A stretch of DNA of 39,978 bases from Planctomycetota bacterium (GTDB taxonomy: Bacteria > Planctomycetota > Phycisphaerae > WQYP01): NCBI GenBank assembly GCA_021847065.1, contig JAJZVR010000003.1, positions 1 through 39,978 on the forward strand. The letters run 5' to 3'. The notes beneath the pieces are model-generated. The model was not told the DNA's origin and made no database searches. It worked only from the letters and a program-made list of their open reading frames with translations. Position numbers and translations under genes: made by a program. Shown here one piece after another: positions 1 to 39,978 of this stretch (within the stretch, counting starts at the first letter, position 1; the number at the start of each line of letters is the position of its first letter).

Positions 1-296
1 GACATAAATATAGCGAGGAGTGATGACGCCGCAGATGCCCTGCAAAAAATCAAAGTCAGGCCTGCGGGCCTATCACGCACCCTCTGGGATCGCGCGATTA
101 TCGCCCGCATGGCGGCGATGGCATCATAGTTACCGTTCGCCTGCGGCTTAGGGTTGGGGGGCAATCGTGCATCACTGGCCATTGCGCGGCGAATAAGGGC
201 GCGGTACTCCGATGCCGGAACCAGAATAAAGGTCTTGCCGTTAACGGTCAGAGTCCCGGTGTTTCTACGCTTCTTAGTTTCCATTTCTGCCAGCAT
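1..296 (-). pseudogene. Antitoxin-like HTH protein of a toxin-first RelE/HigB-type TA module, probably frameshifted and cut by the window edge
   Basis: Minus-strand reading from ATG at 296: MLAEMETKKRRNTGTLTVNGKTFILVPASEYRALIRRAMASDARLPPNPKPQANGNYDAIAAMRAIIARSQRVRDRPAGLT..., resembling the N-terminus of HTH antitoxins. After GLT the HTH-like continuation (LQGICGVITPRYIYV) is in another frame, next to an A6/T6 run at 44-49. Confidence 0.45.
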
Positions 297-300
297 AGTA

Positions 301-405
301 TTAATCCTCGTAGACATCCTTACGGTGGCCGATAGCTTCAATCACGACACGGTCGCCGTGTGGCCGGAACACAATCCGGTAGACGCCGGTGCGGATACGA
401 AAACA
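301..405 (-). pseudogene. C-terminal fragment of a RelE/ParE-superfamily toxin
   Basis: Minus-strand translation CFRIRTGVYRIVFRPHGDRVVIEAIGHRKDVYED* matches the C-terminal RelE pattern (RIRvGdYRIvf...vi.igHRkdvYe). No N-terminal half is present, and an antitoxin-like ORF follows 4 nt downstream. Confidence 0.7.
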
Positions 406-1230
406 TCAACGCGGCAGAGCGTTGATCGCGTCAGCATGCCATTCCCAAAGCTGTTTTAGTTTTGGCTCAAGACCCGGAGTGGTTCCGGCGATTCCAAGAA
501 TGTCGCAGGCAAGTATTGTTCCCTCATGCGAAAACTCAAAAGCGTAAAGATAACCTGCTCCTACGTAGCTCTCAATCCCCTCAAAATCCCGACCATGGAG
601 CGCCGACGATCCGGAATGCACAAGCCAACTCAAAACGGGGTACGTTTCCCGGTAAATATCGGTGAACCTTGTTCCCAACTTCTCCGCCCGCTTCAGGATG
701 TTCGCTTCTCCGGTCCAGTGCTTCGGCCAGCTCGGTTCCCCGGTGCTGGGATTTTTTCCCCACACGCGGCCAACAACCGCCGCGATCGACTCGCCCTGAT
801 CCGCCACCCTCATAATTTCACTGAATTTCTCCGCGGAGATTCGCGAGTCCGGTGTTGCATTTCTGTACTTAAGTATCCTGCGTGCCGAATTATAGCGGTC
901 TACGCGGGGAAATTCACGAAACCTCTCCAGCCATTCCGGCCCCGGGTATTGTTCCAGCCATTTCAGATCAAGCAACTGCTCAAAAAGGCAGCGAGCCCCC
1001 GCGCCGATGGCCTGCACGTCGCTCGTTTGCCTTAGTTTCGCGAGGCTCCGCATCCATAGAACCATGCGTGCGTACGCCTCGTACACGGTCGCGTCCAGCC
1101 TCCGGTTCTGGCGGGAGTTGTCGTCTTTGAGCAAGCATAGCGCATGCAGCGCACCGGCATTGGCGAACTCGCCCATTTCATCCAGAAGGCCAATCGCTTG
1201 GTGGCAAAAAGTTGTAACGGGTGTTTCCAT
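406..1230 (-). CDS. Hypothetical protein, DUF5677/HEPN-like
   Basis: Long ORF; start at METPVTTFCHQ (1230) avoids overlap with the upstream gene. All-helical with a YPVLSWLVHSGSSALHG stretch. Family assignment is tentative. Confidence 0.5.
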   Translation of the reverse strand: METPVTTFCHQAIGLLDEMGEFANAGALHALCLLKDDNSRQNRRLDATVYEAYARMVLWMRSLAKLRQTSDVQAIGAGARCLFEQLLDLKWLEQYPGPEWLERFREFPRVDRYNSARRILKYRNATPDSRISAEKFSEIMRVADQGESIAAVVGRVWGKNPSTGEPSWPKHWTGEANILKRAEKLGTRFTDIYRETYPVLSWLVHSGSSALHGRDFEGIESYVGAGYLYAFEFSHEGTILACDILGIAGTTPGLEPKLKQLWEWHADAINALPR

Positions 1231-1234
1231 AAAG

Positions 1235-2560
1235 TCAGTTCCCTTTTTGCGGCGCGATTGCATGGGGCAGCGCGCTTGGTTTTTTGCCCTCTTCGGCCTC
1301 GGCGAGCGATGCCGATGCCTCCCCGAGCTCGTGCAATGCGAGCAGCGCAGACTCCCTCCAGTTCGTTATTTTTCGTGCCATTCCCCTGATCGTTTCCAGT
1401 TTCGGTGATGATTTTTCCCACGGTATATCGGAATATTCTGGAATGAGCGGCGCATTGTCATCTGCGCCGGTCACGTAATGGGCACCCGGCTCACCAGGTA
1501 TGTCCGTAGGATCGACAATTACGTGCGTAAAGAATGGCCCCGCGCCCCTTATGTGGTAATATCGGGAAAGAAAACGATTTGTGGTGCCGAATGCCGCGCA
1601 GCATCTAAAGAAGGCGTCTCTTATCGCCGGGCTCCCCTTGAGGCACCCGGCATTTTCGCAAGCCCGAATCCCAAAGTAGGCCCGCTGGTCGGCAAATTGC
1701 GTTTGCGTTCCCGCTGCAGCCACCGGCATGTGTTTCATGATACAGAATAGGTCGTAGCGGCGCAGCGACCCCGGCCCGATCTTTCGTATCAGCTTCAGTC
1801 GGATGCCGTACGGGGTGGTGAGTGAGTCAGCCCGCATGTTAAATGGCGGATTGGAGAATGCACCATCAAGGCTCGATCCGCAAGCGATCTCCGCCCCCAC
1901 ATATTTTATCACCGCCCGCAAACTACGAAGTTGATTCACGCGGGAGTTATTTTCTTTCGTGAACGCCAATCGTGGATTAGCGATCCACTTGTCCACGGTT
2001 CGCCTCAGGAGGTTTTCCTGTATCCACAAACATCGCGGATTAAAAAAATACACTGACGGGCGTATCGAACCTCCGGGAAATCCGGTGAAATATTTCTCCG
2101 AGGCCGGGTGCCTTGAAAAGATTTCGGAAGGCTTGTGCTTCTTAGCTTTCCCTTGTGCAACCTCGAGCACTTCCCATTCGCGGACAAGTATGCCGAGTAC
2201 GCGACGTGCGGCGGTGCCCTTGGCGTTGCAACCGGCCAAGCGGCAGTTCAAAATGGCGGTGCGGACGGCACCGTTGGTATTGGCAAATAGCTTCTTGGGG
2301 TCCGCCAGCCTAGGAATGCTTGGATCAAATTGGAATCCGCTAAACCCTACCTCGTAAAAAGATTGCCGTGCCGTTAAAGCCGTGTCCGCGCCAAGCCGCG
2401 CCTGCAAGCGGCGGAGCGCCATTGACTGCTTTGGCGTTATTGCAAGCGCGGGTGCCAGTGGTCGTGCGGTTGACACCGCCTGCTGCGCCATGGCTGCGGA
2501 CGGGTGGAACAGAAAAGATAGTGCTACCGCCAGCACTGATGCAATGATACGCTTCCCCAT
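1235..2560 (-). CDS. Secreted protein of unknown function
   Basis: In-frame start MGKRIIASVLAVALSFLFHPSAAMAQQ gives a clear signal peptide with an AMA-QQ cleavage-like site; about 441 aa; 4 nt upstream of the next gene. Confidence 0.6.
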   Translation of the reverse strand: MGKRIIASVLAVALSFLFHPSAAMAQQAVSTARPLAPALAITPKQSMALRRLQARLGADTALTARQSFYEVGFSGFQFDPSIPRLADPKKLFANTNGAVRTAILNCRLAGCNAKGTAARRVLGILVREWEVLEVAQGKAKKHKPSEIFSRHPASEKYFTGFPGGSIRPSVYFFNPRCLWIQENLLRRTVDKWIANPRLAFTKENNSRVNQLRSLRAVIKYVGAEIACGSSLDGAFSNPPFNMRADSLTTPYGIRLKLIRKIGPGSLRRYDLFCIMKHMPVAAAGTQTQFADQRAYFGIRACENAGCLKGSPAIRDAFFRCCAAFGTTNRFLSRYYHIRGAGPFFTHVIVDPTDIPGEPGAHYVTGADDNAPLIPEYSDIPWEKSSPKLETIRGMARKITNWRESALLALHELGEASASLAEAEEGKKPSALPHAIAPQKGN

Positions 2561-2873
2561 GCGGCACCTCAGTAACAAACATACGGTACGCGACATTATC
2601 AGCAAAACCCGCGCCGATGCAACGGCTGCTAGGGAAATGGTCTGCGACGTGGGGCAAGGGCATGGTTTCGTCATCGCGCGTTGTTTGAACATTGTCCGGC
2701 ATCCATAGATCGGGCTTGAAACGACTGTTTGCTCGGAAGTGGTTTTCATAATTCACCTTCATCTTTTTCGGCGCACCAATGCCCGATTGACGTGAGCTAC
2801 CCGTATACCCCGGAAAAGCAGCGCCGGGCGGGCGCGTTGGCCTTTCGGTTTTCTTGCCCAAACAGCGCCAGCA

Positions 2874-3503
2874 TCAACCGGGGCCGTCGACCGGAAGACA
2901 CCCGATGGTCGCATCCGCGTTTATGCCCTTGTAAACGGTCTTAAACTGGTTTCCGAATATGTCCTCAAAGCATATCGTGATAGCGAACGGTTTCCCATAA
3001 TCCTCGACGTCGAGTTTCCTCTTGTGTAAACCGGTTGCAACGCGGATTGTCATTTCTTCCGTTCCCCCTTTCGGGGCCACGGACAGCCGCAGTTTCCGCT
3101 CTTCGCGCACCCCCAGCCAGCGGCGGTCGTCAATTTCGTCCCCGTTGCCAATTGGTGCCCCGTCTTCATAACTGAATTGGAACTTCATCCGACTGCATGG
3201 TCCGAGGCCTTGGTTCCGAACCACGAGCGAAATTTCCCATCCGCTTTCTATTTTGAAAAGCTCCCAGATACGTCCGTTTCCACGATCCTCAATTACGCAG
3301 CATGGCCTGAGCGACTGTTGGTGGTGCCGCTCGGCCTGTTTAAATGAATCCTGCGCTATGGCAATAGATTTGCATGTCTCTTCGATTGACTTCCGCGTGG
3401 CATCGGCGAGGCGCTTGGTGTACCAAGCCATCGCCGTGGTGGCGACTGCCATTGCGAATGTGGCTGCAAGCGAAATGAGGCTTATTCGGTCGGTGATGTT
3501 CAT
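2874..3503 (-). CDS. Hypothetical protein with one N-terminal transmembrane segment
   Basis: 209 aa; MNITDRISLISLAATFAMAVATTAMAWYTKR... then a soluble domain. Confidence 0.55.
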   Translation of the reverse strand: MNITDRISLISLAATFAMAVATTAMAWYTKRLADATRKSIEETCKSIAIAQDSFKQAERHHQQSLRPCCVIEDRGNGRIWELFKIESGWEISLVVRNQGLGPCSRMKFQFSYEDGAPIGNGDEIDDRRWLGVREERKLRLSVAPKGGTEEMTIRVATGLHKRKLDVEDYGKPFAITICFEDIFGNQFKTVYKGINADATIGCLPVDGPG

Positions 3504-3545
3504 GTTGATCTATCCTTAAATAATCATTTCCGCAATCCGCGGACG

Positions 3546-3695
3546 TTACCGGGTACGATCCGCCGCGATTACCGGCAGGTGCGTTTCCGCCCAGGTGCAA
3601 GCATGGCCGAAACCTTTCTTTTCCCCCTCGGTAACATCAAAACGATACGGCATACGGATTTCCTTTCCGCGGACACCTCCGCAATAAAAGACCAT
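3546..3695 (-). CDS. Short ORF (49 aa) or gene remnant sharing its upstream region and N-terminus with the 6027-6839 gene
   Basis: MVFYCGGVRGKEIRMPYRFDVTEGEKKGFGHACTWAETHLPVIAADRTR, preceded by AAGGAG. The N-terminus aligns with MIFYRGTIRWKEIPMSFR of the 270-aa protein. Confidence 0.35.
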   Translation of the reverse strand: MVFYCGGVRGKEIRMPYRFDVTEGEKKGFGHACTWAETHLPVIAADRTR

Positions 3696-3844
3696 CCACC
3701 CCGTATAACTCCTTAGTTGTCAAATTGCCGGCAGTGTGCATCGGGTCCGAAAAAGAACTGTTGGCCCAGCGGGGTGTTTACAGGGCCTGCCCGGAAACAT
3801 TCAGCGCGGGAACTTGGTGCCCTTCCGCGATGGGTCTCACCGCC

Positions 3845-5743
3845 CTATATGACCGAGGACCTCGTGCCAAGCGTGGTAGGGCGGGATTGCACGCGATCCC
3901 GGGAGTCCCTGTAGAATTGGTACGCCGACAATGCGTGGTGTGGCTCCGGGTTGCGGTTGCAGAACGCGCCTTGCTCAGCGACGTCCTTGAGGAAGGCGCA
4001 GGCGGTTCCCATGCCGCCTATTTCGATCAGAAGTGCCGCAATATGATGGCACGGTATCGGACCCGCACACCCGCAAGAGACCCGCAGCTTAGGGGCGCCG
4101 CCGTCCGCGCCACCGACGACCTTCACCTTTACCGTCACATCCATTTGTGAACTGCAATCCCCCTTAAGCGTCCCGTAAATTGTGGAAGAAATCGGGTCGA
4201 AGACAATCCGTTTTACCCGCCTGGCTATGCAATCCTGTGCCCCGGTTGCAAGCACCGCCGCAGTGAAATACTCGGCCAACCCCGTATCTGGGCCTGCGGC
4301 TGGGCTGGTGCCCGCCGAGCGATGCACGCCATCCCCTCCAGCAGCAGGTTTCACATCTCGGCAAATACCGCTGGCTCGCTGGTTGACAATCATCGCCGCG
4401 TGTTGCATCCATGGTTCCCCCCTCACTACGGAAACTTGGCGTTCCGCGTTTCGCAAGGGATGGCCGATCCGGGGGTCGGTGCCAGCCGTGCCGGAAGTTG
4501 CTGGCCTCCGAGGCTCAGCCTCCTTCGGCGGGGATGGTGGAACTACTGGTTTCGGGGCCAGTTCTTTGCTGTGTGCTGTAGGGGCGGCCGCAGCCTCGCC
4601 ACCCGCCTGCACAGGCGGCAAGTAATCGGAGGGATGCTGACGGACCGGCCCACGCGCTGGGTCAAACTGCGCTAGGTACTCAGAGGCCTTTGCGGCGTTG
4701 TCCCCGTCGAGATTGGCGGCACGGCGCGGATGGGCGGCCAATCGCGCCACAACCGTCGCGGCGTCGGCGGACTTGGGCCGCGTGCCAACTGCATCCAGGC
4801 CGCTCGCTGCGGGCACCAGCGGCTGCGCGGCCTGGTACAGGGGCAAGCCAACCGAACCGACTGTGGCCGAAAGCGAAGCGTCAGAAGCTCTGGCCGACGA
4901 ATTTGATGCGCCCGCTCGCCCACCGTTGGCTGGCGCAGACTGTGACGGGGCTTCGCTGGAGCCGTGCGTGGCCGGGACAGACGAAAGGTGGGTGTCGTCT
5001 TTAATCACTTCTTTTATCATCGCAATAAGTTTGCGGTGGTCGATTAGCTGTATCTTTTGGTCGTGCGCCCATCGAATCGCCTGTTCTGAAAAATAGGAAG
5101 TGGTAACTACGTATCCCACGGAAGCCTTCTCTTTTCCGACTTGGCCGCAGAGTGCCTGTACTGCGGGCCGCCCCACGGGCGAGCCATCGCCGTATCTCTT
5201 GCACTGGATCAGCGCGGTGGCTTCCCCTTTTCTCATCCGCGCGTCGACGCCCAGGTCATTCGATCTAGGCGTGGCACGACCTTCCCATCCGTGGAGCCGA
5301 AAAATTTCGACCACGAACAGTTCAAATTCATAGGGATCCATCTGCCGCAGGTGTTCAATACGTCGGGAGAGCCTCATCTGCTCCTCGTGCTCCTGGCGAC
5401 ACATCTCGTCTTCAAGTCGTCGCGTCGCGGCCTCCTCAATGGCGAGCGCCCTCCGGGCTACCGACATCGCCTCCCGCTCCGCAGCCTGGGCCACAGCCCG
5501 CGCTTCGTTCCTGGCAATCAGCTCGTCCATCTCCTTTCGGCATTCCGGGCACTGCACCGAGGGATCATGGTTTGTGAAGAAGCCGTGCCCGCACCGCAGA
5601 TTAAATATCCGGCGCTTATCAATTTTTCTCCGCACGACGCCCATGAGCCAGCCAACCAGCGCGATGGCGGGGAAGAAGCCCAATAACAGCACCAGCGACC
5701 ACATTTCTCTACTCCGGTAAAACCCGAAGGCCCAACGGACCAA
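3845..5743 (-). CDS. Membrane-anchored Mrr-like restriction endonuclease with N-terminal Cys cluster and C-terminal SWIM-type zinc motif
   Basis: N-terminal TM (MWSLVLLLGFFPAIALVGWLMGVV); Cys/His cluster RCGHGFF...VQCPEC; Mrr core DPYEFELFVVEIFRLHGWEGRATPRSNDLGVDARMRKGEATALIQCKRYG (D...QxK); C-terminal CGCAGPIPCHHIAALL (CxC...CxH). Confidence 0.8.
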   Translation of the reverse strand: MVRWAFGFYRSREMWSLVLLLGFFPAIALVGWLMGVVRRKIDKRRIFNLRCGHGFFTNHDPSVQCPECRKEMDELIARNEARAVAQAAEREAMSVARRALAIEEAATRRLEDEMCRQEHEEQMRLSRRIEHLRQMDPYEFELFVVEIFRLHGWEGRATPRSNDLGVDARMRKGEATALIQCKRYGDGSPVGRPAVQALCGQVGKEKASVGYVVTTSYFSEQAIRWAHDQKIQLIDHRKLIAMIKEVIKDDTHLSSVPATHGSSEAPSQSAPANGGRAGASNSSARASDASLSATVGSVGLPLYQAAQPLVPAASGLDAVGTRPKSADAATVVARLAAHPRRAANLDGDNAAKASEYLAQFDPARGPVRQHPSDYLPPVQAGGEAAAAPTAHSKELAPKPVVPPSPPKEAEPRRPATSGTAGTDPRIGHPLRNAERQVSVVRGEPWMQHAAMIVNQRASGICRDVKPAAGGDGVHRSAGTSPAAGPDTGLAEYFTAAVLATGAQDCIARRVKRIVFDPISSTIYGTLKGDCSSQMDVTVKVKVVGGADGGAPKLRVSCGCAGPIPCHHIAALLIEIGGMGTACAFLKDVAEQGAFCNRNPEPHHALSAYQFYRDSRDRVQSRPTTLGTRSSVI

Positions 5744-5833
5744 GTGAATAATACACGCTGGTGCGAGCCGGAACCAGTCGCCGCCGTTCGCGTTGGCGAC
5801 ATTTGCGAAATTAGCGGCCTTGCGTGAACTTGC

Positions 5834-5839
5834 TATACT
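5834..5839 (+). promoter_or_regulatory. Candidate extended -10 promoter (TGcTATACT) for the small basic protein gene
   Basis: TGCTATACT about 40 nt before the ATG; no good -35, consistent with an extended -10. AAGGAG lies at about 5863-5868. Confidence 0.35.
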
Positions 5840-5876
5840 TGTGCCGCTATTGTTGCCGATTTCAAGGAGATTTCAG

Positions 5877-6002
5877 ATGGCCACATCAAAACGCGACGCC
5901 AAGCTGGCAGGGAAGGCCCTGTCGAACCGGAAGGGCTCGAAGCAGGCTAAATCCATAGCGGGATCGGATTTAGCACAAGCCAAGCGGCGCAAGAAAAAAT
6001 AG
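5877..6002 (+). CDS. Small very basic protein (41 aa)
   Basis: MATSKRDAKLAGKALSNRKGSKQAKSIAGSDLAQAKRRKKK; ATG preceded by AAGGAG; strongly Lys/Arg-rich. Lies within a longer annotated frame. Confidence 0.65.
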   Translation: MATSKRDAKLAGKALSNRKGSKQAKSIAGSDLAQAKRRKKK

Positions 6003-6026
6003 TGAGCGCTGGAACAGGTGATATTG

Positions 6027-6839
6027 TCACCGGGATAAACCACGCTCCTTAAGGATTTGATTGAACGGTTTGTAGCCGCTTGCGGTATCTTCGATTACAT
6101 TTAGCACGGTGGGCGTAACCTGAAAAGACCTCGGATATTTCGTCCCCATTTTTTCCGCCTTTACCGCCGTTTCCTCGCAGAGAATTGCATTGACGCTCTC
6201 CAAGTGGGTATCGCGAAGCTGGCGGATCCCGCTTTGGATTACCTCATAGGCGCTTTCGCCAAAGTGAAGTGCTTCGGCGCGCTCCGGAATTTGTCCCTTG
6301 TGTGCCACATTGTTACGTAGTTCGGTCATCTTCTGGTCCAGCATTTTGGGTTCGCAGCGGTACTCGGTGAGGTAAAGAAATAGAAATGCACCAAATTGCC
6401 GCTCGGACTGTTTGGCTACATCTTTCCATGCCTTGGTGAATAGGCCCGTGTCAGCAGCGCGTCCGCGCGATATAACGCGAATGGCGAATTCAAAATATCG
6501 CTCTACGCTGCCAGCGAAGGAAAGCACGGCCTCGCGATAATACCCGTCTCTGATTCCGTTAAGCGCGATTTCGAAAAGCATTTCGTGCCGCAGGGTCTGT
6601 GTGGCAATGAGCAGATCATGGCCATTGGGGCACTTCCCCGTATACAATCCGTCGTCGCGGATCGTTTCCACGAACCACGTTCCGACACCGTCAGCCGCGC
6701 TGGCACATTGGGGACAAATAAGTGAAATTTTCGTGTTCTTCTCCTTAATTCGGTCGTATAAAGGCATCGGGCATCGTGGATTCATACGAAACGACATAGG
6801 AATTTCTTTCCAGCGGATAGTTCCGCGATAAAAGATCAT
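6027..6839 (-). CDS. Hypothetical protein with Zn-ribbon-like N-terminus and HEPN-like RxxxxH motif
   Basis: 270 aa; CPQCASAADG...GKCPNGHDLL Cys/His pairs; ELRNNVAHKGQIP contains R-x4-H as in HEPN RNases; helical context. Confidence 0.55.
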   Translation of the reverse strand: MIFYRGTIRWKEIPMSFRMNPRCPMPLYDRIKEKNTKISLICPQCASAADGVGTWFVETIRDDGLYTGKCPNGHDLLIATQTLRHEMLFEIALNGIRDGYYREAVLSFAGSVERYFEFAIRVISRGRAADTGLFTKAWKDVAKQSERQFGAFLFLYLTEYRCEPKMLDQKMTELRNNVAHKGQIPERAEALHFGESAYEVIQSGIRQLRDTHLESVNAILCEETAVKAEKMGTKYPRSFQVTPTVLNVIEDTASGYKPFNQILKERGLSR

Positions 6840-7074
6840 TCAAGCCGTATAACTCTGAATTGTCAAATTGTCGGCGGTGCGCTTGCGCTATGTACGGTTC
6901 AGAGATTTCGTCATAGTTGGTCGCCCACCATGGTATCATTTTATCGGTGTAGGCTGGATTATCTGGAGTTCTGGAAATGGCCACCGACATAGTGACTAGC
7001 GTCCGTCCATTCCGGATTACAAGGGATCAAAGTTCTGGGGCTGGCCGACGGCGTTTTTGGGGGACACCGCTCCC

Positions 7075-9021
7075 CTACCTCTCGCGGCTTCGACTCGACC
7101 CTCCAGGCCGCTCACCGGGCCCCAAACTTCGGATGGCCTTTTCAGCGCGATCGTAGGTCGCTGTCCCCTCCCCCGCACTACTTTTGGCGAGGTTCCACCA
7201 TTCTACGGCCTTGGTATGATCTTGCTGTACGCCAAGGCCGTCTTTGTAAAGCAACCCAATGTCGTACATCGCGCCCGCGCTCCCCGCAGCAGCGGCCTTC
7301 CGCCACCACCCCATGGCTTCGGTGTAATCCTGCGGCACGCCTTGGCCGCGGTTATAGAGCTTGCCGATATTGCACATTGCGCCCGTGCTTTCCGCTGCGG
7401 CGGCTCTGCGGTACCAAACCATGGCCTTGGCGGAGTCCTGCGGCACGCCTCGGCCGTAAAAATGGAGAGAGCCGATGTTATTCGCCGCATCTGCGCTTCC
7501 AGCATCAGCGGCTTTATGATACCAATCCATGGCTTTAGTGTAATCTTGCGGCACGCCGCAGCCGCCCTCGTGGAGCAGACCGATGTTGCGCATCGCCGTT
7601 GAGCTTCCCGCCGCAGCGGCCATCCGAAACCACTGCATCGCTTGGGCGAAATCCTGGCCGCCATGGAAGAACACGCCGATTTCATTCGTCGCCTCTGCAC
7701 TCCCCGCCGCGGCGGCCCTGCGATACCAGCATTTGGCCTCCACGGAGTCCTGCTGCATGCCTCGACCCTCTTCATACAAAATTCCGATGGCGTGCATCGC
7801 GTCCGCGTTCCCGCCCACAATGGCCTTGCGGAACCACCTCATCGCCTTGGCGGAGTCCTGCGGCACGCCTCGGCCTTTTTCGTAAAGAACTCCGAGGTTG
7901 TACATCGCCGTCGCATTGCCCGCAGCAGCGGCCTTCCGACACCAATCCATGGCTTTGGTAAAATCTTGTGGTATACCATGGTCGTTGGCATAGAGATTGC
8001 CGATTTCGACCATCGCACCCGCGTTGCCTGCCGTAGCGGCCGTTTGGTACCAATCCATGGCCTTGGCGTCATCCTTCGACACGCCGCAGCCGCTTCGGTA
8101 GAGCGTCCCGATCCTGCACATCGCGTCGGCGTCGCCCGCTGCGGCGGCTTTGAGGTACCATTCCATTGCCTTGCTGTGGTCTTGTTTAACCCCCGCCATG
8201 CCCCCCAGCTCGTAGCAAGACCCCAAACTGGTCATCGCCGCCGCATCGCCTGCGACAGCCGCCGTTCTGAAAACATCTGGCGAAAATTGATTGATCCCGG
8301 CACCTGATCCACGTAGCGCAGGGACGATGCCGTTATTGTGGCATTTTAGCGTGAGGTAAAACGGCGTTTCACCAAACCGGTTCTTGGCATTCACGTCGGC
8401 ATCCGCGCCTACGAGCAACCAAGCCGTCCCCTCTTGCCCAGTCTGCGCCACCCCATGTAACGGCGTGTTGCCCTCGCGATCTGCTGCCCGCGCGTTTGCT
8501 CCCTCTTGCAGAAGCAACTCCACAACCAAAAAACGCTCCCGCCAAACTGCGGCGTGCAGGGGCGTCGCGCCGCTGCTGTCGCTTGCGTTGATGTCCGCCC
8601 CGGCTGCGATCAACTGGGCCGCAACTTCAACGTGGCCTGCTTCCGCCGCGATCAGCAGAGGTGTGCGGCCATGCTTGTCACGCCCGTCAACTGCGGAGCC
8701 ACTCTTGATGAGAAGTTCCAAGACTGTGGTGTTTCCGAGCGATGCCGCCGCGCACAAAACCGGTTCACCCTCTCCATTAACCGCGTTCGCTCGCCCCTGA
8801 TCATGCTCCAGAATAGCTTTTACCCGTGCCGCGTCGCCGGAGCGCACCGCTTCAAAAATATCAGATGCAGCGGCGACGGCGCGGGCCTCGTCCGCGTACC
8901 GAATAATGTCGCGCAGGCCGCGGTCCACCAGCGCGTTCGATGGGCGCATTATGATGCCAAGGTTCCCGGAGCGCACGATATGTTCGCCTGGCGGTGCGGG
9001 TTGGTCATTTCCTTCGCTCAC
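7075..9021 (-). CDS. Ankyrin-repeat and Sel1-like-repeat protein
   Basis: N-terminal ankyrin repeats (GRTPLLIAAEAGHVEVAAQLIAAGADINASDSSGATPLHAAV) followed by ten about 36-aa Sel1 repeats (A.AM..IG.LY..GrGVpqD..KAM.WyrkAAaAGs). Confidence 0.9.
   Translation of the reverse strand: MSEGNDQPAPPGEHIVRSGNLGIIMRPSNALVDRGLRDIIRYADEARAVAAASDIFEAVRSGDAARVKAILEHDQGRANAVNGEGEPVLCAAASLGNTTVLELLIKSGSAVDGRDKHGRTPLLIAAEAGHVEVAAQLIAAGADINASDSSGATPLHAAVWRERFLVVELLLQEGANARAADREGNTPLHGVAQTGQEGTAWLLVGADADVNAKNRFGETPFYLTLKCHNNGIVPALRGSGAGINQFSPDVFRTAAVAGDAAAMTSLGSCYELGGMAGVKQDHSKAMEWYLKAAAAGDADAMCRIGTLYRSGCGVSKDDAKAMDWYQTAATAGNAGAMVEIGNLYANDHGIPQDFTKAMDWCRKAAAAGNATAMYNLGVLYEKGRGVPQDSAKAMRWFRKAIVGGNADAMHAIGILYEEGRGMQQDSVEAKCWYRRAAAAGSAEATNEIGVFFHGGQDFAQAMQWFRMAAAAGSSTAMRNIGLLHEGGCGVPQDYTKAMDWYHKAADAGSADAANNIGSLHFYGRGVPQDSAKAMVWYRRAAAAESTGAMCNIGKLYNRGQGVPQDYTEAMGWWRKAAAAGSAGAMYDIGLLYKDGLGVQQDHTKAVEWWNLAKSSAGEGTATYDRAEKAIRSLGPGERPGGSSRSRER
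7160..8250 (-). repeat. Tandem about 108-bp coding repeats (Sel1-like repeats)
   Basis: Ten consecutive 36-aa units in the 7075-9021 ORF; recurring DNA words such as ccatggctt/ccttggcggagtcctgcggcacgcc. One unit (EIGVFFHGGQDFAQAM) is shortened by about 4 aa. Confidence 0.85.
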
Positions 9022-9797
9022 GGTTTACTCCCACGCTCCAGTTGCTCCAGGCGGGCATGGGCCGCAGTAATTTCCCCAGCGATTTGTGCTGCGGTTTCCG
9101 CCAGAAGGTCGCTGCCGTGGGCTGTGGCCTCCTCGGCCTTGGCCTTGATTTTGGAGATGTTGGAGGCTTTTAACGCAGCGATTTCATCCTCAATAGCACG
9201 CAGGCGATCTTCAACGCGGGCGATCTTCCGAATCGTCCGTATAAGGTCAGGCCCCACACCCACCCCATGAACGGACTCCGGGGCGGAATCCCACTCCCGC
9301 AGAATTGCCCGAATGGCCGCTTCGTCGCCAGCCTCATAGGCGGCGTTGACCCGCGCCATGAAACTGTGCCGCCGGGCGCGATCCTCATCGCAACCGGCGA
9401 GGTCCGGGTGCAGGGCCTTTGCGGCTTGACGATAAAGTGCTTTGAGCGTTTCGGAAGGTTGGAAGGCGGTTTCTGGGACCGCGTCAACTTGAGCGGCGGC
9501 GCTGGCTGATTCCTGGGCGCATCTGCGGGCCTCGGTGGCTTTTTCTTTGGCCTCTTTGCTGTGCGGTTTGAGCCGGGCCTCTGCCTCAGCAATTTTGGCA
9601 CGAACCTCATCAAGTTCCGCGTACCGCTTGCCGACAATTGCCAGATACGTTTTCTCAAATGAATTGAGGCTGGCTCGGATGGTGGCCAAATCTAATTCCC
9701 GGACCGCGAGTTCCGATTCCAGGGCGGCCAATCGCGCGAGCTTACTTTCCAGTTCTAATTCTTCCGGACTTTGCCGCTTTGTTATTTCCACTGCCAT
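9018..9797 (-). CDS. J-domain-like coiled-coil protein
   Basis: In-frame start MAVEITKRQSPEEL at 9797; central LKALYRQAAKALHPDLAG...FMARVNAAYEAGDEAAIRAIL includes the HPD of J-domains; coiled-coil arms. Stop overlaps the next start by 4 nt. Confidence 0.75.
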   Translation of the reverse strand: MAVEITKRQSPEELELESKLARLAALESELAVRELDLATIRASLNSFEKTYLAIVGKRYAELDEVRAKIAEAEARLKPHSKEAKEKATEARRCAQESASAAAQVDAVPETAFQPSETLKALYRQAAKALHPDLAGCDEDRARRHSFMARVNAAYEAGDEAAIRAILREWDSAPESVHGVGVGPDLIRTIRKIARVEDRLRAIEDEIAALKASNISKIKAKAEEATAHGSDLLAETAAQIAGEITAAHARLEQLERGSKP

Positions 9798-9898
9798 GGC
9801 ATTCCCTTTTTTTGCTACCGCGAATCGACGGCAATTGTACCACGCCTGTTGGCGGTGGCCACGGGCGTTTGTGGAATCGCATGGTCCCCCGTTTTCCG

Positions 9899-9930
9899 AG
9901 GCAACTCGTGTGGCAACTCGTGTGGCAACT
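9899..9930 (+). repeat. Short tandem 12-bp repeat (GGCAACTCGTGT)
   Basis: gtggcaactcgtgtggcaactcgtgtggcaactc: two full units and one partial, upstream of the J-domain gene. Confidence 0.6.
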
Positions 9931-10029
9931 CTTCGTCGGGACGCATCGTAAATTGTCACATATCGTGGCCAATAACTGCCCTCACCGGGTAGGATTTAAA
10001 GTGCTGTATGTGAATCCAACAGCTGCTGC

Positions 10030-10035
10030 TATAAT
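10030..10035 (+). promoter_or_regulatory. Candidate extended -10 (TGcTATAAT) upstream of the VapB-like gene
   Basis: ctgcTATAATg about 45 nt before the ATG at 10080; weak -35. Confidence 0.4.
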
Positions 10036-10079
10036 GATTTACCAGCGACGAGAGTGTGCCAGATGTCAGGAGGCACCTT

Positions 10080-10313
10080 ATGGTGCGAGCTATTCGAAAA
10101 TTTGTTACGATTCTGCCGGGCGGGCGCGTGGACTTGGTCAGCAGTGAGTTACCGGCCGGCAGTCAGGCGGAGGTAATTGTCCTGTTGGCTTCCGCGCCAA
10201 TTCCACCGCCCGGAAGTTACCTGGCCAGCTTCGGCTCCGCCAAAGGAGCCTTCACCACTCCGCAGCAGGCGGATACTTTTGTTCGTACCGAGCGTGACAC
10301 ATGGAAACTGTGA
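10080..10313 (+). CDS. VapB-like antitoxin
   Basis: MVRAIRKFVTILPGGRVDLVSSELPAGSQAEVIVLLAS...PQQADTFVRTERDTWKL; CAGGAGG ribosome-binding site; directly followed by a PIN-domain remnant. Confidence 0.6.
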   Translation: MVRAIRKFVTILPGGRVDLVSSELPAGSQAEVIVLLASAPIPPPGSYLASFGSAKGAFTTPQQADTFVRTERDTWKL

Positions 10314-10317
10314 CCTC

Positions 10318-10497
10318 GTGGACATTCTGATCGCGGCCTCGCATCTTCGAGCGACAACCCCGCTGAAACTTCCGGATGCCATTCACTATGCGACCGCAAA
10401 ATCAGAGGGTTGCAATAGCTTTCTTACGAACGACAGATCTTTTCAAGATAATATGGGAGTTCATATTGCTCTGCTGGATCAGCTTGATTTGGCGTGA
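10318..10497 (+). pseudogene. C-terminal fragment of a PIN-domain (VapC-like) toxin
   Basis: DILIAASHLRATTPLKLPDAIHYATAKSEGCNSFLTNDRSFQDNMGVHIALLDQLDLA* matches the C-terminal half of PIN toxins (lpDAIhlAtA...FlTnDr.F). The N-terminal half with the first acidic residues is absent. Confidence 0.75.
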
Positions 10498-10631
10498 ATC
10501 GCAAAGCATGCGCGGCGCTACGCTGAAACTGCTGTGCCTGATAGAGAAAAAAGGTTTGGAGGTCGTTCTTTAGTTGGCGCCACGATCCCTCAAAAACCGC
10601 GTCATCCGGGTTATCCGCGGTTCCACCGCGT

Positions 10632-10684
10632 TACTGAATCTACTGACCAATACTGCAATTACTGGCCAATACTGACCTTTACTG
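10632..10684 (+). repeat. Six phased TACTG motifs, about 10-bp period
   Basis: TACTG starts at 10632, 10641, 10651, 10660, 10670 and 10680 (spacings 9, 10, 9, 10, 10), upstream of lysS. Confidence 0.7.
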
Positions 10685-10784
10685 TAAAAAGCCCCCCGTT
10701 ATTGTCCAAGATTTACCCTGGCAGTTTTCACGGATAGCATTGACCGCTACAATACAATGCTTTGTTGAATGTAGATGAGGAAAC

Positions 10785-12323
10785 ATGCTTCAACCAGATA
10801 ATCCAGAATTCAAGTTTCGGCTTTCACGGCTGGAAAAATGGCGGGCGGCCGGCACTGATCCGTTCGGTACGCGCATTGAGGCATTGATGTCCGCATCCGA
10901 AGCGCGGGATTTGCACACGGCAGAGACACCGCATGATGGGGGCGCGGTGGCAAAGGTCGCCGGGCGCATTACGCTGCTTCGAGATATCGGAAAGCTGATT
11001 TTTATCACCATCAGCGACTGGACCGGAAAAATTCAAATTGGTCTGGCCAAACAGTTTTTGGCACCGCATTGGGAACAGGCCAAACTTCTGGAATTAGGAG
11101 ATATCGCCTGGTTTTCCGGCAAGGTGGGCCATACCAAAACCGGCGAAATAACACTTTGGGCGGAGGATTTTGGCCTCGCGAGCAAATCGCTGTTGCCGCC
11201 GCCGGAAAAGTTTCATGGCCTCGCCGATACGGAAGCGCGTTATCGCCAGCGCTATCTGGATCTGGCGGCAAATACGGAATCACTGGATGTATTTCTAACG
11301 CGTTCACGCATTATCCAAAGCATCCGTGAGTTTCTGGCTAAGCGGCAATTTGTGGAAGTGGAAACGCCGATGATGCAGGCGATTCCCGGTGGTGCAGCAG
11401 CGCGGCCCTTTATGACGCATCACAATGCGTTAGACATTGATTTATACATGCGAATCAGCCCAGAACTGTTTCTTAAGCGTCTGCTGGTGGGGGGGATGGA
11501 ACGCGTTTATGAGATCAACCGGAATTTCCGCAATGAAGGCATTGATACACGCCACAATCCGGAATTCACCATGATGGAATTGTATCAAGCGTACAGTGAC
11601 CTCGCGGGAATGATGGAACTCACCGAGACGCTGTTGGCATCACTTGCGGCGGCCCGACATTCCACGCTGAATTTGCCCGTGACAGCGGAAAGTAGAATTA
11701 AACTTCCGTATGGCGAGCGGCTCATTGACTTTACCGCTCCGTTTCAACGCATCGCGTACAGCGAATTATTTTCCCAACACGTCGGCGTGGCTATGACCGA
11801 CGCGCAGGCGGTGCAGCAATGTGCCACGCAGCATGGTATTGTCGATGCGGCCAAGACGGATCATGATGTGCTGGTGGGAATATTGTTTGAACGCCTGGCG
11901 GAACCCAAACTCAATGAATTGGACCAACCGGTGTTTGTGTATGACTATCCCGCGGGCTTATGCCCGTTGACCAAACGCAAAACCGGGCAACCACACCTGG
12001 CGGAACGTTTTGAACTGTATATCGCCGGAATGGAACTGGCCAACGCATATACTGAACTCAATGACCCGTTTGTGCAGTATGAAACATTCTCGGCTCAGCT
12101 TGCCGGATTGAAAGAAGAAGATTCCATGGCCCGGATGGATCATGATTTTATTGCGGCCCTGTGCCATGGCATGCCTCCGGCGGGGGGGCTGGGAATCGGC
12201 ATCGATCGGCTGGTGATGTTGCTGACCAACAGGACCAGCATTCGCGACGTGGTGTTATTCCCGTTGCTTAAGTCTCGGGTTGCCGGGACGGCGGAAACTC
12301 ATGCCCCCGCGCATGAAGCATAA
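10785..12323 (+). CDS. lysS: Lysyl-tRNA synthetase, class II
   Basis: Class II motifs RYRQRYLDLA, FVEVETPMMQ, RISPELFLKRLLVGGMERVYEINRNFRNEGIDTRHNPEFTMMELYQAY, and GLGIGIDRLVMLLTN. Confidence 0.97.
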   Translation: MLQPDNPEFKFRLSRLEKWRAAGTDPFGTRIEALMSASEARDLHTAETPHDGGAVAKVAGRITLLRDIGKLIFITISDWTGKIQIGLAKQFLAPHWEQAKLLELGDIAWFSGKVGHTKTGEITLWAEDFGLASKSLLPPPEKFHGLADTEARYRQRYLDLAANTESLDVFLTRSRIIQSIREFLAKRQFVEVETPMMQAIPGGAAARPFMTHHNALDIDLYMRISPELFLKRLLVGGMERVYEINRNFRNEGIDTRHNPEFTMMELYQAYSDLAGMMELTETLLASLAAARHSTLNLPVTAESRIKLPYGERLIDFTAPFQRIAYSELFSQHVGVAMTDAQAVQQCATQHGIVDAAKTDHDVLVGILFERLAEPKLNELDQPVFVYDYPAGLCPLTKRKTGQPHLAERFELYIAGMELANAYTELNDPFVQYETFSAQLAGLKEEDSMARMDHDFIAALCHGMPPAGGLGIGIDRLVMLLTNRTSIRDVVLFPLLKSRVAGTAETHAPAHEA

Positions 12324-12382
12324 ATAAGGATATGGATATTTCACCGGCAGTCCACCACTGACGGTACTTTCCTGATTTTCTG

Positions 12383-14086
12383 ATGTACAAAATATTTCTC
12401 TGTTTCCGATATCTTACGCGCAAGGGAATTGTCCTGTTTCCGGTGCTGGCGGTTTGGCTTTGCGTGATGATGCTGATTATCGTCAACAGCATCATGACGG
12501 GCTTTGTAAATCGTGTGCGGGATGCGGGCCGGTCGCTGATGGGGGATGTGGTCATCCAGAGCGATTCCATGGCGGGCTTCCCCTATTATCGGCAAATTCA
12601 AAAACAATTGGCACTGCTCCCGCAGATAAAAGCCAGTACGCCGGTAATCAGCGGTTATGGTTTGTTTAATCTGCCGGAATTTCAGGTCAATACCGGCGTG
12701 CAGGTGATGGGCGTTGAAGCGGACAGTGAATCAAAGGTAAGTTCCTTCGGCAGCAGTCTGTTCTGGCAATACAAAGCGCCCATGCAGGCTGTACAGGATC
12801 TGCGCGGCGTCGGCTTTCCCGCCAGTCGTAAAAAACTCCTGGCTTATGCCCAGAAGCGTCTGCTTGCGGCGGCCAAGGTGGAACATGCCCGGCAGCAGGC
12901 TTTCGCGGATCTCAAACCCGTCAGCAGCCACGCGTGGTTTGCCTCCATCCGGCAACATTGGCAGGTCATCGCCCATGAAGATTACCAGCAGGCGGTGTAC
13001 AAGGAGAATCGGGCGGATCGTGATCTGCGGATGGTGCAGGCGTTGCCCAACAGATCCTTTGTCAATGCCGCGGCATTGCGTAAGGCGATGGTTCCCCTTG
13101 CGCCAACATTTGTCCCGCCTCCGCAGGCGGCTAATCGCTATATGACCGCTTCGGATGAACCCAAAAGTGGCTGCGTGATCGGAGTGGACCTTGGACTGTA
13201 TAAGCGCGATCGCTTTGGCCACTACCATCGTCCGCCGGGAGTACGGTTTTCGCCCGTGATTATTACCATGGTGCCTGTGACTATCAAAGCAACTCTGGCC
13301 CAGCCGCAAAGTCGCCGTTTTGTGATCGTGGATGATTCCCGCACGCGGGTGTACGCGGTAGATTCCAAGACGGTCTATATTCCATTTCATGTGGCCCAGA
13401 AAATGGCGTTTATGCAGCAGCAGGATTTGCTGGATGGCGGGGTGCGCCCGGGACGATGCAGTGAAATTCAGGTGCTGGTGCGGCATGATTCCAGCGAAGT
13501 AAATATTCTTGCCGCCCGCAAGGCCATCGCCCACGTGGTGCATCAATTGGAATTGCTGCACCCGCAGATGGAAATTGCCGGCATTCGTGTGCGGACATGG
13601 GATCAGGTGCAGGCCGAGTATATCCGGGCGGTGGACAATGAGCGCAATATGATCACGTTTTTACTGGGACTTATGAGCCTGGTTGTCGTCATTGTCATAT
13701 TCCTGATTTTTTACATGCTGGTGCGGGATAAAACCCGCGACATCGGCATCATCAAAGCCATCGGCGGCAGCGAGGAAGGGCTGGGTGTGATATTTATTCT
13801 CTATGGCATGCTCATCAGTTCCGCGGGAGCCATTCTGGGGTTGTTTACCGGGGTCTGGTTCGTACGTAATGATAATTGGATACATGACCATATATTATGG
13901 CGCATATTCGGCATTTCGATATGGAATCGTAAAATTTATGTCTTTTCCAAAATTCCCGATCAGATTGACCCTCATGCGGTCATGTGGATCGTGATTTTTG
14001 CCATTCTGGCGGGACTGCTGGGGGCCTTGATTCCCGCGATTATCGCCGCCCGCCAAGACCCGGTGGAGGCATTGCGTTATGAATAA
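12383..14086 (+). CDS. LolC/LolE-like (FtsX-type) ABC transporter permease
   Basis: N-terminal TM, large extracytoplasmic domain, C-terminal TMs with VRDKTRDIGIIKAIGGSEEGLGVIFILYGMLIS; ends IIAARQDPVEALRYE; overlaps the ATPase gene. Confidence 0.85.
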   Translation: MYKIFLCFRYLTRKGIVLFPVLAVWLCVMMLIIVNSIMTGFVNRVRDAGRSLMGDVVIQSDSMAGFPYYRQIQKQLALLPQIKASTPVISGYGLFNLPEFQVNTGVQVMGVEADSESKVSSFGSSLFWQYKAPMQAVQDLRGVGFPASRKKLLAYAQKRLLAAAKVEHARQQAFADLKPVSSHAWFASIRQHWQVIAHEDYQQAVYKENRADRDLRMVQALPNRSFVNAAALRKAMVPLAPTFVPPPQAANRYMTASDEPKSGCVIGVDLGLYKRDRFGHYHRPPGVRFSPVIITMVPVTIKATLAQPQSRRFVIVDDSRTRVYAVDSKTVYIPFHVAQKMAFMQQQDLLDGGVRPGRCSEIQVLVRHDSSEVNILAARKAIAHVVHQLELLHPQMEIAGIRVRTWDQVQAEYIRAVDNERNMITFLLGLMSLVVVIVIFLIFYMLVRDKTRDIGIIKAIGGSEEGLGVIFILYGMLISSAGAILGLFTGVWFVRNDNWIHDHILWRIFGISIWNRKIYVFSKIPDQIDPHAVMWIVIFAILAGLLGALIPAIIAARQDPVEALRYE

Positions 14087-14825
14087 TGTTCAGTCCAACA
14101 CAGATTCCTCCGCGCCCAAGCCGCTGCTGGAATTAAACAACATCAACAAAACGTTCCGTCTTGGCCCGGCGGATGTGCGGGTATTAACCGGGGCCGGCCT
14201 GACGGTATATGAAGGCGAATTTGTGGCTCTGGTGGGTGCCTCCGGTTCCGGCAAAAGTACCTTGCTGCACATCGCCGGGGCTTTGGAATCCGCCGATGAA
14301 GGCTCGGTGATGTTTCAGGGGCAGGATCTAAGCCGTATGTCCCGTCGCAGTCGCCATCGCCTGAGGAACCACTCGTTTGGCTTTGTATTTCAACTTTATC
14401 ATCTGTTGCCGGAACTAAGTGTTTTGGAAAATGTATTGCTACCGGCAATGGTTTGTGCTCCATGGTATAAAGCATGTATCCGGGCGAGGCCGGGGAAGCG
14501 GCGAGCATTGGAGTTGCTGGAGCAACTCGGATTGAAGGATCGTCTGCGGCACCGACCGTCGCAGTTATCCGGTGGCGAGCGCCAGCGGGTGGCGATTGCC
14601 CGGGCGCTAATCAATGAACCCGCCCTGGTTTTGGCTGATGAGCCGACAGGTAATCTGGATCCCAAGACCGGGCAGACGATTTTGGACGTGCTGCGTGGCT
14701 TGCATAAAGGCAGTGGCCAGAGCATATTGCTGGTTACGCATGATGTGAATATTGCGGCTCAGGCAGACCGCGTAGTGACACTGCGGGATGGAAAAATTGT
14801 GGACAGCACGCCCAGTGTCAGTTGA
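14079..14825 (+). CDS. lolD: LolD-like ABC transporter ATP-binding protein
   Basis: Walker A GASGSGKSTLLH, signature LSGGERQRVAIARAL, Walker B LVLADEPTGNLD. Confidence 0.88.
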   Translation: MNNVQSNTDSSAPKPLLELNNINKTFRLGPADVRVLTGAGLTVYEGEFVALVGASGSGKSTLLHIAGALESADEGSVMFQGQDLSRMSRRSRHRLRNHSFGFVFQLYHLLPELSVLENVLLPAMVCAPWYKACIRARPGKRRALELLEQLGLKDRLRHRPSQLSGGERQRVAIARALINEPALVLADEPTGNLDPKTGQTILDVLRGLHKGSGQSILLVTHDVNIAAQADRVVTLRDGKIVDSTPSVS

Positions 14826-14834
14826 CATTGGCCA

Positions 14835-15947
14835 GTGCGAATGAATTCGGATACGGTGCGTATGGCGCTATGGCGACATTTTATAGCCAAGATTTCACAG
14901 GCTCCCAGCGAAGAAGAGCAGATGCCAGCGATGTCGTTTGGCGACCATCTCGATGACTTGCGCAAACGGCTGATTTTGTCGCTGCTGGGTGCCGCGATCG
15001 GCGTTGCCATCTGCACATTGTTTGCCAATTATATTATCGATTTTCTGTTTCAGCCGTATCTGCTGGCGCTGCGTTATTCGGGTTATCCGCAATATCTGCT
15101 GTACAATAAACCCGCCGGCAACGTGATTATGTATCTGATGCTGGGTATCAAGGCCGGATTGCTCCTGGCCAGCCCGTGGATCATTTATCAGTTTTGGCTT
15201 TTTGTGGCAGCGGGACTGTATCAGCGTGAGCGCTCACTGGTGTATCGGTACATTGGTCCGAGTATCTTATTGTTTATTATCGGTGTGGCGTTCTTTTTTC
15301 TGCTCGTGCTGCCCATCATGTTGAAATTTTTTCTGGCCTTCAATCAGCAGGTTCCAATGCCGCATCTGCGTCCGAATGCAGTGGAGAATTTGATTTATGG
15401 CGGCCACCTTGATGCGAACAAGTGGTCCAAGCTTCCCACGGGCAATGAGGTCAAACCGCTGCTTATTCCCATGGTACGCAGCAACCCCACGCATTTTCCC
15501 AAGCATCACATCGCGCTGTGGTATAACGCGGTGCAGGGCAGGATGCTGATTCACTCGGATGGAAAAACACTGGCTATTAACGCACAGCCCGCTGATTCGC
15601 TGTTTGCGCCGCTGCCAATGCTCCATGATTACCTCGGTTTCGTAACCATTATGGCGCTGGTGTTTGGTCTGGCATTTGAACTGCCCATGGTCATGATGGT
15701 TCTGGCCCAGATCGGCGTGATGCCGGCACATAAATTTCGCCAAATGTGGCGCTATGCCGTGTTAATTCTTGCCGTACTCTCCGCGTTGCTGGCACCTACG
15801 CCCGATATCGTAACTTTTTCCAGTATTTTTCTGCCTTTGGTCCTGCTGTATGTGCTGGGGCTGGTTCTGGCAACGTTCGTGACCGCCCGGAAAAAACAAG
15901 ATATCGTCGATGAAACCCCAACGCCCGATGATGAGACCTCTCCATAA
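14835..15947 (+). CDS. tatC: Sec-independent translocase TatC
   Basis: MSFGDHLDDLRKRLILSLLG, SPWIIYQFWLFVAAGLYQRER, GLAFELPMVMMVLAQIG, LILAVLSALLAPTPDIVT. Start is GTG 14835 or ATG 14841. Confidence 0.93.
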   Translation: MRMNSDTVRMALWRHFIAKISQAPSEEEQMPAMSFGDHLDDLRKRLILSLLGAAIGVAICTLFANYIIDFLFQPYLLALRYSGYPQYLLYNKPAGNVIMYLMLGIKAGLLLASPWIIYQFWLFVAAGLYQRERSLVYRYIGPSILLFIIGVAFFFLLVLPIMLKFFLAFNQQVPMPHLRPNAVENLIYGGHLDANKWSKLPTGNEVKPLLIPMVRSNPTHFPKHHIALWYNAVQGRMLIHSDGKTLAINAQPADSLFAPLPMLHDYLGFVTIMALVFGLAFELPMVMMVLAQIGVMPAHKFRQMWRYAVLILAVLSALLAPTPDIVTFSSIFLPLVLLYVLGLVLATFVTARKKQDIVDETPTPDDETSP

Positions 15948-16014
15948 GCACGGCAAAGAAAAAAGCACGACGATTGGTGCTGTACAACGACGGATTTTTC
16001 GGAAAGGATTAACT

Positions 16015-16962
16015 GTGACGGATAAGAATTTTGCGGATCGCCTGACAAATGCCATCCGTGAGAAAAAAACGCCGCTTATCGTCGGACTGGATCCGGTTTA
16101 TGAAAATCTGCCTCCCGCGATCATCAATCGGCCGGGCTTTAGTGATGGCAGTTCCTGTACGGCATGTGTGGATGCCATTTCGGAATTTGGGCGAAAAATT
16201 ATTCGCACCGTGGCGCCACATGTCCCGGCGGTAAAAATCAACATTGCCTATTTTGAACGTTATCTCTGGGACGGCGTTGAGGCGTACTACAACCTCGTGC
16301 AGGAGGCCCATGGTCACGGACTGCTGGTCATAGGCGATGTCAAACGCGGAGATATTGGCCATACTTCCACGCAGTATGCGTTGGGGAACCTGGGCGATTG
16401 TAAGTGGCAGGATACGGTCACCACGATCGGTCCGGATGCCATTACGATAAATGCTTATTTTGGTATTGATGGCATCGCACCATTTATGGATGTTGCCAAG
16501 GTACAGGGTAAAGGGGCCTTCGCTCTGTTGCGTACCAGTAACGCCAGTGCGGGACAAATTCAGGAAATTCCCACCGCGGATGGTCGTCCGGTATATTTGC
16601 ATGTTGCGGAATTAATTGAAAACTGGGGCAGCGCATCACGCGGCCAATGCGGATTCAACAGCCTCGGCGCCGTGGTAGGGGCTACCAGTGGTGCGGCCAT
16701 CGCGCAAATTCGTCAGGCCATGCCGCACACACTATTTCTTATTCCCGGAATTGGTGCGCAGGGCGGCAGCCTTGCCGATTGTGCGCACGCATTTAATTCG
16801 GATGGCCTTGGCGCTGTGATTTCCGCCAGCCGATCGATTATTTTCGCCCATCGTGAAAGCCGCTATGCGGAAATTCCCACCGCGCAATGGACGGCTGCGG
16901 TTCAACAGGCGGTCTTGGAAACCAAGGCTCAGATTGCTCAGGAAATTCGCGCTTTTCAATAA
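16015..16962 (+). CDS. pyrF: Orotidine 5'-phosphate decarboxylase (type 2)
   Basis: LIVGLDPVYENLP, VKINIAYFERY, GDVKRGDIGHTSTQYA, LFLIPGIGAQGG. GTG start at 16015 fits the upstream GGAAAGGA and avoids overlap with tatC. Confidence 0.92.
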   Translation: MTDKNFADRLTNAIREKKTPLIVGLDPVYENLPPAIINRPGFSDGSSCTACVDAISEFGRKIIRTVAPHVPAVKINIAYFERYLWDGVEAYYNLVQEAHGHGLLVIGDVKRGDIGHTSTQYALGNLGDCKWQDTVTTIGPDAITINAYFGIDGIAPFMDVAKVQGKGAFALLRTSNASAGQIQEIPTADGRPVYLHVAELIENWGSASRGQCGFNSLGAVVGATSGAAIAQIRQAMPHTLFLIPGIGAQGGSLADCAHAFNSDGLGAVISASRSIIFAHRESRYAEIPTAQWTAAVQQAVLETKAQIAQEIRAFQ

Positions 16963-16995
16963 AATCGATGTTCGTGGCACGGATGGGTTTTTGGC

Positions 16996-18366
16996 ATGGC
17001 AGCACAACAGTTAGGCAATAATTTTCGTGGCAAACGCGTCGTCGTCATGGGGCTGGGACGCTTTGGCGGTGGTGTCGGTGTCGCCCGGTGGTTGACCCAG
17101 CAAGGGGCTGGCGTAACGGTTACCGATCAGGAACGGCTGGAAAAGCTGGAATCCAGCATCGCACAACTCGCGGATTTCCCGATAACTTTTCAGCTTGGCG
17201 GACATGATCCCAATATTCTGAATTCCTGTGATTTGCTGGTAGTTAATCCGGCGGTTGATAAATCTCGATCCGAATTTTTTCAGGCGGCACTTCATAAACA
17301 CATTGCCATCACCACCGAGATCAATATTTTCCTGGAACATTGCCGGGCAAAAATTATCGGCGTTACCGGCAGCGTGGGCAAATCCACCACCACCGCGATG
17401 ATCCATCTGGCTATCACGGCGGCATTAAAAAACAGTCTCAGCCGTCAAACCTGCTGGCTGGGGGGGAACATCGGCCATTCACTTCTGGGAGACCTCGCAG
17501 AAATCAATTCCGATGATTTTGTGGTCTTGGAGCTTTCCAGCTTTATGCTTGAAGACCTGCCATGGATACGCTTTTCACCGCATATTGCCGTTGTGACAAA
17601 TCTGGCAGGCAATCATCTGGATCGGCATGGAACATTGGAAAATTATGCCGCCGCCAAGCAGAATATTTTGCGATTTCAACACGCGGATGATTTGGCTATT
17701 CTCAATGGTGATGATCCAACCGTGCGCATGTGGGCCACGCTCACCTCCGGTCGGGCCATGGAATATCGCCTAGAAAATCAGGAAGAAATAAAGCTTGCCG
17801 TGCCGGGGCTGCACAATCAGTCCAACGCCCGGGCCGCGCTTGCTGTGCTGCAGGCCGTTGGCTTGGCAGCACAGACACCGGCGGCACTGGCGGCGCTGGC
17901 AGAATTTCCGGGCCTGCCGCATCGCCTGGAGTTGGTGCATACAAGTGCCGCCGGCGCGCAATGGTTTAATGATTCCAAAGCCACCACGCCGGAGGCGGCG
18001 ATTACCGCTTTGGCGGCCCTGGAGAAAAATACCTTTATCTGCATTGTTGGCGGGTATGACAAACATGCGGATATGGCGGAATTATGCCGACAATTAGCAC
18101 ACCGCGCTGGAGCGGTTCTGGGCATTGGCGCTACCGGTCCGGCACTGGTTGCCGGATCTATTGCCGCAGGCGCGTCGCGAGATTATGCCATGTATGTAGA
18201 AACGCTCGAAAGCGCTGTGACCTGTGCTAAAAATTGGATCGGACATCGAACCTCCGGCGCAAAAAAGTTAAACGCGGTGCTCTTGTCACCGGGATGTGCG
18301 TCTTATGATCAGTTTGCCAATTATGAACAGAGAGGCGAAATCTTCGCCACTTTGGCCCGGCAATAG
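16996..18366 (+). CDS. murD: UDP-N-acetylmuramoylalanine--D-glutamate ligase
   Basis: GVTGSVGKSTTTAMI, ELSSFMLED, NLAGNHLDRHGTLENYAAAKQNI, PHRLELVHTSAGAQWFNDSKATTPEAAITAL-type Mur ligase motifs. Confidence 0.95.
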   Translation: MAAQQLGNNFRGKRVVVMGLGRFGGGVGVARWLTQQGAGVTVTDQERLEKLESSIAQLADFPITFQLGGHDPNILNSCDLLVVNPAVDKSRSEFFQAALHKHIAITTEINIFLEHCRAKIIGVTGSVGKSTTTAMIHLAITAALKNSLSRQTCWLGGNIGHSLLGDLAEINSDDFVVLELSSFMLEDLPWIRFSPHIAVVTNLAGNHLDRHGTLENYAAAKQNILRFQHADDLAILNGDDPTVRMWATLTSGRAMEYRLENQEEIKLAVPGLHNQSNARAALAVLQAVGLAAQTPAALAALAEFPGLPHRLELVHTSAAGAQWFNDSKATTPEAAITALAALEKNTFICIVGGYDKHADMAELCRQLAHRAGAVLGIGATGPALVAGSIAAGASRDYAMYVETLESAVTCAKNWIGHRTSGAKKLNAVLLSPGCASYDQFANYEQRGEIFATLARQ

Positions 18367-18473
18367 CGGAGCCAAGGCGAATATTCCAACGGTGATACCT
18401 GCTTACGCACCGAGTTCGGGCACGGGGGGGCATTTTGGCCTTATCACAATCCGATGGATACGGGGACAGGATC

Positions 18474-21400
18474 CTACGGCAAATTCGCCGTTCCAGTAGG
18501 TTGAATCAGCTTGACGCTTCCTCTGGTTTTGGACAGATTCCAGATAATGTGTCGCGCTTGGCCATGAACGCTTCCGCTGGCATCGGAGATAATGGCATTT
18601 TGCCCATTGAGGCCATACGCCTGTGCTATTTCGGTGGCGGCATCAAATTTTAACATGCCGGCGGCCAGATTCAGTCCGCTGACCTGAAGTACCGCATTAT
18701 TCGCCGTTACACTTTGCAGTCGCGTTGGGCCGCCCATGCCCAAGTCCACGCCATTCTTGGCCGCTGGGCCGGTATGATTTAATTTGGCCAGAAGTTCATC
18801 CGCATCCAGCAACACCATGCCGGAATTGGGATTCTTAGTATTACTGCCGCCTGCCGCTTTGGGAGTTGGCAACGGTTTAACGGGGCGGAATCTCAGGTGA
18901 ACCTTTCCGCGCAGATTTACCAGCCCGGTTTTGGCGTTATACGTCAGTGCGTGCGCCCATGAAAATCCGCTTTGACCGCGTTGCTGCGCGGTGTTGGCCG
19001 TTGTGGCGGGGCGGTAGTCTTCCAGGACCATTTCCCCGGCGGTGGGAATTTTCAGCAAGCCTTCAACCGCATTGTAAATGAGTTTCGGACAATTTAGGCG
19101 CATACGGGTAAGCAGCGTTCCGGCTTTGCTGTAGCTGGCATCACGGGCCACAACCGTATTTCGGCCCAGGGGACCCGAAGCAATGAGCTGCGCCAGTTTC
19201 ATGGCATTGTGATCGGTCTTACGCCGTTGAAAGTGAATGAGCATCGATGGGGCCGTTAAGCTGCTGTGCTGTTCGGGCCGCCCCACAAGCGCGGCAATCA
19301 CATGCCCTGCAAGCGTGGCCTGCCTGGTCTTGGCCGAATATTGCATCTGCTTGAGCCATGATACCTCCACACGCGGTTGAGCCGCTTTGGACGATTCCGG
19401 CATGCTCAATTTGCCGGCACCGGGAACCGTTACCTGCTCAAGCTTGCGTTGTAATTTGATCGTGCGGCCCTTGAGCCAATCGGCTCCTTGATAAATAGCC
19501 GATTCAATGGTGCCTGCGGTATTCGACTGCAGCGTTGCTGTGCCTGCTGTGCGATCCCCGGATAGTTCATACGCGGTAGCCTTGATGGGGCGGCCAATAT
19601 GATAAATATGAACAATGGTGTTATTCCATATCTTGAACCGGCCCACCGTATAGCGTCCGCCCGGATTGTCCGCGGTGGAGCGTGGACTTGCGGCGTGAAT
19701 GCCACTGCGGCTTATCAACGCTGCGCGAAGCATGCCTCCGGTAATGGAGAACTGTTCCGGAATGTCGCCGTGCTTGGAGGCCTTCTGGTAGAAGGTCAGT
19801 GCGATATGATCGTTGGCCTGTAATTCAGCCGGAACAGGGCTGCTTTGCGCATTGGCCTGCCGAGTCAGGAGAACCAGATGTCGGCATGACATTTGGTTCG
19901 TATCTCCGGATGGTAAGCCCGGATTGGCCGATGAAATCGCAACGTTTCCGTCAGCGGAAAAAAAGCGTAATGCACTGCCCGAATGGTTGCCGGAAATTTG
20001 GATAAATCGGGCGGTAAATTTCTGAGCGTGCAGTGAAGTCTGGGTATTGGCCAGCGCCGCGCCACCGGTCAAAATAATATCTTTAACCGCCAATTTACCT
20101 TGTCCAATCGCTGGTGCGGTGGAAGTGGAATGATTCTGCGACGGTGAAAGCTGCACCGCAAGTTGTTTTAACCACGAGCCATGCCACGGATTTTTGCCGC
20201 CCGCCGCACCGGTCATTTTAAACGACCCCGGCCCAGTTAGTGCGGCATCGTGCATGATATTATTGTAGACCAGTGATTCACAGGTAATTGTTCCCATGGC
20301 CTTATCCCAGAGTTGCACCGGGTCTTTTACTGCTGCCAGCATGGTGACGTTCTGTCGCGCCGAATCGTATGTAACCTTCGCCGCAAAGCCTGTGCGTGTG
20401 GGGCCGTCATGCATGATCACCGGCTTTCCCGGTTCGCCGGTGGCCTGAAGGAATACGTCCCGGCTTCCGGCCAGAACGACCGGTGAATGGCGTGTGGGGC
20501 GCAACACCAACGGCCCGGTCCAGTGTATCACCAATGGCGGGTTTTTCGTTTTATCAGCCGCAACGTGCGATGGATTGGCGCCTGCCGCTGACGGTGCCTT
20601 ATTTGCGCTGGTTGGTTCCGCTGTAGCCGCGCTGGTATTACCAACTTCTGCCGGAGCTTTTGCCGCCGTCTGAAAATAGAGCCGTAACCGATTGGCCAGC
20701 ATCGTTTGTGCGCCCAGTGCCACATGAACATGGCGACCAAAGCTTAGCGCGTAAGTCGTCAGCACCGGTCTGACGACCTTGGCCGCTGCTGTGCTCGTTG
20801 CCCCGGCCTTACTGGGTGCGGGCGCATTGGCAGCCGGGCGCGTTGGAGAGCCGGTGGCCGTCGCTGCTGAAGAATTATGGAATAATCCACTGACTACCAG
20901 CCGTCGGCCATGGGTAACCTGTAAATCCTCAAGCGTTTTATTGGCGGTATTGATTTCCACGGTTAAATCTGAGCCGTCAAATTGCAGTTGATCGCCGCGG
21001 ACGCGCACCGTGCCGCGACTGGTCAGCAGGCCCTGCTGATAATCAAAATGCAGTGGCCTGCCCAGCGTCATTTGTATCTGCCCCGGTTGGCGGGTCAGCA
21101 GGCCGCGCTTAAAGGATTCCAGCGGGCCGGCGGTAATGGTCACATGCCCCGTCAACGTTCCCTTGCGCAAATACGGATTGCCAAAGCTGTCGAACTGCCC
21201 GGATACACCCCCGCCTCCGCCGGTAGCGCCTATGAGCACATCGCCGGTATCGCTGTCGACAAGAATCGACTGCCCCTTGGCGGTATAAAATTGCAATTCT
21301 GGTTTGATAAGTTGATATTCTCCGCCCCCGACCGGCTTAGCGAGATTCGCCCGCATAACATATTGCAGTACACCTTGCGCGTTGCGATTTTCAACGGAAA

Positions 21401-21563
21401 TATGGGTCGCACCGGTGCCCTGTACAATGTTCAGCGGCTTGTTGGCGCGATCGGTTGCGCCCGCGCCCGATGGAAAGAATTGCCCCTTCAACCAAAGAAA
21501 CAGCCCCAGCGCCACAACCAGGCCGCTAATATAAATCAGAAATTTGCGTTGCACTGAACTCAA
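18474..21563 (-). CDS. Large LptC/OstA-like lipopolysaccharide-export protein
   Basis: 1029 aa; N-terminal TM anchor (RKFLIYISGLVVALGLFLWLKGQFF), LptC-like start, repeated OstA-like beta segments, divergent middle; next to kdsC and kdsD. Confidence 0.65.
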   Translation of the reverse strand: MSSVQRKFLIYISGLVVALGLFLWLKGQFFPSGAGATDRANKPLNIVQGTGATHISVENRNAQGVLQYVMRANLAKPVGGGEYQLIKPELQFYTAKGQSILVDSDTGDVLIGATGGGGGVSGQFDSFGNPYLRKGTLTGHVTITAGPLESFKRGLLTRQPGQIQMTLGRPLHFDYQQGLLTSRGTVRVRGDQLQFDGSDLTVEINTANKTLEDLQVTHGRRLVVSGLFHNSSAATATGSPTRPAANAPAPSKAGATSTAAAKVVRPVLTTYALSFGRHVHVALGAQTMLANRLRLYFQTAAKAPAEVGNTSAATAEPTSANKAPSAAGANPSHVAADKTKNPPLVIHWTGPLVLRPTRHSPVVLAGSRDVFLQATGEPGKPVIMHDGPTRTGFAAKVTYDSARQNVTMLAAVKDPVQLWDKAMGTITCESLVYNNIMHDAALTGPGSFKMTGAAGGKNPWHGSWLKQLAVQLSPSQNHSTSTAPAIGQGKLAVKDIILTGGAALANTQTSLHAQKFTARFIQISGNHSGSALRFFSADGNVAISSANPGLPSGDTNQMSCRHLVLLTRQANAQSSPVPAELQANDHIALTFYQKASKHGDIPEQFSITGGMLRAALISRSGIHAASPRSTADNPGGRYTVGRFKIWNNTIVHIYHIGRPIKATAYELSGDRTAGTATLQSNTAGTIESAIYQGADWLKGRTIKLQRKLEQVTVPGAGKLSMPESSKAAQPRVEVSWLKQMQYSAKTRQATLAGHVIAALVGRPEQHSSLTAPSMLIHFQRRKTDHNAMKLAQLIASGPLGRNTVVARDASYSKAGTLLTRMRLNCPKLIYNAVEGLLKIPTAGEMVLEDYRPATTANTAQQRGQSGFSWAHALTYNAKTGLVNLRGKVHLRFRPVKPLPTPKAAGGSNTKNPNSGMVLLDADELLAKLNHTGPAAKNGVDLGMGGPTRLQSVTANNAVLQVSGLNLAAGMLKFDAATEIAQAYGLNGQNAIISDASGSVHGQARHIIWNLSKTRGSVKLIQPTGTANLP

Positions 21564-21619
21564 AAAGAAAAACTCCCAATGTTCTGCTAACTGCTAACTC
21601 CTGGATTCCAAGTACCCCC

Positions 21620-22156
21620 TCACTGATACCGTGCCAGCACCTGATCCCATACATTCATTCCCCGGCACATCCATTCCACCGCATCGCGCACGGCTCCATA
21701 TCCTCCCGGAAATTTCGTTACATACCGCGCCGCTGCACGAACTTCTTCTGCCGCATCAGCCACCGCTATCGGGCAGCCGCATTTGCGCATCACCGGCAAG
21801 TCCGGCAGATCATCGCCAATGTATGCGGTCTGGGCGTCGGTGTAACCAAGTTGTTGCAGAAGATCATTATAAATATCGAGTTTGTTGCTCACATTCTGAT
21901 ATACATACTGTATGCCGAGTTCTTCGGCGCGATGTTGTACAACCATGCTTTCCTTACCGGTAATCAACGCAACATGCCGATTGAGTTTGCGCCAGCAGAC
22001 AATGCCTGTGCCGTCGCGCACATGAAACCGTTTAATCTGCTGCCCACTGTCATCGCGGATAATCCCGCCATCCGTTAATACGCCATCAACATCCATAATC
22101 AAGAGTTGAATTTCCGGCGTAAAGCCGCGCGCTGCTGATTTTTCCAAGTCGTTCAT
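21620..22156 (-). CDS. kdsC: KdsC-like 3-deoxy-D-manno-octulosonate 8-phosphate phosphatase (HAD)
   Basis: IQLLIMDVDGVLTDGGI, FHVRDGTGI, ITGKES, YIGDDLPDLPVM, AARYVTKFPGGYGAVRD. Confidence 0.93.
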   Translation of the reverse strand: MNDLEKSAARGFTPEIQLLIMDVDGVLTDGGIIRDDSGQQIKRFHVRDGTGIVCWRKLNRHVALITGKESMVVQHRAEELGIQYVYQNVSNKLDIYNDLLQQLGYTDAQTAYIGDDLPDLPVMRKCGCPIAVADAAEEVRAAARYVTKFPGGYGAVRDAVEWMCRGMNVWDQVLARYQ

Positions 22157-22203
22157 CTGTCATACACTCCTTTGATTGAGGGGGCTTTTATTTCGCCCTC
22201 CGC

Positions 22204-23238
22204 CTATTCCACGATTCGCAGGCTTACGACATCCTGCACATCTATTAAACCCACCGGCTGGTTTTTGGAATCCACCACCGGCAACTCATCAATACGATGC
22301 TTATTCATTAAAGCCAGCGCCTCACTGGCCAGAGCATCGGCATCCACACACTTCGGATTCGCCGTCATTACCTCCGCCATCGGCATGTCCAGTACATTGG
22401 CCGATTGCCGCAAGCGCCGCCGCAGGTCCCCATCCGTAAATATACCCGCCAGGAGCCCCTGTGTATTAATCACAATCATGGCCCCGGCCCGCCGGCCCGG
22501 CAATTCTTCCATTGCCATGGCCTGCCGCAGCGTCATAACTTCGCTGACGACAGAGAGATTTTCTCCAATTTTAAAGCTCATAACTTCCCGCACCCGTAAG
22601 AGTTTTCGCCCCAGCGAACCAGCCGGATGAAAGGCCGCAAAATCTTCCGCGGAAAAATGTCGCAGGCTCATGACGCCCAATACCAGCGCGTCGCCCAGAG
22701 CATTCATGCAGGTTATGCTGGTCGTGGGAGCCAGCCGTAATGGGCAGGCCTCTTCTATGACGCCCAGCGCAATGCAGATATCCGAGAGCTTGCCCAGCGT
22801 GCTGTCACATCGACTGGTGATGGCAATTGTCGGCACACCCAGGCGCTTCAAGTGATCCATTAATCGTGTAAGCTCATCGGTTTCTCCGCCATAGGAGAGC
22901 AGAAGTGCCACATCCGTTCGCCGCACGCGCCCCAAGTCGCCATGCAACGCTTCCACCGGATGCAAGAAATGCGAGGGTGTGCCGGTGCTGGCAAAGCTCG
23001 CACTGATACGCTGCCCGGCCAGGCCCGACTTGCCCACTCCGCTGACCACCACTGTTCCCGGCGAGTTGGTTTCGGTGCAGCGATAAATCCGTTCAATCGC
23101 GGCCGGCAGTGCAGCATCGAGTCGTTGCGCAACCTGCATAAGCGTGGCGGCTTCTGAGCGCACAACACTTTGCGCATCGGTCAGAAGCTGTCGCGAAGAG
23201 ATAGGATGTACCGGCACATGGGCCGAAGGCGTCTGCAT
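22204..23238 (-). CDS. kdsD: Arabinose-5-phosphate isomerase, KdsD/KpsF family (SIS + 2 CBS)
   Basis: VVSGVGKSGLAGQRISASFASTGTPSHFLHPVEALHGDLG, LSYGGETDEL, FHPAGSLGRKLLRVREVM, FTDGDLRRRL. Confidence 0.95.
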   Translation of the reverse strand: MQTPSAHVPVHPISSRQLLTDAQSVVRSEAATLMQVAQRLDAALPAAIERIYRCTETNSPGTVVVSGVGKSGLAGQRISASFASTGTPSHFLHPVEALHGDLGRVRRTDVALLLSYGGETDELTRLMDHLKRLGVPTIAITSRCDSTLGKLSDICIALGVIEEACPLRLAPTTSITCMNALGDALVLGVMSLRHFSAEDFAAFHPAGSLGRKLLRVREVMSFKIGENLSVVSEVMTLRQAMAMEELPGRRAGAMIVINTQGLLAGIFTDGDLRRRLRQSANVLDMPMAEVMTANPKCVDADALASEALALMNKHRIDELPVVDSKNQPVGLIDVQDVVSLRIVE

Positions 23239-23699
23239 AACGTTTTACGATATACGATTCCCTGTATCGCTGCCAGCGCTGCGGGGGGAATCGTTGCAGC
23301 TTGAGGGGGGGCGGCTATGGTGTGCCAATCATGGTGGAAGCGGTGTCTCGCCGCTTTTTACGCGATGGAATCCAACGTCTGCGGCGGCATTTATCTGACT
23401 GTGAGCCGGGAATAAATGGCTGGGCGGAGGATAAATATCCGTGGATTTTACAGATGACCCGGATGGAGATTACCACGGGTGTTCACGGCCATCTCGATTG
23501 GGTACATGCCACAGAAACCCAACTCCCTGTATTTGTAAATAATTCGATCATTGTTTGGTTTCGGCGTGACAGGGCACTGGAGACATATTGTCTCCCAACT
23601 CCTGTTCCATTTTTTCGTGTGTGGCGTTTCGCATGGACATCTGCCTAATGTTGCCGTAGCATTTCTGCAAAGGCTCCTGGCCTTAAATTGGAGAAATGA

Positions 23700-24842
23700 A
23701 TGTCGGTTATGAACACTACAAAAACCTCCGCCGGAAATGCTTCTTCGATTCCCATGTTCGAAATTTTAACGCAGTATCAAAGTCTGCGTGCTGAAATTGA
23801 AACCGCCATTCGCGGCGTGCTGGAGTCAACCGAATATATCGGTGGCAAGGCGTTGAAGGAATTTGAGCATAATCTGGGCTTACAATTTAACGGGCGCGCG
23901 GTGGCGGTTTCCAGCGGTACGGATGCGATATTGGCATCGCTGATGGCTTTGAACATTGGACGGGGCGATAAGGTTATCACTACTCCGTTTACTTTTTTTG
24001 CCACCGCGGGGTGTGTCAGTCGGGCCGGAGCGAGGCCCGTATTTGTGGATATTGATCCAACGACATTTCTCATGCGAACCGATACCATTTCCGCGGTGGC
24101 CGATTCGCAATGCAAGGCGGTTATTCCTGTTCATCTGTTCGGTCAAATGTGTGAGATGGATGGGTTGGCAGAATTATGCGGTAAGCACAATTTAATGATT
24201 GTGGAAGATGCGGCGCAGTGTATCGGTGCCAAAGACAGTCGGGGCAGAGTGCCCGGGGAGCTGGGACGCACCGCCTGCCTTTCTTTTTATCCCACCAAAA
24301 ATCTTGGAGCCGCTGGCGATGCCGGCGCGGTGATCGCCCGCGATCCAGCTCTGGCGAGTCGTCTGGAACAAACCAGACAACATGGGGAAACCAGCCGTTA
24401 CCATCATGCGTTTGTCGGCGGGAATTTTAGGCTTGACGGCATTCAGTGCGCGGTGCTGAACGTAAAATTAAAATATCTTGATAAGTGGAATAATCGCCGT
24501 CGTCAGATCGCCGCGTATTATTCATCACGATTTAAAAATACCGATGTCATAGCGCCCGTGGAGATACCCGGTACGCATCATGTGTATCACCAATATGTTG
24601 TCCGGGTTCCGCGTCGGGATGCAGCCAAAGAGTATCTGCAAAAGCACGGTATCGGATCGGCCATTTATTACCCCCGGCCCCTGCATCTGCAGGAATGCTT
24701 TCAAGATTTGGGTTATAAGGAAGGGGCCTTCCCGGTTGCCGAACAAGCCTGCCGTGAAGTATTGGCGCTGCCGGTATTCCCGGAACTCACCGACGCACAA
24801 ATTCAGCACGTCGCCGACACGCTGCTGGCGTTTTACCAATAA
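23700..24842 (+). CDS. DegT/DnrJ/EryC1/StrS-family aminotransferase
   Basis: GRAVAVSSGTDAILASLMALNIGRGDKVITTPFTFFATAG, VIPVHLFGQMCEMD, VEDAAQCIGA, CLSFYPTKNLGAAGDAGAV, GGNFRLDGIQCAVL. Confidence 0.95.
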   Translation: MSVMNTTKTSAGNASSIPMFEILTQYQSLRAEIETAIRGVLESTEYIGGKALKEFEHNLGLQFNGRAVAVSSGTDAILASLMALNIGRGDKVITTPFTFFATAGCVSRAGARPVFVDIDPTTFLMRTDTISAVADSQCKAVIPVHLFGQMCEMDGLAELCGKHNLMIVEDAAQCIGAKDSRGRVPGELGRTACLSFYPTKNLGAAGDAGAVIARDPALASRLEQTRQHGETSRYHHAFVGGNFRLDGIQCAVLNVKLKYLDKWNNRRRQIAAYYSSRFKNTDVIAPVEIPGTHHVYHQYVVRVPRRDAAKEYLQKHGIGSAIYYPRPLHLQECFQDLGYKEGAFPVAEQACREVLALPVFPELTDAQIQHVADTLLAFYQ

Positions 24843-24912
24843 CTTGCCACAGGTCCTGTTAAGAGAATCCGGGCGTTTTTTTTCCATCCCCACTGCGATT
24901 GGTGGTCACGGG

Positions 24913-26151
24913 ATGGCATTCTCCTTCTATGCCACAATCCGTCGATTTCTTCGCACGCTGCGAAGAAATCGACGGATTGTGGCGCAGGTCCAAAGTACCT
25001 GCCGTTCGCCAGGTGTGTATTTGATGATTGAGGACACCACGGCGGCGAGTTTTCCGATGCGTGAGGCGGCGGTGGGTTTGGGGCCGGTGGGAGAATACTA
25101 CACCCGTGGCTTCTGGCTACACAGCACGCTGGCGGTTCGCTGGCAGGGCCATCCGGAGGACCCCTACGAGGATCAGTCGCAGTTGATTGGGCTGGCGGGC
25201 CAAAGCGTGTGGGTACGCGACATTACAAAATCACGGCGTAAGGAAAAGAAAGCGGATCGCTTACGTCGTCAAGACAGAGAATCTGCCCGATGGGGGAAAA
25301 CGTTGGTGGCCAGTGGAGGTCCGGGCATTGGCGGAGCGCAATGGATTTATGTGGCGGACCGGGAGAGTGACATCTATGAAGTCTTCGCACGTTGTGGCCA
25401 AAGCGGATGCAATTTTGTGGTGCGTTCGGCGCATGACCGCGTCTTGGCCAAGATGGATCAACAATACCTCCACGACGCCTTGGCGGCGGCGGTGCCGCTG
25501 GGACGCCGCAGTATTGATTTGCCCGCCGGCAAGGGGCGGGCCGCGCGTTGTGCGACATTGGAGATTCGCGCCATGCGCGTACAACTGCGTGCTCCCCGTC
25601 GTCCCGGAACGCCTCTGGTCGATCAGGAGATCAATGTCGTGGAGGTTCGCGAAATCGAGGCCCCGGCGGATGCCGATCCCGTGCATTGGATTCTACTGAC
25701 GGATTTACCGACTGACACACTGCCGGAGCTATGGAAGGTGGTGGCAATCTATCGCCGCCGCTGGCTTATTGAAGAGTTTCACAAGGCCCTGAAGAGCGGG
25801 GTAGGGCTGGAGAAAAGCCAACTCGCGGAAGCTCGCAAGCTCATGGCGCTGGCGGGAATCCTATCGATCGTGGCGTGCTTTCTGGTGGGACTCAAGCTCC
25901 ACGCTCGATCCGATGACGCACTGCCATTGGACGAAACTCAAGTGGATCACGCAACACGCGTGATTCTGGAGAAAAAGGTTGGCAGGCCCAAGGAAGGGTG
26001 GACTTATCAAACCATTCTCGTGGCCATCGCCAGACTCGGTGGACACATTGGCCGCCGTAGCGACGGCCCCCCGGGCTGGCAGACCATCTGGCGCGGTTGG
26101 CAGCGACTGCTGCTACTAGTCGAGGGATTCCGCCTCGCCTCCGACGGATGA
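24913..26151 (+). mobile_element. IS4-family (Tn5-like) transposase, apparently N-terminally truncated
   Basis: YLMIEDTTAASF (first D), IYVADRESDIYE (second D), YRRRWLIEEFHKALKSG (YREK-type E). The DNA-binding N-terminus expected for this family is missing. Confidence 0.85.
24931..24983. repeat. Perfect 25-bp inverted repeat with 3-nt loop
   Basis: gccacaatccgtcgatttcttcgca-cgc-tgcgaagaaatcgacggattgtggc; arms 24931-24955 and 24959-24983 are exact reverse complements. Confidence 0.95.
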
Positions 26152-26197
26152 AAAATGTGGGTAATGTTAAGCCTTCTATGGCAGGCGCATAATAAGA

Positions 26198-26452
26198 CTA
26201 CCGATATACCGCAAATTCTCGAACCGATGGGGTTATGTTCCCGGTTGTTGCCATAATCAGCAGGCGAACGTGGCGCGTTCGGATGTGGTGGAAATGCACT
26301 GCCGTATTATCCTGCCCCTTCATGTTCCCACTGAAAGCCGTTCGCCATTTTCCGTCATGGCGGTACTGTATTTTGAATTGTTCGATTCGCCCGGCAAATT
26401 GTTGAAGGACAACACGGCCAGGGGATTCTGCCGGCCGCCCCGCTGAATCCAC
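26198..26452 (-). pseudogene. C-terminal remnant of a glycosidase-type protein with F5/8 (discoidin-like) domain
   Basis: RIEQFKIQYRHDGKWRTAFSGNMKGQDNTAVHFHHIRTRHVRLLIMATTGNITPSVREFAVYR* reads as the end of a discoidin-like module; the catalytic domain is absent and the 5' side abuts a transposase remnant. Confidence 0.55.
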
Positions 26453-26746
26453 CGTCGCTGTTAGTCATCGGAATGGATGGCGGGCGTGTGCAGGGGCGAC
26501 AGAAAGACGAAAAAAGCCAGAGCCGGTGGCGCGAAGACAAGGTGGCCAGTTTCACCAGTTATCTACCGGGAGATGGGGGTGACAGACCACTACGTTCAAT
26601 AAGCGCGTCAAGGGAACCGACCAGTTCTGGAACATCCCGGGCGTGGAATGTATATTGGCCTTGCGTGCCATGTGGATGAGCCGAGACCAACGGTGGGAAC
26701 GCTACTGGGCAAACCGTCCCTCACAGGGCACCCGAAGGGCCGCATA
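26450..26746 (+). pseudogene. Degenerate transposase remnant (possibly ISKra4-like) with internal deletion
   Basis: LLVIGMDGGRVQGRQKDEKSQSRWREDKVASFTSYLPGDGG in one frame, then a frame change to FNKRVKGTDQFWNIPGVECILALRAMWMSRDQRWERYWANRPSQGTRRAA*. Confidence 0.6.
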
Positions 26747-26894
26747 AAGTGTCACACGCACCCAAGAAACCGTATTGGAAACAGTTGTATTTGAAATTTT
26801 GTCCGATCTCGGTGATATTACGCACTCTTACGGGTGAGAACGCCACTGGCCCGTATTTTGGATCGCCGCTTATTTAATAAACAGGAGTGCTAGC

Positions 26895-29474
26895 GTGTTG
26901 CGCAGAAAACAGGGAGTCTTTGTCAGCTTAGCAAATCCCAATAAGCTCCGGTATGTAATGCGATGTGCTGCGTTGTTTCTGCTGGCGGCGGCCGGTTCTT
27001 CATGTACGGCTCAAGCCGGCGAGTATATCCCCGTTAAACTCACTGCTAAACAAGTGGATATGAAGGCCAATGCGTTGCTTAAGCAAATGACATTGCGGGA
27101 AAAAGTCCGCATGATGGCGTTTGAAAATATTCTCGATGTTCCCGGTGTTGAGCGGCTGCATATTCCAACGCTGGTCATGAGCGATGCTTCCATGGGGGTG
27201 CGCCGGTTTGGTGCCTCAACCGCATATCCCGCCTCTGCGGCTTTGGCCTCCACCTGGAATCGTAAACTGGCGTTTCTGGAAGGGCGGCAGATCGGCAGTG
27301 ATTGCCGGGCACGCGGCGTGCATGTCATATTTGGCCCGGGCGTTAATATTGTCCGCGAACCGCAAAATGGGCGGAATTTTGAGTATTTGGGCGAAGACCC
27401 ATTCCTGTCAGGACAAATGGCCGCCCCTTGGATCAGAGGTGTGCAATCCCAGGGAGTGGCGGCCTGCGTCAAGCATTATGTGGCCAATGAGCAAGAGACG
27501 GATCGCATCGATATTAATGAGATTATCAGTCGCCGGGCGATGGAGGAAATTTATCTTCCACCGTTCCGCGCAGCGGTGCGGCAGGGAGACGTGTGGTCCA
27601 TTATGGCGGCGTATGATCAGGTCAATGGTGTATATTGCACCGCCAGCAAGTTCCTGCTTACGACGGAACTTCGCAAACGCTGGGGCTTTAAAGGTGTGTT
27701 AATGTCAGATTGGGGTGCCTCCCATGCTACCCTGGGGCCACTGGAGGCCGGCATGGACCTGGAAATGCACCGTCCTATTTTTTATAACATGCTGACCATT
27801 CCACCCTTGCTGAAATCCGGCAAGCTGAAAATGTCAAATATCAATCAGCATGTCCGCCGGATATTGCGCATGATGGTGGCCCTGAACTTCCTGAATCGTC
27901 CGCAGAAAAAATCGGGAATACCCTTAAACAACCCGAAAAGTGCGGCTGTTGCGATGAAAGTTGCCGCTGAAGGAACGGTACTGTTGCGCAACAAGAACCA
28001 TTTCCTGCCGCTAAATACCGCTGCGATAAAACATATCGTCGTGCTGGGGCCCATGGCGTCGCCTGCTGTTACTACTGGCGGTGGCAGCGGCTACGTTATT
28101 CCCATTGCCAATCCGGTGAGCATGTTGGCGGCCGTAACAAAAGCCGCTGGAGCCAACGCGAAAGTTACGTACATTCCGTATCTCGGCCATGGCAGAGCCT
28201 ACTGGAGTCAGAGTGACTTTTATGCGCCCGATGGCACGCCGGGTGCAGAAGTGACATTCCTGGCAGCCAAATCAACGTCTGTTCCGCCGATGATCCATGA
28301 TGTAAAAAGTCTTAATTTAAGCTGGAAATATCCTGGTGAACTTCCGCCGCACGTTGGCTCCGGCTTTACCGCCCAGTGGGTCACCGAAATCAAACCTTCC
28401 AAAACCGGCGATTACATGCTCAAGTTCTTTTGCAGCGATGGCGCTGCCTATGTGTTCCTGAATAAAAACAAAATTGTTGAACAGTGGCGGCCCCGTCCGG
28501 TAATTCCGTTTATGGATGATTATCATTTTGTTAAAGGACATACCTATCAGCTTGTTATTCAACTGCAGCCCAATGCCGGGCCTGGTGAAATGAAGGTTGG
28601 TCTGCATCGCATACGTTATCCGCTTTTGACCAGTTACCAGCGGAAGCAAATTAAAGCCGCAGATGCGGTGATCACATGCGTGGGTTACGGCCCGCGACTG
28701 GAACACGAGGATTTGGACCGCACTTATCATCTGCCGTCATTTCAGGGTCGCTATATCGCTGCCGTTTCCAAACTCAACGTGCATCAGGTGGTGGTGGTGA
28801 ACGCGGGCGGGGATGTGGCGATGAGTCATTGGATTCATAAAATCGCCGGACTTGTTTATGCCTGGTATCCCGGTGAGAACGGTAACACCGCCGTGGCGGA
28901 TATTCTTTTCGGGAAAATCGATCCCAGTGGTCGCCTGCCGGACACGTTTGGTCGCAACTGGCGGCAGCAGCCCGCTTATGGCCATTATCCGGGCCATGAT
29001 ATTTACGGCTTGCATCCGGAAGTGCATTTTGCCGAGGGAATATATGTTGGATACCGCTGGTATGACAAAAAGCATATTCAACCGCTCTACCCCTTTGGTT
29101 ACGGGCTTTCGTACACCACATTTTCCATCGGCGGTCTGCATATCACGGCCAGCGGTTCCGGAAAAGCTCGCACCGTTACGGTTACCGCCAAGGTGACCAA
29201 CACCGGCCATCGATCCGGCGCGGAAGTGGTGCAGTTGTATATCCGTCCGCAGGAAGATCAGGCCGACCGCTGCGTGCAAACGCTCAAAGGCTTCAGTCGG
29301 GTGAATCTCCATGCCGGTCAAAGCAAAACCGTGACGATGAAACTGGATTGGCGTGACTTCGCTTATTTCAACAGCAACGCGAGCCATTGGGAAGTTCCAG
29401 CCGGTAAGTATCAAATTGCCGTTGGTTACAACAGCCGTGATATGGCTGCCACTGGTATGGTGTCAATGCCGTAG
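26895..29474 (+). CDS. Glycoside hydrolase family 3 beta-glucosidase-like protein with inserted PA14 domain, secreted
   Basis: GTG start; signal peptide; GH3 (GPGVNIVREPQNGRNFEYLGEDPFLSGQM, CVKHYVANEQETDR, GVLMSDWGASHATL), PA14 (FTAQWVTEIKPSKTGDYMLKFFCSDGAAYVFLNK), C-terminal FnIII-like domain. Confidence 0.95.
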   Translation: MLRRKQGVFVSLANPNKLRYVMRCAALFLLAAAGSSCTAQAGEYIPVKLTAKQVDMKANALLKQMTLREKVRMMAFENILDVPGVERLHIPTLVMSDASMGVRRFGASTAYPASAALASTWNRKLAFLEGRQIGSDCRARGVHVIFGPGVNIVREPQNGRNFEYLGEDPFLSGQMAAPWIRGVQSQGVAACVKHYVANEQETDRIDINEIISRRAMEEIYLPPFRAAVRQGDVWSIMAAYDQVNGVYCTASKFLLTTELRKRWGFKGVLMSDWGASHATLGPLEAGMDLEMHRPIFYNMLTIPPLLKSGKLKMSNINQHVRRILRMMVALNFLNRPQKKSGIPLNNPKSAAVAMKVAAEGTVLLRNKNHFLPLNTAAIKHIVVLGPMASPAVTTGGGSGYVIPIANPVSMLAAVTKAAGANAKVTYIPYLGHGRAYWSQSDFYAPDGTPGAEVTFLAAKSTSVPPMIHDVKSLNLSWKYPGELPPHVGSGFTAQWVTEIKPSKTGDYMLKFFCSDGAAYVFLNKNKIVEQWRPRPVIPFMDDYHFVKGHTYQLVIQLQPNAGPGEMKVGLHRIRYPLLTSYQRKQIKAADAVITCVGYGPRLEHEDLDRTYHLPSFQGRYIAAVSKLNVHQVVVVNAGGDVAMSHWIHKIAGLVYAWYPGENGNTAVADILFGKIDPSGRLPDTFGRNWRQQPAYGHYPGHDIYGLHPEVHFAEGIYVGYRWYDKKHIQPLYPFGYGLSYTTFSIGGLHITASGSGKARTVTVTAKVTNTGHRSGAEVVQLYIRPQEDQADRCVQTLKGFSRVNLHAGQSKTVTMKLDWRDFAYFNSNASHWEVPAGKYQIAVGYNSRDMAATGMVSMP

Positions 29475-29630
29475 GGTTTTAAAATCTTTACACAATTTTT
29501 ATATTTTTGGGTTGGTTTGAGCTTGCGCATTGGGTAAACTTCTGGCTGTGGTAATCGCAACGACCATTGGAGCGATTCGTTAAATTCGTCGTCGAAAAGC
29601 CGCTTGAATGAAGCTGACCGAAGGTGACCT

Positions 29631-31814
29631 GTGCGCGACCCTATTTTGCAATTGCTCATGCAGATTGCGGTAATCTTGCTGACCGCCCGCGTGGTGGGTG
29701 GCATCATGCGCTTTATTGGCCAGCCGCGCGTGGTGGGCGAGATGCTCGGCGGCATTATTCTTGGCCCATCGGTTTTGGGGCTTTTGGACCATGGTGCCTT
29801 GCTAACCATGCTGTTTCCGGTGCACAAAGGCGTTGATCCATATCCATTTCTTAATGTATTAAGCCAAATCGGGGTGGTGCTGTTCATGTTCCTTGTCGGT
29901 TTGGAACTGGACATGAAGTTATTGCGCAATCAGGGCAAAGCGTTGATAATCACTGGAGGTACGAGTGTGGCCGGGCCGCTGGTGTGCGGAGTTCTTCTGG
30001 GGCTTTTTCTGTTCAAAGAATTTCACGGTCCAGGTGGCAATGATCTGGTATTTGCGCTATTTATAGGCACCGCCATGTGCATTACCGCATTCCCGGTGCT
30101 CGCTCGTATGATCACAGAGCGTAACATGCAACGCTCACGGGTGGGCACGTTCAGCATGGCATGCGGGGCGCTTAATGATGTGGTGGGCTGGTGTCTCTTG
30201 GCACTGGTAATCGCAATTTCCACGTCCGATGGATTGGGAAAACATAACGGCGGCAACCCGCTGATTTCCGCGCTGATGACACTGATTTGGACCGCCGTTT
30301 TTGGCGCATTTATGCTGTTGGTCATGCCTAAAATTCTCCGCCATTTACAAGGGATTTATGAACGCAGGGGATATTTATCTCAAGATTCGCTGGCACTGAT
30401 TATGCTTCTGGTGCTGGCCGCAAGCGCCATGACCGAGTGGATCGGCATTCAGGCGATTTTCGGGGCGTTTCTCCTGGGCATGGCCATGCCCGCTGAAAGT
30501 AAGTTTGTCCGGCACATAACGGATAAACTGGAAGATTTTATTCTGCTGTTCCTTCTGCCGATCTTTTTTGCCTATACCGGCCTGCGCACGAGCATTGGAT
30601 TACTGGACAATGTTCATCTCTGGAAAATTTGTTTACTGGTGGTGCTCATCGCCACCGGCGCAAAGGTCTTATTTTCCTTTTTCGCCGCCCGGATTGCCGG
30701 CCTGTCCTGGCGGCAATCCGGTGTGCTGGGATCATTGATGAATGCTCGGGGTCTGGTGGAACTTATTGTATTGAACATCGGCTTGAATCTGCATGTGCTT
30801 TCCCCTCAAATGTTCGCCATCATGGTGATTATGGCCCTTGCCACCACGTTTATCACCACACCTCTGTTGTATATGGTCTATTCGCCCGCTCGCCAGCGCC
30901 GAGAAGAAGCGGCGGAAAAGCCCGCGCCGATTCTTGGAGAATCCCGCGCACTGGTGACGGTTTCCTCACCTCAAACCGCGCCCGGTCTGGTGCGCGTGGG
31001 AACGTTGTTACTTGGCTCCGGGACCGGGAGACTCTGTGTGCTGCATCTTAACAACCCGGATGAGCATGAACGCCGCAGCAAGGCTTTTTATACGCCCAAT
31101 GATCCCGTTGAACTGGCCCTGCGGCAGGCTGCCGCCATGGATGTGCCGGTCAGCGCGGTAGGATTTGTCAGCACCGACTTTGCTTCTGATATTACACTTA
31201 CCGCCAATCGTTATGATGTGCGATGGATTGTGCTGGGCGGTCACCATGGCTTGTTTGCAACCTCCGCATTAGGCCGCATCGCAGATGAAGTAATTCTGCA
31301 TTCCAATCGGAATGTCGCCATTTTGGTAGAAAAGAATCTGCGCGCCGTTCAACGCATTATGGTTCCCTACATTGGAGAGAATCAGGATATTGGAGCGTTG
31401 CTGGCGGCGGATCAGATATCGCAGCGTCACGACGCGCGTGTGACAATTCTGCATGTCGTTAAGCCCGGAAGTCATGCCGATAACACTGATCGCATTGGCG
31501 TACAATCACTGGTGGATCGGCAGTTTGCCACGCCCGGGAGCACCCGGCAGGTCCGATTTCAGGTGGTGGAAAGTGATTCGCCCGTGGATGTCGTCGTGAG
31601 GGAATCGGCCAATTATGATCTGATTATTCTCGGTATTTCCGCACAGTGGCAACTCAAACAGAAAATACTCAGTCGCTCCCAGTCGTCCGTTGCGCAAGCC
31701 AGCGCCTGCTCTGTACTGGCCGTTCATGTCGGTGCTTCAATGGCCACGAGTGTTCCACCAGCAGCAAAGGCTGATGGTGACGTGCCTCAAGTCAATGAGC
31801 TTGCCACACTTTAG
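29631..31814 (+). CDS. CPA2-family cation/proton antiporter with C-terminal USP-like domain
   Basis: GTG start; GEMLGGIILGPSVLGLL, GVVLFMFLVGLELDMKLL, GTAMCITAFPVLARMI, GAFLLGMAMP, NARGLVELIVLNIGL; C-terminal RIMVPYIGENQDIGALLAADQIS. Confidence 0.9.
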   Translation: MRDPILQLLMQIAVILLTARVVGGIMRFIGQPRVVGEMLGGIILGPSVLGLLDHGALLTMLFPVHKGVDPYPFLNVLSQIGVVLFMFLVGLELDMKLLRNQGKALIITGGTSVAGPLVCGVLLGLFLFKEFHGPGGNDLVFALFIGTAMCITAFPVLARMITERNMQRSRVGTFSMACGALNDVVGWCLLALVIAISTSDGLGKHNGGNPLISALMTLIWTAVFGAFMLLVMPKILRHLQGIYERRGYLSQDSLALIMLLVLAASAMTEWIGIQAIFGAFLLGMAMPAESKFVRHITDKLEDFILLFLLPIFFAYTGLRTSIGLLDNVHLWKICLLVVLIATGAKVLFSFFAARIAGLSWRQSGVLGSLMNARGLVELIVLNIGLNLHVLSPQMFAIMVIMALATTFITTPLLYMVYSPARQRREEAAEKPAPILGESRALVTVSSPQTAPGLVRVGTLLLGSGTGRLCVLHLNNPDEHERRSKAFYTPNDPVELALRQAAAMDVPVSAVGFVSTDFASDITLTANRYDVRWIVLGGHHGLFATSALGRIADEVILHSNRNVAILVEKNLRAVQRIMVPYIGENQDIGALLAADQISQRHDARVTILHVVKPGSHADNTDRIGVQSLVDRQFATPGSTRQVRFQVVESDSPVDVVVRESANYDLIILGISAQWQLKQKILSRSQSSVAQASACSVLAVHVGASMATSVPPAAKADGDVPQVNELATL

Positions 31815-31830
31815 AAAAATATCGGTACGC

Positions 31831-31853
31831 CCGGGCCTCTGATTGCGGCCCGG
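31831..31853 (+). terminator. Candidate hairpin terminator after the antiporter gene
   Basis: CCGGGCC-tctgattgc-GGCCCGG; only a weak T-rich tail (actttacc). Confidence 0.35.
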
Positions 31854-32107
31854 ACTTTACCATCCTGGCATACAACCTATGGCTTGCTAAAGAATACCGC
31901 AACGGCATCATGGAATATCAATTCACTCTGCGATACCATATCATCCGGGCTGATGGTGTATCAGTCGGCCCGGTTGGCCGTATGTGGTGGAACGCGGCGC
32001 TATTCGAACCTCCGGCGGTTTGAGATGGAACGCAACAGTGTGCGGTGGATTCGCGACAGTGTTCCGAGCTGAAAGTTAAAATAAACAAGTATCCATGAGG
32101 ACCTTAC

Positions 32108-33484
32108 ATGAACGAAAAAGTATTCAAGGCTTACGACGTGCGGGGGACTTACCCGGATCAACTAAATGAGGATATGGCCTGGAAAATCGGGTATGCGTGC
32201 GCCCAATTCATGCGGATGAATCTTACCGGATTGGATAAGGCCGACCCCAGGAAAAACATGGTCATTGTGGGCCGAGACATGCGCCTAAGCAGTCCATCGC
32301 TTAGTCAAGCGCTGATTGAAGGCATTCGCTCGACGGGCACGGGCTGTATTGATATCGGGATGATCGACACGCCGGTGATTTATTTTGCCATTAACCATCT
32401 GGGGTGCTGCGGCGGCATTCAAACCACAGCTTCCCATAACCCCGCAAACTACAATGGGTTTAAAATCAGCGGTGTCAATGCCCGGCCTGTCGGTGAGAAT
32501 ACCGGCCTTCAGGAGATCAAGCGATTGGTCTTTTCCATGCGGAAGAATCCGCCTGCGCAGTTTGGTGCTGTGGAACACATTGATCTTAAAATTCCTTACA
32601 AGGGCCATGTACTGCGGTTTCTGAAGATGGCGCGGCCCCTCAAGGTGGTCGTGGATGCCAGTAATGGTATGGCGGGAAAATTTATTCGTGATATTTTCAT
32701 GGATCAGCCTAACCTTAATATCATTCCCATGAACATGGAGATCACCGGTTCATTCAAGCATGAGCCGAATCCTCTGGTGGACGCGAACCTGCGACAATTG
32801 CAGGAAGCCGTGCTTTCCAACGCGGCTGATCTGGGCGTATGTTTTGATGGTGATGCCGACCGGTGCATATTTGTTGATGAACAGGCCCGCATTATCCGCT
32901 GCGATATTGCCACGGCATTGCTGGCCAAAGATTTCCTGAAAGCCAATCCTGGCGCGGCGGTGGTATATGATCTGCGCTCCAGCCGTGTGGTGAAAGAAGA
33001 GATTCAAAATGCCGGCGGCGTGCCACGACGCGAGCGCGTGGGCCATGCGTTTATGAAAAAGTCTCTGGCGGACAGCAAGGGTATTTTTGGGGGCGAGTTG
33101 TCGGGACACTTTTATTTTCGCGATAACTTCAACTGCGACAGCGGAGCTATTGCTTTTGCCTGCATGCTTTCGGTGCTGTCGCGTTATGACACGCCTGTAA
33201 GTCATGTGCTTAAGCCATTGCTTCGCTGGCACAGCAGTGGAGAAATTAACTATGAGGTATCTGATAAAGATGCCGCGATTGCCCGACTGGCGCAAATTTA
33301 CAAAGACGCGTCCATAGACTACCTCGATGGAATTACCGTGGAATATGACACCTGGTGGTTTAATGTCCGCAAAAGCAATACCGAGCCTTTGTTGCGTTTA
33401 AACCTGGAGGCCAATACGGCCGAAACGATGAAAAAGAAGCTTGACGAAGTTGGTCGGCTTCTTGGAACGCCAATATCGCACTAA
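32108..33484 (+). CDS. Phosphomannomutase/phosphoglucomutase
   Basis: FKAYDVRGTYPDQLNEDMAWKIG, TASHNPANYNGFKI, VCFDGDADRCIFVDE, GGELSGHFYFRDNF, VRKSNTEPLLRLNLEA. Confidence 0.95.
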   Translation: MNEKVFKAYDVRGTYPDQLNEDMAWKIGYACAQFMRMNLTGLDKADPRKNMVIVGRDMRLSSPSLSQALIEGIRSTGTGCIDIGMIDTPVIYFAINHLGCCGGIQTTASHNPANYNGFKISGVNARPVGENTGLQEIKRLVFSMRKNPPAQFGAVEHIDLKIPYKGHVLRFLKMARPLKVVVDASNGMAGKFIRDIFMDQPNLNIIPMNMEITGSFKHEPNPLVDANLRQLQEAVLSNAADLGVCFDGDADRCIFVDEQARIIRCDIATALLAKDFLKANPGAAVVYDLRSSRVVKEEIQNAGGVPRRERVGHAFMKKSLADSKGIFGGELSGHFYFRDNFNCDSGAIAFACMLSVLSRYDTPVSHVLKPLLRWHSSGEINYEVSDKDAAIARLAQIYKDASIDYLDGITVEYDTWWFNVRKSNTEPLLRLNLEANTAETMKKKLDEVGRLLGTPISH

Positions 33485-33609
33485 CGCAACCCAGTTGGCG
33501 TATAGGAACTGTTGTTTTGAGCCGCACGCTCAAAGTATTAAATTTGCATGATGGCAAACGTCGGTTATGGCCAATCATTCCTTGAGACATTTTTTTACAG
33601 GGTGCATGG

Positions 33610-35064
33610 ATGTACCAAAAGCGATTTTCTTGCAAAGCGGTCCTTGGTGTGATGCTTTTCGCCGCGATGCTGATGGCGATGCCGGTCACCGCTCGAGCAG
33701 AAACGCTCGCCGGTCGGATCGCGGGCTTGTTAACCAATCCGCAACTGCGCGGCGGGCAGGTTGCGATTAATCTGGCGGAGTTGCGCAATGGGCGTGCCGT
33801 CGCTGTTTACAGTTATAATCCCGATTTGCCGCTTATGCCGGGTAGTTGCGGGAAATTGCTGACAACATCGGATGCCTTCGATCATTTGGGGCCGCACGGC
33901 ACGATACAAACGCGCCTGTACCGTGTGGGAGATAATCTGGTTATTGTCGGCGGCGGTGATCCGGCACTTGGTGATCCGGTACTATGCCAGCAGGCAGGCT
34001 GGAAAGTCACAACCGCCTTTGATAATTGGGCACAGCACCTCAAGGCGATGGGGGATAAGACATTTCATAATATATATGTCGATGATTATATTTTTAATCA
34101 TCATTTTCATGATCCATTATGGCCGGGAGGCGGGCAGCGGCTGGACTGGTATGAGGCCTCTGTAGGGGGGCTTAACTTTGCCATGAACTGCGTGCAGTGG
34201 GTACCGGTAGTCAACGGCAATGGCAGCATCGGCGTATCTTTAACGCCCAATACGCCATATACGCCCGTAACGATCGCCGCGAAGCGTGGCCCGCAAAGCG
34301 TCTGGCTCTGGCGGTCACGCGGTAATAATCACTTCTTTATGCACGGAACGGTCCGGCAAACCGGACAATATCCGATGCAGGTGACAATCCATGATCCCGG
34401 TCTATACACCGGCAATGTACTGCGGCAATCGCTGATCAATCAAGGAATTTCCATTTCGGGGCAGGTTTTGCGGGCGCCATTATCCGTGGTGGCCACCAGG
34501 GAACATGCGCAACCGGAATTGCTGGCCACCTATGAAACCCCACTTACCGCAATTCTCCATCGTGCCAATACCGACAGTATCAATTTAATGGCGGAATGCC
34601 TGTGCAAGCTTCTCGGTCATGATGCCACCGGTCAAAGCGGAAGTTGGCATAATGGTGATCGCGCCATCAAAGCTTATTTAGGAACACTGGGTATTCCGGA
34701 CAGTTGGGTCACTATGGTGGACGGGTCCGGTCTTTCACATCATGATCATGTAGCGCCGGCGGCGTTTACAACCGTGCTGGCGCATATCGCCTCTGAACCC
34801 GACGGCAGTGTTTTTATTCACAGCCTTGCACGGCCTGGCCACGGAACCCTCATTTACCGTCTGCGCGGCTCGGGAATCAGGCGGTTTATCCGCGCCAAAG
34901 ACGGTCATGTTACCGGAGCTTCCACCATCAGCGGATATATGTTTTTGCCGCACCGGCATTTTGTTTTCTCCATTATGGTCAATCACTATCGAGGCAACGT
35001 GAACGGTTGGGAGGATCAGGTTATCATCGCATTGTATCAATGGGCGGTGGGGCGGCTGCAATAG
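33610..35064 (+). CDS. dacB: D-alanyl-D-alanine carboxypeptidase/endopeptidase PBP4 (S13)
   Basis: MPGSCGKLLTTSDAFDHLG (divergent SxxK region), ANTDSINLMAEC (SxN), GSGLSHHDHV, FIRAKDGHVTGASTISGYM (KDG/KTG equivalent). Confidence 0.85.
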   Translation: MYQKRFSCKAVLGVMLFAAMLMAMPVTARAETLAGRIAGLLTNPQLRGGQVAINLAELRNGRAVAVYSYNPDLPLMPGSCGKLLTTSDAFDHLGPHGTIQTRLYRVGDNLVIVGGGDPALGDPVLCQQAGWKVTTAFDNWAQHLKAMGDKTFHNIYVDDYIFNHHFHDPLWPGGGQRLDWYEASVGGLNFAMNCVQWVPVVNGNGSIGVSLTPNTPYTPVTIAAKRGPQSVWLWRSRGNNHFFMHGTVRQTGQYPMQVTIHDPGLYTGNVLRQSLINQGISISGQVLRAPLSVVATREHAQPELLATYETPLTAILHRANTDSINLMAECLCKLLGHDATGQSGSWHNGDRAIKAYLGTLGIPDSWVTMVDGSGLSHHDHVAPAAFTTVLAHIASEPDGSVFIHSLARPGHGTLIYRLRGSGIRRFIRAKDGHVTGASTISGYMFLPHRHFVFSIMVNHYRGNVNGWEDQVIIALYQWAVGRLQ

Positions 35065-35089
35065 GCCATCGAATCCTGTTGGAGCAATT

Positions 35090-36400
35090 ATGACTCTATC
35101 CAATCCAGATCAGGCTTCGCTTGTGCTTTCTGGTGCGGCAATATTGCCTGACTGCCATGCACTGCTATTCAATTCTGCAATTGCGGTAGTTGATGGGGTC
35201 ATTCAAGCCTGTGGTGATCGTTCACACATCCGGAGGCAGTTTGCCGGAATTCCTGAAGTCCATGTTGATGACTGCGTCTTGATGCCCGGATTTGTCAATG
35301 CGCACAGCCATCTTGAGTTATCATTTCTTGCAGGTCAGATTCCCGGCCCGGCACGTTTCCCGGATTGGGTTTTGCAGCTCATGGCTGCGTATCCTTACGC
35401 AGCCGATGCCCCAGACGTGTTCGCGGCATCAGCGTTGCTTGGAGCGCAGGAAAGCATCCGCTTGGGTGTCACAACAGTCGGCGACATTTCTCGTCAACAT
35501 GCTATCGTGCGGCCCGCCTTGCAGGCCACATCCCCGCTTGGCATTGTCAGTTTTGGTGAAATTACCGCGCTTGGAAGCTCGCGTGGGCAACTAGAGGCCC
35601 GGCTGGCGGCAGCGATGGATTGCAAAACCACCGATCGTTTCTCCATCGGCTTGTCTCCCCACGCACCCTATTCGGTGGAAGGACCGGCTTTGGAAACAAT
35701 CGTTAACATGGCCCGGAGATATCAACTGCCTTTATCCATGCACCTTGCAGAATTAAAGGAAGAACGCGATTTTCTCAGAGATTGTTCCGGCCCGTTGGGA
35801 AAAAGCTGGATGCTCATGAAGCGTTTGGATTTATTAGATGATCTGGTTCCGATGTTTGCCGATGGGCCAATCCAATGGGCGCAACATTACGGATTGTTCA
35901 ATGCCGGCGTGCCGGTCGTATTGGCGCACGTGAATTATGCTGATGATACTGACTTGGATATTCTGGCCGGAAGCGGGGCTGCGGTGGCTTATTGCCCGCG
36001 AACGCGACATTATTTCGGCCATGATGAAATTGCTCCACATCCCTGGCAGGATATGCGCAAACACGGGATACGGGTGTGTCTGGCGACAGATTCCATGGCC
36101 AGCAATCCGGATTTATCTCTTCTGCGTGAGGCGCAATTTTTGCAACAGCAGTGCCCATCGATAGATTCTCAACTATTAATTCAGATGATCACCACCGAAC
36201 CGGCGGCCGCTCTGGGGCTGGGACAGCAAATAGGTCGGCTCGCATCCGGATTTGCCGCAGATATCATCGCAATGCCCGTCCCGAGGAATGCTCTCGCTTC
36301 AGCGGCGAGCTTTTCCGATTATCTGGTGCGTGAGGCCCCATTGCCACGGAAAGTGTGGATACACGGACGTGAGGTATTTTCTGCAAGCCGATCCAATTGA
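35090..36400 (+). CDS. Amidohydrolase (aminofutalosine/SAH deaminase-like)
   Basis: LMPGFVNAHSHLELSFLAGQIP, LSPHAPYSVEG, MHLAELKEE, VVLAHVNYADD, CLATDSMASNPDLSLL. Confidence 0.88.
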   Translation: MTLSNPDQASLVLSGAAILPDCHALLFNSAIAVVDGVIQACGDRSHIRRQFAGIPEVHVDDCVLMPGFVNAHSHLELSFLAGQIPGPARFPDWVLQLMAAYPYAADAPDVFAASALLGAQESIRLGVTTVGDISRQHAIVRPALQATSPLGIVSFGEITALGSSRGQLEARLAAAMDCKTTDRFSIGLSPHAPYSVEGPALETIVNMARRYQLPLSMHLAELKEERDFLRDCSGPLGKSWMLMKRLDLLDDLVPMFADGPIQWAQHYGLFNAGVPVVLAHVNYADDTDLDILAGSGAAVAYCPRTRHYFGHDEIAPHPWQDMRKHGIRVCLATDSMASNPDLSLLREAQFLQQQCPSIDSQLLIQMITTEPAAALGLGQQIGRLASGFAADIIAMPVPRNALASAASFSDYLVREAPLPRKVWIHGREVFSASRSN

Positions 36401-36401
36401 T

Positions 36402-36419
36402 CGCCCATGCCAGCGGGCG
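36402..36419 (+). terminator. Candidate weak terminator hairpin after the amidohydrolase gene
   Basis: CGCCC-atgccagc-GGGCG followed by ctttgtt. Confidence 0.25.
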
Positions 36420-36488
36420 CTTTGTTACCAAGTACACACTATTTGGCCCTATGGCACTTTGGTCTGCCCGGGCGATCCACGCCCATTA

Positions 36489-37031
36489 TTACTGTTGATT
36501 CAAAAGGGCCAGCGCCTGCCGCCACTCCATATAACGGTACGGAATCTGGAATTCCTCGTGCAGGGCTACAATTTTCTGGTGATAGTGCTCGTAGCGCTCC
36601 TGCTGCCAGGATTCTGCCGTGGTATCACAAAAGTAAATTCGGCACCCCAACGGGCGGGCGGCTCTTGCTGTACATAAGCCATCCATTTGCCACGGACAGC
36701 CCGGACTGAATTCTCCATGTTCCATATACAGCGGCAGCGGAAAAGTTATCCCACTGCGGAGTGCATCAGTGAATGGTTTCGCCTTTGTTTCGACTTCAGT
36801 GATGTGCTGAAAGGCCGCCAACTCCAGCGTGCTGACATATAGCCGATGTCCCCACGCTTCAAATTTGCAGCATCGCCCGCTGGTGTTGCATATCGGTTTG
36901 CGTTGGGCAATATCGTGATCCAGTTGTTCGTAAAGCTCCGCTAATTTCTCCAAAGCCTGCATCGGGATTGCATGAATTGCCTGTAAAAAGGAATCAAAGT
37001 TTCGTTGCGCATTCATCATGGTAGTATACAC
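36489..37031 (-). CDS. YkgJ-type cysteine-cluster (Zn/Fe-chelating) protein
   Basis: ICNTSGRCCKFEAW...GCPWQMDGLCTARAARPLGCRIYFCD. Confidence 0.85.
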   Translation of the reverse strand: MYTTMMNAQRNFDSFLQAIHAIPMQALEKLAELYEQLDHDIAQRKPICNTSGRCCKFEAWGHRLYVSTLELAAFQHITEVETKAKPFTDALRSGITFPLPLYMEHGEFSPGCPWQMDGLCTARAARPLGCRIYFCDTTAESWQQERYEHYHQKIVALHEEFQIPYRYMEWRQALALLNQQ

Positions 37032-37085
37032 GAAGCAACCATCGCACCGGGTTTGGCCGGCTGAAAGAAAATTGGCGTTGGTGCA

Positions 37086-37628
37086 TTATCCTGGCAATTT
37101 ACAGAAGCCCTGCGATGGAATATCCAGCGCTGAATTGAATTTGGAAGACAGGTTTTGAAACGCAATCAGGCCTGTGAGTTCCACAATCGTGTCCGCACTC
37201 CATTGCTTTTTTAGGCGATCGCGTAAGGCATCATCAACCGTATTTAGCGTCATGGCCTCGGCATACTCCAATGCCATAAGCTCTTCCGGTGTGAAGAGTC
37301 GGCTGTTTCGCCAATCCTGTAACGCATCAATTTTGTCCATTCCCACGCCGCGTTTGGCCAGTGTCGCCGAGTTGATATCCACACAAAACGCACAATGGTT
37401 AATCTGCGATACGCGAACGGTTACCAGGGAACGCAGCGCGGGCGGCAGCGGCGATTTACGCCGGTCCAATGCTCCATACAGCAGGGCAACGGTCGTGAAA
37501 ACCCACGGTGATCGCCCCCAAAGCAAACCCGGGTCCAGCACGCGCCCATACTTGCGTTTCTGCTTCCAGAAAAACAGCCGAATAAACCACGGATATTCCG
37601 AAATCGCCTTGGCGTTTACCGTTTGCAT
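37086..37628 (-). CDS. Carboxymuconolactone decarboxylase/AhpD-like protein
   Basis: LVTVRVSQINHCAFCVDINSATLAKRGV and LMALEYAEAMTLN; CxxC-like active site degenerate (CAFC present). Confidence 0.85.
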   Translation of the reverse strand: MQTVNAKAISEYPWFIRLFFWKQKRKYGRVLDPGLLWGRSPWVFTTVALLYGALDRRKSPLPPALRSLVTVRVSQINHCAFCVDINSATLAKRGVGMDKIDALQDWRNSRLFTPEELMALEYAEAMTLNTVDDALRDRLKKQWSADTIVELTGLIAFQNLSSKFNSALDIPSQGFCKLPG

Positions 37629-37653
37629 ATCGAACCTCTGAAAGCATTATAGC

Positions 37654-39246
37654 TTACGCATCCAGTGGCGACGCTTGGCCGACGGTTCGCTGGTTCATCG
37701 TGCGGATGCGGTTGATGGCCGCCAAGTAGGCTTTAGCGGAGGCTTCCAGAATATCGGTACTGAACCCTCGCCCGCGCACTTTGCGATCACTGTGTGTGAG
37801 TTCCACAGAGACCTCGCCTTGCGCTTCGCGCCCGCCGGTGATGCTGCGCACCTGAAATGAATCCAGACGCGCGCTAATCTTGGTCAATCGCTGGATGGTG
37901 GCAAACATGGCATCCACGGGGCCATCCCCCGTGGCGGCGTCGGTGATTTCCGCGCCGCTGCTATCCACCAACGTGACTGTAGCGGTCGCCACGCCATAGG
38001 TACCAGCCATTACCTGTAAACTTTTGAGCTGGAATAATTCGCGTTCGGTTTTCAATTGTTCATCAACCAGTGCTTCCAAGTCTTCATCGTAAATTTCTTT
38101 TTTCTTGTCGCAAAGCACCTTAAAGGCCGCAAACGCCCGATCCAATGCCGCTTCATCCAAGCGGTGGCCCAATTCTTCCAATCGCTGCCGAAACGCGTGG
38201 CGGCCACTGTGTTTCCCCAATACCAGTTTGTTCTGCACCCAGCCGACATCGGCTGGCGCCATAATCTCATACGTGCTGCGTTCTTTCAGGATGCCATCCT
38301 GATGAATTCCAGCTTCGTGCGCAAAAGCATTCTCGCCCACAATTGCTTTATTGCGCTGCACATGCAGCCCGGTCAAGCTGCTGACCAACCGTGAGCAGGG
38401 TACCAATCGCCGCGTGTTAATGCGCGTCGTGAACGGATATTGATCAGGGCGCGTGCGCATGGCCATAACGACTTCTTCCAACGCCGCATTACCGGCCCGT
38501 TCCCCAATGCCGTTTATGGTGCATTCAATTTGCCGCGCTCCGCCGGCCACCGCCGAGAGTGAATTCGCCACCGCCAATCCTAAATCATTGTGGCAGTGTG
38601 AACTGAAAATAACATTTTTCGCACCTGGTACATGGGCGATGAGATATTCAAACATCGCCCGATATTCACCGGGAGTTGCGTTGCCCACGGTATCCGGGCA
38701 ATTGATGGTCGTTGCGCCGGCTTCAATGGCGGCGTGAACCACTTCGGCGAGATAGTCCAATTCCGTGCGACTGGCATCTTCCGGGGAAAATTCCACATCG
38801 GAAACGTATTCTCGGGCCAACTTCACGTTCTCGATGGTCAGGCGGATAATTTCCTCTTTAGCCTTCTTGAGTTTGAATTCACGGTGAATTTTGCTGGTCG
38901 CAAGGAAAATATGAATCCTGCCCCGGGCCGCCTTGCGCACAGCTTCGCCGGCGCGGCGTACGTCGCGCTCGGTACACCGCGCGAGTCCCGCAACTGTGGC
39001 ATTCGTGATTTCTGAAGCTACAGCGCTTACGGCATCGAAATCTCCGGGACTGGTAATCGGGAAACCCGCCTCAATGATATCGACGCCCAATTGCTCCAGC
39101 GCATGGGCGATTTCCAGCTTCTCCGGCAAGTTTAATGATGCTCCGGGCGACTGTTCGCCATCGCGCAAGGTTGTGTCAAATATCAGCACCTGCGGTCTGG
39201 AATCGGTGCTGCTGGTTTCAGATGGATGAATACTGCCGGTGTCCAT
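37654..39246 (-). CDS. leuA: 2-isopropylmalate synthase
   Basis: IFDTTLRDGEQSPGASLNLPEKLEIAHALEQLGVDIIEAGFP, SSHCHNDLGLAVANSLSAVAGGARQIECTINGIGERAGNAALEEV, GKHSGRHAF, LeuA regulatory-domain C-terminus. Confidence 0.97.
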   Translation of the reverse strand: MDTGSIHPSETSSTDSRPQVLIFDTTLRDGEQSPGASLNLPEKLEIAHALEQLGVDIIEAGFPITSPGDFDAVSAVASEITNATVAGLARCTERDVRRAGEAVRKAARGRIHIFLATSKIHREFKLKKAKEEIIRLTIENVKLAREYVSDVEFSPEDASRTELDYLAEVVHAAIEAGATTINCPDTVGNATPGEYRAMFEYLIAHVPGAKNVIFSSHCHNDLGLAVANSLSAVAGGARQIECTINGIGERAGNAALEEVVMAMRTRPDQYPFTTRINTRRLVPCSRLVSSLTGLHVQRNKAIVGENAFAHEAGIHQDGILKERSTYEIMAPADVGWVQNKLVLGKHSGRHAFRQRLEELGHRLDEAALDRAFAAFKVLCDKKKEIYDEDLEALVDEQLKTERELFQLKSLQVMAGTYGVATATVTLVDSSGAEITDAATGDGPVDAMFATIQRLTKISARLDSFQVRSITGGREAQGEVSVELTHSDRKVRGRGFSTDILEASAKAYLAAINRIRTMNQRTVGQASPLDA

Positions 39247-39284
39247 GGATAATACTCCTCAAAAACGTACCATGATTATGCCAT

Positions 39285-39318
39285 AAAAAAACCCCGCGAG
39301 GGTCACTCGCAGGGTTTT
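39285..39318 (-). terminator. Intrinsic terminator in the leuA leader (attenuator terminator)
   Basis: Minus strand AAAACCCTGCGAG-TGACC-CTCGCGGGGTTTTTTT: 13-bp stem with one mismatch, then a T7 tract, ending about 40 nt before leuA. Confidence 0.9.
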
Positions 39319-39356
39319 CAAAATTCTTTTATAACAAAACAACCCTAAGAGCGACC
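39301..39356 (-). promoter_or_regulatory. Candidate antiterminator: 39341-39356 pairs with 39301-39316
   Basis: Minus strand GGTCGCTCTTAGGGTT pairs with AACCCTGCGAGTGACC (13/16 Watson-Crick plus one G-U), sequestering the terminator 5' arm. Confidence 0.75.
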
Positions 39357-39410
39357 AGTATTTCCCTCACTTAGTGCCAGTGCCAGCAGGTTGTTCAAAT
39401 TCAAAATCAT
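39345..39410 (-). CDS. Leucine-rich leader peptide for leuA attenuation (21 aa)
   Basis: ATG ATT TTG AAT TTG AAC AAC CTG CTG GCA CTG GCA CTA AGT GAG GGA AAT ACT GGT CGC TCT TAG = MILNLNNLLALALSEGNTGRS*; 6 Leu within the first 13 codons; lies between promoter and terminator. Confidence 0.85.
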   Translation of the reverse strand: MILNLNNLLALALSEGNTGRS

Positions 39411-39445
39411 CAGAAAAATCTTTCAAACTTTCCAATACATGTACT

Positions 39446-39474
39446 TTTATAGCCCGGGCCGGAATCAAAGTCAA
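39446..39474 (-). promoter_or_regulatory. Sigma70-type promoter for the leuA leader
   Basis: Minus strand TTGACT (39469-39474), 17-nt spacer, TATAAA (39446-39451), at the hemB 3' end. Confidence 0.85.
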
Positions 39475-39477
39475 CTC

Positions 39478-39975
39478 TCACTGTCGCAACCATTCAACAA
39501 TTTCCGACGCATAATAGGTAATAATAAACGCGGCTCCGGCCCGCCGAAACGCATGCATCATTTCCAGAACACATTGTTTTTCATCTATCCAACCCGCGTG
39601 CGCGGCCGCCTTAAACATGGCGTATTCCCCGCTTACCTGATATACCGCACATGGCACATCAACGGCCTGTGAGACCGCGGAAAGAATATCCAGATACGCC
39701 ATCCCCGGTTTCACCATGACCATATCTGCGCCTTCACGGACATCCAGCAGGGCTTCTCGCACCGCTTCGCGTGAATCCCGGCGAAAATCCATCTGGTACC
39801 CGCGACGATCGCCAAATTGGGGCGGAGATTCAGCCGCCTCGCGAAACGGCCCGTAAAAACCACTGGCATATTTTACGGCGTAACTGAGTATTGAAGTATC
39901 CTGATGGCCTGCGGAATCAAGCGCTGCGCGAATAGCCGCCACCGCATGATCCATCATGCCGGATGGTGCCACCAT
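39478..39975 (-). CDS. hemB: Porphobilinogen synthase, C-terminal part (truncated by window edge)
   Basis: [12 protein letters not shown]...[79 protein letters not shown]. Confidence 0.96.
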
Positions 39976-39978
39976 ATC

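Follow-up and report, generated by a model that had tools for sequence, protein, structure and literature searches.

A conserved candidate leader-peptide attenuator upstream of leuA in Planctomycetota

The leuL attenuator of the enterobacterial leuABCD operon (Rfam Leu_leader) combines a leader peptide with Leu codons, a competing antiterminator and a T-tailed terminator. To our knowledge, leader-peptide attenuation has not been described in Planctomycetota. In Staphylococcus aureus, a Leu-rich attenuator peptide in which Ile and Leu codons are mixed governs ilvD and with it the entire ilv-leu operon, and the proposed antiterminator sequesters the poly-U tail (PMC5794164). A survey of 2010 stated that the mechanism was known from Proteobacteria and Actinobacteria only, before its own case from Firmicutes (PMC2965389). 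The preliminary description of the locus studied here had named the same two phyla and left out the Firmicutes (PMC5794164; PMC2965389).

The window, i.e. the whole stretch of 39,978 nt that was analysed, carries a putative attenuator between hemB and leuA on its minus strand (Table 1). Promoter, 21-codon Leu-rich ORF, region 2 and T7-tailed terminator were all found where the preliminary description had placed them. The hemB stop has its end at 39478 (minus strand), and the six Leu codons of the leader are codons 3, 5, 8, 9, 11 and 13. Its ATG lies 35 nt from the promoter, with GAAAG 9 nt 5' of it. The terminator stem AAAACCCTGCGAG / CTCGCGGGGTTTT spans 39318-39288, ~40 nt ahead of the leuA start. 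The 130-nt leader folds better than 200 of 200 shuffles (z -3.4). LeuA scores 706 bits with TIGR00973 (cut-off 598.7) and 778 bits with NF002086 (NCBIfam), and leuA is most likely the gene regulated by the leader. The gene 25 nt 3' of leuA (37086-37628, minus strand) resembles AhpD-like and YciW-related (seleno)proteins, the YciW-related score being below the cut-off.

Table 1. Features of the hemB-leuA region in the window; regulatory elements as predicted
Feature	Position	Strand	Basis or detail
hemB (porphobilinogen synthase), 3' part, upstream neighbour	39478..39978	-	NF006762, E 8e-80 on fragment
Sigma-70-type promoter TTGACT-17-TATAAA	39446..39474	-	TTGACT 39474-39469, TATAAA 39451-39446
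Leader ORF, 21 codons, MILNLNNLLALALSEGNTGRS	39345..39410	-	ATG 39410, TAG 39345
Candidate region 1, AACAACCT, partner AGGGTTGTT	39388..39395	-	Minimum-energy fold
Region 2, antiterminator 5' arm, GTCGCTCTTAGGGTT, holds leader stop TAG	about 39341..39355	-	2:3 pairing, stop geometry
Region 3, AAAACCCTGCGAG, antiterminator 3' arm and terminator 5' arm	39306..39318	-	Covariation 2:3 and 3:4
Region 4, CTCGCGGGGTTTT, terminator 3' arm	39288..39300	-	Fold, 3:4 covariation
T7 tail, intrinsic terminator	39285..39291	-	Sequence
leuA, 2-isopropylmalate synthase, ATG 39246	37654..39246	-	TIGR00973, NF002086

A LeuA search in 61 relatives and 249 genomes of the class provided upstream DNA for 113 leuA genes. 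The promoter, at the same 35 nt from the leader start, the 21-codon ORF, region 2 and the terminator recur in each of the seven congeners. The full architecture is present in all 24 loci of the window's family that have upstream sequence and in 66 of the 113 class loci, spread over nine families. Since every relative of the family has the same layout, the leader layout is not due to chance. Among the 75 class loci with a terminator, 62 have a Leu-rich ORF (ATG start, end 8-75 nt 5' of the terminator, 5 or more Leu among 12 codons), compared to 1.3 in dinucleotide shuffles and none in the reverse complement. For other amino acids the same criterion yielded two loci with Ala, one with Ser and none with any of the rest, including Ile and Val. 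Because Ile, Val and Phe do not replace Leu in the leader ORFs, hydrophobicity is not the selected trait. The leader peptides are dissimilar between genera (MKFGLSNTHPYLSLTLLNLGLAGLWPGRW, MTQNTISLLLLLTRVISASS, MIRRRHSLGLLLPGLLLR), and the Leu codons alone recur. CTA accounts for 12.5% of the leader Leu codons versus 5% in six of the window's genes, which may hint at the use of rare codons. A covariance model of the family had 22 genomic matches with E < 1e-8, every one of them upstream of leuA. In three loci a tRNA-Leu gene (CAA) sits close upstream of the leader (L012:3433-3516, L015:3435-3518 and L017:930-1013), and another (TAA; L204:516-602) is found near leuA.

The same terminator detector, applied to ilvB (27 loci), trpE (21) and hisG (22) of the same genomes, returned few terminators and no conserved leader, and attenuators ahead of these genes were rejected. 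Upstream of cimA (citramalate synthase; L286-L290), a terminator ACACCCTGCC...GCAGGGTGT is conserved within the genus at a distance of ~106 nt; the leuA leader model matched this region weakly in one genome, and no conserved leader ORF was seen there.

The pairing of regions 2, 3 and 4 was assessed in a MAFFT alignment of 66 loci, which had been picked for terminator and Leu ORF and aligned without use of pairing. Standard pairs fill 84.6% of the cells of the 2:3 antiterminator, with 72 double-change cells versus 26.6 after shuffling, and 95.5% of the cells of the 3:4 terminator (78 versus 24.6). Shifting the arms by 1-3 columns leaves no more than 46% (2:3) and 51% (3:4) paired. As both stems covary, regions 2, 3 and 4 change together between families, for example from GCTC-TTAGGG / CCCTGCGAG in the window's family to ATCGTAGGG / CCCTGCGAT in f6, GGATCGCGGG / CCCCGCGATCC in f10 and CGGATAGGG / CCCTGTCCG in f18. 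Taken singly, the 2:3 duplexes of some loci, such as L013, L019 and L023, are no better than shuffles. In 71 of 72 loci, region 2 is found no more than 12 nt from the stop codon of the leader, in agreement with the claim that it covers the last codons of the ORF, straddling the stop. The alignment of related genomes, which the preliminary description had named as one way to check its proposal, revealed conserved Leu codons together with conserved, covarying 2:3 and 3:4 stems. The Leu codons, these competing stems and the link to leuA are kept not only in the window's family, but also in several other families of the class and in part of another class of the phylum.

We conclude that the element is very probably a ribosome-mediated transcription attenuator which tunes leuA according to how much charged tRNA-Leu is available, and the attribution of leuA control to a leader peptide is well supported by the conserved Leu codons, the covarying stems and the link to leuA. 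We infer that the leader is translated, that transcription terminates in the cell and that leucine elicits a response. RNA polymerase would start at the promoter past hemB, and a ribosome would translate the Leu-rich leader. When Leu-tRNA is scarce, the ribosome is predicted to stall on Leu codons 3-13 and to leave region 2 free, which would pair with the emerging region 3, block the 3:4 terminator and permit transcription of leuA. When Leu-tRNA is plentiful, the ribosome should arrive at the stop inside region 2 and cover this region, so that region 3 would pair with region 4 and transcription would end at the T run. Modelled geometry and constrained folding both agree with the proposal that stalling frees region 2 and that a ribosome at the stop codon masks it. 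With an assumed footprint reaching 12 nt downstream, all 66 loci offer at least 3 Leu codons where a stalled ribosome would leave region 2 free, and in all 66 a ribosome at the stop would mask at least 70% of region 2. Constrained folding of the nascent RNA, in which the assumed ribosome footprint was blocked, gave a median probability of region 3 being paired upstream of 0.81 with the ribosome stalled at a middle Leu codon and of 0.41 with the ribosome at the stop; the predicted difference exceeds 0.3 in 40 of the 66 loci and has the opposite direction in none.

The specific form of the protector helix 1:2 is the part of the preliminary description that needs correction. Two of the seven congeners (CATAG in L002, CCTAG in L007) disrupt the proposed core CTAAG/CTTAG, which is either wrong or weak. 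The minimum-energy fold instead pairs AACAACC with GGGTTGTT, and this pairing can form in all seven congeners with at most one mismatch. Across the class, the loci's own 1:2 pairs reach on average -16.6 kcal/mol versus -13.7 kcal/mol for permuted ones (0 of 2000), part of which may be explained by shared base composition, with a median rank of 0.23 and a median z of ~0 in family f1. These values give weak to moderate indication that some 1:2 pairing exists class-wide. When no ribosome is present, the median probability of upstream pairing of region 3 is 0.73, and 2:3 is favoured in many loci. The 1:2 helix is therefore a weak protector in most loci, and control without translation is uncertain.

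Promoters (score of at least 8.5 of 12, within 110 nt) were called in 47 of the 66 leader loci, whereas shuffled sequences gave 3.7. Nearly half of the promoter-bearing leaders have a -10 element that ends 5-12 nt 5' of the leader ATG, so that these ORFs probably begin at or near the RNA 5' end. In L010, L012, L016, L022, L126, L134 and others, the ATG lies ~7 nt past the -10 hexamer, and by this spacing their leader peptides are probably leaderless.

The terminator sits 3' of hemB and the motif GCATAAT right past it resembles a -10 element, as would be expected if an ordinary hemB terminator were followed by a separate leuA promoter and the short ORF were a coincidence. We consider this very unlikely, since the terminator is kept where the upstream sequence differs greatly, each congener has a consensus promoter placed after hemB and before the ORF, and neither the frequency of Leu-rich ORFs nor the covariation of 2:3 with the terminator would be explained. 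Peptides as rich in Leu as these are hydrophobic and trans-acting leader peptides such as peTrpL exist (PMC7298713), so the ORF might encode a functional small hydrophobic protein, with the terminator being unrelated or serving the ORF. Against this speak the lack of peptide conservation between genera, where only the Leu content is kept without substitution by Ile, Val or Phe, and the tie between the ORF end and region 2; this explanation has hardly any probability left.

A T-box or another RNA that senses tRNA-Leu or leucine directly, with an incidental ORF, would likewise control an amino-acid gene via a terminator, and a tRNA-Leu-responsive T-box does control ilv-leu in Bacillus subtilis (PMC5794164). 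However, no Rfam family, the T-box included, reached its gathering score in the window or in the leaders of 20 related loci, and the T-box riboswitch (RF00230) was also missing from the list obtained with a permissive E-value. This list held weak, unrelated leaders and sRNAs, e.g. His_leader with 19.7 bits versus a gathering score of 49 and Thr_leader with 19.1 versus 55. T-box and other Rfam families were thus rejected as the identity of the element. Moreover, the leader is only ~150 nt long, and its conserved trait is in-frame Leu codons and no fixed aptamer, which makes direct sensing extremely improbable.

The assignment of the window to a planctomycetal lineage agrees with the LeuA proteins of phylum-mates of the window's genome, which share 68-72% identity with LeuA from a named Schlesneria record; the class is presumably Phycisphaerae. 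The same attenuator design occurs in another planctomycete class, where, for example, the leader MNSSILLLPLLLSLPPQRGS has GGTCTTAGG at its stop, a segment that would pair with the terminator part CCTGAGACT. Candidate leaders are present in the named records of Schlesneria (L031), a Planctomycetaceae bacterium (L036) and a Planctomycetota bacterium (L042). The detector gave no convincing leader in the other named records, mostly Proteobacteria, nor in a Limnoglobus record (L032). A candidate from Verrucomicrobia (L087, MIRSGLLRRLLLLLLLEG) has a weak 2:3 duplex and is not claimed. Val, Leu and Ala abound in the leuA leader ORF of one planctomycete (L102; ..VVVQLPVLVLVSL..), which is followed by a strong terminator; this leader may sense more than leucine.

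A second type of leuA leader was observed in L170, L171, L174, L178, L180-L182, L184, L189, L195 and others, belonging to families f13, f16, f20 and f22. Its Leu-rich ORF ends with LLLLRR or LLLLRL, and a TGCGCC-NNTA-GGCGCA palindrome holds the stop in its loop; neither a T-tailed terminator nor an Rfam match was found for this type. In L185 and L188 (family f8) a Leu-rich ORF ending with LALRG or LALLG has a different small hairpin at its stop. We tentatively propose, rating it at slightly less than an even chance, that an early ancestor of Planctomycetota already had a leucine attenuator, that this attenuator persists upstream of leuA in two or more classes and that a branch of the window's class exchanged it for the undescribed leader type with its stop in the TGCGCC/GGCGCA loop. 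The existence of the attenuator would imply ribosomes close behind RNA polymerase in these planctomycetes.

With this attenuator the mechanism extends to a further phylum, and the RNA family it represents is missing from Rfam. Attenuation by a leader peptide requires that transcription and translation are coupled. The main interest of the element lies in this dependence, because coupling has been questioned for some planctomycetes. For Gemmata, Gottshall et al. (2014, cited in PMC6212462) reported that transcription and translation are physically separate, and there is debate about the cell plan of Planctomycetota (PMC6554331; PMC5394234). An attenuator that is conserved and covaries provides genetic evidence of coupling for one gene in many planctomycetes. 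In the open-access literature, leader-peptide attenuation in Planctomycetota was not found, in line with the earlier suggestion that its presence in this lineage is perhaps undescribed; Lopatovskaya et al. (2010), which lay outside this search, might mention Planctomycetes.

Judged by its sequence, the element works like classical ribosome-mediated attenuation, whose defining sequence features it shares, the protector hairpin being less certain. Like enterobacterial leuL / leuABCD, it has a leader with Leu codons, competing stems and a T-tailed terminator directly 5' of leuA, but no sequence similarity was found, given that no Rfam leader family matched. Unlike leuL, many of the planctomycete relatives have a probably leaderless leader, with the ATG 5-12 nt past the -10 element. 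Leader peptides were also predicted 5' of amino-acid genes in Actinobacteria (PMC1262725), a different phylum. With the ilv-leu leader of S. aureus it has in common the Leu codons, the downstream terminator and the absence of a T-box, whereas the antiterminator proposed for S. aureus takes the poly-U tail and the planctomycete one is predicted to compete for the 5' arm of the terminator (PMC5794164).

Follow-up and report, generated by a model that had tools for sequence, protein, structure and literature searches.

Do the mutually exclusive RNA folds found directly before leuA in a Planctomycetota genome form a leucine attenuator of the classical type, and how widely does such an arrangement occur? 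The window, i.e., the whole stretch of 39,978 nucleotides that was analysed, belongs to a Planctomycetota MAG that is close to Phycisphaerae genomes. An initial annotation had described a terminator and an antiterminator sharing one arm and overlapping the stop codon of a short leader. All segments that it named were located correctly, on the minus strand. The switch and the leader lie wholly on this strand, and hemB, which is encoded on the same strand upstream of the leader, ends at 39478. In the order of transcription, the elements are as follows.

39474-39469 and 39451-39446, minus strand: promoter-like TTGACT-N17-TATAAA, read from the sequence
39345..39410, minus strand: leader ORF, MILNLNNLLALALSEGNTGRS and stop, 21 codons, six Leu
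39395-39389, minus strand: region 1, AACAACC, in Asn-Asn-Leu codons; pairs with 39344-39338
39356-39341, minus strand: region 2, antiterminator 5′ arm GGTCGCTCTTAGGGTT, encoding Gly-Arg-Ser-stop
39316-39301, minus strand: region 3, AACCCTGCGAGTGACC, terminator 5′ arm and loop TGACC
39300-39288, minus strand: region 4, CTCGCGGGGTTTT, followed by the T tract to 39285
39285..39318, minus strand: intrinsic terminator, hairpin AAAACCCTGCGAG-TGACC-CTCGCGGGGTTTT and seven T
39260-39255, minus strand: leuA Shine-Dalgarno sequence GAGGAG, outside the switch structure
37654..39246, minus strand: leuA, 2-isopropylmalate synthase (NCBIfam NF002086, E 3e-234)

The leuA product also matched TIGR00973 with 706 bits (cut-off 598.7). 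LeuA catalyses the first step specific to leucine synthesis, and the target gene thus lies within the pathway of the amino acid that would be sensed. A second 2-isopropylmalate synthase-like gene (G000:C294:8344-9876, L002) encodes a protein with 31% identity to the LeuA of the window. Both hexamers of the promoter-like site are kept in 7/7 members of the genus, and the predicted start of transcription lies near 39439, which would give an attenuated RNA of about 155 nt, the leader length stated in the initial annotation. A stricter consensus promoter scan did not report TTGACT-N17-TATAAA because its −10 rule demands a final T. Just past the T tract, the genus-conserved TATGGCATAAT (39284-39274, minus strand) resembles an extended −10 element and is a possible second leuA promoter. 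Elsewhere in the window, an ORF on the plus strand (24580-26151), resembling an IS4-type transposase by eye, overlaps the end of a DegT-like aminotransferase gene.

The leader peptide carries leucine at positions 3, 5, 8, 9, 11, and 13, encoded by TTG TTG CTG CTG CTG CTA and spanning 39404-39372. At the leucine frequency of the window, the probability of at least six Leu in the 12 codons after Met is about 7e-4. The codons are mostly common ones (TTG, CTG); CTA, which is used once here, makes up 3% of Leu codons in the genes of the window. The Shine-Dalgarno sequence at the leader start is weak. The stop codon TAG (39347-39345) follows the Gly-Arg-Ser codons inside region 2, as had been claimed for the antiterminator arm, and is separated from leuA by 98 nt. 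Since the stop lies within the antiterminator, it is probably base pairing and not the function of the peptide that dictates the last residues, in many cases Gly-Arg-Ser or Ala-Arg-Ser.

The central claim of the initial annotation, that 39301-39316 pairs either with 39288-39300 or with 39341-39356, held in the energy calculations. Region 3 together with CTCGCGGGGTT gives the terminator, which is followed by seven T (39291-39285). In the alternative helix 2:3, 15 of the 16 positions are paired (13 Watson-Crick pairs and two G-U pairs, with one U-C mismatch), and the terminator loop TGACC pairs with GGTCG of region 2. The energies of the isolated hairpins were −22.9 kcal/mol for 2:3, −19.3 kcal/mol for 3:4, and −16.5 kcal/mol for 1:2. 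The reciprocal match, loop included, had been judged unlikely to be incidental, and we found the same with 500 dinucleotide shuffles: the best upstream partner of region 3 and its loop reached −24.6 kcal/mol, the shuffled sequences gave −11.4 ± 2.3 kcal/mol, and none of the 500 was as good. The two-way pairing described earlier is real but incomplete, as a third element, the protector 1:2, had been missed. It is formed by 39395-39389 with 39344-39338 and by CTAAG (39374-39370) with CTTAG (39349-39345). Judging by its pairing, this helix is the usual 1:2 protector, and with it the locus reads as a full 1:2:3:4 attenuator.

The effect of the ribosome was modelled by folding the leader RNA with a masked 30-nt footprint, placed on each of the Leu codons in turn or on the stop. 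For a transcript ending at 39301, i.e., before region 4 is made, the computed P(2:3) was 1.00 wherever the ribosome stalled at a Leu codon and 0.00 when it was at the stop. The antiterminator is competitive, and the proposed reading thereby passed the energy check that the initial annotation had named as able to refute it. It had been proposed that the position of the ribosome at the stop codon decides the fold. That position does block 2:3, and in the model it would represent the outcome with plentiful leucine, but the choice itself falls upstream, at the Leu codons. With the complete terminator and no ribosome, 1:2 and 3:4 both had P 1.00, 1:2 being part of the MFE fold; with the ribosome at the stop, the computed P(3:4) was 1.00. 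Once region 4 is present, most stalled states have the terminator as their preferred equilibrium fold (P 0.51-0.95), and the switch must therefore work kinetically, with 2:3 forming first. Such kinetic working is usual for attenuators. The partial transcript without a ribosome likewise prefers 2:3 at equilibrium, which means that the default state is kinetic too.

Judged by its sequence, the locus has all the defining features of a classical attenuator, and we consider it highly probable that it is a ribosome-mediated leucine transcription attenuator controlling leuA. From the observed sequences, folding energies, and conservation, we infer the following course of leader translation, stalling, termination, and leucine response. 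RNA polymerase would start near 39439, and the Leu-rich leader would be translated by a ribosome. A shortage of charged tRNA-Leu would make this ribosome wait at the Leu codons and cover region 1, so that region 2 could pair with region 3 ahead of the synthesis of region 4; no terminator would form, and leuA would be transcribed. With ample leucine, the ribosome would reach the stop and cover region 2, 3:4 would form, and transcription would terminate. If the leader is not translated, 1:2 and 3:4 would form together.

The elements of this switch are conserved among relatives. In the genus, region 1 is conserved as ACAACC/ATAACC, and region 2, which is also conserved in the family, is nearly invariant as CGCTCnTAGGGT. 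At the 24 family loci, the peptides diverge widely (e.g., MSLTLLNLGLAGLWPGRW, MLLLLTRVISAGS, MTLQLQLQLLSLLTDRS), and the Leu codons and the terminator are kept. In 24/24 loci, the segment that pairs best with the terminator 5′ arm is located at the stop codon or immediately behind it, and the loop varies along with region 2: L046 combines TGATC with GGATCGCTC, and the window TGACC with GGTCGCTC. Within the family, 82% of the cells of helix 2:3 are paired, compared with about 30-49% for slid versions. The pair-level covariation of 2:3 in the family was not significant (four pairs with double changes, matched by 125 of 500 shuffles) because the core is invariant. Helix 3:4 has 95% of cells paired in the 24 family sequences, with acceptable pair counts; helix 1:2 is less conserved across the family, at 69% with limited pair counts.

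A covariance model built from the 24 family loci, without leuA sequence, was run over 298 genomes. It matched 25/28 family genomes and 15 others in other Phycisphaerae families. Twelve of these 15 out-of-family matches lie immediately upstream of leuA, and three (G061, G089, and G148) do not lie before this gene. Of these three, at least the G061 match was rejected as a leuA leader, being an ordinary terminator that follows a gene for a Clp-like ATPase. One model match not before leuA, L107:336-510 (E 0.002), has the ORF MNSKQQILTAVHVEQASPENAMFSTVAWCCAVRGGTP with TAGGGTT at its stop, followed by a terminator whose 5′ arm matches; these features would fit either an attenuator for some other amino acid or a chance match.

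For the class-wide comparison, 73 upstream regions were used, 60 chosen by the LeuA match alone and 13 from model matches, and a leader was counted as Leu-rich when it had at least five Leu within 10 residues. Such leaders were found before leuA in 50 of 73 class genomes (42/60 among those chosen by LeuA alone) vs. 2/73 on the antisense strand. Both a leader and a terminator were present in 48 of the class regions; in 38 of these, the segment pairing best with the terminator 5′ arm overlapped the leader stop, while 100 shuffles gave a mean of 13.6 and a maximum of 22. Fisher's combination with one median p per family gave about 3e-10. The pairing of a locus's own regions 2 and 3 (−21.5 kcal/mol) was stronger than that of family-swapped regions (−15.9 kcal/mol), a comparison in which base composition and relatedness are incompletely controlled; swaps were worse in 12/13 families. 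Outside the class, 16 of 23 Planctomycetota genomes have Leu-rich leaders (antisense, 0), for example MQIHNLLSLSLLLNLLTQARS and MRNYNLLNLNLLRSLLLPARS; their stop often lies in AGGTC[TC]TAGG, opposite CCTGAGACC of the terminator. Leaders also occur at single Kiritimatiellae and Verrucomicrobia loci. Before leuA in L055 and L057 (Kiritimatiellae), longer leaders with the common start MINEWTIA..VLPGLL and with terminators are present; there, the partner for the antiterminator lies ~14-34 nt before the stop and not on it.

Some leuA leaders with LLLLR-like ends have no intrinsic terminator, namely L160, L169, L172, and L167 (f16), L161 and L162 (f20), L170 and L166 (f13), and L171 and L164 (f8). 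In f13, f16, and f20, a small hairpin, TGCGCC-nnTA-GGCGCA, carries the stop codon in its loop. From their sequences, the terminator-less leaders are possibly under different control. These Phycisphaerae families, which keep the Leu leader and lack the terminator, and the actinobacterial leuA leaders, which are not classical attenuators (PMC1262725), would fit an effect mainly on leuA translation or on Rho-dependent termination, as suspected for the actinobacterial leader. For the window we regard such an effect as improbable, as its strong seven-T terminator has a 5′ arm specifically complementary to the leader stop region, and the Shine-Dalgarno sequence of leuA is free of the structure. It is very unlikely, in light of the class-wide comparison, that the hairpin serves only to terminate transcription of hemB, the gene upstream, and that the Leu-rich ORF and the alternative pairing arose by chance. 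A hemB transcript, coming from the same strand, would indeed meet this terminator, but the leader is separated from hemB by a promoter-like site. Moreover, the leader, the stop-overlapping partner, and the terminator recur together before leuA in many families, and the family-trained model found leuA at most of its outside matches. A sensor other than the translating ribosome (uncharged tRNA as in a T-box, a metabolite riboswitch, or an RNA-binding protein) is equally hard to credit: the choice between terminator and antiterminator is common to all such systems, but no Rfam family was matched at gathering score in the window and ten related loci (T-box RF00230 included), no credible family emerged at permissive thresholds either, and the phylum-wide constant is a Leu-rich frame of changing sequence with no fixed aptamer.

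A 2010 survey described amino acid leader-peptide systems as shown only in Proteobacteria and Actinobacteria and added Firmicutes (PMC2965389), and a 2013 survey suggested a gamma-proteobacterial origin of attenuator motifs with few transfers (PMC3766115). Leader genes of Planctomycetes are mentioned in PMC4833913 only for reinitiation distances, and in the open-licence literature we found no earlier report of amino acid attenuation in Planctomycetota. In the same genome, whose contigs are incomplete, no convincing leader was found upstream of the ilvB, trpE, hisD, and leuC homologues. We see an even chance that the ancestor of Planctomycetota, and possibly of a larger part of the PVC group, already controlled leuA by leucine attenuation, with the leader stop codon within the antiterminator, and that several families have since gone over to a terminator-less form. 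If true, it would contradict a gamma-proteobacterial origin of amino acid attenuators with little spread, and phylum-wide leucine attenuators would revise the host range drawn in the surveys. Such attenuators would also imply coupling of transcription and translation in Planctomycetota, a phylum with a long-disputed cell organisation, and would offer a simple reporter test of this coupling.

The leuL-leuABCD system of E. coli and Salmonella has a leader peptide with Leu codons, four mutually exclusive RNA segments, and an intrinsic terminator, with leuA as the first gene. The window likewise has a Leu leader, four segments, an intrinsic terminator, and leuA as the target. It differs from leuL-leuABCD in its peptide, in its Leu codons, which are spread over codons 3-13, and in the position of leuA beside hemB with no evident leuABCD operon. 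The Rfam family Leu_leader (RF00512) gave no gathering-score match in the window and the ten related loci and was absent among the matches with E ≤ 10 in a permissive search. The ilv system of Staphylococcus aureus is described with a leucine-rich attenuator peptide before branched-chain amino acid genes (PMC5794164); it shares the Leu-rich leader peptide with the window and differs in phylum and target operon. The actinobacterial LEU element also has a Leu-rich leader peptide before leuA, but it works through a pseudoknot plus a stem that includes the Shine-Dalgarno box and was described as not being classical attenuation (PMC1262725), whereas the window has a terminator and an antiterminator. 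The mechanism is old, of the textbook E. coli type, and what appears new, as judged from the open-licence literature, is its host range, the Planctomycetota.
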